DNA from: an uncultured Agathobaculum sp.
GTDB taxonomy: Bacteria; Bacillota; Clostridia; Oscillospirales; Butyricicoccaceae
Length of the DNA stretch: 40,687 nt
Assembly (NCBI RefSeq): GCF_944384735.1
Contig: NZ_CALWUN010000016.1
Location: forward strand, 1 to 40,687
Direction: 5' to 3'
Positions 1-40,687 of the stretch are shown in pieces. The translations under genes and the position numbers were made by a program. Positions within the stretch are counted from its first letter, which is position 1; each line of letters opens with the position of its first letter. The notes under the pieces are model-generated. The model saw only the letters and a program-made list of their open reading frames with translations, was not told the origin of the DNA and did no database searches.

Positions 1-31
1 GCCATCGCCGCCCGCGAGGCATATGCAGAGA

Positions 32-76
32 CCCGCGAAAAATATTTCCTGTGCAGCAGGAAATATTTTTCGCGGG
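32..76. repeat. Perfect 19-bp palindrome with 7-nt loop
   Basis: Arms 32-50 and 58-76 are exact reverse complements, and the loop is 51-57. The outer stem is GC-rich and the inner stem is A/T-rich. No T-run follows on either strand, so it is not a classical terminator as it stands. It lies 17 bp before the first gene. It could be a terminator of an upstream gene, a protein-binding palindrome, or a single-strand structure used by the mobile element. Confidence 0.85.
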
Positions 77-93
77 CGGATGCGGGAACAGCT

Positions 94-537
94 ATGAGTA
101 CTAATCAACCAGAGCAGGATGGTGACGATTTGCCGGACGGCTACGAACTGGCCGTACAGAAAGACGGCTCGGTGGTGATCCGGTTGCCGCTGCGCCTGTC
201 CAAACGAAGCAGCTGCACCGAGTTTGTGTGCGAGCCACTGAACCGGCTGCTGGCGCGCCGGGCATCCGCCCTGCCGCGGTTCCGGTCGTGTACGGTCGTG
301 TTTTACCATTGCTACGCGGCCTCGCATCAGCCCGCCGATGTGCGGGATCATGATAATCTGGAAACGCGTGCAGTGCTGAATGTTATTGAGCGGTATCTGC
401 TCACCAGTGACAGCGGCATCTACTGCTCCAACGTCCAGACGAGCTGCTGGGGTGACAGGGATCAGACTGTGATCTGCATCTGGCCCGGCAAAATCCCGGT
501 TTTCGATCTGGGAGCAGGGTACAATGCGGATATGTAG
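94..537 (+). CDS. Hypothetical mobile-element protein with RusA-like segment
   Basis: A 147-residue soluble protein with no signal peptide or membrane segment. I do not recognise it with certainty. The C-terminal half contains RDHDNLETRAVLNVIE (about residues 83-98), then an acidic S-D-S segment and a strand ending in ICIWP. This spacing recalls RusA-type Holliday-junction resolvases, in which a D-x-D-N motif precedes a helix and a second acidic patch. The similarity is weak and the family N-terminus is not obvious. The gene overlaps the next one by 14 bp, so the two are probably translated together. Its position beside an integrase and tRNA suggests it is cargo or maintenance machinery of an integrative element. 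Confidence 0.6.
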   Translation: MSTNQPEQDGDDLPDGYELAVQKDGSVVIRLPLRLSKRSSCTEFVCEPLNRLLARRASALPRFRSCTVVFYHCYAASHQPADVRDHDNLETRAVLNVIERYLLTSDSGIYCSNVQTSCWGDRDQTVICIWPGKIPVFDLGAGYNADM

Positions 538-1513
538 AAACAGCGCCGCATGGCTTCTGCTGCAAGTCAGTGTTGTCTGCGGACAGCTGCCGTACCATGC
601 GCTCAAATTGCTGGGCAGCAACTATGCGCGCACACAGGATGCGTTTCAGAAGCTGTGCCGCGCGGGATATCTGGAAGTTGTCAAGGCGCCGGGTCACAAG
701 AGTTATTTTGTTACAGACGCCGGGTTTGAAGCCTATTGCCGGGTGTTGCAAAAAGATCGGAGAAAATCGAAAGCGTTCACCCGGGACAAGCCGACGGGCA
801 CGCACAGCATCGAAAAGGCGGTGCGGCTCAGCCGCATCAACGAGGCGTGGCTGTTCTTCATCCTGCTTTGCAGGCGCAAATACCAGACGTCCTTGCAGAT
901 CAAGCGCGAACAGGAACGGAAAGCTGTCCGTAGTACAGACAGCCTGAAATATTCTAGGTTTGTTGGCTGCATCTATGACGAGGAGCGGTTCATCCATCCG
1001 GTGTACCACTTCGGAAACGGCAACCAGCGACTCAATCCTAACGGTGAGAAAAATGCGGCCGTGCGGCTGGCCGGGGCAATGATGTCATTTGAAAAGGTGA
1101 TCCTCGTCGAAACGCCCGAAGCGATCGCGGACATTCTGGACTATTCGCTCTGGGCGCTGAGAAAGGATCCCCGCGCGCTGCGGCACATGAAGCTGAACTT
1201 CCATATCACATGGGAGGACAATGTAATCCTGCTGCCGCTGGATGGGTCGGCACAGGCCTTTGTGCAGCACTTTGACCGGAAGGAATGGCGCGCTGGCATT
1301 GCGCAGATGGAAGAACAGGAGAAGGCCAAGTCAGGCGTTACCATCTCCTTGCTTCAGGGGCAATGGATGGAACTGCTGGAGTATCTGGCACGGCAGCCAG
1401 ACCCGGAAGCGCCGGTGCGTATCATGGCATGGGATTTTCAGCAGCCGGTGCTGTGGGTGCTGCGAGAGCGGGGTATGCTGCCGAAAAAAGCACAGGTTGG
1501 GGTGTGTCGATAA
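524..1513 (+). CDS. Winged-helix mobile-element protein (replication-relaxation-like)
   Basis: A 329-residue protein. Residues about 8-70 have a winged-helix pattern: a helix with GQLPYHALKLLG, a recognition-like helix YARTQDAFQKLCRAGYLE, and a wing with KSYFVTDAGFEAY. The rest is a mixed alpha/beta domain that I do not recognise. This layout is common in conjugative and integrative elements of Firmicutes as replication-relaxation or helix-turn-helix accessory proteins. The start at 524 is supported by GGAG at 511-514, 9 nt upstream. It overlaps the preceding ORF, which implies an operon. Function is inferred only from fold and neighbours, and no relaxase is in view. Confidence 0.6.
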   Translation: MRICRNSAAWLLLQVSVVCGQLPYHALKLLGSNYARTQDAFQKLCRAGYLEVVKAPGHKSYFVTDAGFEAYCRVLQKDRRKSKAFTRDKPTGTHSIEKAVRLSRINEAWLFFILLCRRKYQTSLQIKREQERKAVRSTDSLKYSRFVGCIYDEERFIHPVYHFGNGNQRLNPNGEKNAAVRLAGAMMSFEKVILVETPEAIADILDYSLWALRKDPRALRHMKLNFHITWEDNVILLPLDGSAQAFVQHFDRKEWRAGIAQMEEQEKAKSGVTISLLQGQWMELLEYLARQPDPEAPVRIMAWDFQQPVLWVLRERGMLPKKAQVGVCR

Positions 1514-1593
1514 ATTGTAATCTCGCCATGCTCCCTTCAAACATTTTATCCACTTACATCTTCACGGATTACCTTATTTTCCTGCATTAGCTC

Positions 1594-1622
1594 ATACATG
1601 TTCACAGTAAATGTGCTATACT
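1594..1622 (+). promoter_or_regulatory. Probable integrase promoter (extended -10)
   Basis: TATACT at 1617-1622 is preceded by TGC, which fits an extended -10. The -35 region 17 bp upstream is poor. It lies 44 bp before the integrase start in an A/T-rich gap. Confidence 0.45.
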
Positions 1623-1665
1623 AAGGATAACAGCGGAATCCATGTGCCATGGAAAGGAGGCCATC

Positions 1666-2859
1666 ATGGCACAACGTAAAAAACGTGAATCCGGTAGCGG
1701 AACCATCACTAAGCGAAAAGACGGACGCTGGGAAGCACGCTATACTTCCGGCATAAATCCCGCGACCGGCAAACCAATCCGGCACTGTATTTATGGCAAA
1801 ACACAAAAGGCAGTTGCTGCAAAATTACGTGAGGTGACGCGGGATATCGACACCGGCTCTTATATTGAACCGACACAATATACGGTCGCTGAATGGATGC
1901 AAACCTATCTTGCGGAGTATACCATGAATTTGAAGCCCTACGCACTGCACTCCTACGAAGCTGTGATACGAAATCATATCACACCGGCACTGGGCAAGAT
2001 CAAATTGCAGGCATTGAACACGGTACAAATTCAGGCCTTTGTGAATTCGCTTTGCCGACCTGTATGCAATGGAGGCAAAGCACTCTCGCCTAAAACTGCA
2101 AAGAATGTTTATGGTGTTCTGCATCGAGGGCTGGATCTGGCGGTTCGTATCGGTCTGTTGCGTTGCAACCCAGCAAGTTCATGTATTCTGCCCAAAGTAC
2201 CGAAGCCGGAGATCAAGACAATCACAGATGAGCAATTAGATCGTTTTCTTGCGGCCTGCCGTCCTGACCCATTTTACCGACTCTATCTGGTCGATTTGTT
2301 CACAGGTATGCGGCAGGGCGAAATTCTTGGTCTATCTTGGCCGGATATCGACTGGGAACACGGCTCTTTGTATCTGCATCAACAACTACAGCAATACTTG
2401 ACGCGGGGCGACTGCAATTGCTACATGAACACCTTGAAAAACGGCAAGTCACGCACCATTACAGTAGCACCTACCGTGTTACATATTCTACAGGAGCAGC
2501 GACTGCTGCAAAACAGGCAGCGTATGGCGGCAGGTGCATTATGGGAAAACGAATTCAATCTGGTTTTCACGAATGACCTCGGGCGACCTCTGAACCGCAG
2601 GACCGTATATAAGCATCTCAAAAAGATACTTGCCGGCATTGGCATGAATGATTGTTATTTCCATACGCTCCGACATACGTTCGCCACCTTATCCCTGCAA
2701 AACGGTGACGATGTTCTGACCGTAAAGGAGAACCTTGGGCACCATTCTGCGGCATTCACCCTGAACACCTATGGTCACCTGACACAGGCTATGCGCCGTG
2801 ATAGTGCAGAACGCATGGAGAAGTTGATTCAAACCACTGTGATTTCCAAAAATGCGTGA
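1666..2859 (+). CDS. Tyrosine recombinase / phage-type integrase
   Basis: A 397-residue site-specific recombinase that would integrate and excise the element to its left. The N-terminal arm-binding domain (about 1-65) begins with basic repeats and a GSGTITKRKDGRW strand typical of Tn916/phage integrases. A SAM-like core-binding domain follows (about 70-170), then the catalytic domain. All catalytic residues are visible: R216 (GMRQGE), K261, H333-x-x-R336 (HTLRHTF), H359 or H360 (LGHH), and nucleophile Y369 (NTYGH). The start is set at 1666 because AAAGGAGG (1653-1660) lies 5 nt upstream; the in-frame ATG at 1642 has no such site. GC content is clearly lower than in the flanking chromosome, which fits horizontal origin. 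The gene is intact and 107 bp from the tRNA 3' end. Confidence 0.95.
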   Translation: MAQRKKRESGSGTITKRKDGRWEARYTSGINPATGKPIRHCIYGKTQKAVAAKLREVTRDIDTGSYIEPTQYTVAEWMQTYLAEYTMNLKPYALHSYEAVIRNHITPALGKIKLQALNTVQIQAFVNSLCRPVCNGGKALSPKTAKNVYGVLHRGLDLAVRIGLLRCNPASSCILPKVPKPEIKTITDEQLDRFLAACRPDPFYRLYLVDLFTGMRQGEILGLSWPDIDWEHGSLYLHQQLQQYLTRGDCNCYMNTLKNGKSRTITVAPTVLHILQEQRLLQNRQRMAAGALWENEFNLVFTNDLGRPLNRRTVYKHLKKILAGIGMNDCYFHTLRHTFATLSLQNGDDVLTVKENLGHHSAAFTLNTYGHLTQAMRRDSAERMEKLIQTTVISKNA

Positions 2860-2880
2860 TTGTCGTCAGGATTGTCGTCA
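2859..2880 (+). repeat. Direct repeat ATTGTCGTCA x2 after integrase
   Basis: ATTGTCGTCA occurs at 2859-2868 and 2871-2880, period 12 bp, overlapping the integrase stop region and lying between the integrase and the tRNA. Short direct repeats here are usual for arm-type integrase binding sites. That role is inference. Confidence 0.55.
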
Positions 2881-2928
2881 AAGAAAGCAATAACCTCAAC
2901 ATAATTTTGTTTTCTTTGCGATAATAGT

Positions 2929-2961
2929 AAAAACCGCACTTTATCTTTCGATAAAGTGCGG
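2929..2961 (-). terminator. Intrinsic terminator of tRNA-Ser
   Basis: A 12-bp perfect stem (2934-2945 with 2950-2961) and 4-nt loop are followed on the minus strand by five T residues (complement of 2929-2933). It lies 5 bp beyond the tRNA CCA end. Confidence 0.85.
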
Positions 2962-2966
2962 TAATC

Positions 2967-2995
2967 TGGCGGAGAGTCAGGGATTTGAACCCTGG
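2967..2995 (-). other. Probable attachment site in tRNA-Ser 3' end
   Basis: Integrases next to a tRNA 3' end normally use the T-arm/acceptor segment as the att core and rebuild the tRNA on integration. The intact tRNA here, with the integrase 107 bp away, makes 2967-2995 the expected core. The second copy should lie left of position 1 and cannot be seen. Confidence 0.5.
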
Positions 2996-3057
2996 AGACG
3001 CTCATCACGCCTACACGATTTCCAATCGTGCGCCTTCGACCACTCAGCCAACTCTCC
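2967..3057 (-). tRNA. tRNA-Ser (anticodon GGA)
   Basis: The minus strand folds as a class II tRNA. The acceptor stem is GGAGAGT/ACTCTCC with discriminator G and an encoded CCA (2967-2969). The anticodon loop TTGGAAA gives anticodon GGA, reading UCC/UCU. A long variable arm, as expected for serine, and a T-arm with GGTTCAAATCC are present. The 3' end faces the integrase. Confidence 0.97.
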
Positions 3058-3164
3058 ACATATTCAATTTCTCCCGCAAAGGACGAAATATATTATACCC
3101 GACATCCCCCGATCCGTCAAGGATTTTCTGCAACTTTTTTCATTTCTTTTGCAGGGGGGACGAC

Positions 3165-3193
3165 AAGGGCACCCCGCGATGCAGGGTGCCCTT
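3165..3193 (-). terminator. Terminator-like hairpin after the kinase gene
   Basis: A 10-bp stem (3165-3174 with 3184-3193) lies just beyond the kinase stop at 3198. The minus-strand tail is T/C-rich but not a clean T-run, so termination strength is uncertain. Confidence 0.5.
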
Positions 3194-3197
3194 TCCA

Positions 3198-3824
3198 TCA
3201 TTCCTGAAAATTCGAACGGACTTCCATATACTGCACGATCTCCTCGACCACGCCCTCGAAGCCCAGCACGCCGCTGTTGAGCGACAGGTCGTAATTGCGG
3301 GCATCGTACCAGTCGTGGCCGGTGTGGTGCTTATAGTACTTGGCGCGGTACTCATCGATCTCGGCGATCTTGCGTACGACCTCGTCCTCGGGCAGCGAGT
3401 CGACCTTCATCGCCTCCTGCAGGCAGAACGCCGGGTCGGCATGCACGAACACGCGCACCACGTCCGGACGACCCTTGAGCACAAAGTCGGCGCAGCGGCC
3501 GATGAGCACGCACGGCCCCTGGTCGGCCAGCTGGCGGATGATCTTGGCCTGATAGTCGAACAGCGCGTCGTCCCGCAGGTAGGCCTTGGAGGAGTCGCTG
3601 GGCAGCGGGAACTCGCTCTTATAGCGGCTCTTCAGCCGGGTCAGCAGGTCGGGCTTGAGACGCTCGTCGGAAAACAGCATGGCGTTGATGCCGCTGTCCT
3701 CGGACGCCATGGTGATGATCTCACGGTTGTAATACGGGATACGCAGCCGGTCGGACAGCATCTTGCCGACCGTTTTGCCGCCCGAGCCATACTGGCGGGC
3801 GATGGTGATGATATACGGCTTCAT
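3198..3824 (-). CDS. Cytidylate kinase-like family protein
   Basis: A 208-residue P-loop kinase-like protein. The N-terminus IITIARQYGSGGKTVG (residues 5-20) is the Walker A-type loop of the AAA_26/cytidylate kinase-like family. IGRCADFVL (about 108-116) matches the family IGR motif. YYKHHTGHDWYDARNYDL followed by a conserved serine lies near the C-terminus. Family members are common in Clostridia and their true substrate is mostly unknown; canonical Cmk proteins differ in the NMP-binding insert. It starts 14 bp after the livF stop and could be the last cistron of the liv operon, though a role in amino-acid import is not implied. A hairpin follows it. Confidence 0.9.
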   Translation of the reverse strand: MKPYIITIARQYGSGGKTVGKMLSDRLRIPYYNREIITMASEDSGINAMLFSDERLKPDLLTRLKSRYKSEFPLPSDSSKAYLRDDALFDYQAKIIRQLADQGPCVLIGRCADFVLKGRPDVVRVFVHADPAFCLQEAMKVDSLPEDEVVRKIAEIDEYRAKYYKHHTGHDWYDARNYDLSLNSGVLGFEGVVEEIVQYMEVRSNFQE

Positions 3825-3838
3825 ACACAGTCTCCCCT

Positions 3839-4546
3839 TTACTCACCCAGATATGCCTTTTTGATCGCGTCGTCGTTGAGCAGGTCGGCCGCCTTGCCGG
3901 ACTTGACGACCTTGCCGGTTTCCAGCACATAACCGCGGTCGGCGATCGACAGCGCCTTCTTGGCGTTCTGTTCGACCAGCAGCACGGTCGTGCCGGCGGC
4001 CGAAACCTCCTGAATGATCTTGAATACCTCGCCGACGAACAGCGGCGACAGGCCCATCGACGGCTCATCCAGCAGCAGCAGGCGGGGCTTGGCCATCAGA
4101 GCGCGCCCCATCGCCAGCATCTGCTGCTCACCGCCGGACAGCGTGCCCGCCGGCTGGTTTTTGCGCTCCTCCAGCCGGGGGAAGCGCTTGTATACGTCGG
4201 CCAGCGAGGCGTCGACCTCGCCCTTCGGGCGGGTATACGCGCCCATGCGCAGGTTCTCGCGCACGGTCAGCCCGGCGAAGACGCGGCGCCCCTCGGGCAC
4301 ATGGCTCATGCCCAGCCGCACGATCTCGTGGCCGGGCTTTTTGGTGATGTCCTTGCCCTCAAACGTCACCGTGCCGCCCTTGGACGGCAGCAGGCCGGTG
4401 ACCGTGTGCAGCGTGGTGGTTTTGCCCGCGCCGTTCGCGCCGATCAGCGCGACGACCTCGCCCTCGTTTACCTCGAAGGAAACGTCGTGCAGCGCGTGGA
4501 TCAGGCCGTAGTAAACGTGGATGCCCTTGACTTCCAGCATTGCCAT
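3839..4546 (-). CDS. livF: Branched-chain amino-acid ABC transporter ATPase LivF
   Basis: A 235-residue ATPase, one of the two ATP-binding subunits that power LivKHMGF import of leucine, isoleucine, valine or related solutes. It shows Walker A (GANGAGKTT), the signature LSGGEQQMLAMGRALM, Walker B LLLLDEPSMGL and an H-loop region LLVEQNAKKAL. The LivF-specific GHEIVRLGMSHVPEGR segment is present. The start at 4546 (MAMLEV) is chosen because AAAGGGGG lies just upstream; an upstream in-frame extension would run back into livG. It follows livG by 19 bp on the same strand. Exact substrate is not readable from the ATPase. Confidence 0.96.
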   Translation of the reverse strand: MAMLEVKGIHVYYGLIHALHDVSFEVNEGEVVALIGANGAGKTTTLHTVTGLLPSKGGTVTFEGKDITKKPGHEIVRLGMSHVPEGRRVFAGLTVRENLRMGAYTRPKGEVDASLADVYKRFPRLEERKNQPAGTLSGGEQQMLAMGRALMAKPRLLLLDEPSMGLSPLFVGEVFKIIQEVSAAGTTVLLVEQNAKKALSIADRGYVLETGKVVKSGKAADLLNDDAIKKAYLGE

Positions 4547-4565
4547 AGCTTGGTTTCCCCCTTTC

Positions 4566-5324
4566 CTATTCGCCGAGGTAGGCCGTGACGACCTCCGGAT
4601 TGCTGAGCACCTCGCCCGGCGTGCCCTCGGCCAGCAGGCGGCCGAAATTGAGCACATACAGGTATTCGCAGATGCCCGAGACCAGCTTCATATCATGCTC
4701 GATCAGCAGCACGGTCACGCCGAATTTCTTGCGCACCAGCTCGATGGTCTCCATCAGCTCGGCGGTCTCGTTCGGGTTCATGCCGGCCGCCGGTTCGTCG
4801 AGCAGCAGCAGCTTGGGGTCGGTCGCCAGCGCGCGTGCAATCTCCAGCTTGCGCTGCTTGCCGTACGGCAGGTTGGACGCCTTGTAATCGGCCACGCCGC
4901 CCAGATCGAACACGTCGAGCAGCTCCATCGCCCGCGCGTCCATCGCGCGCTCCTTTTTGCGGTAGGAGCCGATGTGCAGCAGGCTTTCGGCCAGCGAGTA
5001 GGTGATCTCGTTGTGCAGGCCGGTTTTGACGTTGTCCATCACGGACAGGTTGGAAAACAGGCGGATGTTCTGGAACGTGCGCGCCACGCCCATCTTACAG
5101 ATGTCGTGCGGCTTTTTGCCGATCAGGTTCTGGCCGTCCAGACGGATGCCGCCGTCGGTCGGGCGGTACACGCCGGTCAGCATATTAAACACGGTCGTCT
5201 TGCCCGCGCCGTTCGGCCCGATCAGGCCGACCAGGCCGCCCTCTTCGATTTTCATGCTCAGCTCATCAACGGCGCGCAGGCCGCCGAACGAAATACCGAG
5301 CGAGGTAACTTCCAGCATCGCCAT
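4566..5324 (-). CDS. livG: Branched-chain amino-acid ABC transporter ATPase LivG
   Basis: A 252-residue ATPase subunit. Walker A is GPNGAGKTT, the family segment is GVARTFQNIRLF, the signature is the degenerate LPYGKQRKLEIARALA, Walker B is LLLLDEPAAGMNP, and the H-loop is LLIEHDMKLV. LivG proteins typically carry the NLPYG-x-QR variant instead of LSGGQ, as seen here. The ATG is 1 nt past the livM stop codon, and its ribosome-binding site (AAAGGGGGG) lies inside livM, so the two are translationally coupled. It works with LivF beneath the LivH/LivM permease. Confidence 0.96.
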   Translation of the reverse strand: MAMLEVTSLGISFGGLRAVDELSMKIEEGGLVGLIGPNGAGKTTVFNMLTGVYRPTDGGIRLDGQNLIGKKPHDICKMGVARTFQNIRLFSNLSVMDNVKTGLHNEITYSLAESLLHIGSYRKKERAMDARAMELLDVFDLGGVADYKASNLPYGKQRKLEIARALATDPKLLLLDEPAAGMNPNETAELMETIELVRKKFGVTVLLIEHDMKLVSGICEYLYVLNFGRLLAEGTPGEVLSNPEVVTAYLGE

Positions 5325-5325
5325 G

Positions 5326-6402
5326 TTACGCGCCCCCCTTTTCCTGCCGCTCGAGCTTTTCCATCTGCTTCATACCGCGCTTTTCCAGCAGCCGCTGCTT
5401 GAGCGGGGAATTGTTGAACAGCATCATCGCGATCAGCAAAATCGCATAGATCAGCATGCGGTAGTCGCCGACCCCGCGCAGCACCTCGGGCAGCACGGTC
5501 AGCAGCACCGCCGCGATGATCGAACCCCAGATATTACCCAGTCCGCCCAGCACAACGAATACAAGGATCAGGATCGAGGTATTGAAGTCGAACTTGGACG
5601 CGGTGATCGTGGTATAGTTCATGCCGTACAGCGTGCCCGCCATGCCCGCGAACGCCGCCGAGATGACAAAGGCCATCAGCTTGTACCGCGTGGTTGAAAT
5701 GCCGATCGAGTCGGCCGCGATCTTGTTGTCGCGCACCGCCATGACCGCGCGTCCTGCGCGGCTGTGGATCAGGTTGAGGATGATGAACAGCGTCACCAGC
5801 ACCAGCACAAAGCCCGCCGTGAATGTCGACAGGCGCGACACGCCGGAAACGCCCATCGCGCCGTTGATGATCATTTCGCCGTCCTCGGCCAGCTCAAACT
5901 TCTGCTCGAGCAGGCTGAAGTGCAGGCCGCTGCTGTCCAGACCGACATAGAGCACGTTGACGATGCTCTTGATGATCTCGCCGAACGCCAGCGTGACGAT
6001 AGCGAGGTAGTCGCCCTTGAGTCGCAGCACCGGCACGCCGACGATCACGCCCGCGACCGCAGCGCACAGGCCGCCGATCACGATGGCGATGGCAAGCTGC
6101 AGCGGCTCAGGCATGCCGCCGCCCGACAGGCAGGTGACGGCCACCACGCCGGAGAACGCGCCCACCGACATAAAGCCCGCATGGCCGAGCGACAGCTCAC
6201 CCAGGATGCCGACCGTCAGATTGAGCGAAACCGCCATGATGACATAGGCGCAGATCGGCACGAGCAGGCTTTTCAGCAGGCTGGACACCATGCCGAGCGA
6301 CAGCAGCACCTGCATGACGACAAAAGCGATGATGACGATGCCGAAGGACACCAGCGTCTCCCGCCCCGCTTTGGAAGCGGCATATTTTTTCAGTTTTTGC
6401 AT
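5326..6402 (-). CDS. livM: Branched-chain amino-acid ABC permease LivM
   Basis: A 358-residue integral membrane permease with about eight to ten hydrophobic segments, the second permease of the Liv importer. It contains the LivM hallmarks GELSLGHAGFMSVGAF and LKGDYLAIVTLAFGEI, and the late ILVFVVLGGLGNIWGSIIAA loop that contacts the ATPases. The start at 6402 (MQKLKKY) is supported by AAGGGGG about 8 nt upstream. It begins 13 bp after livH ends and is followed directly by livG. The C-terminus is charged and cytoplasmic. Confidence 0.95.
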   Translation of the reverse strand: MQKLKKYAASKAGRETLVSFGIVIIAFVVMQVLLSLGMVSSLLKSLLVPICAYVIMAVSLNLTVGILGELSLGHAGFMSVGAFSGVVAVTCLSGGGMPEPLQLAIAIVIGGLCAAVAGVIVGVPVLRLKGDYLAIVTLAFGEIIKSIVNVLYVGLDSSGLHFSLLEQKFELAEDGEMIINGAMGVSGVSRLSTFTAGFVLVLVTLFIILNLIHSRAGRAVMAVRDNKIAADSIGISTTRYKLMAFVISAAFAGMAGTLYGMNYTTITASKFDFNTSILILVFVVLGGLGNIWGSIIAAVLLTVLPEVLRGVGDYRMLIYAILLIAMMLFNNSPLKQRLLEKRGMKQMEKLERQEKGGA

Positions 6403-6415
6403 ATCTGCCGCCCCC

Positions 6416-7297
6416 TTACACCTTTTCACTCACGCGCTTGCCGAGCAGGCCGTCCGGCTTGACCAGCAGCACGATGATCAGCACCGCGAACACGATCGCG
6501 TTTGCCAGCTGGGTCGAGACATACGCGCCCGCGAAAATCTCGATCACGCCCAGCAGGATACCGCCGACGAACGCGCCCGGGATCGAGCCGATGCCGCCGA
6601 ACACGGCCGCGGTGAATGCCTTGATGCCGGGCATGGCGCCGGTGGTCGGCGTCAGCGTCGGGTAAGCCGAGCAGAGCAGCACGCCCGCGATCGCCGCCAG
6701 ACCCGAGCCGATGGCAAAGGTCAGCGAGATCGTCGTGTTGACGTTGATGCCCATCAGCTGCGCCGCGCCCTTATCCTCGGACACCGCGCGCATGGCCGTG
6801 CCGGCCTTGCTGCGGTTGGTGAACAGCGTCAGCACGATCATAATGACCACGCACACCGCCACCGTCACCAGCGTGACCGGGGCAATCGAAATCTGCCCGT
6901 CGAACAGCTGGATCGGGCTGCCCTGCACGACCGAGCTGAAGCTCTTGGTGTTGGAGCCCCAGATCTGCAGCGCCGCGTTCTGCAAAAAATAGGATACGCC
7001 GATCGCCGTGATCAGCACCGCGAGCGCGGGCGCCTGCCGCAGCGGCTTGTACGCCAGCCGCTCGATGACCACGCCCAGCACCGTGCACACCACGACCGCC
7101 AGCAGGATGCCCGCCGCCGTCGGCCAGCCCAGATAGGCCGTGGCGCAAAAGCACATATAGCCGCCGACCATGATGACGTCGCCGTGGGCGAAGTTGAGCA
7201 TTTTGGCGATGCCGTAAACCATCGTATAGCCCAGCGCGATGATCGCGTAGATGCTGCCCAGGCTGATGCCGTTGATCAGATGGTTGAGAAAGCCCAT
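6416..7297 (-). CDS. livH: Branched-chain amino-acid ABC permease LivH
   Basis: A 293-residue integral membrane permease. The N-terminus FLNHLINGISLGSIYAIIA and the following GYTMVYGIAKMLNFAHGDVIM are the LivH signature. AAVFGGIGSIPGAFVGG is the cytoplasmic ATPase-contact loop. The start at 7297 is chosen by family N-terminus and by GAGGTG about 9 nt upstream; the open frame extends about 100 codons further upstream, but that extension is low-complexity, hairpin-rich sequence. It is the first gene of the livHMGF block and is separated from livK by a 452-bp structured spacer. Confidence 0.95.
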   Translation of the reverse strand: MGFLNHLINGISLGSIYAIIALGYTMVYGIAKMLNFAHGDVIMVGGYMCFCATAYLGWPTAAGILLAVVVCTVLGVVIERLAYKPLRQAPALAVLITAIGVSYFLQNAALQIWGSNTKSFSSVVQGSPIQLFDGQISIAPVTLVTVAVCVVIMIVLTLFTNRSKAGTAMRAVSEDKGAAQLMGINVNTTISLTFAIGSGLAAIAGVLLCSAYPTLTPTTGAMPGIKAFTAAVFGGIGSIPGAFVGGILLGVIEIFAGAYVSTQLANAIVFAVLIIVLLVKPDGLLGKRVSEKV

Positions 7298-7749
7298 GGT
7301 TTGATACACCTCACATCTTCTTTTATTTCTCCGACAGCGCAACCCCGCGGGACGGCGCTGTCCTCTGTTTGTGGGATGGGGCGGAGGCTTGTCCGCCTCC
7401 GTCAAGCCGTCGCCCCACCCCATAAATGCCGGGAAAGCGGGAAAACGGACAAAGGAGGGTCCGTCGTACCTACGGCGCCCTCCTTTGCTTCCCATTGCGT
7501 TTTGGTTTTTCCGTGCGCGCCGCGCGCACAGCATGTGTCCGGCAGCCCAACGGCTGCCATGAAAACCCGCGACATGCGCAAGGCTTTCCGTCTTCATCCT
7601 GCCGCGGCTCTGCCGGGGCAGGATACCGCTGCCCGCGCCGTGGCGGCGCGACCTCGTCCGCCGTGCGGACGAGAGGGGGTTATCCGAAAAAGTTTCCTGC
7701 GGGAACTTTTTCGGTATCTAAGGGGGACAGCGTCCCCCTTAGACTTTTT
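7298..7749. other. Hairpin-rich spacer between livK and livH
   Basis: No gene is seen in this 452-bp stretch. It holds a chain of stem-loops: 7333-7340/7355-7362; an imperfect long stem at about 7371-7420; 7451-7459/7478-7486; 7513-7529; 7541-7558; 7596-7603/7617-7624; 7653-7660/7666-7673; 7684-7694/7704-7714; and 7718-7728/7732-7742. Such structure after a binding-protein gene commonly protects its mRNA and lowers expression of the downstream permease genes. The pieces may also be repeat-family members. Confidence 0.7.
7718..7749 (+). terminator. Strong hairpin next to livK stop
   Basis: An 11-bp stem (7718-7728 with 7732-7742), loop AGC, then a T-run on the plus strand (7744-7751). On the minus strand, the direction of livK, the hairpin comes directly after the stop but has no T-run. 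It may act as an mRNA 3'-end stabiliser or partial terminator for livK and as a full terminator only on the plus strand. Confidence 0.55.
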
Positions 7750-8943
7750 TTACATGCCCACGTAAGCGCCGTTCTGGATGACCATGCCCTTCGGGTTCTT
7801 GGAAACCGCGCCGTCCGCATCCCAGGTGATGCCCTCGCCGTCGCCGGTCAGGCCCTCAAAGGTAATGGTCGGGAAGGTCTCGATCATCTTGTCGCACAGG
7901 TCCTGTGCGCTCATGTCCGGGGTGCAGCCCGCGGTCTCGAGCGCCTGCTTGTACGCATAGATGCAGTCGTACGCATCCGCCGCGAACTGGTTCGGGGTCT
8001 CGCCGTACGTCTCCTTATACTTGGTCACGAAGTTCTGGGTCGCCTCGTCCTCCGCGTCCGCGTTGAACGGGGTCAGCAGCATAACGCCCTCGGCCAGCGA
8101 AACGTCAAAGTTGTCGACCGACAGGATGCCGTCCATGCCGTCCACGCCGAAGAACTTGGGCGCAAAGCCCATCGCGTTGGCCTGCGTCAGGATCAGGGAC
8201 GCCGGGGTGTAGTAGATCGGCAGGAACAACAGGTCTGCGCTGGCAGACTTGCAGGCGTTGAGCTGTACCGAGAAGTCATTGGCGGTGTCGGTGGTGAACG
8301 CCTCTTCCGCTACGACCTCCAGACCGCGGCTGGCCGCTTCCTTCTTGAACTCATCGCGGATGCCGACCGAGTACACGTCGTCGCTCTGGTAGATGATGCC
8401 GATCTTGGTGCCCAGGCTCTGCTCGGCGATATACTGGGCGGAAGCCAAGCCCTGATTCGGGTCAGAGAAGCACATCTGGAACACAACGTCGTTGTTCTCG
8501 ATGTTGGCCGGCGAGGAAGCCGACGGGGTCAGCGCAAAGATGTGATCCTCCTCCAGCAGCGGGGCGATCGCCTCGCCCGGCTTGGAGGTCACCGCGCCCA
8601 GCGACAGCTGGATGCCCGCGTCCTTGAGCGCGTTGTACGCGCTGACGGCCTTCTCCGGGTTGTGCTCATCGTCCTCAAAAATGACCTTGAACTGGATATC
8701 GCCGCCCTCGGCGTTGATCTCCTCGGCCGCCAGCTCCGCGCCGTTCTTGACCGCGTTGCCGTAGATCGCCGCGCCGCCGGTCAGCGGTGCGGTGCCGCCG
8801 ATGACGAAAGCCGCGCCCGAAGCCGTGCTGTCGTCCGTACCGGCGTTGTCGGTGTTCGCCGCATCGCTGCCGTTGCCGCCGCAGCCAGCCAGAGTACCGG
8901 CCAGCATCACACCGGCCAGAAGCATGCTGAGACTTTTCTTCAT
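7750..8943 (-). CDS. livK: Branched-chain amino-acid-type ABC substrate-binding lipoprotein LivK
   Basis: A 397-residue periplasmic-binding-type lipoprotein of the LivK/Leu-Ile-Val family. The signal peptide ends in a lipobox LAGC with acylated C21, followed by a Gly/Asn/Asp/Thr linker to about residue 40. The type I binding-protein fold begins with FVIGGTAPLTGGAAIYG and includes the LGAVTSKPGEAIAPLLEED and FFGVDGMDG segments of the family. The start at 8943 is supported by AAAAGGAGAAG upstream; a longer in-frame extension is not a plausible signal peptide. It is the first liv gene and has its own promoter. The true ligand could be a branched-chain or other amino acid or a related small molecule. 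Confidence 0.93.
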   Translation of the reverse strand: MKKSLSMLLAGVMLAGTLAGCGGNGSDAANTDNAGTDDSTASGAAFVIGGTAPLTGGAAIYGNAVKNGAELAAEEINAEGGDIQFKVIFEDDEHNPEKAVSAYNALKDAGIQLSLGAVTSKPGEAIAPLLEEDHIFALTPSASSPANIENNDVVFQMCFSDPNQGLASAQYIAEQSLGTKIGIIYQSDDVYSVGIRDEFKKEAASRGLEVVAEEAFTTDTANDFSVQLNACKSASADLLFLPIYYTPASLILTQANAMGFAPKFFGVDGMDGILSVDNFDVSLAEGVMLLTPFNADAEDEATQNFVTKYKETYGETPNQFAADAYDCIYAYKQALETAGCTPDMSAQDLCDKMIETFPTITFEGLTGDGEGITWDADGAVSKNPKGMVIQNGAYVGM

Positions 8944-9019
8944 GGTTATCTTCTCCTTTTCTATCCATCTTCCCCGCCCGCCGTGCCCCTGCGGGGCTGC
9001 GGGCGTTCGGATTGCTAAT

Positions 9020-9048
9020 ATTATACTACGCTTTTGCCCAACCGGCAC
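9020..9048 (-). promoter_or_regulatory. Probable livK promoter
   Basis: A perfect -10 TATAAT lies on the minus strand (9025 to 9020), 77 bp before livK. The -35 at 9043-9048 (GTGCCG, spacer 17) is only a half match. The rest of the 8944-9226 gap is A/T-rich and holds only a weak 7-bp hairpin near 9182-9205. Confidence 0.5.
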
Positions 9049-9226
9049 CGCCTTTTTCAATATTCTGTGCAATTTTAGAGAAAACACCGATTATCTTTTG
9101 TATAAAAATGCAGATTTTGTGCTTTCTACTGAAAAACATTTGTCCGCGGTGCAGGGAAAACTGCAAAAGATTTGCGCACTGCGCAGGTTTTTTTGCACAC
9201 CTGCGTGGACGGCCCGCGCCGCATGG

Positions 9227-9703
9227 TCAGCGGCATTCCTCCAGCAGGCAGACGCAGTGCGCCGCAATGCCCTGTTTGGCGCCGGTAAAGCCCAGCTTTT
9301 CCTCTGTCGTGGCCTTGACCGACACGCGCCCCACCCCGCAGCCCAGCGCCGCGGCGATGTTTGCGCGCATCGCATCAATATGCGGGGCGAGTCTGGGCGC
9401 CTGCGCGAGCACGGTCGCGTCCAGATTGCCCAGCCGGTAGCCCGCTTCGCCGACCAGCGCCGCCACATGGCGCAGCAGCGCCATGCTGTCCGCGCCCTTG
9501 TAGCGCGGGTCGGTATCCGGGAAATGCTGGCCGATATCGCCCAGCGCGAGCGCGCCGAGCAGCGCGTCCATCACCGCATGCACCAGCACGTCGGCATCCG
9601 AGTGCCCGTCCAGCCCGGCCTCATGCGGGATGTCCACCCCGCCGATGATGCATTTCCGCCCCGGAACCAGCCGGTGTACGTCATAGCCATGCCCGATGCG
9701 CAT
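9227..9703 (-). CDS. ispF: 2-C-methyl-D-erythritol 2,4-cyclodiphosphate synthase
   Basis: A 158-residue enzyme of the MEP pathway. It cyclises CDP-methylerythritol 2-phosphate to the 2,4-cyclodiphosphate with release of CMP. The metal ligands D8, H10 (GYDVHRL) and H42 are present, with the [18 protein letters not shown] segment, the [10 protein letters not shown] loop and the terminal [12 protein letters not shown] motif. It is full length for the family. It starts 1 nt after the ispD stop, and ispD makes the precursor of its substrate, so the two steps are co-expressed. Confidence 0.97.
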
Positions 9704-9704
9704 A

Positions 9705-10421
9705 TCAGTCCATCCCCCTCTGCAAAAACGCCGCGGCGATCAGCAGATCCTCGGGCGTGGTGACCTTGATGTTCTCATAGCTGCCGTGCGTGACGAAAAC
9801 AGCCTGTCCCAACGCCTCGACGGCGGCGCAGTCGTCGGTAAAGGTGCGCCCCGTGCGCGCGGCGTCGCCCAGCGCCCGGGCGAGCACCTCCCGGCGGAAC
9901 ACCTGCGGCGTCTGCACGGCGGCCAGCGTATCGCGCGCCACGTCGGCTACGATGCGGCCGTTTTCGATGCGCTTGATGCTGTCCTTGACCGGCACGACCG
10001 GCGCCGCCGCGCCGTGCTCGGCCGCGGCATACACCGCCTCGGCGATCAGCGCCTCGCTGACCAGCGGGCGCGCGCCGTCGTGCACCGCGACCAGCGCGGT
10101 GTCCGCAGGCGCAGCCTCCAGCCCGGCCAGCGCCGAGGTGGTGCGGCTGTCCCCGCCGCGCACGACCGCGTACAGCTTGGAAATGCCCGCCGACCGCGCC
10201 AGCGTGGTATAGGGCAGGATATCCTGCTCCCGGCAGACCAGTACGATATCGCGCACCGCGTCGCAGCGCTCAAACGCGCCCAGCGTGTGCGCCAGCAGCG
10301 GCCTGCCCGCCAGTTCCAGCAGCAGCTTGTTCTCGCCGCCCATGCGCTGCGACGAGCCCGCTGCCACGATCACCGCACAGACCCCCGCAGGGCAGTTGAT
10401 TTTCTTGCGTTTTCCCGGCAT
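9705..10421 (-). CDS. ispD: 2-C-methyl-D-erythritol 4-phosphate cytidylyltransferase
   Basis: A 238-residue nucleotidyltransferase that joins CTP and methylerythritol 4-phosphate to give CDP-methylerythritol. The N-terminal [16 protein letters not shown] loop binds [14 protein letters not shown] carries the metal/nucleotide aspartate, VPVKDSIKR binds substrate, and TPQVFRRE and TDDCAAVE are family motifs. The start is set at ATG 10421: AAAGGA lies 10 nt upstream, whereas the GTG at 10430 is only 1 nt from that site. It follows a terminator belonging to the CarD-type gene, so it should have its own promoter, which I could not pick out. Confidence 0.96.
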
Positions 10422-10437
10422 ATCTGTCACATCCTTT

Positions 10438-10468
10438 AAAAAAAGGCTTTGCTTTGCCGCAAAGCCCT
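10438..10468 (-). terminator. Intrinsic terminator of the CarD-type gene
   Basis: On the minus strand, GGCTTTG/CAAAGCC arms (10445-10451 with 10460-10466) are followed by seven T residues (complement of 10438-10444). It lies right after the CarD-type stop at 10473 and before ispD. Confidence 0.85.
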
Positions 10469-10472
10469 TCTA

Positions 10473-10952
10473 TCATATACACAAATGCTGATCGATGATG
10501 GCCGCCACCGCCTCAGGACTGCGCCCCAGCGCGGCGCACAGCTCGGATTCCAGGATCTGCCGCGCCGAGGCGAGCATCTTTTTCTCCCCGGTGGACAGGC
10601 CGCGCTCCCGGTCGCGCGCGGCAAGGCTTTTGACCACCTGCGCGACCTCGTTCAGGTCGCCCGAGCGCAGGTGCAGCATGTTTTCCCGGTAGCGCTGGTT
10701 CCAGCTTTTGTCCGCGCCGCAGGTAATGTGTTCCAGCCCGCGCACAAAGGCCTCGGCCTCGTCGCGCGAGCAGACCGGCCGGACGCCCAGCTTGCCGCAC
10801 GATTCCAGCGGGATGAACAGCTGTGTCTCGTCCCGCGCAAAGGTCAGGGCATAGTACGTCGTGCACACGCCGTCGATGGTGCGCTCGACAATGTCCACGA
10901 CCTGTCCCGCGCCATGCAGCGGATGAACCACCTGATCGCCGATCTGATACAT
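10473..10952 (-). CDS. CarD/CdnL-type transcription regulator
   Basis: A 159-residue protein with the N-terminal RNA-polymerase-interaction (Tudor-like) domain, FxxGDxVVHPLHGAG-type start YQIGDQVVHPLHGAG, and a C-terminal helical DNA-binding domain with NMLHLRSGDLNEVAQVV and GLSTGEKKML, both standard CarD signatures. CarD proteins bind the RNAP beta subunit and stabilise open complexes at many promoters; individual roles differ between species. The ATG at 10952 follows a GGAGG site. It stands alone between its own promoter and terminator. The ispD-ispF neighbourhood is common in Clostridia and does not by itself indicate a regulatory target. Confidence 0.93.
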   Translation of the reverse strand: MYQIGDQVVHPLHGAGQVVDIVERTIDGVCTTYYALTFARDETQLFIPLESCGKLGVRPVCSRDEAEAFVRGLEHITCGADKSWNQRYRENMLHLRSGDLNEVAQVVKSLAARDRERGLSTGEKKMLASARQILESELCAALGRSPEAVAAIIDQHLCI

Positions 10953-10990
10953 AATGCCTCCGTTTCCAGCAAGCCTCTGTGATCCCCTTT

Positions 10991-11019
10991 ATCTTACACC
11001 ATAGCGCGGCTTTTGGCAA
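10991..11019 (-). promoter_or_regulatory. Promoter of the CarD-type gene
   Basis: TTGCCA (11019 to 11014), 17-bp spacer, TAAGAT (10996 to 10991) on the minus strand. It lies over the end of the M50 peptidase gene, whose stop codon is part of the -10. Confidence 0.65.
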
Positions 11020-11557
11020 GGTTTTTCAGGCTTTTTGCACAAATCAGCACACCGATGAGCAGCAGCCAGACGCCGCCGCCCTCCCGGTGTAGCCATGCCC
11101 CGCCCGCCAGCAGCCCGGCGGCGCTCGCGCCCGCCAGCGCGCCGCGCAGTGCGGCCAGCCGTCCGCCGCACAGGTGCGCCAGCGCCATGCCGCCGTCCAG
11201 CGGCGGCAGCGGCAGCAAATTGAACAGGCCGAGCAGCGCGCTCGCGCCTGCAAGGCGCAGCCAGCCGGCAGGCCCGGCCGCTGCGGTCAGCGCAAAGCTG
11301 GCCGCCGGCCCCGCCAGACACACCGCTGCCCGTGCGCACCGCCCCGGCGGCAGCGCGCAGTGCAGCACCGCGCCGCAGGCGGTCAGCGTCAGCCGGTGCA
11401 GCCGCCCGCCCGACAGGTGCAGCACCAGCAGGTGCCCCCCCTCGTGCGCCGCTGCCGCCAGCAGCACGAGCGGCAGCACGTTTGTCGTGTCCGCGCACCA
11501 CAGCGCGGCCAGCAGCACGGGGAACCCGTCCCGCACCTCGACCCGGCCGCGCGTCAT
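10994..11557 (-). CDS. M50 site-2 protease family membrane protein (SpoIVFB-like)
   Basis: A 187-residue, highly hydrophobic protein with about four to five membrane segments. Zinc ligands are in AAHEGGHLL (HExxH, about residues 38-42), and the third ligand is in FNLLPLPPLDGG (about residues 112-123), the standard NPDG-type motif of site-2 proteases. It is small, like SpoIVFB. Its ATG overlaps the stop of the upstream M23 gene by 4 nt (ATGA), so the two are translationally coupled. In Bacillus the SpoIVFA-SpoIVFB pair has this same order, an M23-like membrane protein followed by the protease that cleaves pro-sigmaK. A sporulation role is a reasonable inference, not proven. Confidence 0.88.
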   Translation of the reverse strand: MTRGRVEVRDGFPVLLAALWCADTTNVLPLVLLAAAAHEGGHLLVLHLSGGRLHRLTLTACGAVLHCALPPGRCARAAVCLAGPAASFALTAAAGPAGWLRLAGASALLGLFNLLPLPPLDGGMALAHLCGGRLAALRGALAGASAAGLLAGGAWLHREGGGVWLLLIGVLICAKSLKNLAKSRAMV

Positions 11558-12255
11558 GCCACTTCCAGATAATCCGCCGGGTCAAGCGCCATGCCGTCCT
11601 TCCACAGCTCGAGGTGCAGGTGCGGGCCGGTCGCGTTGCCCGTTTGCCCGACAAGCGCGATCTCGCCGCCGCACAGCACCTCGTCGCCCACCCCCAGAAG
11701 GATGCTGCTGCAATGTGCGTACAGCGTGGAAAAGCCGCCCGCATGGTCGACGATCAGGTACTTGCCGTAGTCGGATTCGCCCACCTCGCGCACCGTGCCG
11801 TCGGCAAAAGCGGTAATGGGCGTGCCCTCGTCGGCGGCGAGGTCAAGGCCGTAGTGGAAGGCCGGCTCGCCGCTCGTCGGGCTGACGCGGCTGCCGAACG
11901 GCGAGGTCAGCACACCCGCCACCGGCAGAACATGGTCGAACGACATCGCATGCACGGTGTCGTCCACCGTGTCGGGAAACAGGCTCTTTTCCCGGCCGAG
12001 CACGTCCTCCGCCCCGCCCGAGGAGGCGGCGTATTCCGGCTCCGTGTCCAGCGGCGCGTCCGCCCCGCCGAACACCGTCAGCACTTTGTCCACCCCGGGC
12101 GTGCCCGCAAGCACCTGCGCCGCCTGTTCCCGCGCGGCAACCGCCCACGGCGCGTCGCCATATTTGACCACGCCTGCCGCCAGCACGAGCGCCACCACCA
12201 CCAGCAGTCCCTTGCCGCTGCCCGCCCGCTTGCGCACCGGCCGTTTTCCCGTCAT
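11554..12255 (-). CDS. M23 family metallopeptidase, membrane-anchored (SpoIVFA-like position)
   Basis: A 233-residue protein: a short basic N-terminus, one membrane segment at about residues 18-34 (LLVVVALVLAAGVV), an extracytoplasmic linker, then a C-terminal LytM/M23 domain. Domain motifs are SPFGSRV, HYGLDLAADEGTPI (first H and D ligands), YAHCSS and GPHLHLELW (last H-x-H). The metal ligands look complete, so it could be an active endopeptidase. Pairing with the M50 gene suggests instead a SpoIVFA-like partner that anchors or inhibits the protease. The start at 12255 has AGGGAGG 8 nt upstream. Confidence 0.88.
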   Translation of the reverse strand: MTGKRPVRKRAGSGKGLLVVVALVLAAGVVKYGDAPWAVAAREQAAQVLAGTPGVDKVLTVFGGADAPLDTEPEYAASSGGAEDVLGREKSLFPDTVDDTVHAMSFDHVLPVAGVLTSPFGSRVSPTSGEPAFHYGLDLAADEGTPITAFADGTVREVGESDYGKYLIVDHAGGFSTLYAHCSSILLGVGDEVLCGGEIALVGQTGNATGPHLHLELWKDGMALDPADYLEVA

Positions 12256-12367
12256 GCGCACCGCCTCCCTTCGCATGGTACAGCCTATGCCAAAGCGGAC
12301 AGGGATAGAACCCATGCCGCGCTGCGGCAACCGCCTGCAAGGGGCGCAAAGCGATATGGCCCGAAGC

Positions 12368-12404
12368 AAAAAGGACCGGCAGCGCCGTCTGGCGATACCG
12401 GTCC
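12368..12404 (-). terminator. Intrinsic terminator of murT-gatD
   Basis: Arms 12373-12379 and 12398-12404 (GGACCGG/CCGGTCC), with an inner GCC/GGC stem, are followed on the minus strand by five T residues (complement of 12368-12372). It ends the transcript 76 bp past the gatD stop. Confidence 0.85.
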
Positions 12405-12479
12405 GTTATTCTGTTTTGCTGTCCTGCCCGCCGTTCCGCACGCTTTTGGAGGTGCGCTGCGGCGCACAGTCCCCTTGCC

Positions 12480-13217
12480 TCAGCCCTTGCGCAGGCGTTC
12501 CTCCATATAGTCGTGCGCGCGGTTCTCGAGCTCATCGTCGAGCGGCGCGAGCGGTTCGGCGCTGCCGTACTTGTAACGCAGCGCGGTTTGCAGGATAAAG
12601 TCGGCCAGCGCCGGGTTTTTAGGCAGAAGCGAGCCGTGCGAGTAGGTGGCGAACACATTTTTATAACGCGCGCCCTCGGTCTGGTCCTCGCCGTTGTTGC
12701 CATAGCCCTTGAGCACCATGCCGAGCGGCGCGACATCCGCGCCGAGGTAGGTCTTGCCCGAGTGGTTTTCAAAGCCGACCACGATCGAGCCGCTGCTCTC
12801 GGGTGTTGTGCGGTACATATAGTTGCCGATCATGCGCTCCTTCGCCCCGATGGTGTGGATGTCGATGGCGCCGATGAAGTCGAGTTGGTTGCCGTCCCAC
12901 GTTTTGTAATACTGTCCGAGCATCTGGTAGCCGCCGCAGATGGCGAGGAACACCTTGTTTTCCTCGACCGCGCTGCGGATATCGCGCGCCTTACCCGCGG
13001 CCAGGTCGCGCAGCAGCACCTCCTGCTCGAAATCCTGCCCGCCGCCGATGAAAAAGATGTCATACTTGTCGGTATCGAGCGGCTGGCCGATCGAGCATTC
13101 CTCGATGCTGACCCCGATGCCGCGCGCCTCGAGGCGGCGCTTCATCGTGATGATGTTGCCCCGGTCGCCGTACAGGTTCAAAATATCGGGGTACAGATGG
13201 CAGATATTGAGTTCCAT
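12480..13217 (-). CDS. gatD: Lipid II isoglutaminyl synthase, glutaminase subunit GatD
   Basis: A 245-residue class I (triad) glutamine amidotransferase that releases ammonia from glutamine for MurT, which amidates the alpha-carboxyl of D-Glu in lipid II. The nucleophile is C94 in FLAICGGYQMLG and the catalytic His is H194 in ATYSHGSLLPKNP. The N-terminus LNICHLYPDILNLYGDRGN is the CobB/CobQ-like GatD signature. It begins 12 bp after murT ends and has a good ribosome-binding site (AAGGGGG). Amidated lipid II is needed for cross-linking and lysozyme resistance in Gram-positive bacteria. Confidence 0.95.
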   Translation of the reverse strand: MELNICHLYPDILNLYGDRGNIITMKRRLEARGIGVSIEECSIGQPLDTDKYDIFFIGGGQDFEQEVLLRDLAAGKARDIRSAVEENKVFLAICGGYQMLGQYYKTWDGNQLDFIGAIDIHTIGAKERMIGNYMYRTTPESSGSIVVGFENHSGKTYLGADVAPLGMVLKGYGNNGEDQTEGARYKNVFATYSHGSLLPKNPALADFILQTALRYKYGSAEPLAPLDDELENRAHDYMEERLRKG

Positions 13218-13229
13218 GTCGTTGCCCCC

Positions 13230-14600
13230 TTATTCGTAAAACGCCTTGACGTCGGTGTGCTTTGCGATCTCGCCGCGCAGGTCGAACATCGCCGTGTAGG
13301 TCGGCATCAGGAAGGTGGGCGTTCCGTCCGCGCCGACCTCGCCGAGCAGCTTGTCATAGTCGCGGATGACCTCCAGCCGGTCGGACGGGAAGCCCGCGTA
13401 TTTCAGGCGCAGCGCCATGTCGTCCGCGCGCACGCCCGAGACGAAAATGCGCGTAAAGCGGTTCTGCTGCTCGGCAAGCGACTCGAAGTCGACGTCCCAG
13501 ATCCAGCTGATGTCGGTGCCGTCCGCAAAGCGGTCGTTGAGCAGGAAGGCCAGCTTGCAGGTGCCGGTATCGTGCGCGATCAGGTTGATGACCTGGTTGA
13601 AGCCCGCCGGGTTTTTGACCAGCATCATGCGCGCCTGCGACTGGCCGAGCTGGAATTGCTCGGCGCGGCCAAAGCCGCACTCGAACTGGCCGAGCGCGCT
13701 GACCGCGGTCTGCTCGTCGATGCCGACGACGTGCGCCACCGCCGCGGCCGCCGCCGCGTTATAGATGTTGTACCCGCCCGGCAGGTTGACGTGCACCTCG
13801 TGCGCGCGGCCGAAGATCGACAGCTCGACGTCGGACGCATCCGCGCCCGCGGCGAGGATCTTGGTCACGGCGACGTCCGGCTCATGGCGGCAGTAGCCGC
13901 ACTTGGGGCAGCGGAAGCCGCCGAGGTGGCCGTAGGTGATATAATCGTACTCATATTCGGTCTTGCAGCGGATGCAGTAGGGCGCATCGGACAGCTCGTG
14001 CGCCGCATTTTCGTAAATCGGCACGTTGACGCCGAACCAGACGACCTTGTTCGGGATCTTGTCCGCGAGCGAGGCAGTCAGCGAGCAGTCGGCGTTGAGG
14101 CACAGCGTCGCGTCCGGGATGTGGGTGATGCCCTCGCGGATGGCGTTGAGCGTGTGCGTGATCTCGCCGTAGCGGTCGAGCTGGTCGCGGAAGATGTTGT
14201 TGACAACCAGACATTCGACCGGCAGGAACTCGCTGGTGCGGCGGAACGCGGCCTCGTCGCACTCGATCAGCGCGTGCGTGTACGGGCACTTGCCCGACGC
14301 CGTGCAGTGCTGCGCGAACACGGCGATGATGCCGGTCAGCAGGTTGGCGCCCGACTTGTTCGAGAAGTATTTGAGCCCCGCGTCGGCAAAGGCCTGCTCG
14401 ATCATGCGCGAGGTGGTGGTTTTGCCGTTGGTGCCGGTCACGACCGTGACCTTGACCCCGCGCGAAAGTTCGCCGAGGATATTTTTGTCGATCTTGAGCG
14501 CCAGCTTGCCGGGCAGGTTGGTGCCGCCGCGCCCCAGCCTGCGCAGCACCGCGCCCGAGGCCTTGCACACCGCAACGGCCAGCCGGGTTTTCAGTTTCAT
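13230..14600 (-). CDS. murT: Lipid II isoglutaminyl synthase, Mur ligase-like subunit MurT
   Basis: A 456-residue Mur-ligase-fold protein that activates the D-Glu carboxyl of lipid II with ATP and adds ammonia delivered by GatD. The ATP loop VVTGTNGKTTT is at residues 53-63. The central domain carries the MurT-specific zinc ribbon with two C-x-x-C pairs (CIRC and CPKC, near 206-236). The C-terminal DUF1727 region includes KNPAGFNQV and SWIWDVDFE, the latter with the conserved Asp needed for activity. The ATG at 14600 is supported by GAGGGG upstream and a strong promoter. It is the first gene of a two-gene operon. Confidence 0.96.
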   Translation of the reverse strand: MKLKTRLAVAVCKASGAVLRRLGRGGTNLPGKLALKIDKNILGELSRGVKVTVVTGTNGKTTTSRMIEQAFADAGLKYFSNKSGANLLTGIIAVFAQHCTASGKCPYTHALIECDEAAFRRTSEFLPVECLVVNNIFRDQLDRYGEITHTLNAIREGITHIPDATLCLNADCSLTASLADKIPNKVVWFGVNVPIYENAAHELSDAPYCIRCKTEYEYDYITYGHLGGFRCPKCGYCRHEPDVAVTKILAAGADASDVELSIFGRAHEVHVNLPGGYNIYNAAAAAAVAHVVGIDEQTAVSALGQFECGFGRAEQFQLGQSQARMMLVKNPAGFNQVINLIAHDTGTCKLAFLLNDRFADGTDISWIWDVDFESLAEQQNRFTRIFVSGVRADDMALRLKYAGFPSDRLEVIRDYDKLLGEVGADGTPTFLMPTYTAMFDLRGEIAKHTDVKAFYE

Positions 14601-14637
14601 AGGATAACCCCTCTATCTTGTCAAATTCCTGTATCAA

Positions 14638-14666
14638 AGTATACCGCATTTTGCCGCGCAGTACAA
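14638..14666 (-). promoter_or_regulatory. murT-gatD promoter
   Basis: TTGTAC (14666 to 14661), 17-bp spacer, TATACT (14643 to 14638) on the minus strand, 38 bp before the murT start. A close match to the housekeeping consensus. Confidence 0.8.
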
Positions 14667-14832
14667 GCGTGGAAATGCACAGAACAGAGCAGGGTGCACA
14701 AAGGGGGACGGGGAATTTCGTCAGTTTGTCAGAAAATCGTTCCGCAGAATGAAATGCACAAAAAGTACCCACGCATTTTGTGAAAACATACCGGAGTGCA
14801 TCAGGATATTCACAAATTCGCGCAAAAGCACT

Positions 14833-14859
14833 TGCATTGACAAACAAATCTTGTATAAT
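14833..14859 (+). promoter_or_regulatory. Phosphohexomutase promoter
   Basis: A perfect -10 TATAAT is at 14854-14859. The best-spaced -35 is TTGCAT at 14833-14838 with a short 15-bp spacer. A perfect TTGACA at 14837-14842 is only 11 bp away and is probably not used. The start codon is 45 bp downstream. Confidence 0.55.
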
Positions 14860-14903
14860 TTAGATAGTGGCTTTGGCCAAAAAAAGAGTATGAGGTGATT
14901 CCC

Positions 14904-16631
14904 ATGGATTATATGTCGGAATACCAGCGCTGGCTGGACAGCGGCGCGCTGGATGCACAGGAAACCGCGGAGCTGGAAGCCGTCAAGGGTAACAACGAAG
15001 AGATCGAAAGCCGCTTCTTTGCGCCGCTTTCGTTCGGCACCGCCGGCCTGCGCGGCGTGCTGGGCGTCGGCCTGAACCGCATGAACCGCTTTACCGTCGG
15101 TCAGGCGGCGCAGGGCCTTGCCAACCTGATCGTATCGAACGGCCAGACCGCGATGGATCGCGGCGTCGCCATTGCCTACGACAGCCGCCACTATTCGCCC
15201 GAGTTTGCCAAGCAGTCGGCCTGCATCCTCGCCGCCAACGGCATCAAGGCGCTGCTGTTCGACGAGCTGCGCCCGACGCCCGAACTTTCCTTCGCCGTGC
15301 GCCACTATGGCTGCATCGCGGGCATCAACATCACCGCGTCGCACAACCCGAAGGAATACAACGGCTATAAGGTCTACTGGGAGGACGGCGCGCAGCTGCC
15401 GCCCGCCGAGGCCGACGTCGTCGCCAAGGAAATGGCCAAGACCGACCTGTTCACCGGCGTCAAGACCGCCGATTACGACAAGGCCGTTGCCGACGGCATG
15501 ATCCGCATCCTCGACAAGGACACCGACGAGGCTTACCTCGGCGAGGTCATCAAGGTCGCGGTCAACCCGGACTGCGTCAAACAGGTCGCGGACGAGTTCA
15601 AGCTGGTCTACACGCCGTTCCACGGCGCGGGCTACCGTCTGGTGCCCGAGATCCTGCGCCGACTGGGCTACAAGCACATCATCTGCGAGCCTGAGCAGAT
15701 GAAGATCGACGGCGACTTCCCGACCGTCAAGAACCCCAACCCGGAATACAAGGAAGGCTTCGCGCTCGCCATTGAGTTGGCGGGGCAGAACGACGTTGAC
15801 CTGATCATCGGCACCGACCCGGACGCCGACCGCACGGGCATCGTCCTCAAGGACAAGACCGGCGAGTACATCACCCTGTCGGGCAACCAGGTCGGCGTGC
15901 TGCTGATCGACTACATCATCACCGCCCGCAAGCTGACGAACACCATGCCGGCGCACCCGGCGGTGCTCAAGTCCATCGTTACCACCGAGATGGCGCGCGC
16001 GGCGGCGAACAAGAACGGCGTCGACTGCTTCGACACCTTCACCGGCTTCAAGTTCCTCGCCGAGAAGATCAAGCAGTTCGAGGCGACCGGCTCGCACGAG
16101 TACCTGTTTGCGTTCGAGGAGAGCTACGGCTACCTGTCGGGCGACTACGCGCGCGACAAGGACGCGGTCACCGCTTCCATGCTGATCGCCGAGATGGCGG
16201 CCTACTACCGCACGCAGGGCAAGACCCTGTACGACGCGATGGAGGAGATGTACGAGAAGTACGGCTTCTACTGCGAGCAGACCATCTCGATCACCATGCC
16301 CGGCGTATCCGGCCTTACCCGCATGAAGGAGCTGATGGCCGAGCTGCGTGAAAAGCCGCTGACGACCGTCGGCGCCTACAAGGTCGATTACACCCGCGAC
16401 TACCTGCCCGGCACGCGCACCTGCATGGCGGACGGCAAGGTCGAGCAGATCGAGCTCAAGGGTCAGAACGTTATGTACTACGAGCTGGAGGGCGGCACGA
16501 CGTTCATCATCCGTCCGTCCGGCACCGAGCCCAAGGTCAAGGTCTACATCATGGCCAAGGGCGACAGCAAGGCCGACGCCGCCGCCAAAGTGGACGCGCT
16601 GGCCGCCGCTGCCAAGGAAATCGTCAAGTAA
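14904..16631 (+). CDS. Phospho-sugar mutase (phosphoglucomutase/phosphomannomutase)
   Basis: A 575-residue alpha-D-phosphohexomutase that interconverts hexose 1- and 6-phosphates through a phosphoserine. The N-terminal FGTAGLRGVLGVGLNRMN segment, the active-site Ser146 in TASHNPKEYNG, the metal loop DPDADR (Asp at about 305, 307, 309), the sugar-binding EESYGYLSGDYARDKD segment and the C-terminal phosphate-binding RPSGTEPKVKVY are all present. Size and motifs match the Gram-positive PgcA group, which supplies glucose 1-phosphate for UDP-glucose and teichoic or glycolipid synthesis. The start at 14904 has GAGGTG 6 nt upstream. A terminator follows, so it is probably monocistronic. Confidence 0.94.
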   Translation: MDYMSEYQRWLDSGALDAQETAELEAVKGNNEEIESRFFAPLSFGTAGLRGVLGVGLNRMNRFTVGQAAQGLANLIVSNGQTAMDRGVAIAYDSRHYSPEFAKQSACILAANGIKALLFDELRPTPELSFAVRHYGCIAGINITASHNPKEYNGYKVYWEDGAQLPPAEADVVAKEMAKTDLFTGVKTADYDKAVADGMIRILDKDTDEAYLGEVIKVAVNPDCVKQVADEFKLVYTPFHGAGYRLVPEILRRLGYKHIICEPEQMKIDGDFPTVKNPNPEYKEGFALAIELAGQNDVDLIIGTDPDADRTGIVLKDKTGEYITLSGNQVGVLLIDYIITARKLTNTMPAHPAVLKSIVTTEMARAAANKNGVDCFDTFTGFKFLAEKIKQFEATGSHEYLFAFEESYGYLSGDYARDKDAVTASMLIAEMAAYYRTQGKTLYDAMEEMYEKYGFYCEQTISITMPGVSGLTRMKELMAELREKPLTTVGAYKVDYTRDYLPGTRTCMADGKVEQIELKGQNVMYYELEGGTTFIIRPSGTEPKVKVYIMAKGDSKADAAAKVDALAAAAKEIVK

Positions 16632-16649
16632 ACAGATCAGCCACAAAAC

Positions 16650-16691
16650 AAGGGCGTGCGCCGGGTTCCGACGCACGCCCTTGCGGCTTTT
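16650..16691 (+). terminator. Intrinsic terminator of the phosphohexomutase gene
   Basis: An 11-bp stem (16650-16660 with 16672-16682) ends 60 bp past the stop, then a short imperfect T-run (16688-16691). Confidence 0.7.
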
Positions 16692-16716
16692 GGGGACAGG
16701 GAAACGGGGGATCACC

Positions 16717-17610
16717 ATGAAAAACGAGATCAAACGCCTGCTGATCGGCGTGGTGATGGCCGCTGTGGTCGGCGGCGCGACGGCGGCCGGACAGGCCGCG
16801 GCGCAGCCGGTCGACGGCACGCAGATCGCAACGCTCGACGACCTGCGCGCCGCGCTGCCGCGGGATACGCGGTATTACTGCGAAACCATCCGGCTCAACC
16901 AGCAGGTGCTGCGCGAAATGACCGGCGGCGCGCTGACGGGGGACGACGGCAAGGACTGGTCGGAAACCGTGACCTATGCCGCTTACGACCCGGCAGGGCG
17001 CGTGATCGCGATTTTTGCCGACACGGGAAGCGGCACCACGCTGACCTTGAACGAATATGACAGCGCGGGCAACCGCGTGCACGGCGCCTTGTATCTGAAC
17101 GGCGCGCTGTCGACCGAGGTCGAGACGGTTTTTGACGGAGAGGGACGCGAGACCAGCTCGGAAACCCGCAGCGGGGATGAAACCAGCACCAGAAGCGAGC
17201 GCACCTACGAGCCGCAGCCGGACGGCACGACCCATTCGACGATGACGTCATATGACGCGGACGGCGCGGTGATCGAGCAGGATGAACACATCTTAGACGA
17301 CAAAAACCGCGTCATCCACAGCGAAATCAGCTTTCAAGGGTACTCGGCTGTTGCGGACTATGCCTACGATGACCAGGACCGGTTGATCCACAGCGCTGTG
17401 GACAGCGGCGACGGCGAGCGCCGTGAAACCGTGTGGCAGTATACCGACAGCACGGACGACCTGTCCTGCACCTATGCGCAGTATCAGGACGGCGTGCTGC
17501 AAAGCCGCATCGAGCAGCAGTTCGACGAAAACGGGGTATGCGTCTATCAGGCGGAGTACACCGCCGACGGCGCGCTGGCGTCGGAAACCATCCGCGAACC
17601 CATCACATAA
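16717..17610 (+). CDS. Secreted protein with YD/RHS-like repeats
   Basis: A 297-residue protein with an N-terminal signal peptide (KNEIKRLLIGVVMAAVVGG, then AAGQAAA before the mature part). I do not recognise a named family. The mature part has several repeats of the type YD-x-x-G-R/N-V-x: AAYDPAGRVIA, NEYDSAGNRVHG, TSYDADGAVIEQ, YAYDDQDRLIHS, QFDENGVCVYQ. These resemble the beta-hairpin YD repeats of RHS/wall-associated proteins, but there is no toxin domain or hyperconserved RHS core. The start at 16717 has a G-rich ribosome-binding site just upstream. It is the last gene before repeat copy 1. A surface role is inferred. Confidence 0.75.
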   Translation: MKNEIKRLLIGVVMAAVVGGATAAGQAAAQPVDGTQIATLDDLRAALPRDTRYYCETIRLNQQVLREMTGGALTGDDGKDWSETVTYAAYDPAGRVIAIFADTGSGTTLTLNEYDSAGNRVHGALYLNGALSTEVETVFDGEGRETSSETRSGDETSTRSERTYEPQPDGTTHSTMTSYDADGAVIEQDEHILDDKNRVIHSEISFQGYSAVADYAYDDQDRLIHSAVDSGDGERRETVWQYTDSTDDLSCTYAQYQDGVLQSRIEQQFDENGVCVYQAEYTADGALASETIREPIT

Positions 17611-17614
17611 GCAC

Positions 17615-17639
17615 AAGCGCCCGCTTCGGCGGGCGCTTT
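17615..17639 (+). terminator. Left copy of duplicated terminator hairpin (repeat copy 1)
   Basis: A 10-bp stem with TTCG tetraloop (17615-17624 with 17629-17638), directly followed by the repeat element instead of a T-run. The same 25 bases recur exactly at 17801-17825 on the other side of the element. Confidence 0.8.
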
Positions 17640-17800
17640 AGGCTGTCAAAAAACATAGTTTTCGACAGCCTCTCGATTGGAACCACGCTTCCGATCGAAT
17701 CAAATGTATCAAAAAATCGGGCAAAGCTCGCTTTTTTGATGCCGCTCACAGAGCGGCTGAACAATGCGCGCTACGGCGCGAGGACTTTATCGACAGACTG
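17640..17800 (+). mobile_element. Terminator-associated dispersed element, copy 1 (short form)
   Basis: 161 bp with no ORF of note. The left end forms an imperfect hairpin (one G-to-A change against copy 2). Next come a GATCG-containing stem, a poly-A/poly-T stem (ATCAAAAAA with TTTTTTGAT), and the stem GCCGCTC-ACA-GAGCGGC. It ends in ATCGACAGACTG. The left and right termini are imperfect inverted repeats (CTGTC[A/G]AAAA and CTGTCGATAA). Relative to copies 2 and 3 it lacks two internal blocks of about 45 bp each. It is flanked on both sides by the same 25-bp terminator hairpin. With the downstream promoter it explains the 17611-17963 gap. Confidence 0.8.
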
Positions 17801-17832
17801 AAGCGCCCGCTTCGGCGGGCGCTTTCCCTTTT
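17801..17832 (+). terminator. Right copy of duplicated terminator hairpin (repeat copy 1)
   Basis: Exact copy of 17615-17639, here followed by CCC and a T-run, so this copy is the working terminator. Confidence 0.8.
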
Positions 17833-17888
17833 TGACCAAGGCGGGAGGGCGGTCACGGGTTCTTTTGGCTATGGGCTGCCGGACGGTG

Positions 17889-17917
17889 TTGCATTTTTTC
17901 CCAGTGCGCGCTACAAT
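17889..17917 (+). promoter_or_regulatory. Promoter of the zinc-ribbon/LprI-like gene cluster
   Basis: TTGCAT (17889-17894), 17-bp spacer, TACAAT (17912-17917), 46 bp before the start codon. Probably drives the membrane protein and the two-component genes that follow. Confidence 0.75.
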
Positions 17918-17963
17918 AATGGAAAGACGCTGCTTCGATCAGGCAGCAGCAGGGGGATATTGT

Positions 17964-18830
17964 ATGTTCTGTACCAATTGTGGAAAAGAGCTCAAAGAAG
18001 GCAGTGTGTTCTGCCGGTATTGCGGCACAAAAGTAAAGAAACCGGCCAACACGGAGGCTGTCCCGGCGCCGCCGGCAGAACCGGCCGACCCGCAGCCCGT
18101 CCCGGCGCCGCCGGCAGAACCGCCTGTCCCACAGGCGGTTCGCCCCGCAAAAAAATCGCGCGGCCCGGTGATCATGATCGCAGTTGTGGCGGTGCTTGCC
18201 GTAGCCGGTATCGCGGCAGGCGGCATTTTGCTCGCGCAGCGCCAGCAAAACCGCGCCAATGAACTGCTGGCCGCGCAGGAACAGCTGGAGCAGGCGCAGC
18301 AGGAAGCTGCCTCGGCGCAGGAACAGCTGGAACAGGCGCAGGCGCAGATCGAGCAGGCCGAGCAGCAGCGCCAGCAGGCACAGCAGCAGGCCGAACAGGC
18401 GCAGCAGCAGATGGAACAGGCGCAAGCGGAGGCCGCAAAGCAGGCGGAACAACAAACAAGCGCCGTTTCCGCGCTGCGGCGGCAGGCCGAAGCAGAATTG
18501 GCGCAGGTCGAACAGCAGTCTGCGCAGCTGGAGGCACAGCTGGAAAGCGCCATCGATCAGGTTTCCCTCAACCGGTACAGCGGGCAGCTGTTCACGCTGT
18601 GGGATGAGGAGATCAATGTGCTGTGGGCACACCTGAAGAACTCGATGGGCGAAGAACGGTTCGACGCGCTCACCGAGGAACAGATCGACTGGATTGTTGC
18701 CAAGGAGGACGCCATCGAGGCCGCGGGCAACGAAGTGTCCGGCGGCTCGATGGAACCAATGGCGCGCAGCCTGACCGGCTACGAGTGGACGCGCGACCGC
18801 GTCTATTACCTGATGGATTATCTGCCATGA
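17964..18830 (+). CDS. Zinc-ribbon, coiled-coil membrane protein with LprI-like C-terminal domain
   Basis: A 288-residue protein in four parts. Residues 1-25 are a zinc ribbon with two C-x-x-C pairs (CTNC, CRYC). A Pro/Ala/Glu linker (about 28-60) contains a 13-residue unit repeated twice. A membrane helix follows (about 70-92, VIMIAVVAVLAVAGIAAGGIL). A long Gln/Glu/Ala coiled coil covers about 95-195. The last ~90 residues match the LprI/DUF1311 pattern: LWDEEINVLWAHLK, EEQIDWIVAKEDAIEA, GGSMEPMARSLTGYEWTRDRVYYL. LprI-type domains inhibit lysozyme in mycobacteria; whether this one does is unknown. The start at 17964 has AGGGGG upstream and places the zinc ribbon first, in the cytoplasm. It is followed after 22 bp by a two-component system, suggesting a shared envelope-sensing role. 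Confidence 0.8.
   Translation: MFCTNCGKELKEGSVFCRYCGTKVKKPANTEAVPAPPAEPADPQPVPAPPAEPPVPQAVRPAKKSRGPVIMIAVVAVLAVAGIAAGGILLAQRQQNRANELLAAQEQLEQAQQEAASAQEQLEQAQAQIEQAEQQRQQAQQQAEQAQQQMEQAQAEAAKQAEQQTSAVSALRRQAEAELAQVEQQSAQLEAQLESAIDQVSLNRYSGQLFTLWDEEINVLWAHLKNSMGEERFDALTEEQIDWIVAKEDAIEAAGNEVSGGSMEPMARSLTGYEWTRDRVYYLMDYLP
18061..18122 (+). repeat. 39-bp tandem repeat coding Pro-rich linker
   Basis: A 23-base unit at 18061-18083 recurs at 18100-18122 (period 39 bp, 13 codons), giving two PAPPAEP units in the linker of the zinc-ribbon protein. Confidence 0.8.
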
Positions 18831-18852
18831 ACAGAGGCAAGGAGGGAAAACC

Positions 18853-19527
18853 ATGCGCATTCTGGTCGCTGAGGACGAGCGCGATCTCAACCGCCTGATC
18901 TGCCGCACGCTTGAGCGGGCAGGCTACAGCGTCGACGCCTGCTTTGACGGCGAAGCCGCGCTCGACTGCCTGCGCGGCGCGGAATACGACTGCCTGCTGC
19001 TTGATGTCATGATGCCCAAGGCCGACGGCCATGCGGTGCTGCGCGCGGTGCGCGCCAAGGGCAGCGCCGTGCCGGTCATTTTCCTGACCGCGCGCGACAG
19101 CGTACACGACCGCATTGAGGGGCTCGACCTCGGCGCGGACGACTATCTGGTCAAGCCGTTCGACTTCGACGAGCTGCTTGCCCGCATCCGCGCGGCGACG
19201 CGCAAGTACGGTACGCAGAAAACCAGCGTGCTGACGCTGGCCGACCTGACGGTAGACACGGTCAGCCACGCGGTGACGCGCGGCGGCAAGGAGATCCGCC
19301 TGTCGGCCAAGGAATATGCGATTTTGCAATACCTGATGCAGCATCAGGGCACGGTCATTTCGCGCACACGGCTGGAAGACCACATCTGGAACTACGATTA
19401 CGCGGGCGGCTCGAACGTGGTCGACGTATATATCACCTACCTGCGCAAAAAGATCGACAACGGCTTTGACAAAAAGCTGCTGCACACCGTGCGCGGCGCG
19501 GGCTGGATACTCAAGGAGGGGCCGTGA
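18853..19527 (+). CDS. OmpR/PhoB-family response regulator
   Basis: A 224-residue protein with an N-terminal receiver (1-118) and a C-terminal winged helix (about 128-222). The receiver has the acidic pair E7/D8, phospho-acceptor D51 (LLLDVMMP), T79 and K101 (LVKPF). The output domain has LSAKEYAILQYLMQHQG, RTRLEDHIWNYDY, VDVYITYLRKKID and VRGAGWIL, all standard for OmpR-type DNA binding. AAGGAGG precedes the ATG. Its stop overlaps the kinase start by 4 nt, so the pair is co-translated. Likely target: the PepSY gene promoter downstream, which carries 11-bp-spaced direct repeats. Confidence 0.95.
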   Translation: MRILVAEDERDLNRLICRTLERAGYSVDACFDGEAALDCLRGAEYDCLLLDVMMPKADGHAVLRAVRAKGSAVPVIFLTARDSVHDRIEGLDLGADDYLVKPFDFDELLARIRAATRKYGTQKTSVLTLADLTVDTVSHAVTRGGKEIRLSAKEYAILQYLMQHQGTVISRTRLEDHIWNYDYAGGSNVVDVYITYLRKKIDNGFDKKLLHTVRGAGWILKEGP

Positions 19528-20873
19528 AGCACTTTTCCGTCAAGCAAAAGCTGACCCTGTGGATCACGCTGCTCATGCTGGTGCTGACCGCGCTGGTGCT
19601 GACGTTCATGGTCGCGGTCAGCAGCAGCGTCGTGACCGAAAACGCCTTCGAGCAGCTGTCCACAGCCGTGCAGGACAATGTCGGCGGCATTTCCCGCGAA
19701 AACGGCAGTCTGGTGTTCGATGCGGACTTCGCCTTCACCAAAAACGGCGTGTACACCGTGGTCTACAACAACGCGGGCGCGCTGCTGGCCGGGCAGCTGC
19801 CGCTGTCCTTCCCCGAGGGCGTAGGTTTTGAAAACGGCACGACCCGCCCGGTCGAGGGGACGGACGGGGACTTTTATGTGCTCGACCTGCGCCTGCCCTT
19901 CGGCTGGGAGGACGCGGTCTGGGTGCGCGGCATTACGGCCGCGCCCGACGTGGCCGACGTGCTCGACGACCTGACCGGCATCGCGCTGCTGCTGCTGCCG
20001 CTGCTGGTCGTAGTCAGCGGCGTGGGCGCGTACCTGCTGGCGCGGTCGACCTTCCGGCCGATCGACCGCATCATCCGCGCGGCCGAGACGATCGGCGAGG
20101 GGCGCGACCTGTCGCGCCGCATCGGCCTGCCGCCCGGCCGGGACGAGATCAGCCGGCTCGGACAGGCGTTCGACGGCATGTTCGGGCGGCTGGAAGCCTC
20201 CTTCGAGGCTGAAAAACAGTTCACCTCGGATGCGTCGCACGAGCTGCGCACGCCGACCGCGGTCATCCTCGCCCAGTGCGAAGACGCGCGGCGGCACGCC
20301 GAGACCCCGGCGCAGTATGCGCAGGCCATCGACGTGATCGAGCGGCAGGCGCGCCGGATGTCCGACCTGATCGCCAAGCTGCTGCAAATGACCCGGCTCG
20401 ATCAGGGCACGCAGCGCGCGTCGTTCGAGCGCGCCGACCTGAGCGGGCTGGCCGAGGTCATCTGCGCCGAGCAGCCCGGCCTGCCGCCGGAAGCCGTGCT
20501 GGAAACCGATATCCAGCCCGACGTCGAGGCCGATTTCGACGTGACGCTGGTCAGCCGCCTGCTGCAAAACCTGCTGAACAACGCCGTGCGCTACGGCGGC
20601 GGGCACATCCTTGTGACCCTGCGCCGCGACGGTGCGGACGCGGTGCTGTCCGTGCGGGACGACGGCCCGGGCATCCCCCCGGAGCAGCAGGACAAGATCT
20701 GGCAGCGGTTCTATCAGGCGGACGCGTCCCGCAGCGGCGAAAACGGCGCGGGGCTCGGCCTGCCGATGGTGCGGCAGATCGCCGCGCTGCACGGCGGCAC
20801 GGTGACGCTTGCCAGCGCGCCCGGCCGGGGCAGCTGTTTTACCTTCCGTTTCCCGGCGGAGCGGCCTTCATGA
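19524..20873 (+). CDS. Sensor histidine kinase
   Basis: A 449-residue membrane kinase, starting at GTG (GTGA overlap with the regulator; AAGGAGG upstream). There are two membrane helices (about 11-33 and 152-173) around a ~118-residue outside sensor domain that I do not recognise. A HAMP domain follows (about 174-226), then HisKA with phospho-accepting H239 (DASHELRTP), and HATPase_c with N353 (LLNNAVRYGGG), DDGPGIP (about 379-385), the F-box IWQRFYQAD and GAGLGLPMV (408-416). It phosphorylates the adjacent regulator. The signal is unknown; the flanking LprI-like and PepSY secreted proteins suggest cell-wall or protease stress. Confidence 0.95.
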   Translation: MKHFSVKQKLTLWITLLMLVLTALVLTFMVAVSSSVVTENAFEQLSTAVQDNVGGISRENGSLVFDADFAFTKNGVYTVVYNNAGALLAGQLPLSFPEGVGFENGTTRPVEGTDGDFYVLDLRLPFGWEDAVWVRGITAAPDVADVLDDLTGIALLLLPLLVVVSGVGAYLLARSTFRPIDRIIRAAETIGEGRDLSRRIGLPPGRDEISRLGQAFDGMFGRLEASFEAEKQFTSDASHELRTPTAVILAQCEDARRHAETPAQYAQAIDVIERQARRMSDLIAKLLQMTRLDQGTQRASFERADLSGLAEVICAEQPGLPPEAVLETDIQPDVEADFDVTLVSRLLQNLLNNAVRYGGGHILVTLRRDGADAVLSVRDDGPGIPPEQQDKIWQRFYQADASRSGENGAGLGLPMVRQIAALHGGTVTLASAPGRGSCFTFRFPAERPS

Positions 20874-20939
20874 CGGCAGACAAGGCGGCGCAGGGCATGT
20901 CCCGGCGCCGCTTTAAAAATTTTTTGAAAAGTTCTACCC

Positions 20940-20973
20940 TTTTAATGGAGTTTTAATATTCGCCTGGTATGAT
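20940..20973 (+). promoter_or_regulatory. PepSY gene promoter with direct-repeat operator
   Basis: An extended -10 TGG-TATGAT is at 20965-20973. Upstream, in place of a good -35, TTTTAAT occurs at 20940-20946 and again at 20951-20957, period 11 bp. OmpR/PhoB-type regulators bind tandem repeats at about this spacing, and the regulator gene lies just upstream, so a site for activation by this two-component system is likely. Confidence 0.6.
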
Positions 20974-21004
20974 AAAGGCACAACAACGGAAAGGACGTGA
21001 CCGA

Positions 21005-21802
21005 ATGAAAAAGCAAATGGTGGTTTTCGCAGCATCCGCGGCGCTGGCCGCGCTGCTGACCGGCTGCGTATCGACTCAGGGCAGCGCGCAGATGAACTAT
21101 ATCGGCGCGGAGGCCGCGAAAAATATGGCGGCGACAGCCGCCCAGGTCAACAAGGACGACGCGGTATTCACCGAGGCGGCGCTGGGTGAAAAGAACGGCA
21201 CGATGTATTACGACGTCGAGTTCACCGCAGGCGGCACGGAATACACCTACGCGATCGACGCGCTGACCGGCGCGGTGATCGAGTCGGGCAGCCAACAGGC
21301 GCAGGGTTACGATCCGGCAAAGCCGGACGGCGCACAGACTGGCACGGCCGGCGCGGTCGATGAGGCACAGGCCAAGCAGATCGCGCTCGAGCACGCGGGC
21401 GTGGCGGAATCCGACACCGCGTTCCTGCTGGTGCAGCCCGACTATGAGGACGGCACAGCGGTCTACGATGTCGAGTTCTATGTCGCCGCGACAAACACCG
21501 AGTACGACTACGAGATCGACGCCGCGACCGGCGCTATCCGCAGCTACGATTACGATGCGGAGAATTACAGCGGCACGCAGACCACAGGCGGCGAAACCAA
21601 GACCGAGGCCGAGGTGCAGGCGATCGCGCTGGCCAAGGTGCCCGGCGCGACGGCAAACGATATCCGCATGACGCTCGACCGCGACGACGGCAAGCTGCGG
21701 TACGAGGGCAAGATCATCTACGACGGCATGGAGTACGAATTTGAAATCGACGCTTACAGCGGCGCCATCCTCGAATGGGACGCAGAGTCGGTTTTTGATT
21801 GA
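21005..21802 (+). CDS. PepSY-domain lipoprotein
   Basis: A 265-residue exported lipoprotein. The signal peptide ends in the lipobox LLTGC with C21. Three PepSY-like units follow. Each has a strand pair such as YDVEFTAGGTEYTYAIDALTGAVI (split here as YDVEF, then TYAIDALTGAVI), with DEAQAKQIALEHAG and EAEVQAIALAKVPGA as the typical PepSY helices. PepSY domains are thought to act as protease-inhibitor or propeptide-like modules at the cell surface. The start at 21005 has AAAGGA upstream. It follows the kinase gene by 131 bp with its own promoter and is followed after 29 bp by a second PepSY gene. Confidence 0.9.
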   Translation: MKKQMVVFAASAALAALLTGCVSTQGSAQMNYIGAEAAKNMAATAAQVNKDDAVFTEAALGEKNGTMYYDVEFTAGGTEYTYAIDALTGAVIESGSQQAQGYDPAKPDGAQTGTAGAVDEAQAKQIALEHAGVAESDTAFLLVQPDYEDGTAVYDVEFYVAATNTEYDYEIDAATGAIRSYDYDAENYSGTQTTGGETKTEAEVQAIALAKVPGATANDIRMTLDRDDGKLRYEGKIIYDGMEYEFEIDAYSGAILEWDAESVFD

Positions 21803-21831
21803 CACACAGACAGCAAAGGGAGGAATTTGAC

Positions 21832-22893
21832 ATGAAAAAATTGATTTGCACCATGGCGATGGCCGCGCTGCTGTGCGGCGCGGCGGGCGCGGCGCAGGGC
21901 GCGTACACCGTCACCGCCGAGCTCAGCCCGGATATCCACGTCATCATCGACGGCGCCGAGCGCATTTTTTACAATGTGCAGGGGCAGGAAGTGCACCCGA
22001 TCAGCTATGCGGGCACGACCTATGTGCCGATTCGCTCGATCGGCGAGCTGATGGACAAAAACGTCAACTGGGATGAGTCGACGAGCACCGCCACCATCGG
22101 CGGCGCGCGCGTCACGCCGGACGCGACCGGCACGCCGGATGCCAACGCGGTGACGCAGGATATCACGCTGCGCATCGAGCCGGGCTACACCATCGTCATC
22201 GACGGCACGGCGCGCACCTTCTACAACGTCAACGGCCAGAAGGTCGACCCGGCGCTGTACAACGGCTCGATCTACCTGCCCATCCGCGCCATCGGCGAGA
22301 TCATGGGCAAGACGGTCGGCTGGGACGAGGCGACCCAGACCGTGACGCTGACCGCGAACGCGCCTGACGGCACCGTGACCGATTTCGACACCGAAAACCA
22401 GACCGGCACCACCGGCACGACCACGCCGGGCGGCTCGGTGACGCTCGAGCAGGCCAAGCAGACCGCGCTGAACCACGCGGGACGCGCGGCGGCCGACGTG
22501 ACCTTCACCCAGCAGACGACCGACCGCGACGACGGCCGTCTGGTATACGAGATCGAATTCATCTACCGCACGGGCACGAACAGCTACATCGAATATGATT
22601 ACGAGATTGACGCGACGACCGGCGCGGTGCGCAGCTACCAGCAGGAGACCAAGGGCCAGAGCGGCACGGGCAGCCAGTCCGGCACGATCACCGAGGCGCG
22701 CGCCAAGGAGATCGCCCTCGCCCGTGTGCCGGGCGCGACGACGTCCAACATCTACGGCTTCGAACGCGACTGGGACGACGGCCGCTGGGAGTACGAAGGC
22801 AAGATCATCTACAACGGCATGGAGTACGAGTTCACGATCGACGCGACGACCGGCACCGTGACCGATTGGGATGTCGAGTCCATTTACCATTAA
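21832..22893 (+). CDS. Secreted protein: two copper-amine-oxidase-N-like units plus two PepSY domains
   Basis: A 353-residue protein with a signal peptide (MKKLICTMAMAALLCGAAGA then AQG). Residues about 30-90 and 100-165 are two copies of the copper amine oxidase N-terminal-like domain, each with an IDG...FYNV...strand and PIR[S/A]IGE[L/I]M followed by a W-D-E-[S/A]-T motif. After a Thr/Gly-rich linker come two PepSY units (about 190-255 and 265-350), with EQAKQTALNHAG and EARAKEIALARVPGA helices and IDATTGAV/IDATTGTV turns. GGGAGG precedes the ATG. The C-terminal PepSY units closely resemble those of the preceding lipoprotein, so the pair probably arose by duplication. There is no enzyme active site. 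Confidence 0.88.
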   Translation: MKKLICTMAMAALLCGAAGAAQGAYTVTAELSPDIHVIIDGAERIFYNVQGQEVHPISYAGTTYVPIRSIGELMDKNVNWDESTSTATIGGARVTPDATGTPDANAVTQDITLRIEPGYTIVIDGTARTFYNVNGQKVDPALYNGSIYLPIRAIGEIMGKTVGWDEATQTVTLTANAPDGTVTDFDTENQTGTTGTTTPGGSVTLEQAKQTALNHAGRAAADVTFTQQTTDRDDGRLVYEIEFIYRTGTNSYIEYDYEIDATTGAVRSYQQETKGQSGTGSQSGTITEARAKEIALARVPGATTSNIYGFERDWDDGRWEYEGKIIYNGMEYEFTIDATTGTVTDWDVESIYH

Positions 22894-22916
22894 CACGGGT
22901 TGCGCGCAGACAGCAT

Positions 22917-22965
22917 GATAACAGGCAACAGCCGGGGCAGAACGCCCCGGCTGTTGCCTGTTATC
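22917..22965 (+). terminator. 22-bp perfect hairpin after the PepSY genes
   Basis: Arms 22917-22938 and 22944-22965 are exact reverse complements with a 5-nt loop. It lies 23 bp past the stop codon. There is no T-run on either strand, so it may be a very stable mRNA end or a bidirectional blocker and not a standard terminator. Confidence 0.65.
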
Positions 22966-23012
22966 CGGATGTACACCCGTTTTCGCGCGCAAGCATGCTT
23001 TTCCGCCGCCCC

Positions 23013-23041
23013 TTTTTTGCACGGCGCGGATGTGATACAAT
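23013..23041 (+). promoter_or_regulatory. ABC exporter promoter (extended -10)
   Basis: TGA-TACAAT at 23033-23041 fits an extended -10. The -35 region is only T-rich. It lies 25 bp before the first possible start codon. Confidence 0.5.
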
Positions 23042-23066
23042 AAAGGCGTAACGCCATGGCGAAGGG

Positions 23067-24848
23067 ATGCGGTGCGGCATGCGGACGGACGGACGCGGCA
23101 GACAGATTTGGAAAAATATCTTTGACCTGCTGGACAGGCGGCATAAGCGGCGGTTTTTGTGGATTGCGGTCATTTTAGCCGTGTCCGCGGTGCTCAGCCA
23201 GCTGACCCCGCTGGCCGTCGGCTACCTGACCGACCATGTGCTGGCCGGCGGGCGCACGGATTTCCTGTCCGTCGTGCCGATCTTGCTGGTCATCCTGGTC
23301 GTCAATGTGGTCAACGAGGTGATCAAGGTCGTGCGGCGGCTGATGGTCGAGGACACGGCCACGCAGGCCGAAAAAAGCGCGCGCGGCCGCGCGACCGCGT
23401 CGCTGCTGCACGCGCCGCTGTCCTATTTCCGCGCGCACATGACCGGCAACATCCACGGACGGCTCAACCGCAGCCTGGAGGGCACGGTCAAGCTGGTCAA
23501 GCTGCTGTTTATGGACTTTGCGCCCGCCGTCACCACCGGCGTCGCCGCTATCGTGACCATTTTCGTGCAACTGCCCGCGCCGGTCGCGGCGCTGGTCATC
23601 CTGGTCATCCCGGTCGGCACGTTCATCGTGCTGCGCCAGATCGGCACGCAAAAGGGCATCCGCGTCGAGCTGATGGAGACCAAGGCCGACATGGACGGCA
23701 CGATGGTCGAGCTGCTCGGCGGCATCGAGACCATCCGCGCGCTCGACAGCGCGCAGGCCGAAAGCGACCGCATCGGCGTGCGCTCCGAGCAGCTGCGCCG
23801 CAAGGAAATGCGCCACCACAAGGCGATGGCGCTGTACGACTGCCTGAAATTCGTCAACGAAGCATTTTTCAGCGTGCTGGTCATCGGACTGTCCGTGCTG
23901 CTGGCCGCAAACGGGGTCATTACGGTCGGCACCGTGCTGACCGCCTACCTGTGCTTCACCCAGCTGACCGGCCCGCTGCGCGAGCTGCACCGCATCCTCG
24001 ACGAATTTTCCGAGTGCGTCGCGCTGGCCGACGACTATTTCCGCATGATCGCGCTGCCGCTCGACTTTTCCTATCAGCAGCCGCTGGACAGGTCGGACGC
24101 GCGGCCGGTCTCCAACGATGTGCAGGTGTGCAGCGTGCGCTTCCACTACCCGGAAAAGCCCGACCGCCCCATCCTGCGCGATATCGACCTGACCATCCCG
24201 GCGGGGCGGTTCATTGGCATCGCCGGGCCGAGCGGCTGCGGCAAGTCGTCGCTCATCAAAGTGCTCGACAAGCTCGAGCAGGCGGCGGGCGAGGTGCGCA
24301 TCGGCGGCGCGCCGCTCGAGCTGCTGTCCCGCGCGACGCTGGCCGAATATGTCGCGCTCGTGCCGCAGACGCCTTTCCTGATCGCAGACACGGTGTTCCA
24401 CAACATCTGCTACGGCCTGCGGCGCGAGGTCACGCTCGACGAGGTGTGCGAGGCCGCACGCAAGGCTAACATTGCCGCCGACATCGAGGCCATGCCGCAG
24501 GGGTACGACACCCCGCTGTCCGAGGGCGGCGCCAACCTGTCGGGCGGGCAGCGGCAGCGCATCGCGCTGGCGCGCATTTTCCTGAAAAAGCCGCGCGTGC
24601 TCATCCTCGATGAGGCGACCTCGGCGCTCGACAACACCTCGGAAAAGCATGTGCAGGCCGAGATCGAGCGCATGATGCGCGATTACGGCACGACGGTCAT
24701 CTCCATCGCCCACCGGCTGACCACGCTGCAAAACTGCGATGAAATCCTTGTGATGGCGCAGGGCGAGATCGTGCAGCGCGGCAGCTACCAGACGCTGCTG
24801 GATACGCCGGGTATTTTCCGGGACATGGCGCAGGGCGTGCTGAAATAA
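23067..24848 (+). CDS. ABC transporter, fused permease and ATPase (exporter type)
   Basis: A 593-residue half-transporter that would work as a homodimer. The N-terminal ~325 residues have six membrane helices (the first near 30-50, IAVILAVSAVLSQLTPLAVGYL). The ATPase follows: Walker A GPSGCGKSS (about 386-394), Q-loop LVPQTPF, signature LSGGQRQRIALARIF (about 491-505), Walker B VLILDEATSALD (about 511-522) and H-loop SIAHR (about 548). It is full length. The substrate cannot be told; relatives export lipids, peptides or drugs. The start is uncertain: GAAGGG lies directly before ATG 23067 and 12 nt before an in-frame ATG at 23079. It stands alone, with its terminator split by repeat copy 2. 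Confidence 0.92.
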   Translation: MRCGMRTDGRGRQIWKNIFDLLDRRHKRRFLWIAVILAVSAVLSQLTPLAVGYLTDHVLAGGRTDFLSVVPILLVILVVNVVNEVIKVVRRLMVEDTATQAEKSARGRATASLLHAPLSYFRAHMTGNIHGRLNRSLEGTVKLVKLLFMDFAPAVTTGVAAIVTIFVQLPAPVAALVILVIPVGTFIVLRQIGTQKGIRVELMETKADMDGTMVELLGGIETIRALDSAQAESDRIGVRSEQLRRKEMRHHKAMALYDCLKFVNEAFFSVLVIGLSVLLAANGVITVGTVLTAYLCFTQLTGPLRELHRILDEFSECVALADDYFRMIALPLDFSYQQPLDRSDARPVSNDVQVCSVRFHYPEKPDRPILRDIDLTIPAGRFIGIAGPSGCGKSSLIKVLDKLEQAAGEVRIGGAPLELLSRATLAEYVALVPQTPFLIADTVFHNICYGLRREVTLDEVCEAARKANIAADIEAMPQGYDTPLSEGGANLSGGQRQRIALARIFLKKPRVLILDEATSALDNTSEKHVQAEIERMMRDYGTTVISIAHRLTTLQNCDEILVMAQGEIVQRGSYQTLLDTPGIFRDMAQGVLK

Positions 24849-24860
24849 GAAAAACGGCAA

Positions 24861-24888
24861 AAACCCGGTGCAGCTTGGCTGCACCGGG
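24861..24888 (+). terminator. Left copy of duplicated terminator hairpin (repeat copy 2)
   Basis: A 10-bp stem (24864-24873 with 24879-24888) with no T-run after it. The same 28 bases with one loop change recur at 25148-25175. Confidence 0.8.
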
Positions 24889-24892
24889 GGTG

Positions 24893-25147
24893 AGGCTGTC
24901 GAAAAACATAGTTTTCGACAGCCTCTCGATCGAACCACGCTTCCGATCGAATTAAATGTATCAAAAAAGCGGGCACGGCCCAGGCCGCCTTCTCTTGGCC
25001 TGCGGCCAATTCACCTTGAAGCTCGCTTTTTTGATGCCGCTCACAGAGCGGCTGAACAATGCGCGACACGCATTTCATCGCCGCACAGCGGCGGAATGTG
25101 GTTTCGCGGGCTACGGCCTGCGGCGCGAGAACTTTATCGACAAGCTG
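24893..25147 (+). mobile_element. Terminator-associated dispersed element, copy 2 (full form)
   Basis: 255 bp. The left-end hairpin is perfect: 24893-24905 with 24912-24924, 13 bp. Next is a TCGATCG stem (24926-24932 with 24944-24950). A long-range stem ATCAAAAAAGCG (24960-24971) pairs with 25024-25035 and encloses a GGCC-rich block. Then come GCCGCTC-ACA-GAGCGGC and a CGCCGCACAGCGGCG hairpin. The right end is ATCGACAAGCTG. It differs from copy 3 at about eight positions over 241 shared bases. A 94-codon open frame crosses it but runs on into host sequence and is absent from copy 1. The same terminator hairpin flanks it on both sides. It fills the 24849-25194 gap between convergent genes. Confidence 0.85.
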
Positions 25148-25180
25148 AAACCCGGTGCAGTTTGGCTGCACCGGGTTTTT
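25148..25180 (+). terminator. Right copy of duplicated terminator hairpin (repeat copy 2)
   Basis: Stem as in 24861-24888, here preceded by AAA and followed by TTTTT, so it can terminate the plus-strand transcript and, less well, the convergent minus-strand gene. Confidence 0.85.
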
Positions 25181-25194
25181 CATGCTCTTTGCTG

Positions 25195-25800
25195 TTATGC
25201 GGTCACGCCGACGGTGGCAGGCACCTCGACCTGCTCATAGACGATGCTGATGATCGACAGCACGACCAGCGCGGTCGCGCGGCAGATATTGATCAGGTCG
25301 TCGTTAATGCCGTGGCGGCGGCCCGGCGCGCGGTAGGCGTTGTGCATCGACGTGATGCGCGCAATCAGCGCGTCCACCGTGACCGGCGGGATGATCGGGC
25401 TGGCCCACTGTTCAAAGCGCGCCTCGGTCATGCGGCGGCGGATGACAAGCGCCACGCGCTTTTCATACACATAGTGCGCCAGCAGGTTGCGCTCATAAAT
25501 ATCGTCGTTGTGCGGATAGGTGAAAAAGTCCGTGATGTAATGGCAGATCTCGCCCAGATCGACCGACAGTTCCCGTCCGTTGACCGGGCCGATGGTATAT
25601 TTCTCGGTGAAAACACGGATCTTTTCCATTACTTCGTCCATCATAATGGACGGGTTATGCCGCTTGGTCAAATAAGTGCCGGTCAGGTCGGGCTTGAGGT
25701 TACCGTACACAAAGCCGCCCTGATCGAACGTAACGCCGCACACCTGCTCGACATAATCCATCAACAGGTTGGCAACGCGAATATGAGAAACCGAATCCAT
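25195..25800 (-). CDS. Zinc-dependent phospholipase C-like family protein
   Basis: A 201-residue protein. SVSHIRVANLLMDYV near the N-terminus, YGNLKPDLTGTY (about 34-45) and LGEICHYITDFFTYPHNDD (about 85-103) match the zinc-dependent phospholipase C fold, in which His and Asp residues of these segments bind zinc. There is no signal peptide, unlike secreted toxins of the family, so it is probably an intracellular member of unknown substrate. The start is set at ATG 25800 because GGAGGA lies 6 nt upstream; a TTG two codons earlier has no room for it. Strong promoter upstream; it converges on the ABC exporter. Confidence 0.78.
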   Translation of the reverse strand: MDSVSHIRVANLLMDYVEQVCGVTFDQGGFVYGNLKPDLTGTYLTKRHNPSIMMDEVMEKIRVFTEKYTIGPVNGRELSVDLGEICHYITDFFTYPHNDDIYERNLLAHYVYEKRVALVIRRRMTEARFEQWASPIIPPVTVDALIARITSMHNAYRAPGRRHGINDDLINICRATALVVLSIISIVYEQVEVPATVGVTA

Positions 25801-25830
25801 CAGCAATCCTCCAGACGGAACACAGAAATT

Positions 25831-25848
25831 CTTAACGAGCCCTTAACG
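25831..25848 (-). promoter_or_regulatory. Direct repeat CGTTAAG x2 in leader (possible operator)
   Basis: On the minus strand CGTTAAG occurs at 25848-25842 and 25837-25831, period 11 bp, between the -10 and the start codon of the phospholipase-like gene. The one-turn spacing suggests a regulator site, perhaps a repressor because it lies downstream of the -10. Confidence 0.4.
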
Positions 25849-25884
25849 ATGGGGTTCCATCTGCAACTCCCCCAAAACAATGCA

Positions 25885-25913
25885 ATTATATCACAAAATT
25901 TTCGCCCTGTCTC
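25885..25913 (-). promoter_or_regulatory. Promoter of the phospholipase C-like gene
   Basis: An extended -10 TGA-TATAAT (the hexamer is 25890 to 25885), 17-bp spacer and GAGACA (25913 to 25908) on the minus strand. Confidence 0.75.
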
Positions 25914-25993
25914 GGCTTTTCTGAAAATGTCATAAAATCAACATAATTTCTGCACTTTCAACGGATTGCCTTGCCGGGTAAAGAAAATTTTGG

Positions 25994-26866
25994 TTATCTT
26001 GCCCGGAAGGCTTCGCTCCGGAAGCCGATTTTTCCCGCAAGCGCCTGCCGCAGCCGCTGGCACATGGCCTCGCGGTCGCGGTTGAGCGTGCCGGCCAGGT
26101 TGACGTAGTTGGAGGCGTGGTTGGCGCGGAACACGCTGCCCTCGGCGTCGATATGCTCGAGCAGCACGAGCGTTTCCTGCGCGATCTCGACCGGGTTCAT
26201 CAGGTAGAAGCGACCCTGCTGCCAGTCGCGCATGAGCGGCGTTTCCAGTTCGAACAGCAGCGTCAGCAGGCCGATGTACTCGGGCTTCATGCGCGAGAGC
26301 GCGGCGGCGGTCTGGACGGCGTGCTCCTCGGACAGCTCGAGCGAGCCCAGCCCCGCGATGCAGGTGACCGACAGCTTCATGCCCGCGGTTTTGACCATCA
26401 GGCCGGCGCGCACGATCTCGTCGGCGGTTTCGCCCTTGTTGACGCGGCGCAGCACCTCGTCCGAGCCAGACTCCAGCCCGAGGTAGATCATTTCCAATCC
26501 CAGTTCGTGCAGCAGGTTGAGCTCCTCCTGTTTTTTCACGAGGATGGACGCGGGCGAGCCGTAGCTGGTCACGCGCTCGCACTCGGGGAATACCTGCCGG
26601 ATGTAGCGCAAAATTTCGGCCATGTGTTCGGCGCGGCACATCAGCGCGTCGCCGTCAGCAAGAAAAATGCGGCGCACATTGGGGTACATGCGGCGCGCGA
26701 CGTCGAAATCGTGCTTAACATCCTCGATTTTGCGCACACGGAACTGCTTTTCCTTGTACATATCGCAGAACGTGCATTTGTTGTGGCTGCACCCGACCGT
26801 CACCTGCACGATCAGGCTGTACGCCTCGGAGGGCGGACGGAACACGCGGCCTTCATATTCGATCAT
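25994..26866 (-). CDS. Radical SAM protein
   Basis: A 290-residue radical SAM enzyme of unknown reaction. The cluster motif is GCSHNKCTFCDMY with C26, C31 and C34, a C-x4-C-x2-C spacing instead of the usual C-x3-C-x2-C. Downstream are IFLADGDALM (SAM-binding GGE-like region), TSYGSPASIL, and IYLGLESGSDEVLRRVNKG, found in HemN/MiaB-like members. The start at 26866 has GGAGGAGG upstream. It is preceded by a terminator and a small membrane-protein gene on the same strand. Target and pathway are not readable. Confidence 0.88.
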   Translation of the reverse strand: MIEYEGRVFRPPSEAYSLIVQVTVGCSHNKCTFCDMYKEKQFRVRKIEDVKHDFDVARRMYPNVRRIFLADGDALMCRAEHMAEILRYIRQVFPECERVTSYGSPASILVKKQEELNLLHELGLEMIYLGLESGSDEVLRRVNKGETADEIVRAGLMVKTAGMKLSVTCIAGLGSLELSEEHAVQTAAALSRMKPEYIGLLTLLFELETPLMRDWQQGRFYLMNPVEIAQETLVLLEHIDAEGSVFRANHASNYVNLAGTLNRDREAMCQRLRQALAGKIGFRSEAFRAR

Positions 26867-26892
26867 GGGGATTTTCCTCCTCCCGTTTTGGC

Positions 26893-26930
26893 AAAAAATC
26901 AGCGGGCGGAGGGGGAAGCCTTCGCCCGCT
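26893..26930 (-). terminator. Intrinsic terminator of the small membrane protein gene
   Basis: An 8-bp stem AGCGGGCG/CGCCCGCT (26901-26908 with 26923-26930), then GA and six T residues on the minus strand, directly after the stop at 26938. Confidence 0.85.
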
Positions 26931-26937
26931 GTCCGGT

Positions 26938-27267
26938 TTATTCGTCGTCGGCCTCGGCCGCAGCCGCCGGTTTTTCGGCCGCCGGTTCGACTTCCGCGTC
27001 CGCCGCATCGGCGGCGTCGTCCAGCGTATCCTGATAAGCGTCGTCCACCGAGGCGCATTCCTCCGCGCAGGCGCAGGAGGCGCAGTCGGACTCGGCGCGC
27101 ATCATTTCCTCCAGCTCGTCCATGGCCTTGAGTTCGGCCTCGTGGTATACCTCTTCCTCGCGCTTTTTCTGCAGCAGCACGAGCGCCGCCGTCGCGCCGG
27201 CCGCACACGCAATGCTGGTCAGCAGCAGGGTCGCTTTGATCTTGGTCGAATTTTTCAAAGAGTCCAC
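26938..27267 (-). CDS. Small single-pass membrane protein, acidic tail
   Basis: A 109-residue protein of no recognised family. There is one membrane helix near residues 11-32 (ATLLLTSIACAAGATAALVLL), then a charged stretch, a Cys cluster (CASCACAEEC, about 62-71) and an Ala/Glu/Asp-rich acidic tail. The listed start is GTG 27267, but GAGAGG is only about 2 nt away; TTG 27258 is better spaced, so the true start may be three codons later. It has its own promoter and terminator. The Cys cluster might bind a metal; this is a guess. Confidence 0.65.
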   Translation of the reverse strand: MDSLKNSTKIKATLLLTSIACAAGATAALVLLQKKREEEVYHEAELKAMDELEEMMRAESDCASCACAEECASVDDAYQDTLDDAADAADAEVEPAAEKPAAAAEADDE

Positions 27268-27300
27268 TTCCTCTCAAAGTGATGCCGAATATTTGTTTTT

Positions 27301-27329
27301 ACTTTATCATACAGGCGCGGCAAAGTCAA
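27301..27329 (-). promoter_or_regulatory. Promoter of the small membrane protein gene
   Basis: TTGACT (27329 to 27324), 17-bp spacer ending in TGA, TAAAGT (27306 to 27301) on the minus strand, 34 bp before the start. Confidence 0.65.
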
Positions 27330-27384
27330 TGCCGGGACGGTCATTTCCCGCGCTGCCCGGCGCAGAAATCCGATGCAGCGCAGG

Positions 27385-27437
27385 AAAAAAGCGCCGCGCA
27401 TCCGCAGGCGGTTCGGCCTGCCGCAGATGCGCGGCGC
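27385..27437 (-). terminator. Intrinsic terminator of the SLH protein gene
   Basis: A 12-bp outer stem (27391-27402 with 27426-27437) with an inner GCAGGC/GCCTGC stem, then six T residues on the minus strand (complement of 27385-27390). Confidence 0.85.
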
Positions 27438-27454
27438 AACGGGGGGAGGTGGTG

Positions 27455-29722
27455 TCAGATCAGGGTGAGCAGCTTGGCAAATTCCGCGCGGGTAAAGCTG
27501 CCCATCGGCTGGAAGGAACCGTCCGCATAGCCGCCGAACAGCCCTTCCTGCTTGCACAGCACGACCGCTGCGCGCCGGTCTGCCGGGATGTCGGCGGCAT
27601 CGGTGAACGCCGCGATCCCGGTTTCGACCGTTTCATCGTCCGGCAGCACCGCGCCGCGCTGCACGAGCAGGTTGGCGAACAGCTGCGCCGCGTCCGCGCG
27701 CGCGACCGGCTGGTCGGGCTGGAAGCTGTCGGCCAGGCCGTCCAGCAGCCCGGCTGCCGCGACCGCGCTGACCTCGGCGGTGTACCATGCGTCCGCGGGC
27801 AGGCCGTCCATCGGCGTTTCCGCCGCGGGCAGCGACAGGCTGCGCGCAACCGTCGCGCACACCTCGGCCTGTGTGATCAGCTCATCCGGACGGAACAGGC
27901 CGTCCGCGCCCTGCATCAGCCCCTTGTCCGCGACCGTCTGGATGTATCCCGCCGCCCAGTGTGTAGCCTGCACATCGGAAAATCCGGCCACCGTGGTTGC
28001 GGAACGGATATAAGGCGTGTGCAGCGCCTGATAGCAGTCGCTGTCCTTTTCCAGCACGCTGTCCAGCTGTTCAAACGTCAGCAGGTAGCTTTCGGTATAG
28101 GCGCGGCGGGTGTCGCTTTCGTATTCGTTATAGAAGAAGGTCACGCCCTCTGTACTCATACGCGGGAAGGAGTACAGGTAGATCGGGTGCTCATCCGGCA
28201 GCAGGCGCTGCACGGTCGACATATAGCTGCTGACGAACAGGTCGCCGATCTGGTACTGCGTGCCCGTGCGCAGGTCGAACGCAAGGCTGTTGTTCCACAC
28301 CGACGCGCCCGCACCCTTGCCGCTGATGCAGTTCGCCCACACGACCAGCACCGAACCATCGACCGACGCGCCGTAGCTGCCCTCAAGCGCCTCGTACTCA
28401 GCCGTCACCGACGGCCCCTTGAGGAAAAACGCGCGGATGGCGTCGTTGATGGATTTCTGCACGGTCTCGTCGGGCAGGCCGCTGATCTCCGGGAAATCGA
28501 CGTTCCAGCCGTGCTCGGTGCCGTCCGTCTGGTAGCCCATGAACTTTTCATAGTGCACGGTTTTGGCCGTGATGCCGTTGCCCAGGTCGAACGAATCGGG
28601 CTGCGCGCTCAGCGTCTGGCCGGTGGACAGGTTGATATAGCGCAGCTGACCGTCCTGCGTGACGCGCGCGACGTTTTCGCTCAAAATCGTCGGGTTTTCG
28701 GCGTTTTTCAGGTTGGCGAAGTAGCCGCCGTTTTTCTTGAAGAAAATCAGGCTGCCGTCCTCGGTGCCGTGCCACGACAGGCCGTAGCGCAGCTCGGTGA
28801 AGCCGCCGACATAGCTGCTCGTGCGGTAGGCGATGTTGCCGTCCGCGTCGACTGCGGCGGCCGAGCCGTCCTCACTGCGGGCGGCGTACAGCCCCCCGCC
28901 CATGTAGGACAGATAGTAGTAGGTCGGTTCGGTCAGCAGGCGGCCGGTGGTATCCATCAGCCCCCAGCGGTTGACCTGCTGCACCATCGCCACGCCCTCA
29001 TGGAAGGCGGAAATGGATTTATAGAGGAATTCGGTCAGGTATTCGCCCGTGGAGAGCGAGTACAGCGCCTGATTGGCGCCGTTGGACAGCACGACCGTGT
29101 CCCCGGCGTAGATCGTCATATAAACCGGCTGCACGCCGCTTGGCAGCGTGTAGAGCACGCTGCCCTCGGCATCAAGGGCGACGTACTGCCCTTCGGCCGT
29201 GCGCACCAGCGCGCGCCCGTCGGAAAACACACCGGCTTCGGCAAACTCGCCCGCAAAGGCGGCGGTGCCGTCCTGCCGGACGTAGGAATACAGGCCGGAG
29301 GCCGGGCTTTGGCACAGCAGCAGGCCGTCCGAGAAAAAGCCGACCGCGCCCGCATACGAGCCGGTCTGCTCGCCCGTCAGCGTGTAGTACACGCTGTGGT
29401 CGGGATAGCGGTAGGCGACCGCGTCGTCGGAAAACTCGACCGACTGCGGCGCGTCCAGATAGGGTACGACCAGATGCCCCTCGCGGTCGATGACCGCGGT
29501 CTGCCACTTGTCGTTCTCGACCGCGGCAAGGCCGCAGCTTGCAAATTCATCCGCCTGTGTGTAGGCGTAGGGCAGCACGGCGCGCCCCGTCTCATCCAGA
29601 TAGCCGTAGCGCGTCACACCGTCCACGCCGGTGCGCTGCGCGGGGAAGATCGTACCGGCGGCCGCCGCGCCGGTCAGCATCAGGCAAGCCGCAAACAGGG
29701 CGGCAATGGTTTTTTTTAGCAT
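27455..29722 (-). CDS. WG-repeat surface protein with three SLH domains
   Basis: A 755-residue secreted protein. A signal peptide (LKKTIAALFAACLMLTGAAAA) is followed by about 330 residues of WG-like repeats (RYGYLDETGRAVLPYAYTQ, NRWGLMDTTGRLLTEPTYY). The middle region has VHYEKFMGYQTDG and a DUF3298-like part with SINDAIRAFF, YQIGDLFVSSY and VTFFYNEYE. The last ~175 residues hold three S-layer homology domains beginning GFSDVQATHWAAGYIQTVA, LPADAWYTAEVSAVAAAGL and ADIPADRRAAVVLCKQEGL, which bind pyruvylated cell-wall polymer. The start is ATG 29722, with AAGGA about 10 nt upstream; ATG 29734 sits on that site. It is probably a wall-attached sensor or binding protein. Confidence 0.9.
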   Translation of the reverse strand: MLKKTIAALFAACLMLTGAAAAGTIFPAQRTGVDGVTRYGYLDETGRAVLPYAYTQADEFASCGLAAVENDKWQTAVIDREGHLVVPYLDAPQSVEFSDDAVAYRYPDHSVYYTLTGEQTGSYAGAVGFFSDGLLLCQSPASGLYSYVRQDGTAAFAGEFAEAGVFSDGRALVRTAEGQYVALDAEGSVLYTLPSGVQPVYMTIYAGDTVVLSNGANQALYSLSTGEYLTEFLYKSISAFHEGVAMVQQVNRWGLMDTTGRLLTEPTYYYLSYMGGGLYAARSEDGSAAAVDADGNIAYRTSSYVGGFTELRYGLSWHGTEDGSLIFFKKNGGYFANLKNAENPTILSENVARVTQDGQLRYINLSTGQTLSAQPDSFDLGNGITAKTVHYEKFMGYQTDGTEHGWNVDFPEISGLPDETVQKSINDAIRAFFLKGPSVTAEYEALEGSYGASVDGSVLVVWANCISGKGAGASVWNNSLAFDLRTGTQYQIGDLFVSSYMSTVQRLLPDEHPIYLYSFPRMSTEGVTFFYNEYESDTRRAYTESYLLTFEQLDSVLEKDSDCYQALHTPYIRSATTVAGFSDVQATHWAAGYIQTVADKGLMQGADGLFRPDELITQAEVCATVARSLSLPAAETPMDGLPADAWYTAEVSAVAAAGLLDGLADSFQPDQPVARADAAQLFANLLVQRGAVLPDDETVETGIAAFTDAADIPADRRAAVVLCKQEGLFGGYADGSFQPMGSFTRAEFAKLLTLI

Positions 29723-29756
29723 CGTTGTATCCATCCTTGGGGTTCTTGATGCTTAA

Positions 29757-29785
29757 ATTATACCGTTTTCCGGCATTTCGCTCAA
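29757..29785 (-). promoter_or_regulatory. Promoter of the SLH protein gene
   Basis: TTGAGC (29785 to 29780), 17-bp spacer, TATAAT (29762 to 29757) on the minus strand, 34 bp before the start. Confidence 0.8.
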
Positions 29786-29904
29786 TAGAAGGCGGGAAAG
29801 TGTAACATTGGTGACATGCGCGCGCGGAATATTACAATTGTGTTGCACCTGTCCGCAGCCTGCGCGCGCCCGCACGGATGATGTGCGCGGCATGCAGACA
29901 GCAA

Positions 29905-29938
29905 GGGGCTGCCGTGCATTGCCGGCAGCCCCGTTTTT
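29905..29938. terminator. Hairpin at the end of the ricT operon
   Basis: A 10-bp stem (29905-29914 with 29923-29932) directly after the ricT stop. The T-run (29934-29938) is on the plus strand; in the minus direction of ricT the tail is only TTGCTGTCT, so it may act in both directions with different strength. Confidence 0.6.
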
Positions 29939-29939
29939 G

Positions 29940-31010
29940 TTATTCGGTTGGCGGTTCGGGGGTGTTTTCCGCGCCGGACGCGCCCTCTGCGCCCGGTTTG
30001 CGGCGGCGGCGTCCGCCCCGGCGGCGGCGACGGCGCGGCGCGCCTTCCGCGCCTGCGGTTTCGGCAGCCTCCTCGGGCTCCCCGTCGGCCGGTGCGTCCT
30101 CCTGCTCCGGCTTTGCCGCCTTGGCGGCCTGCGCAGCGGCCTGTTCCATGCGGCGGCGCTCCTCGGCCATCGCGGCGGCGTTCTGCCGGTTGCGGCACGC
30201 ACCCTTGACCACGCAGCAGTCCACGCACTGGAACTCGGTCAGTGTATGGTCGGGGCTGTCGTCCAGCTGCACCTTGCAGGCGCCGCGCAGCATCTGGGTG
30301 GAGATCACCTTGCCGCGCCCCTCGGGCGTATCGACCACGCTGCCCTGCCGGGGCGTGACCTTTTGCAGCTCGGCATAGGCCTCGTGCTCGTATTTCAGGC
30401 AGCACATCAGACGGCCGCACACGCCCGAGATCTTGGCCGGGTTGAGCGACAGGTTCTGATCCTTGGCCATGTTGATCGAAACCGGGTGGAAATCCTCCAG
30501 ATACGAGCAGCAGCACAGCTCGCGCCCGCAGGTGCCCAGCCCACCGATCATCTTGGCCTCGTCGCGCACGCCGATCTGGCGCAGCTCGATGCGCGTGCGG
30601 AACACGCCCGCCAGGTCCTTGACCAGCTCGCGGAAGTCGACGCGGCCGTCGGCGGTGAAGTAAAACAGCATTTTGTTCATGTCGAACGTGCACTCGGCCG
30701 CGACCAGGTTCATCTCCAGCCCGCGCTCCTCGATCTTGCGCTTGCAGATGATAAACGCGTCGTCCGCGCGTTTTTTGTTGCGCGCGACCGTCTTTTTATC
30801 CGCCTCAGTCGCCACGCGCACCATGCGCTTGAGCGGCTGGACGACCGTCTGGTCGGGCACCTCGGTGTTGCCCTGCACGCACTGGCCGTATTCCAGCCCG
30901 CGCGCGGTCTCCACGATCACGTCCTCGCCCGCGGCGACGGTCACGTCCTGTGGGTCGAAATAATACATTTTCCCGCCCGTTTTGAAACGGACTCCAATAA
31001 TCGTCGTCAA
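29940..31010 (-). CDS. ricT: PSP1-domain regulatory iron-sulfur complex subunit RicT (YaaT)
   Basis: A 356-residue protein. The N-terminal IIGVRFKTGGKMYYFDP and the PSP1 core with TADGRVDFRELVKDLA, GGLGTCGRELCCCSYL and GVCGRLMCCLKYEH are diagnostic of RicT/YaaT. The Cys-rich segments hold Fe-S clusters in the RicAFT complex, which in Bacillus promotes mRNA maturation by RNase Y and affects sporulation. The start is TTG 31010: AGGAGG (31019-31024) is 8 nt upstream and the family N-terminus begins here; the ATG at 31031 precedes that site. The last ~85 residues are an unusual tail rich in Ala/Glu with a run of Arg (PRRRRRRGGRRRRK). Confidence 0.93.
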   Translation of the reverse strand: MTTIIGVRFKTGGKMYYFDPQDVTVAAGEDVIVETARGLEYGQCVQGNTEVPDQTVVQPLKRMVRVATEADKKTVARNKKRADDAFIICKRKIEERGLEMNLVAAECTFDMNKMLFYFTADGRVDFRELVKDLAGVFRTRIELRQIGVRDEAKMIGGLGTCGRELCCCSYLEDFHPVSINMAKDQNLSLNPAKISGVCGRLMCCLKYEHEAYAELQKVTPRQGSVVDTPEGRGKVISTQMLRGACKVQLDDSPDHTLTEFQCVDCCVVKGACRNRQNAAAMAEERRRMEQAAAQAAKAAKPEQEDAPADGEPEEAAETAGAEGAPRRRRRRGGRRRRKPGAEGASGAENTPEPPTE

Positions 31011-31027
31011 AAAGTGATCCTCCTGTA

Positions 31028-31909
31028 TCATAGAAAGCAGATGCGCCATGCGTCGGCGGTCAGCGCGTTCGTGACGGCCGCGGCCGCGGCGTTGCGCGAT
31101 ACGCGGCCGATCAGCACGCCGGTAAAATCGTAAAGCCGCAGCAGCCTGTCCGCCCCGACCGTCTGCGCGAGCGCCTGCGTCTGCTGCCGCAGCGCGCCCT
31201 CGATGGGCGGCTGGGGCAGTCCCTTGGCGGCGAACACCGCGTCGCGCAGCGCGCTTTGCAGCACGCCGAGCACGCCGATGAGCGCCCGGCGCGGCGTTTT
31301 TTCCAGCCCGAGCGCGGCCAGCATCATCTTGTCCTCGCGCCGCCCTGCGACCGCCTCCAGATAGGGCGCGAGCAGCGCCGCGGCCTCGGCGGTGTCCGGC
31401 GCGGCCTCGCCCGCCGGGGCGAGCGCGAACTTGGTGCAGCGCGAGCGCACGGTCTGCAAAAGGGTGTCCGGCTGCTCGGCTGTCAGCACGAAAAAGGCGT
31501 AGGCCGGCGGCTCCTCCAGCTCCTTGAGCAGCGCGTTCTGCGCCATGGGGTTTAAGTTGTGCGCGTGCCGGATGATGGTCACGCGGCGCGCGCCGTCATT
31601 CGGCACGACCGCGTTTTCCGCCTTGATACGGCGTGCAAGGTCGACCTTCAGCTCGTTTTCGCCCTCGTCGATGACCAGCAGGTCAGGGTGCACGCCCTGC
31701 TTTGCCTTGCGGCAGGACAGGCACGTCCCGCACGGGCGTGCGCCGTCCCCCTCGCACAAAATGCCCGCCGCGACCGTGTCGGATACCGCCGCCAGCGCCG
31801 CCGGGTCGTCGCCCGACAGCAGCACGGCCTGCGGGAATCGGCCGGCAAGCGCCCGATGCAGCGCGTCGTGCAGCGCCCGGCCGCCGGGCAGGTGGTCAAA
31901 GGCGGTCAC
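31028..31909 (-). CDS. holB: DNA polymerase III delta' subunit
   Basis: A 293-residue clamp-loader subunit. The zinc-binding segment CEGDGARPCGTCLSC (C-x8-C-x2-C-x2-C), HPDLLVIDEGENELKVDLARRI, RVTIIRHAHNLNPMAQNALLKELEEPP and TLLQTVRSRC (sensor 1/SRC motif) are all present. The ATP-binding P-loop is degenerate, as is normal for delta'. It opens and loads the sliding clamp with DnaX and HolA. It begins with GTG overlapping the darA stop by 4 nt (GTGA), and its 3' end abuts ricT; this order is conserved in Firmicutes. Confidence 0.95.
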   Translation of the reverse strand: MTAFDHLPGGRALHDALHRALAGRFPQAVLLSGDDPAALAAVSDTVAAGILCEGDGARPCGTCLSCRKAKQGVHPDLLVIDEGENELKVDLARRIKAENAVVPNDGARRVTIIRHAHNLNPMAQNALLKELEEPPAYAFFVLTAEQPDTLLQTVRSRCTKFALAPAGEAAPDTAEAAALLAPYLEAVAGRREDKMMLAALGLEKTPRRALIGVLGVLQSALRDAVFAAKGLPQPPIEGALRQQTQALAQTVGADRLLRLYDFTGVLIGRVSRNAAAAAVTNALTADAWRICFL

Positions 31910-32229
31910 AGCTTTTCAAAACGCTCGACGTTGAGCACAAATACGGTCGCGCCGCCGACCTCGACCTGCACGGGCGTGGACGGGAAAAAGCCCATGCCCA
32001 GCTCGGCGGTCGTCGGGATGATCTGCCGGCGTGTGGAGGAATGCTCGCGGATGATGTCGAAGCACTCGTCGAGCTTGGCCTCATCCAGGCCGATCAGCAC
32101 GGTGACGTTGCCGGCCTTGAGGAAGCCGCCCGTCGTCGCCAGCTTGGTGATCTGGAAGCCCGCCTTCATCAGCGCGTTGATCACATCCTGGGCATCATCG
32201 TAATTGATGATCGCAAGTACCATTTTCAT
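31906..32229 (-). CDS. darA: Cyclic-di-AMP receptor, PII-like (DarA/YaaQ)
   Basis: A 107-residue PII-like protein that binds cyclic di-AMP as a trimer. It carries the family motifs LATTGGFLKAGNVTVLIGL (T-loop side, about 31-49) and the short B-loop region STRRQIIP. The sequence is full length and lacks the PII uridylylation loop. The downstream output of DarA is unknown in any species. It lies between the decarboxylase and holB, as yaaQ does in Bacillus. GGAGG is upstream of ATG 32229. Confidence 0.95.
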   Translation of the reverse strand: MKMVLAIINYDDAQDVINALMKAGFQITKLATTGGFLKAGNVTVLIGLDEAKLDECFDIIREHSSTRRQIIPTTAELGMGFFPSTPVQVEVGGATVFVLNVERFEKL

Positions 32230-32256
32230 AGCAAAATGTCCTCCCTTTGCGGTGAA

Positions 32257-33696
32257 TCAGCCGATCACGACCGTGATCTCGCTGATCTCATTGTACCATC
32301 TTTCGCGGATAAGTTCAATGTGCGCGCGGCTAATTTTCTCACCCGGCCAGAGCAGCGGCACGCCGGGCGGGTAGGGCGTGACCGGGCGCGCGCACACCAG
32401 CCCCTCGGCATCCGCCGGGTGGACGCGGCCGGTTTTGGAAAACCATGCGTCGCGCACGCGCATCACCCGTTCAGCGGGCGGGAAGGGCACGCAGGCGGGC
32501 GGCCCCTCGGCCGGGCTGCGGCGCAGCGCGATCCGACGCAGCCCGCGGCGCAGCCGGTGCAGCGCCGGGCCGGAGTCCGCACAGGTCAGGATGAACACCA
32601 CGTTGCGCGCGTCGGCCATCTCGCAGGCAACGCCGCACTCGCTCCATAGCATGTCGGCCAGACGGCGGCCGGTCACGTCGGTGCCCGCCGTGCAGATGGT
32701 CAGGCGGCAGGGGTCGAGCGCCGGGTAGTCGGCCATGACGAGCGGCAGGAAGCAGGTGCGCCGCGCGACGTAATCGCGCAGCGCGCCGCAGGTTTCGGCC
32801 GCGCGGTGGTAGGCCGCGCGGCCCGGCCCCTCGACATAGGCGCGGGCGAGGTCGATCGACGCCATGATCGGGTAGGACGGGCTGGATGTGCCGAACAGCG
32901 CGGTGTTTTCCCGCAGCGCCGGTTTGTCCGCGCCCGCGCCAACCAGCAGCACCGCGCCCTGCCCAAGGCAGGGCAGCGTTTTGTGCATGCTCAGCACGGC
33001 GTAGTCCGCGCCCTCGGCCACCGGGGCGGGCAGGCCGACGGCGGGGAAGTGCGCGCCGTGCGCGCCGTCGACCAGCAGCGCCTTGCCATAGGTGCGGCAC
33101 AGGTCGGCAAAGGCCGGGATGGCGCGGCGGATGCCGTAATAGGTCGGCGAGGTGATGAAAACGGCCTTGATCTCGGGGTGCTGCTGCAAGGCCGCCTCGG
33201 CCTCGGCGGGCGACAGCGCGCCCGAAATGGCAAACGGCTCGACCAGCGGCGCGGTGAGGAAATAGGGCGTGATATCGAGCAGCGCGCAGGCGTGGCAGGC
33301 CGACTTGTGGCACTCACGGTCGAGCAGCACCGCACCGCCGCGCCCGACCGCAGTGGCGAGCATGGCAAGGATGCCCTGCGTCGACCCGCCGGTCAGGAAA
33401 AAGCAGTCGGCCGCGCCGAAATAGAGCGCCGCGGCGACCTCGGCGTCGCGGATCGGGCCGTCGCCCAGATAGAGGTTGCCCGTACCATAGGTTTCGGTAA
33501 AGTCGATCGAAAAAATCTCGGCATAACTGTTGAACACCGGCTCGCCCTTGTGGCCGGGCATGTGGAACCGCGCCGAATCGCCGGTCGCGAGCAGCTGCAG
33601 CGCATGGAACAGCGGCGCGCCGGTGAACGGCAGCAGGCGGTTGATCTGCCGGTGGGTCAGCTGGGGGCGCGGGTGCGCCTGTCGGCGGCGGAGCAT
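32257..33696 (-). CDS. Orn/Lys/Arg decarboxylase-family PLP enzyme (YaaO-like)
   Basis: A 479-residue fold-type I PLP enzyme. HMPGHKGEPVF (about 50-60), TYGTGNLYLGDGPI, FLTGGSTQGILAM (cofactor phosphate), VDGAHGAHFPA (Asp to the pyridine N) and SMHKTLPCLGQGAVLL with Schiff-base lysine K239 identify the Orn/Lys/Arg decarboxylase major domain. A short C-terminal domain with PYPPGVPLLWPGE follows. It lacks the N-terminal receiver-like wing of inducible enterobacterial enzymes, so it is the short Gram-positive type, likely a biosynthetic arginine, lysine or ornithine decarboxylase for polyamines. The start at 33696 has GGAGG 5 nt upstream. First gene of the darA-holB-ricT operon. Confidence 0.9.
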   Translation of the reverse strand: MLRRRQAHPRPQLTHRQINRLLPFTGAPLFHALQLLATGDSARFHMPGHKGEPVFNSYAEIFSIDFTETYGTGNLYLGDGPIRDAEVAAALYFGAADCFFLTGGSTQGILAMLATAVGRGGAVLLDRECHKSACHACALLDITPYFLTAPLVEPFAISGALSPAEAEAALQQHPEIKAVFITSPTYYGIRRAIPAFADLCRTYGKALLVDGAHGAHFPAVGLPAPVAEGADYAVLSMHKTLPCLGQGAVLLVGAGADKPALRENTALFGTSSPSYPIMASIDLARAYVEGPGRAAYHRAAETCGALRDYVARRTCFLPLVMADYPALDPCRLTICTAGTDVTGRRLADMLWSECGVACEMADARNVVFILTCADSGPALHRLRRGLRRIALRRSPAEGPPACVPFPPAERVMRVRDAWFSKTGRVHPADAEGLVCARPVTPYPPGVPLLWPGEKISRAHIELIRERWYNEISEITVVIG

Positions 33697-33765
33697 AACA
33701 TCCTCCCCTTCCCTTGCGCGCAGCCAGCCTATGGGGGTGCGCGCCGTCGTTTTCTTCTGCTTTTC

Positions 33766-33795
33766 AGTATACCACATCGGGCAAACGGCTTGCAA
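33766..33795 (-). promoter_or_regulatory. Promoter of the decarboxylase-darA-holB-ricT operon
   Basis: TTGCAA (33795 to 33790), 18-bp spacer ending TGG, TATACT (33771 to 33766) on the minus strand; extended -10 type. Confidence 0.7.
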
Positions 33796-33902
33796 ACCCC
33801 GTCTTGCGGGCACAAAACCGCGCCTTTGCGCAAAGGTGCGCGCACTGTCCATAATGTGCAGACATTCGTCTTTTGACGACGGATTTTTGTTTTAATTTCC
33901 CG

Positions 33903-33931
33903 TAGTAAATCCCTTTTGCATATATTATAAT
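33903..33931 (+). promoter_or_regulatory. serC-serA promoter
   Basis: TATAAT at 33926-33931, 62 bp before serC, in an A/T-rich stretch. The -35 at 33903-33908 (TAGTAA) is weak. Confidence 0.5.
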
Positions 33932-33993
33932 GGATATTGCATTCCTATACGGGAATAGCACGTTTGATTATTGAAAGGCAGGTAACTATCACT

Positions 33994-35085
33994 ATGGCTG
34001 ACAATCGTATTTACAATTTCTCCGCAGGCCCCTCCATGCTTCCGGTGCCCGTGCTCGAGCGCTGTGCTTCCGAAATGCTGAATTATAAGGGTTCCGGCAT
34101 GTCCGTCATGGAGATGAGTCACCGATCTAAGGTATACGACGCCATCATCAAGGAAACCGAGGCCGCCATGCGCCGCGTGCTGTCCATCCCGGACAATTAC
34201 AAGGTTTTGTTCCTGCAGGGCGGCGCGACGACCCAGTTCGCCGCGATCCCGATGAACCTGATGAAGACCGGCAAGGCCGACTACGCCATCACCGGTAACT
34301 TCGCGAACAACGCCTACAAGGAAGCCGTCAAATTCGGCGACATCCATGTCGCGTTCTCGTCCAAGGCGGATAACTTCGACCGCGTGCCGACGCAGGCCGA
34401 GCTGGATATCCGCCCGGACGCGGATTACTTCTATATCTGCGCCAACAACACCATCTACGGCACCGAGTGGCAGTACGACCCCGAGACCCCGGCGGGCGTG
34501 CCGCTGGTGGCCGACATGTCCTCGAACATCCTGTCCAAGCCGGTCGACGTATCCAAGTATGGCGTCATCTACGCGGGCGCGCAGAAGAACATGGGCCCCG
34601 CGGGCGTGACGGTCGTCATCGTGCGCGAGGATTTGCTGGGCAGCTATCCGCTCGAAAAGTATCCGGTCATGCTCGACTGGAAGACCATGGCTGACAAGGA
34701 ATCCATGTACAACACGCCCCCCACGTACGGCATCTATGTGCTCGGCCTGGTGCTCGAGTGGGTCGAGCAGATGGGCGGCGTCAAGGCGATGCAGGAGCTG
34801 GCCGCCAAGCGTTCCGGCCTGCTGTATGACTACCTCGACAGCCAGGATTTCTACAAGGCGGTCGCGGAAAAGGCGTCCCGCAGCCACATGAACGTCACCT
34901 TCCGCACCGGAAACGACGAGCTGGACGCCAAGTTCGCCAAGGAATCCGCGGCGGCAGGCATGTCCAACCTCAAGGGCCACCGCTCGGTCGGCGGCATGCG
35001 CGCGTCGATCTACAACGCGATGCCGGTCGAGGGCGTCGAGTACCTGATCGACTTTATGAAGAAGTTCGCGGCGGAAAACGCCTGA
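33994..35085 (+). CDS. serC: 3-phosphoserine/phosphohydroxythreonine transaminase
   Basis: A 363-residue class V aminotransferase that makes 3-phosphoserine from 3-phosphohydroxypyruvate and glutamate. NFSAGPSMLP at the start, MSVMEMSHRSK (about 37-47), FLQGGATTQFAAIP (cofactor phosphate), GTEW, DMSSNILSKP and the PLP lysine in YAGAQKNMGPAGVTVV (about residue 200) are all present. C-terminal GHRSVGGMRASIYNA binds substrate. The start at 33994 gives the standard family N-terminus and avoids a 19-codon extension. serA follows after 72 bp on the same strand, giving two steps of serine synthesis together. Confidence 0.96.
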   Translation: MADNRIYNFSAGPSMLPVPVLERCASEMLNYKGSGMSVMEMSHRSKVYDAIIKETEAAMRRVLSIPDNYKVLFLQGGATTQFAAIPMNLMKTGKADYAITGNFANNAYKEAVKFGDIHVAFSSKADNFDRVPTQAELDIRPDADYFYICANNTIYGTEWQYDPETPAGVPLVADMSSNILSKPVDVSKYGVIYAGAQKNMGPAGVTVVIVREDLLGSYPLEKYPVMLDWKTMADKESMYNTPPTYGIYVLGLVLEWVEQMGGVKAMQELAAKRSGLLYDYLDSQDFYKAVAEKASRSHMNVTFRTGNDELDAKFAKESAAAGMSNLKGHRSVGGMRASIYNAMPVEGVEYLIDFMKKFAAENA

Positions 35086-35157
35086 CTTCTTTATCGGGGG
35101 TATCCAATCCCCCTTTGCCCTTTCCGAGTGATACACAAGATAAGAGGAGTGCTTCCC

Positions 35158-36309
35158 ATGTACAACGTAAAGCTTTACAATAAGATTTCCAAGGTCGGGC
35201 TGGAAAAGCTCGACCCCGCCAAGTACACCTGCGCGGAGGATTTCGCGGACTACGACGCGGTGCTTGTCCGTTCGGCCAAGCTGCACGACGTCGAGTTCCC
35301 CAAGAACCTCAAGTGCATCGCGCGCGCGGGCGCGGGCGTCAACAACATCCCGCTCGACCGCTGCGCGCAGCAGGGCATCGTCGTGTTCAACACGCCGGGC
35401 GCCAACGCCAACGCCGTCAAGGAGCTGGTCGTGTGCGCGCTGATGCTCGCTTCCCGCAAGATCGTGCAAGGCGCCAACTGGGTGCAGTCGCTCGCGGGCA
35501 CGCCGGACATCGGCCCGGCGGCCGAAAAGGGCAAGGCGACCTACGCCGGCCCGGAAATCGCGGGCAAGCGTCTGGGCGTCATCGGTCTGGGCGCGATCGG
35601 CGTCAAGGTGGCCAACGCCGCGGTCGGCCTCGATATGGAGGTCTGGGGCTATGACCCGTACCTGTCGGTCGACGGCGCGCTTAGCTTGTCCCGTTCGGTC
35701 AAGCACGTCACCGAGCTCGACCAGATTTTTGCAAACTGCGACTATATCACCATCCACGTCCCGCTGACGCCGGACACCAAGAACACCATCTGCGCCGCGT
35801 CCATCGCCAAGATGAAGGACGGCGTGCGCATCATCAACCTTGCGCGCGGCGAGCTGGTCGACACCAAGGCGATGGCCGAGGCGCTGGAGAGCGGCAAGGT
35901 CGCGGCCTATGTGTCCGACTTCGCCTCCGACGAGATCCTTGCCCAGCCCAATGCCATCACGCTGCCGCACCTCGGCGCCTCTACGCCCGAAAGCGAGGAT
36001 AACTGCGCGATGATGGCCGTCAAGGAGATTTCGGATTACCTCGAGCACGGCACCATCCGCAACTCGGTTAACTTCCCGAGCCTCAAGGTGCCGTACGAGG
36101 GCGGCTACCGCATCTGCATGATCCACAAGAACATCCCGAACATGATCGCGTCGATCACTGCGGCGGTCAAGTGCAACATCGAGAACATGGGCAACCGCTC
36201 CAAGGGCGATTACGCCTATACCATCATCGACACCGCCGAAGCGCCGAGCGAGGCCAACCTCGAGGCGCTGCGCGCGATCGACGGCATGATCTCGATCCGC
36301 GCGATCTAA
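35158..36309 (+). CDS. serA: D-3-phosphoglycerate dehydrogenase
   Basis: A 383-residue NAD-dependent dehydrogenase catalysing the first step of serine synthesis. The substrate domain has RSAKLHD and IARAGAGVNNIP. The NAD fold has GLGAIGVKVANAA (about 144-156) and D-x-Y after the second strand (YDPYLS). The catalytic Arg is in INLARGELVD and the His in LPHLGASTPES. A C-terminal ACT domain (about 310-383, with IPNMIASITAAV) could bind serine as feedback inhibitor. It lacks the large intervening domain of long SerA forms. GAGGAG precedes ATG 35158. It ends at a bidirectional terminator facing pgsA. Confidence 0.95.
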   Translation: MYNVKLYNKISKVGLEKLDPAKYTCAEDFADYDAVLVRSAKLHDVEFPKNLKCIARAGAGVNNIPLDRCAQQGIVVFNTPGANANAVKELVVCALMLASRKIVQGANWVQSLAGTPDIGPAAEKGKATYAGPEIAGKRLGVIGLGAIGVKVANAAVGLDMEVWGYDPYLSVDGALSLSRSVKHVTELDQIFANCDYITIHVPLTPDTKNTICAASIAKMKDGVRIINLARGELVDTKAMAEALESGKVAAYVSDFASDEILAQPNAITLPHLGASTPESEDNCAMMAVKEISDYLEHGTIRNSVNFPSLKVPYEGGYRICMIHKNIPNMIASITAAVKCNIENMGNRSKGDYAYTIIDTAEAPSEANLEALRAIDGMISIRAI

Positions 36310-36330
36310 CCACCGCACAATATGGCAAAC

Positions 36331-36365
36331 AAAAACACCGTTTCTTTCCGAAACGGTGTTTTTTT
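36331..36365. terminator. Bidirectional terminator between serA and pgsA
   Basis: AAAAACACCGTTT (36331-36343) and AAACGGTGTTTTT (36351-36363) form a stem with a T-run on both strands, between convergent genes. Confidence 0.9.
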
Positions 36366-36372
36366 GTTATCT

Positions 36373-37071
36373 TTACTTTTGCTTGACCGCGCCGTCCTTG
36401 ATGATGTCCCAGTTCTTTCGCAGGTAGTCGTAGCCTGAGTAGATGGTGACAAGCGTGATCACCCAGCCGACAAAGTACACGAACGTCGGATAGCCGTCCG
36501 TCCCGGTGAGAAACATCACGGTACTGGTCGCACTGAAGCTGCCGTCGGACGACACCGTCATCGAGTCGAACGCGCCGCTGCCGACTGCACCGATAAAGAT
36601 ATAATACAGATAAATCGCGATGATGCCGCCGATCTGCACGCAGGTCTTGACCTTGCCCGTCCATGTTGCGGCGAGCACGCGGCCCTTGTTGGCCGCGACA
36701 ACGCGCAGCGAGGTGATGATCAGCTCGCGCGCAAGGATGACGCATACCATCCAGCCCGCCATCGCGCCTTGCTCGGCAAACAGCACGAGCGCGGACGACA
36801 CGAGCAGCTTGTCGGCCAGCGGGTCGACGAACTTGCCGAAGTCGGTCACCTGATTGTACTTGCGGGCGACGTAGCCGTCGAGAAAGTCGGTGAAGCTCGC
36901 CACACAGAACAGCACGAGCGCGACGACCGTCGCCGTCGGGAAGTGGAACGTCGGGATAAACGTTTGCGCCGTAGCTTCCTTATCAAAAATGGCCATCGGC
37001 TGCGAGGCGAAATACAGGAAAAACGGGATCATCGCAATGCGGGTCAGCGTGATCTTATTGGCTGTTGTCAT
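36373..37071 (-). CDS. pgsA: CDP-diacylglycerol-glycerol-3-phosphate 3-phosphatidyltransferase
   Basis: A 232-residue membrane enzyme that makes phosphatidylglycerol phosphate from CDP-diacylglycerol and glycerol 3-phosphate. The N-terminus NKITLTRIAMIPFF and the CDP-alcohol phosphotransferase motif starting DFLDGYVAR and ending DFGKFVDPLADK (D-x2-DG-x2-AR-x8-G-x3-D-x3-D) are complete. There are about five membrane helices. A loop of some 30 residues (SGAFDSMTVSSDGSFSATST) before the last helix is longer than usual. Its ATG is 3 nt past the rimO stop, so the two genes form an operon. Confidence 0.94.
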   Translation of the reverse strand: MTTANKITLTRIAMIPFFLYFASQPMAIFDKEATAQTFIPTFHFPTATVVALVLFCVASFTDFLDGYVARKYNQVTDFGKFVDPLADKLLVSSALVLFAEQGAMAGWMVCVILARELIITSLRVVAANKGRVLAATWTGKVKTCVQIGGIIAIYLYYIFIGAVGSGAFDSMTVSSDGSFSATSTVMFLTGTDGYPTFVYFVGWVITLVTIYSGYDYLRKNWDIIKDGAVKQK

Positions 37072-37074
37072 TTT

Positions 37075-38406
37075 TTATTCCCCCTTTTGCCGGACGCCGA
37101 GCAGGTCGGGCCCGAGGCTCTCGGTGATGCGCACGCGCACCAATTCGCCCTCCTGCGGCCCGTCGTCCGCTTCAAAATACACATGGCCGTCGACCTCGAC
37201 CGAGTCGGCGTAGGTGCGGCCAAACCACAGCTGCTGCTCGTCGTCCCAGCCCTCGCACAGCACGTCCATCGTTTCGCCGTGGCGCGAGGTGTTATAGTCG
37301 TCCAAAACGCCCGACTGCAATTCCTCGACGATCAGGCGGCGCTGCGCCTTCACTTCCTCATCGATCTGGTCAGGCAGTTCGGCGGCCTCAGTGCCCTCCT
37401 CGGGCGAAAACTCGAACACGCCGACGCGCTCGATCTGCGTCTCCTGCAGGAAGGTGCAAAGCTCGGCGAACTCCTCCTCGGTCTCGCCCGGCAGGCCGAC
37501 GATCAGGCTGGTGCGCAGCGTAAGCCCCGGGATGCGGTCGCGCAGCTTTTCGATCAGCGCCGCAAATTCCTCGCCGCCGCCCGGGCGGTGCATCGCACGC
37601 AGGATGCGGCGCGACACATGCTGGAGCGGGATGTCGAGGTACTTGACGATTTTCGGCTCGTCCGCGATGACCTCGATCAGTTCGTCCGTGATCTGGTCGG
37701 GGTACAGGTAGTGCAGGCGCACCCAAGTGAAGTCCAGCTCGCACAGCGAGCGCAGCAGGTCGGGCAGCAGGCGCTTGTGCTCGGGCAGGTCCATGCCGTA
37801 TTTGGTGATGTCCTGGGCAATGACGATCAGTTCCTTGACCCCGGCTTCCGACAACTGACGCGCTTCTGCGAGCAGCGCGTCCATTTCCCGCGAGCGGTAC
37901 GGCCCGCGCAGCTTGGGAATGATGCAGTAGCCGCAGCGGTTGGAGCAGCCCTCTGCGATCTTGAAGTAAGCTGTATAGGGCGGGGTCAGGCGGTCGCGGT
38001 CGCCTTCGAGCGCGGCCGACGCCATATCCGCCATGTACGCGGCCTTGTGGCCGCCGAGCGCGGCATTTGCCGCGTCGACGATGTTCTCATAGCTGCCTGT
38101 GCCGCAGAGGGCGTCAATTTCGGGCAGCTCCTTTTGCATTTCGTCCGCGTAGCGCTGCACGAGGCAGCCGGTCACGACCAGACCCTTCATTCTGCCGGTC
38201 TGCTTGTACTGCGCGGTTTCCAGAATGGTCTCGATGGCCTCGCTCTTCGCGGCCTCGATAAAGCCGCAGGTGTTGACGACGCCGACGTCAGCCTCGGCCA
38301 TGTCCTCGGTAATATCCCAGCCCGCCGCGCGCAGCAAAGCCAGCATGTGCTCGCTGTCGACCAGATTTTTGGCGCAGCCGAGCGAGATCAATCCGATTTT
38401 CGGCAT
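37075..38406 (-). CDS. rimO: Ribosomal protein S12 methylthiotransferase
   Basis: A 443-residue radical SAM methylthiotransferase that modifies an aspartate of ribosomal protein S12. The N-terminal UPF0004 domain has C11, C47 and C81 for one 4Fe-4S cluster. The radical SAM motif is C154-x3-C158-x2-C161 (EGCSNRCGYCIIPKLRGPYRSR). A C-terminal TRAM domain follows (about 375-440). LISLGCAKNLVDSE and DIPLQHVSRRIL are RimO signatures that separate it from MiaB. AGAGGAGAG precedes ATG 38406. pgsA follows immediately; this pairing is common in Firmicutes. Confidence 0.96.
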   Translation of the reverse strand: MPKIGLISLGCAKNLVDSEHMLALLRAAGWDITEDMAEADVGVVNTCGFIEAAKSEAIETILETAQYKQTGRMKGLVVTGCLVQRYADEMQKELPEIDALCGTGSYENIVDAANAALGGHKAAYMADMASAALEGDRDRLTPPYTAYFKIAEGCSNRCGYCIIPKLRGPYRSREMDALLAEARQLSEAGVKELIVIAQDITKYGMDLPEHKRLLPDLLRSLCELDFTWVRLHYLYPDQITDELIEVIADEPKIVKYLDIPLQHVSRRILRAMHRPGGGEEFAALIEKLRDRIPGLTLRTSLIVGLPGETEEEFAELCTFLQETQIERVGVFEFSPEEGTEAAELPDQIDEEVKAQRRLIVEELQSGVLDDYNTSRHGETMDVLCEGWDDEQQLWFGRTYADSVEVDGHVYFEADDGPQEGELVRVRITESLGPDLLGVRQKGE

Positions 38407-38435
38407 CCGATCTCTCCTCTCTGATTGCTTTCCTT

Positions 38436-38464
38436 ATTATATCGGATATTTCCCGGTTTGTCAC
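38436..38464 (-). promoter_or_regulatory. rimO-pgsA promoter
   Basis: GTGACA (38464 to 38459), 17-bp spacer, TATAAT (38441 to 38436) on the minus strand. The -35 overlaps the pepF stop codon, so no terminator fits between pepF and rimO. Confidence 0.8.
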
Positions 38465-40260
38465 GCGAGAAGCGCTTCCATCTCGCCGATGAGCGTATCG
38501 AACAGGCGCGTCGCGTCCTCGACCGGGGCGGGGCTTGCCATATCGACGCCCGCGCCGCGCAGCAGCGTCACCGGGTCGGCCGAGCAGCCGCCCGACAGGA
38601 AGCCCAGATAGTCGGCAACGGCGCTCTCGCCCTCGCGCAGGATGCGGCGCGACAGCGCGATCGCGGCGGCGTAGCCGGTCGCGTACTGGTAGACGTAGTA
38701 GTCATAGTAGAAATGCGGGATGCGCGCCCACTCGAGCGCGATCTCGTCATCGACCACCATGTCCGGCCCGAAATACTGCACGTTCAGGTCTTTATACTGC
38801 GCGCACAGCGCTTCAGCCGTCGTGCCCTCGCCGCGCTGGGTCATCTCGTTGACGCGCAGCTCGAACTCGGCAAACATGGTCTGGCGGTACAGCGTGCCGC
38901 GGAACTGCTCGAGGAAGTGGTTGATCAGGTACGCGCGCTGCTTCTTGTCCTCGGTGACCGACAGAAGGTACTCCATCAGCAGCGCCTCGTTGCAGGTCGA
39001 GGCGACCTCGGCCACGAAGATCACATAGTCCTGATAGGCGGTCGGCTGGTGCTTGTTGGACAAATACGAGTGGATGGCGTGCCCCATCTCATGCACGAGC
39101 GTGAACACATCGTCCAGCGTCCCCTTGAAGTTCAAAAGCACAAACGGGTGTACCCGCGCGCCCGCCGAATACGCGCCCGAGCGCTTGCCCTCGTTTTCGT
39201 ATACATCGATCCAGCCATTGTTGAAGCCCTCGCGCAGCAGGTTCAGGTAGTCCTCGCCGAGCGGCGCGAGCGCTTTGAGGGCGATCTCCTTGGCCTCCTC
39301 AAACGTGAATCGCATCTCGACGCCCTCGACGACCGGCACATACAGGTCGTACATGTGCAGCTGGTCGACGCCGAGCGCGCGGCGGCGCAGCGCGACATAG
39401 CGGTACATGGGCGCGAACGAGCGGTGCACCGCGTCGATCAGGCTGTGGTAGATGGCGGGGTCGACCTCGGTGCCGTCGAGCGCGGCGGCGAGCGTCGAGG
39501 GGTACTTGCGCGCATTCGCAAAGAACAGCAGCTGCTTCATCTGCGCGGACAGGATGGACGCCGCCGTGTTGCGGAACTGGCCGTAGACCGCATAGAGCGA
39601 ATCGAACGCCGACTTGCGCAGCGTCCGGTCATAGGACTGCATCAGCGGGATATAGGTGCCGTGGGTGACGGGATGGCGGTTGCCGTCCTGGTCCACGGCG
39701 TCCGGGAATTTGAGGTCGGCGTCGTTCAGCATCGAGAACACGTCGTCGGGCGCCGCGGCCATCTCGCCCGCGGCCGCGAGCAGCGCCTCCTCCTTGTCCG
39801 ACAGGACGTGCTCCTTCCGGCGGCGCACGCGGTCGATGTTCCGGCGGTACAGCGCGAGGTCAGGCTGCGCCTGATAGAAGGCCGCGAGCGTGTCGTCCGC
39901 GATGGCGAGCAGCTCGGGCGTCTGGAAGGCCGCCGCCGACTGCAATTCGACCGCCAGCCGCGTCACCTGACTGACCATCTCCTGATAGGTCGCGACGCGG
40001 GTGTCCTCGTCGCTCTTGCGCTGCGCATAATGCACAAGCGCGTCAAAGGCAAGGCTGATCTCGTCGTCCAGCCGGTAAAAGGCGAGCAGCGTGTCCGCGC
40101 TTTCGCTCAGCCGGCCGCGGAATGCCTGCACCTGCGGGATATACGCCTTGGCGTCGGCGAGCGCCGCGCGCCAGTCGTCGTCGGTCGCAAACAGGTCGTG
40201 AATTGCCCATTTGTCCTGCGCGGCAACGTCGGCGCGCGCGGGGATCTGCATGGTTTGCAT
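38461..40260 (-). CDS. pepF: Oligoendopeptidase F
   Basis: A 599-residue cytoplasmic M3B metallopeptidase that degrades short peptides. The zinc motif is LVHEMGHAIHS (H390, E391, H394), with the third ligand Glu in FVAEVASTCNEALL about 25 residues later. Other family segments are RKSDEDTRV near 82, SGAYSAGARVHPFVLLNF before the active site, and YYDYYVYQYATGYAAA near the C-terminus. There is no signal peptide. GGAAAGGAAG precedes ATG 40260. It stands alone with its own promoter; the next gene, rimO, has a separate promoter. Confidence 0.95.
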   Translation of the reverse strand: MQTMQIPARADVAAQDKWAIHDLFATDDDWRAALADAKAYIPQVQAFRGRLSESADTLLAFYRLDDEISLAFDALVHYAQRKSDEDTRVATYQEMVSQVTRLAVELQSAAAFQTPELLAIADDTLAAFYQAQPDLALYRRNIDRVRRRKEHVLSDKEEALLAAAGEMAAAPDDVFSMLNDADLKFPDAVDQDGNRHPVTHGTYIPLMQSYDRTLRKSAFDSLYAVYGQFRNTAASILSAQMKQLLFFANARKYPSTLAAALDGTEVDPAIYHSLIDAVHRSFAPMYRYVALRRRALGVDQLHMYDLYVPVVEGVEMRFTFEEAKEIALKALAPLGEDYLNLLREGFNNGWIDVYENEGKRSGAYSAGARVHPFVLLNFKGTLDDVFTLVHEMGHAIHSYLSNKHQPTAYQDYVIFVAEVASTCNEALLMEYLLSVTEDKKQRAYLINHFLEQFRGTLYRQTMFAEFELRVNEMTQRGEGTTAEALCAQYKDLNVQYFGPDMVVDDEIALEWARIPHFYYDYYVYQYATGYAAAIALSRRILREGESAVADYLGFLSGGCSADPVTLLRGAGVDMASPAPVEDATRLFDTLIGEMEALLA

Positions 40261-40300
40261 GGAAAAACTTCCTTTCCGGTATGGATTTCAATACCCTATT

Positions 40301-40329
40301 ATGATACCCCAACTGCATGGCGTATGCAA
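40301..40329 (-). promoter_or_regulatory. pepF promoter
   Basis: TTGCAT (40329 to 40324), 17-bp spacer, TATCAT (40306 to 40301) on the minus strand, 40 bp before pepF. From 40330 to 40418 I see no feature. Confidence 0.7.
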
Positions 40330-40418
40330 GTTTTTCGAGGAAAACATGCCGCTTGTATCCGGCCGGGCGGCCTGTTGGGCGGCAGGGGGCGATGCTGCGC
40401 CGTTTTGCCCCGCAAACG

Positions 40419-40446
40419 AAAAAGCAGCGTGCCAGGCACGCTGCTT
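40419..40446 (-). terminator. Terminator hairpin at the right end of repeat copy 3
   Basis: A hairpin of arms 40422-40433 and 40435-40446, followed on the minus strand by five T residues (complement of 40419-40423). It would end a minus-strand transcript entering from beyond 40687. By analogy with the other copies a second hairpin of the same sequence is expected just outside the window. Confidence 0.8.
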
Positions 40447-40687
40447 CAGTCTGTCGATAAAGTCCTCGCGCCGCAGGCCGTAGCCCGCGAAACCACATTC
40501 CGCCGCTGTGCGGCGATAAAATGCGTGTCGCGCATTGTTCAGACGCTCTGTGAGCGGCATCAAAAAAGCGAGCTTCAAGGTGAATTGGCCGCAGGCCAAG
40601 AGAAGGCGGTCTGGGCCGTGCCCGCTTTTTTGATACATTTGATTCGATCGGAAGCGTGGTTCCGATCGAGAGGCTGTCGAAAACTAT
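40447..40687 (-). mobile_element. Terminator-associated dispersed element, copy 3 (cut by window end)
   Basis: 241 bp, inverted relative to copies 1 and 2 and about 97% identical to copy 2. It has the same ordered stem-loops, including a perfect 10-bp TCGATCGGAA/TTCCGATCGA stem. It abuts the terminator at 40446 with the same CTG/AA junction as the other copies. About 15 bp of its left end lie outside the window, so the full length should be near 256 bp. No gene is seen in 40330-40687. Confidence 0.85.

Follow-up and report, generated by a model that had tools for sequence, protein, structure and literature searches.

The stretch of DNA analysed here, called the window throughout (40,687 nucleotides), belongs to a MAG of the gut-bacterial genus Agathobaculum of 2.06 Mb in 94 contigs, 83% complete, which we refer to as the home genome. 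A tRNA-Ser(GGA) at 2967-3057 (minus strand) is the sole ARAGORN match in the window and, at gathering scores, also its sole Rfam match. Three related sequences are present, as the preliminary description had reported, and a 20-base probe from their left-end hairpin finds exactly those three places, with no match in 100 shuffles of the window. Copy 1 occupies 17639..17800 on the plus strand (162 bp, with T and not G as its end base) and is bordered by a terminator hairpin on the left (17615..17638, plus strand, AAGCGCCCGCTTCGGCGGGCGCTT) and by a second one on the right (17801..17824, plus strand) that is identical to it over 24 bp in the hairpin-pair comparison. Copy 2, at 24892..25147 (plus strand), is a long version of 256 bp with extra stretches in two hairpin loops, recognized as modules by comparison with other copies. 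It begins with the left-end hairpin H1 (24892..24925, plus strand), formed by the terminal repeat GAGGCTGTCGAAAAAC and its inverted copy and covarying in other copies, and it ends with the right terminal repeat CTTTATCGACAAGCTG (25132..25147, plus strand; reverse complement CAGCTTGTCGATAAAG), whose family form is compared with IS1182 ends below. The hairpin to its left, at 24864..24888 (plus strand), is followed by GGT, versus TTT after the hairpin to its right, which lies with its A and T flanks at 25148..25178 (plus strand) and is single in two sister species. The two hairpins (24864-24888 and 25151-25175) agree at 24 of 25 bases, reading CCCGGTGCAG(C/T)TTGGCTGCACCGGG on either side. Copy 3 (40447..40687, minus strand) is interrupted by the contig end; a hairpin adjoins its right end at 40422..40446 (minus strand), and the flank comparison places the partner of this hairpin on contig C30 (L029). 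C30 seems to end in the missing left half of copy 3, next to the same hairpin as at window 40422-40446.

This arrangement is the rule, in that copies of the element typically lie between two copies of one terminator hairpin, a different hairpin at each locus. The preliminary description had placed the element inside intrinsic terminators. The association with terminators stands, but not the position inside a single one, since the element lies between two whole hairpin copies and its left end adjoins the second, which had been overlooked. The duplication of the flanking hairpin is the key feature of the element. The reported joining of right ends to the terminator hairpin through a shared CTG junction is seen as ...CTG|A. 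A constant orientation relative to the T-run is not general: among 82 duplicated hairpins, 35 are preceded by an A-run and followed by a T-run, 18 have an A-run only, 7 a T-run only and 22 neither, such that 60 of the 82 pairs have at least one outer run.

We collected by script 148 distinct left ends from the retrieved loci, 31 of them in the home genome and a few of them misoriented or foreign reads (e.g., L067, L083). A lax hairpin test was positive at 435 of 1000 random window positions, two of these with a downstream copy; we thus added a strict test, requiring at least eight uninterrupted Watson-Crick pairs with an edge within three bases. By this test a hairpin adjoins 101 of the 148 left ends (26 of 31 in the home genome), compared with 23 of 5000 random window positions, both random controls being drawn from the whole window rather than from intergenic sites. 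Because the ends of genes are richer in terminators than random positions are, duplication is a better test than hairpin presence. A left end counted as scorable if it had a hairpin by the lax test and sufficient sequence downstream (n = 119); in 77 of these the hairpin recurs, with at least 85% identity, at a distance of 60-420 bases downstream, in direct orientation in 71 and inverted in 6. When each hairpin was set against the downstream stretch of other loci, none of 356 comparisons gave a match. For the home genome, the same threshold yields a downstream copy for 21 of the 31 left ends.

In 70 direct pairs, the exact repeat measures 18-42 bp and ends at the hairpin edges, with a median excess over the hairpin of 0. 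The correlation of 0.95 between hairpin length and repeat length is partly built in, because only repeats containing the hairpin were counted; what is informative is that the repeat goes no further than the hairpin feet. In A. desmolans, A. butyriciproducens and two others (G022, G008, G004 and G011), a perfect repeat of 23-39 bp adjoins GAG... on the left and the element end on the right in 13 of 45 left-end matches; 17 of the 45 have no exact repeat of at least 11 bases, and the remainder have shorter or displaced repeats. A script listing of hairpin pairs returned 57 pairs, two of them spurious; the pairs of 1031 and 2822 bp, considered as long copies, join internal hairpins of neighbouring copies and were discarded.

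The flanks are not random, nor are the copies parts of one larger transposon, though a minority lacks the pattern. Among the ten home-genome exceptions, L008 lies at a contig end, with its partner hairpin on C55, and in L006, L011, L027, L028 and L034 the right-hand hairpin looks decayed (best identity 0.61-0.83), leaving as real exceptions L009, without a right copy, L022 and L026, with different hairpins, and L039. Over all scorable copies the hairpin was not found again at 85% in 42 of 119, some of which could be hairpin replacements, and even the lax test finds no hairpin at 13 of the 148 left ends (e.g., L076, L077, L079, L108, L169); several off-rule copies belong to A. desmolans (e.g., L076, L077, L079, L108). 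A palindrome, GATAGGGGGTAT...ATACCCCCTATC, recurs beside the element at L026, L039 and L084, and may be another small palindromic repeat. At L037, on home-genome contig C54, the remains of another element, a hairpin, the element and a hairpin follow in tandem, which suggests repeated insertion at one terminator.

Sought in relatives, the site of copy 2 proved empty, with one hairpin, in two sister species (G023 and G019). In this search, which compared window 24300-25800 with 17 genomes of the same genus, the left flank matches G023 at 80249-80826 and the right flank at 80800-81446, the overlap being one hairpin; the empty site reads ...CTGAAATAGAAAAAACCGGTGCAGCCAAGCTGCACCGGTTTG..., that is, one terminator versus the window's terminator-element-terminator. 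G019 has one imperfect hairpin and no element at this site. Copy 2 provides the only two-sided empty site. At the sites of copy 1 and L002, one flank is conserved in relatives and the other junction is not alignable, with a single hairpin after the orthologous gene in G006, G015 and G018 for copy 1 and, by eye, in six of seven genomes for L002.

The loop of the G023 hairpin (L305) has the opposite sense to window 24864-24888, showing that terminator loops can flip in the genus without insertion, which gives a simple account of the minority of inverted duplicates. Loops also appear inverted between orthologous or duplicated hairpins at L002, L114, L122 and L260, as if hairpins flipped during replication or repair. 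The duplicated hairpins are also of practical use: for three copies split by contig ends, the hairpins on the two contigs concerned match (C82/C55, C66/C42 and C30/C16), and in draft assemblies such hairpins show which broken contigs belong together.

With copy 2 as query, the home genome gave 98 matching pieces in about 40 places. The element is mostly 160-270 bp long, and true end pairs span 155-368 bp. A 167-base query from copy 1 matched, in full or in part and at an E value of 0.001 or better, 19 of 24 relatives of the same genus (20 of 25 with the home genome), and outside the genus 1 of 35 genomes, weakly. A query of the G011 type found 50 pieces in about 40 places in genome G024. Across one genome per species of 84,980 species, a degenerate pattern of the H2 region, which is blind to versions without that region, retrieved 62 stretches, all in Agathobaculum.

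The left end of the element, GAG[AG]CTGTCGAAAAAC, is directly folded back as H1, and further hairpins follow up to the right end, CTTTATCGACA[AG][AG]CTG. Read on the opposite strand, the right end becomes CAG[TC][CT]TGTCGATAAAGTCC, which repeats the left end imperfectly, in agreement with the imperfect terminal inverted repeats noted before. The interior is modular, stretches of about 43 and 52 bases being present or absent in the loops of the element's own hairpins (L005, L002, L010, L173). For 16 chosen copies RNAalifold predicted 53 pairs, 22 with double-sided compensatory changes, against only 5 of 48 pairs with double changes in a second set of 15, dominated by copies of the home type. 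In the 16-copy set, 97.4% of cells are paired versus 88.0% in shuffles, and 73 cells have double changes versus 21.2 in shuffles, a count that none of 500 shuffles attained; for further pair types, 24 of 500 shuffles attained the observed number. Sliding the partners by 1-3 columns lowered pairing to 28-54%, a control that leans towards structure because the structure was derived from the same sequences. Hairpin flipping could itself be a source of some paired changes.

The preliminary description had named elements that target REP palindromes as its comparison; the closest relatives found are IS1182-family elements. We searched for IS1182 transposases with the NF033551 profile. In G048, a genome of the same order and another family, locus L242/L260 encodes a full-length transposase (NF033551, 385 bits, over the family cut-off; domains PF13751, PF01609 and PF05598), in an element that has the ends CAGACTGTCGAAAAACTTC and CAGACTGTCGAAGAACCCC and is flanked on each side by a 32-bp hairpin, one of the two copies having its loop inverted. 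Used as query, this transposase found matches in 47 of 295 genomes of the order. Among 39 IS1182 loci scanned, 22 contain the end motif and 17 have no motif match. Ends were compared in 22 loci, chosen because the motif had already been seen there (20 motif loci, two duplicates being excluded, plus L245 and L239). They contain 38 end-motif matches, at least one of which is a chance match inside a gene, and 32 of the 38 adjoin a hairpin. These matches differ from the right end of the short element by 1-9 mismatches in 19 and from its left end by 2-6 in 16; in the best case the right end CAGTCTGTCGATAAAGTCC and an IS end of G070, CAGTCTGTCGAAAAAGTCC, differ at one position in 19. A 19-mer background, drawn from loci that hold real ends, gave no clean null and was left unused.

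Both ends are present in 15 IS elements of 751-1571 bp, mostly near 1.5 kb, and 10 of them have the same hairpin on both sides. Nine of these are direct duplications, or undecidable in the case of the perfect palindrome of L281 (L262, L263, L264, L266, L281 and L289-L292), and in L260 the loop is inverted. Two elements have different hairpins on the two sides (L267, L279) and three have no called hairpin on one side (L265, L269, L294). In genome G226, four of five copies of one 1526-bp IS element show direct hairpin duplication. We re-inspected 9 of the 17 motif-less loci (L261, L268 and L271-L277). L261, with a transposase 74% identical, has the ends CAGTTTGTCAAAAAA and lies between two copies of one hairpin, and at L268 the two hairpins differ, which brings the same-hairpin count to 11 of 17; in the distant loci L271-L277 (30-39% identity) duplication was found in none of seven. 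Hairpin duplication is thus not general in IS1182, and in another set of seven loci the repeat occurred at L242 only. Transposase-bearing IS1182 relatives of one subgroup thus behave as the short element does.

Neither the home genome nor any of the 24 further Agathobaculum genomes searched with NF033551 yielded an intact IS1182 transposase with the ends of the short element. In the home genome, IS1182 matches are confined to weak ones at contig edges, with none to the L242 transposase, an absence that is weak evidence because the MAG is 83% complete. In G008, full-length IS1182 transposases have other ends, one sharing only the CTGTCG core, and in G024 a contig-edge IS1182 fragment has the end CAGACTGTCAAAGAACC beside a hairpin. 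The first base also differs, being G at the left end of the short element versus C in nearly all IS ends. Left- and right-end patterns revealed no autonomous copy with its own transposase in five genomes and the retrieved loci. One candidate, L123 (986 bp, in G011), is a copy of the short element with a nested IS200. This IS200-type element (TnpA, PF01797) lies directly 3′ to a terminator hairpin in the majority of the seven copies read (L195, L201, L204, L206, L208, L210) and once inside the short element (L123/L210); it may also prefer terminators. At L104, in G022, a copy of the short element appears to be interrupted by a transposase gene, putatively of the IS256 family by eye.

The preliminary proposal, a non-autonomous mobile element directed at terminators, is supported by its occurrence in about 40 places of the genome, by the hairpins at its ends and their duplication, by the hairpin-only empty site in two sister species and by ends that match a transposase-bearing IS family. 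Given that IS1182 transposons of the same order share both the ends and the hairpin duplication, we consider it very likely that the element is an IS1182-type MITE, in which the terminal repeats of an IS1182-family DDE transposon surround a chain of hairpins without a transposase, and which inserts at hairpins and duplicates the whole hairpin by means of an IS1182 transposase acting in trans.

Three other explanations were weighed against this one. Long repeats could arise from a fixed long stagger combined with a mere preference for terminators, and the IS1202 subgroup indeed makes unusually long target duplications (16-28 bp), with no target identified for them (PMC10132070). The MITE resembles that subgroup in this respect and differs from it in transposase family; its direct repeats range over 18-42 bp and end at hairpin edges, and its terminal repeats match IS1182 elements, the IS1202 subgroup being set apart here on its literature description. 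We regard such a stagger as very unlikely. Still less probable, in our estimate, is a stationary structured 3′-UTR RNA module whose flanking hairpins arose by tandem duplication or recombination, without transposition. The internal covariation of the 16-copy set is what one might cite for it, although the set of mostly home-type copies shows far less. Against it stand flanking hairpins that vary by locus while the ends are shared (no match among the swapped pairs), an empty site with one hairpin in two species, transposase-bearing elements with the same ends and flank structure, and the lack of any Rfam match at gathering score in the window apart from the tRNA. What remains of the 3′-UTR module of the preliminary description is the covariation, in one set of copies, and such a role is possible as a by-product of the mobile element.

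We give the least credence to mobilisation by a hairpin-handling IS200/IS605 or REP-type Y1 transposase. The 986-bp copy in G011 does hold an IS200 tnpA, and IS200 copies in that genome also lie beside terminators; this IS200 is, however, an independent nested element with its own boundaries, found in seven places, and G008, rich in MITE copies, has no match to the G011 TnpA in a search that covers relatives of that one protein. To our knowledge, flank duplication is not expected of the Y1 mechanism either, and we count this against it.

For the IS1182-type MITE, the following course of insertion can be proposed. An IS1182 transposase, acting in trans, would recognise the extruded terminator, as a cruciform or four-way junction, by its shape. 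Each foot of the hairpin would receive one 3′ end of the element, the two being joined to opposite strands, at target phosphates that are distant along the sequence yet would lie near each other at the junction. Repair of the gaps would then copy the hairpin on each side, and the length of the target duplication would thus depend on the hairpin rather than on a fixed stagger. The usual target duplication of DDE transposons is short and of fixed length, while the duplicated unit here is a whole secondary structure of variable size. On balance, we lean towards the view that a DDE transposase measures its target duplication by structure, at the four-way junction of the extruded terminator, duplicating a hairpin of any size from foot to foot, and that a MITE family with covarying hairpins has in this way spread through the terminators of the genus, with dozens of copies per genome, each placing a second terminator beside the first. 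This would be natural evidence for hairpin extrusion in chromosomes, seen by an enzyme. Since the outer A-run to the left of the left hairpin and the outer T-run to the right of the right hairpin remain, each neighbour could still be faced by a terminator, and the insertion would then do almost no harm. The pattern suggests a parasite that fills a compact genome at little cost, entering terminators and leaving a terminator copy on each side.

Group IIC introns and the REP-targeting IS1397 and IS621 also prefer terminators or palindromes; as far as we know, they use different enzymes and do not duplicate a whole hairpin. ISfinder gives very variable repeat lengths for IS1182, so that isolated cases may already be familiar to specialists. 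Both the targeting of hairpins by IS1182 and an IS1182-type MITE have been published; among the listed matches in the open-access literature, we recognised no report of whole-hairpin duplication as a regular outcome for an IS1182 MITE, nor of the Agathobaculum repeat. The MITE in print, MITEPye1 of Paracoccus yeei (PMC11578231), is likewise non-autonomous, intergenic and foldable, with IS1182-like terminal repeats. Unlike the element described here, it has 4-bp direct repeats and 1-3 copies per chromosome, and the available part of that report does not mention hairpin duplication. IS1272 of staphylococci and TnSha1 share with our element the IS1182 DDE family and targets that are inverted repeats or terminator hairpins without a common sequence (PMC5678879, PMC4923244). 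New insertions of IS1272 replaced the hairpin (PMC5678879), and TnSha1/IS1272 were found within hairpins, including several terminators, with part of the hairpin deleted (PMC4923244); neither IS1272 nor TnSha1 duplicated its target. Such replacement is not the pattern found here, the hairpin being present on both sides in 77 of 119 copies: what is seen is a short passenger element with the target hairpin duplicated in full. The hairpin-duplicating route, "pathway b," with which the elements described here agree, is drawn only as a model in PMC5678879, and the Agathobaculum element would provide dozens of natural cases of it.
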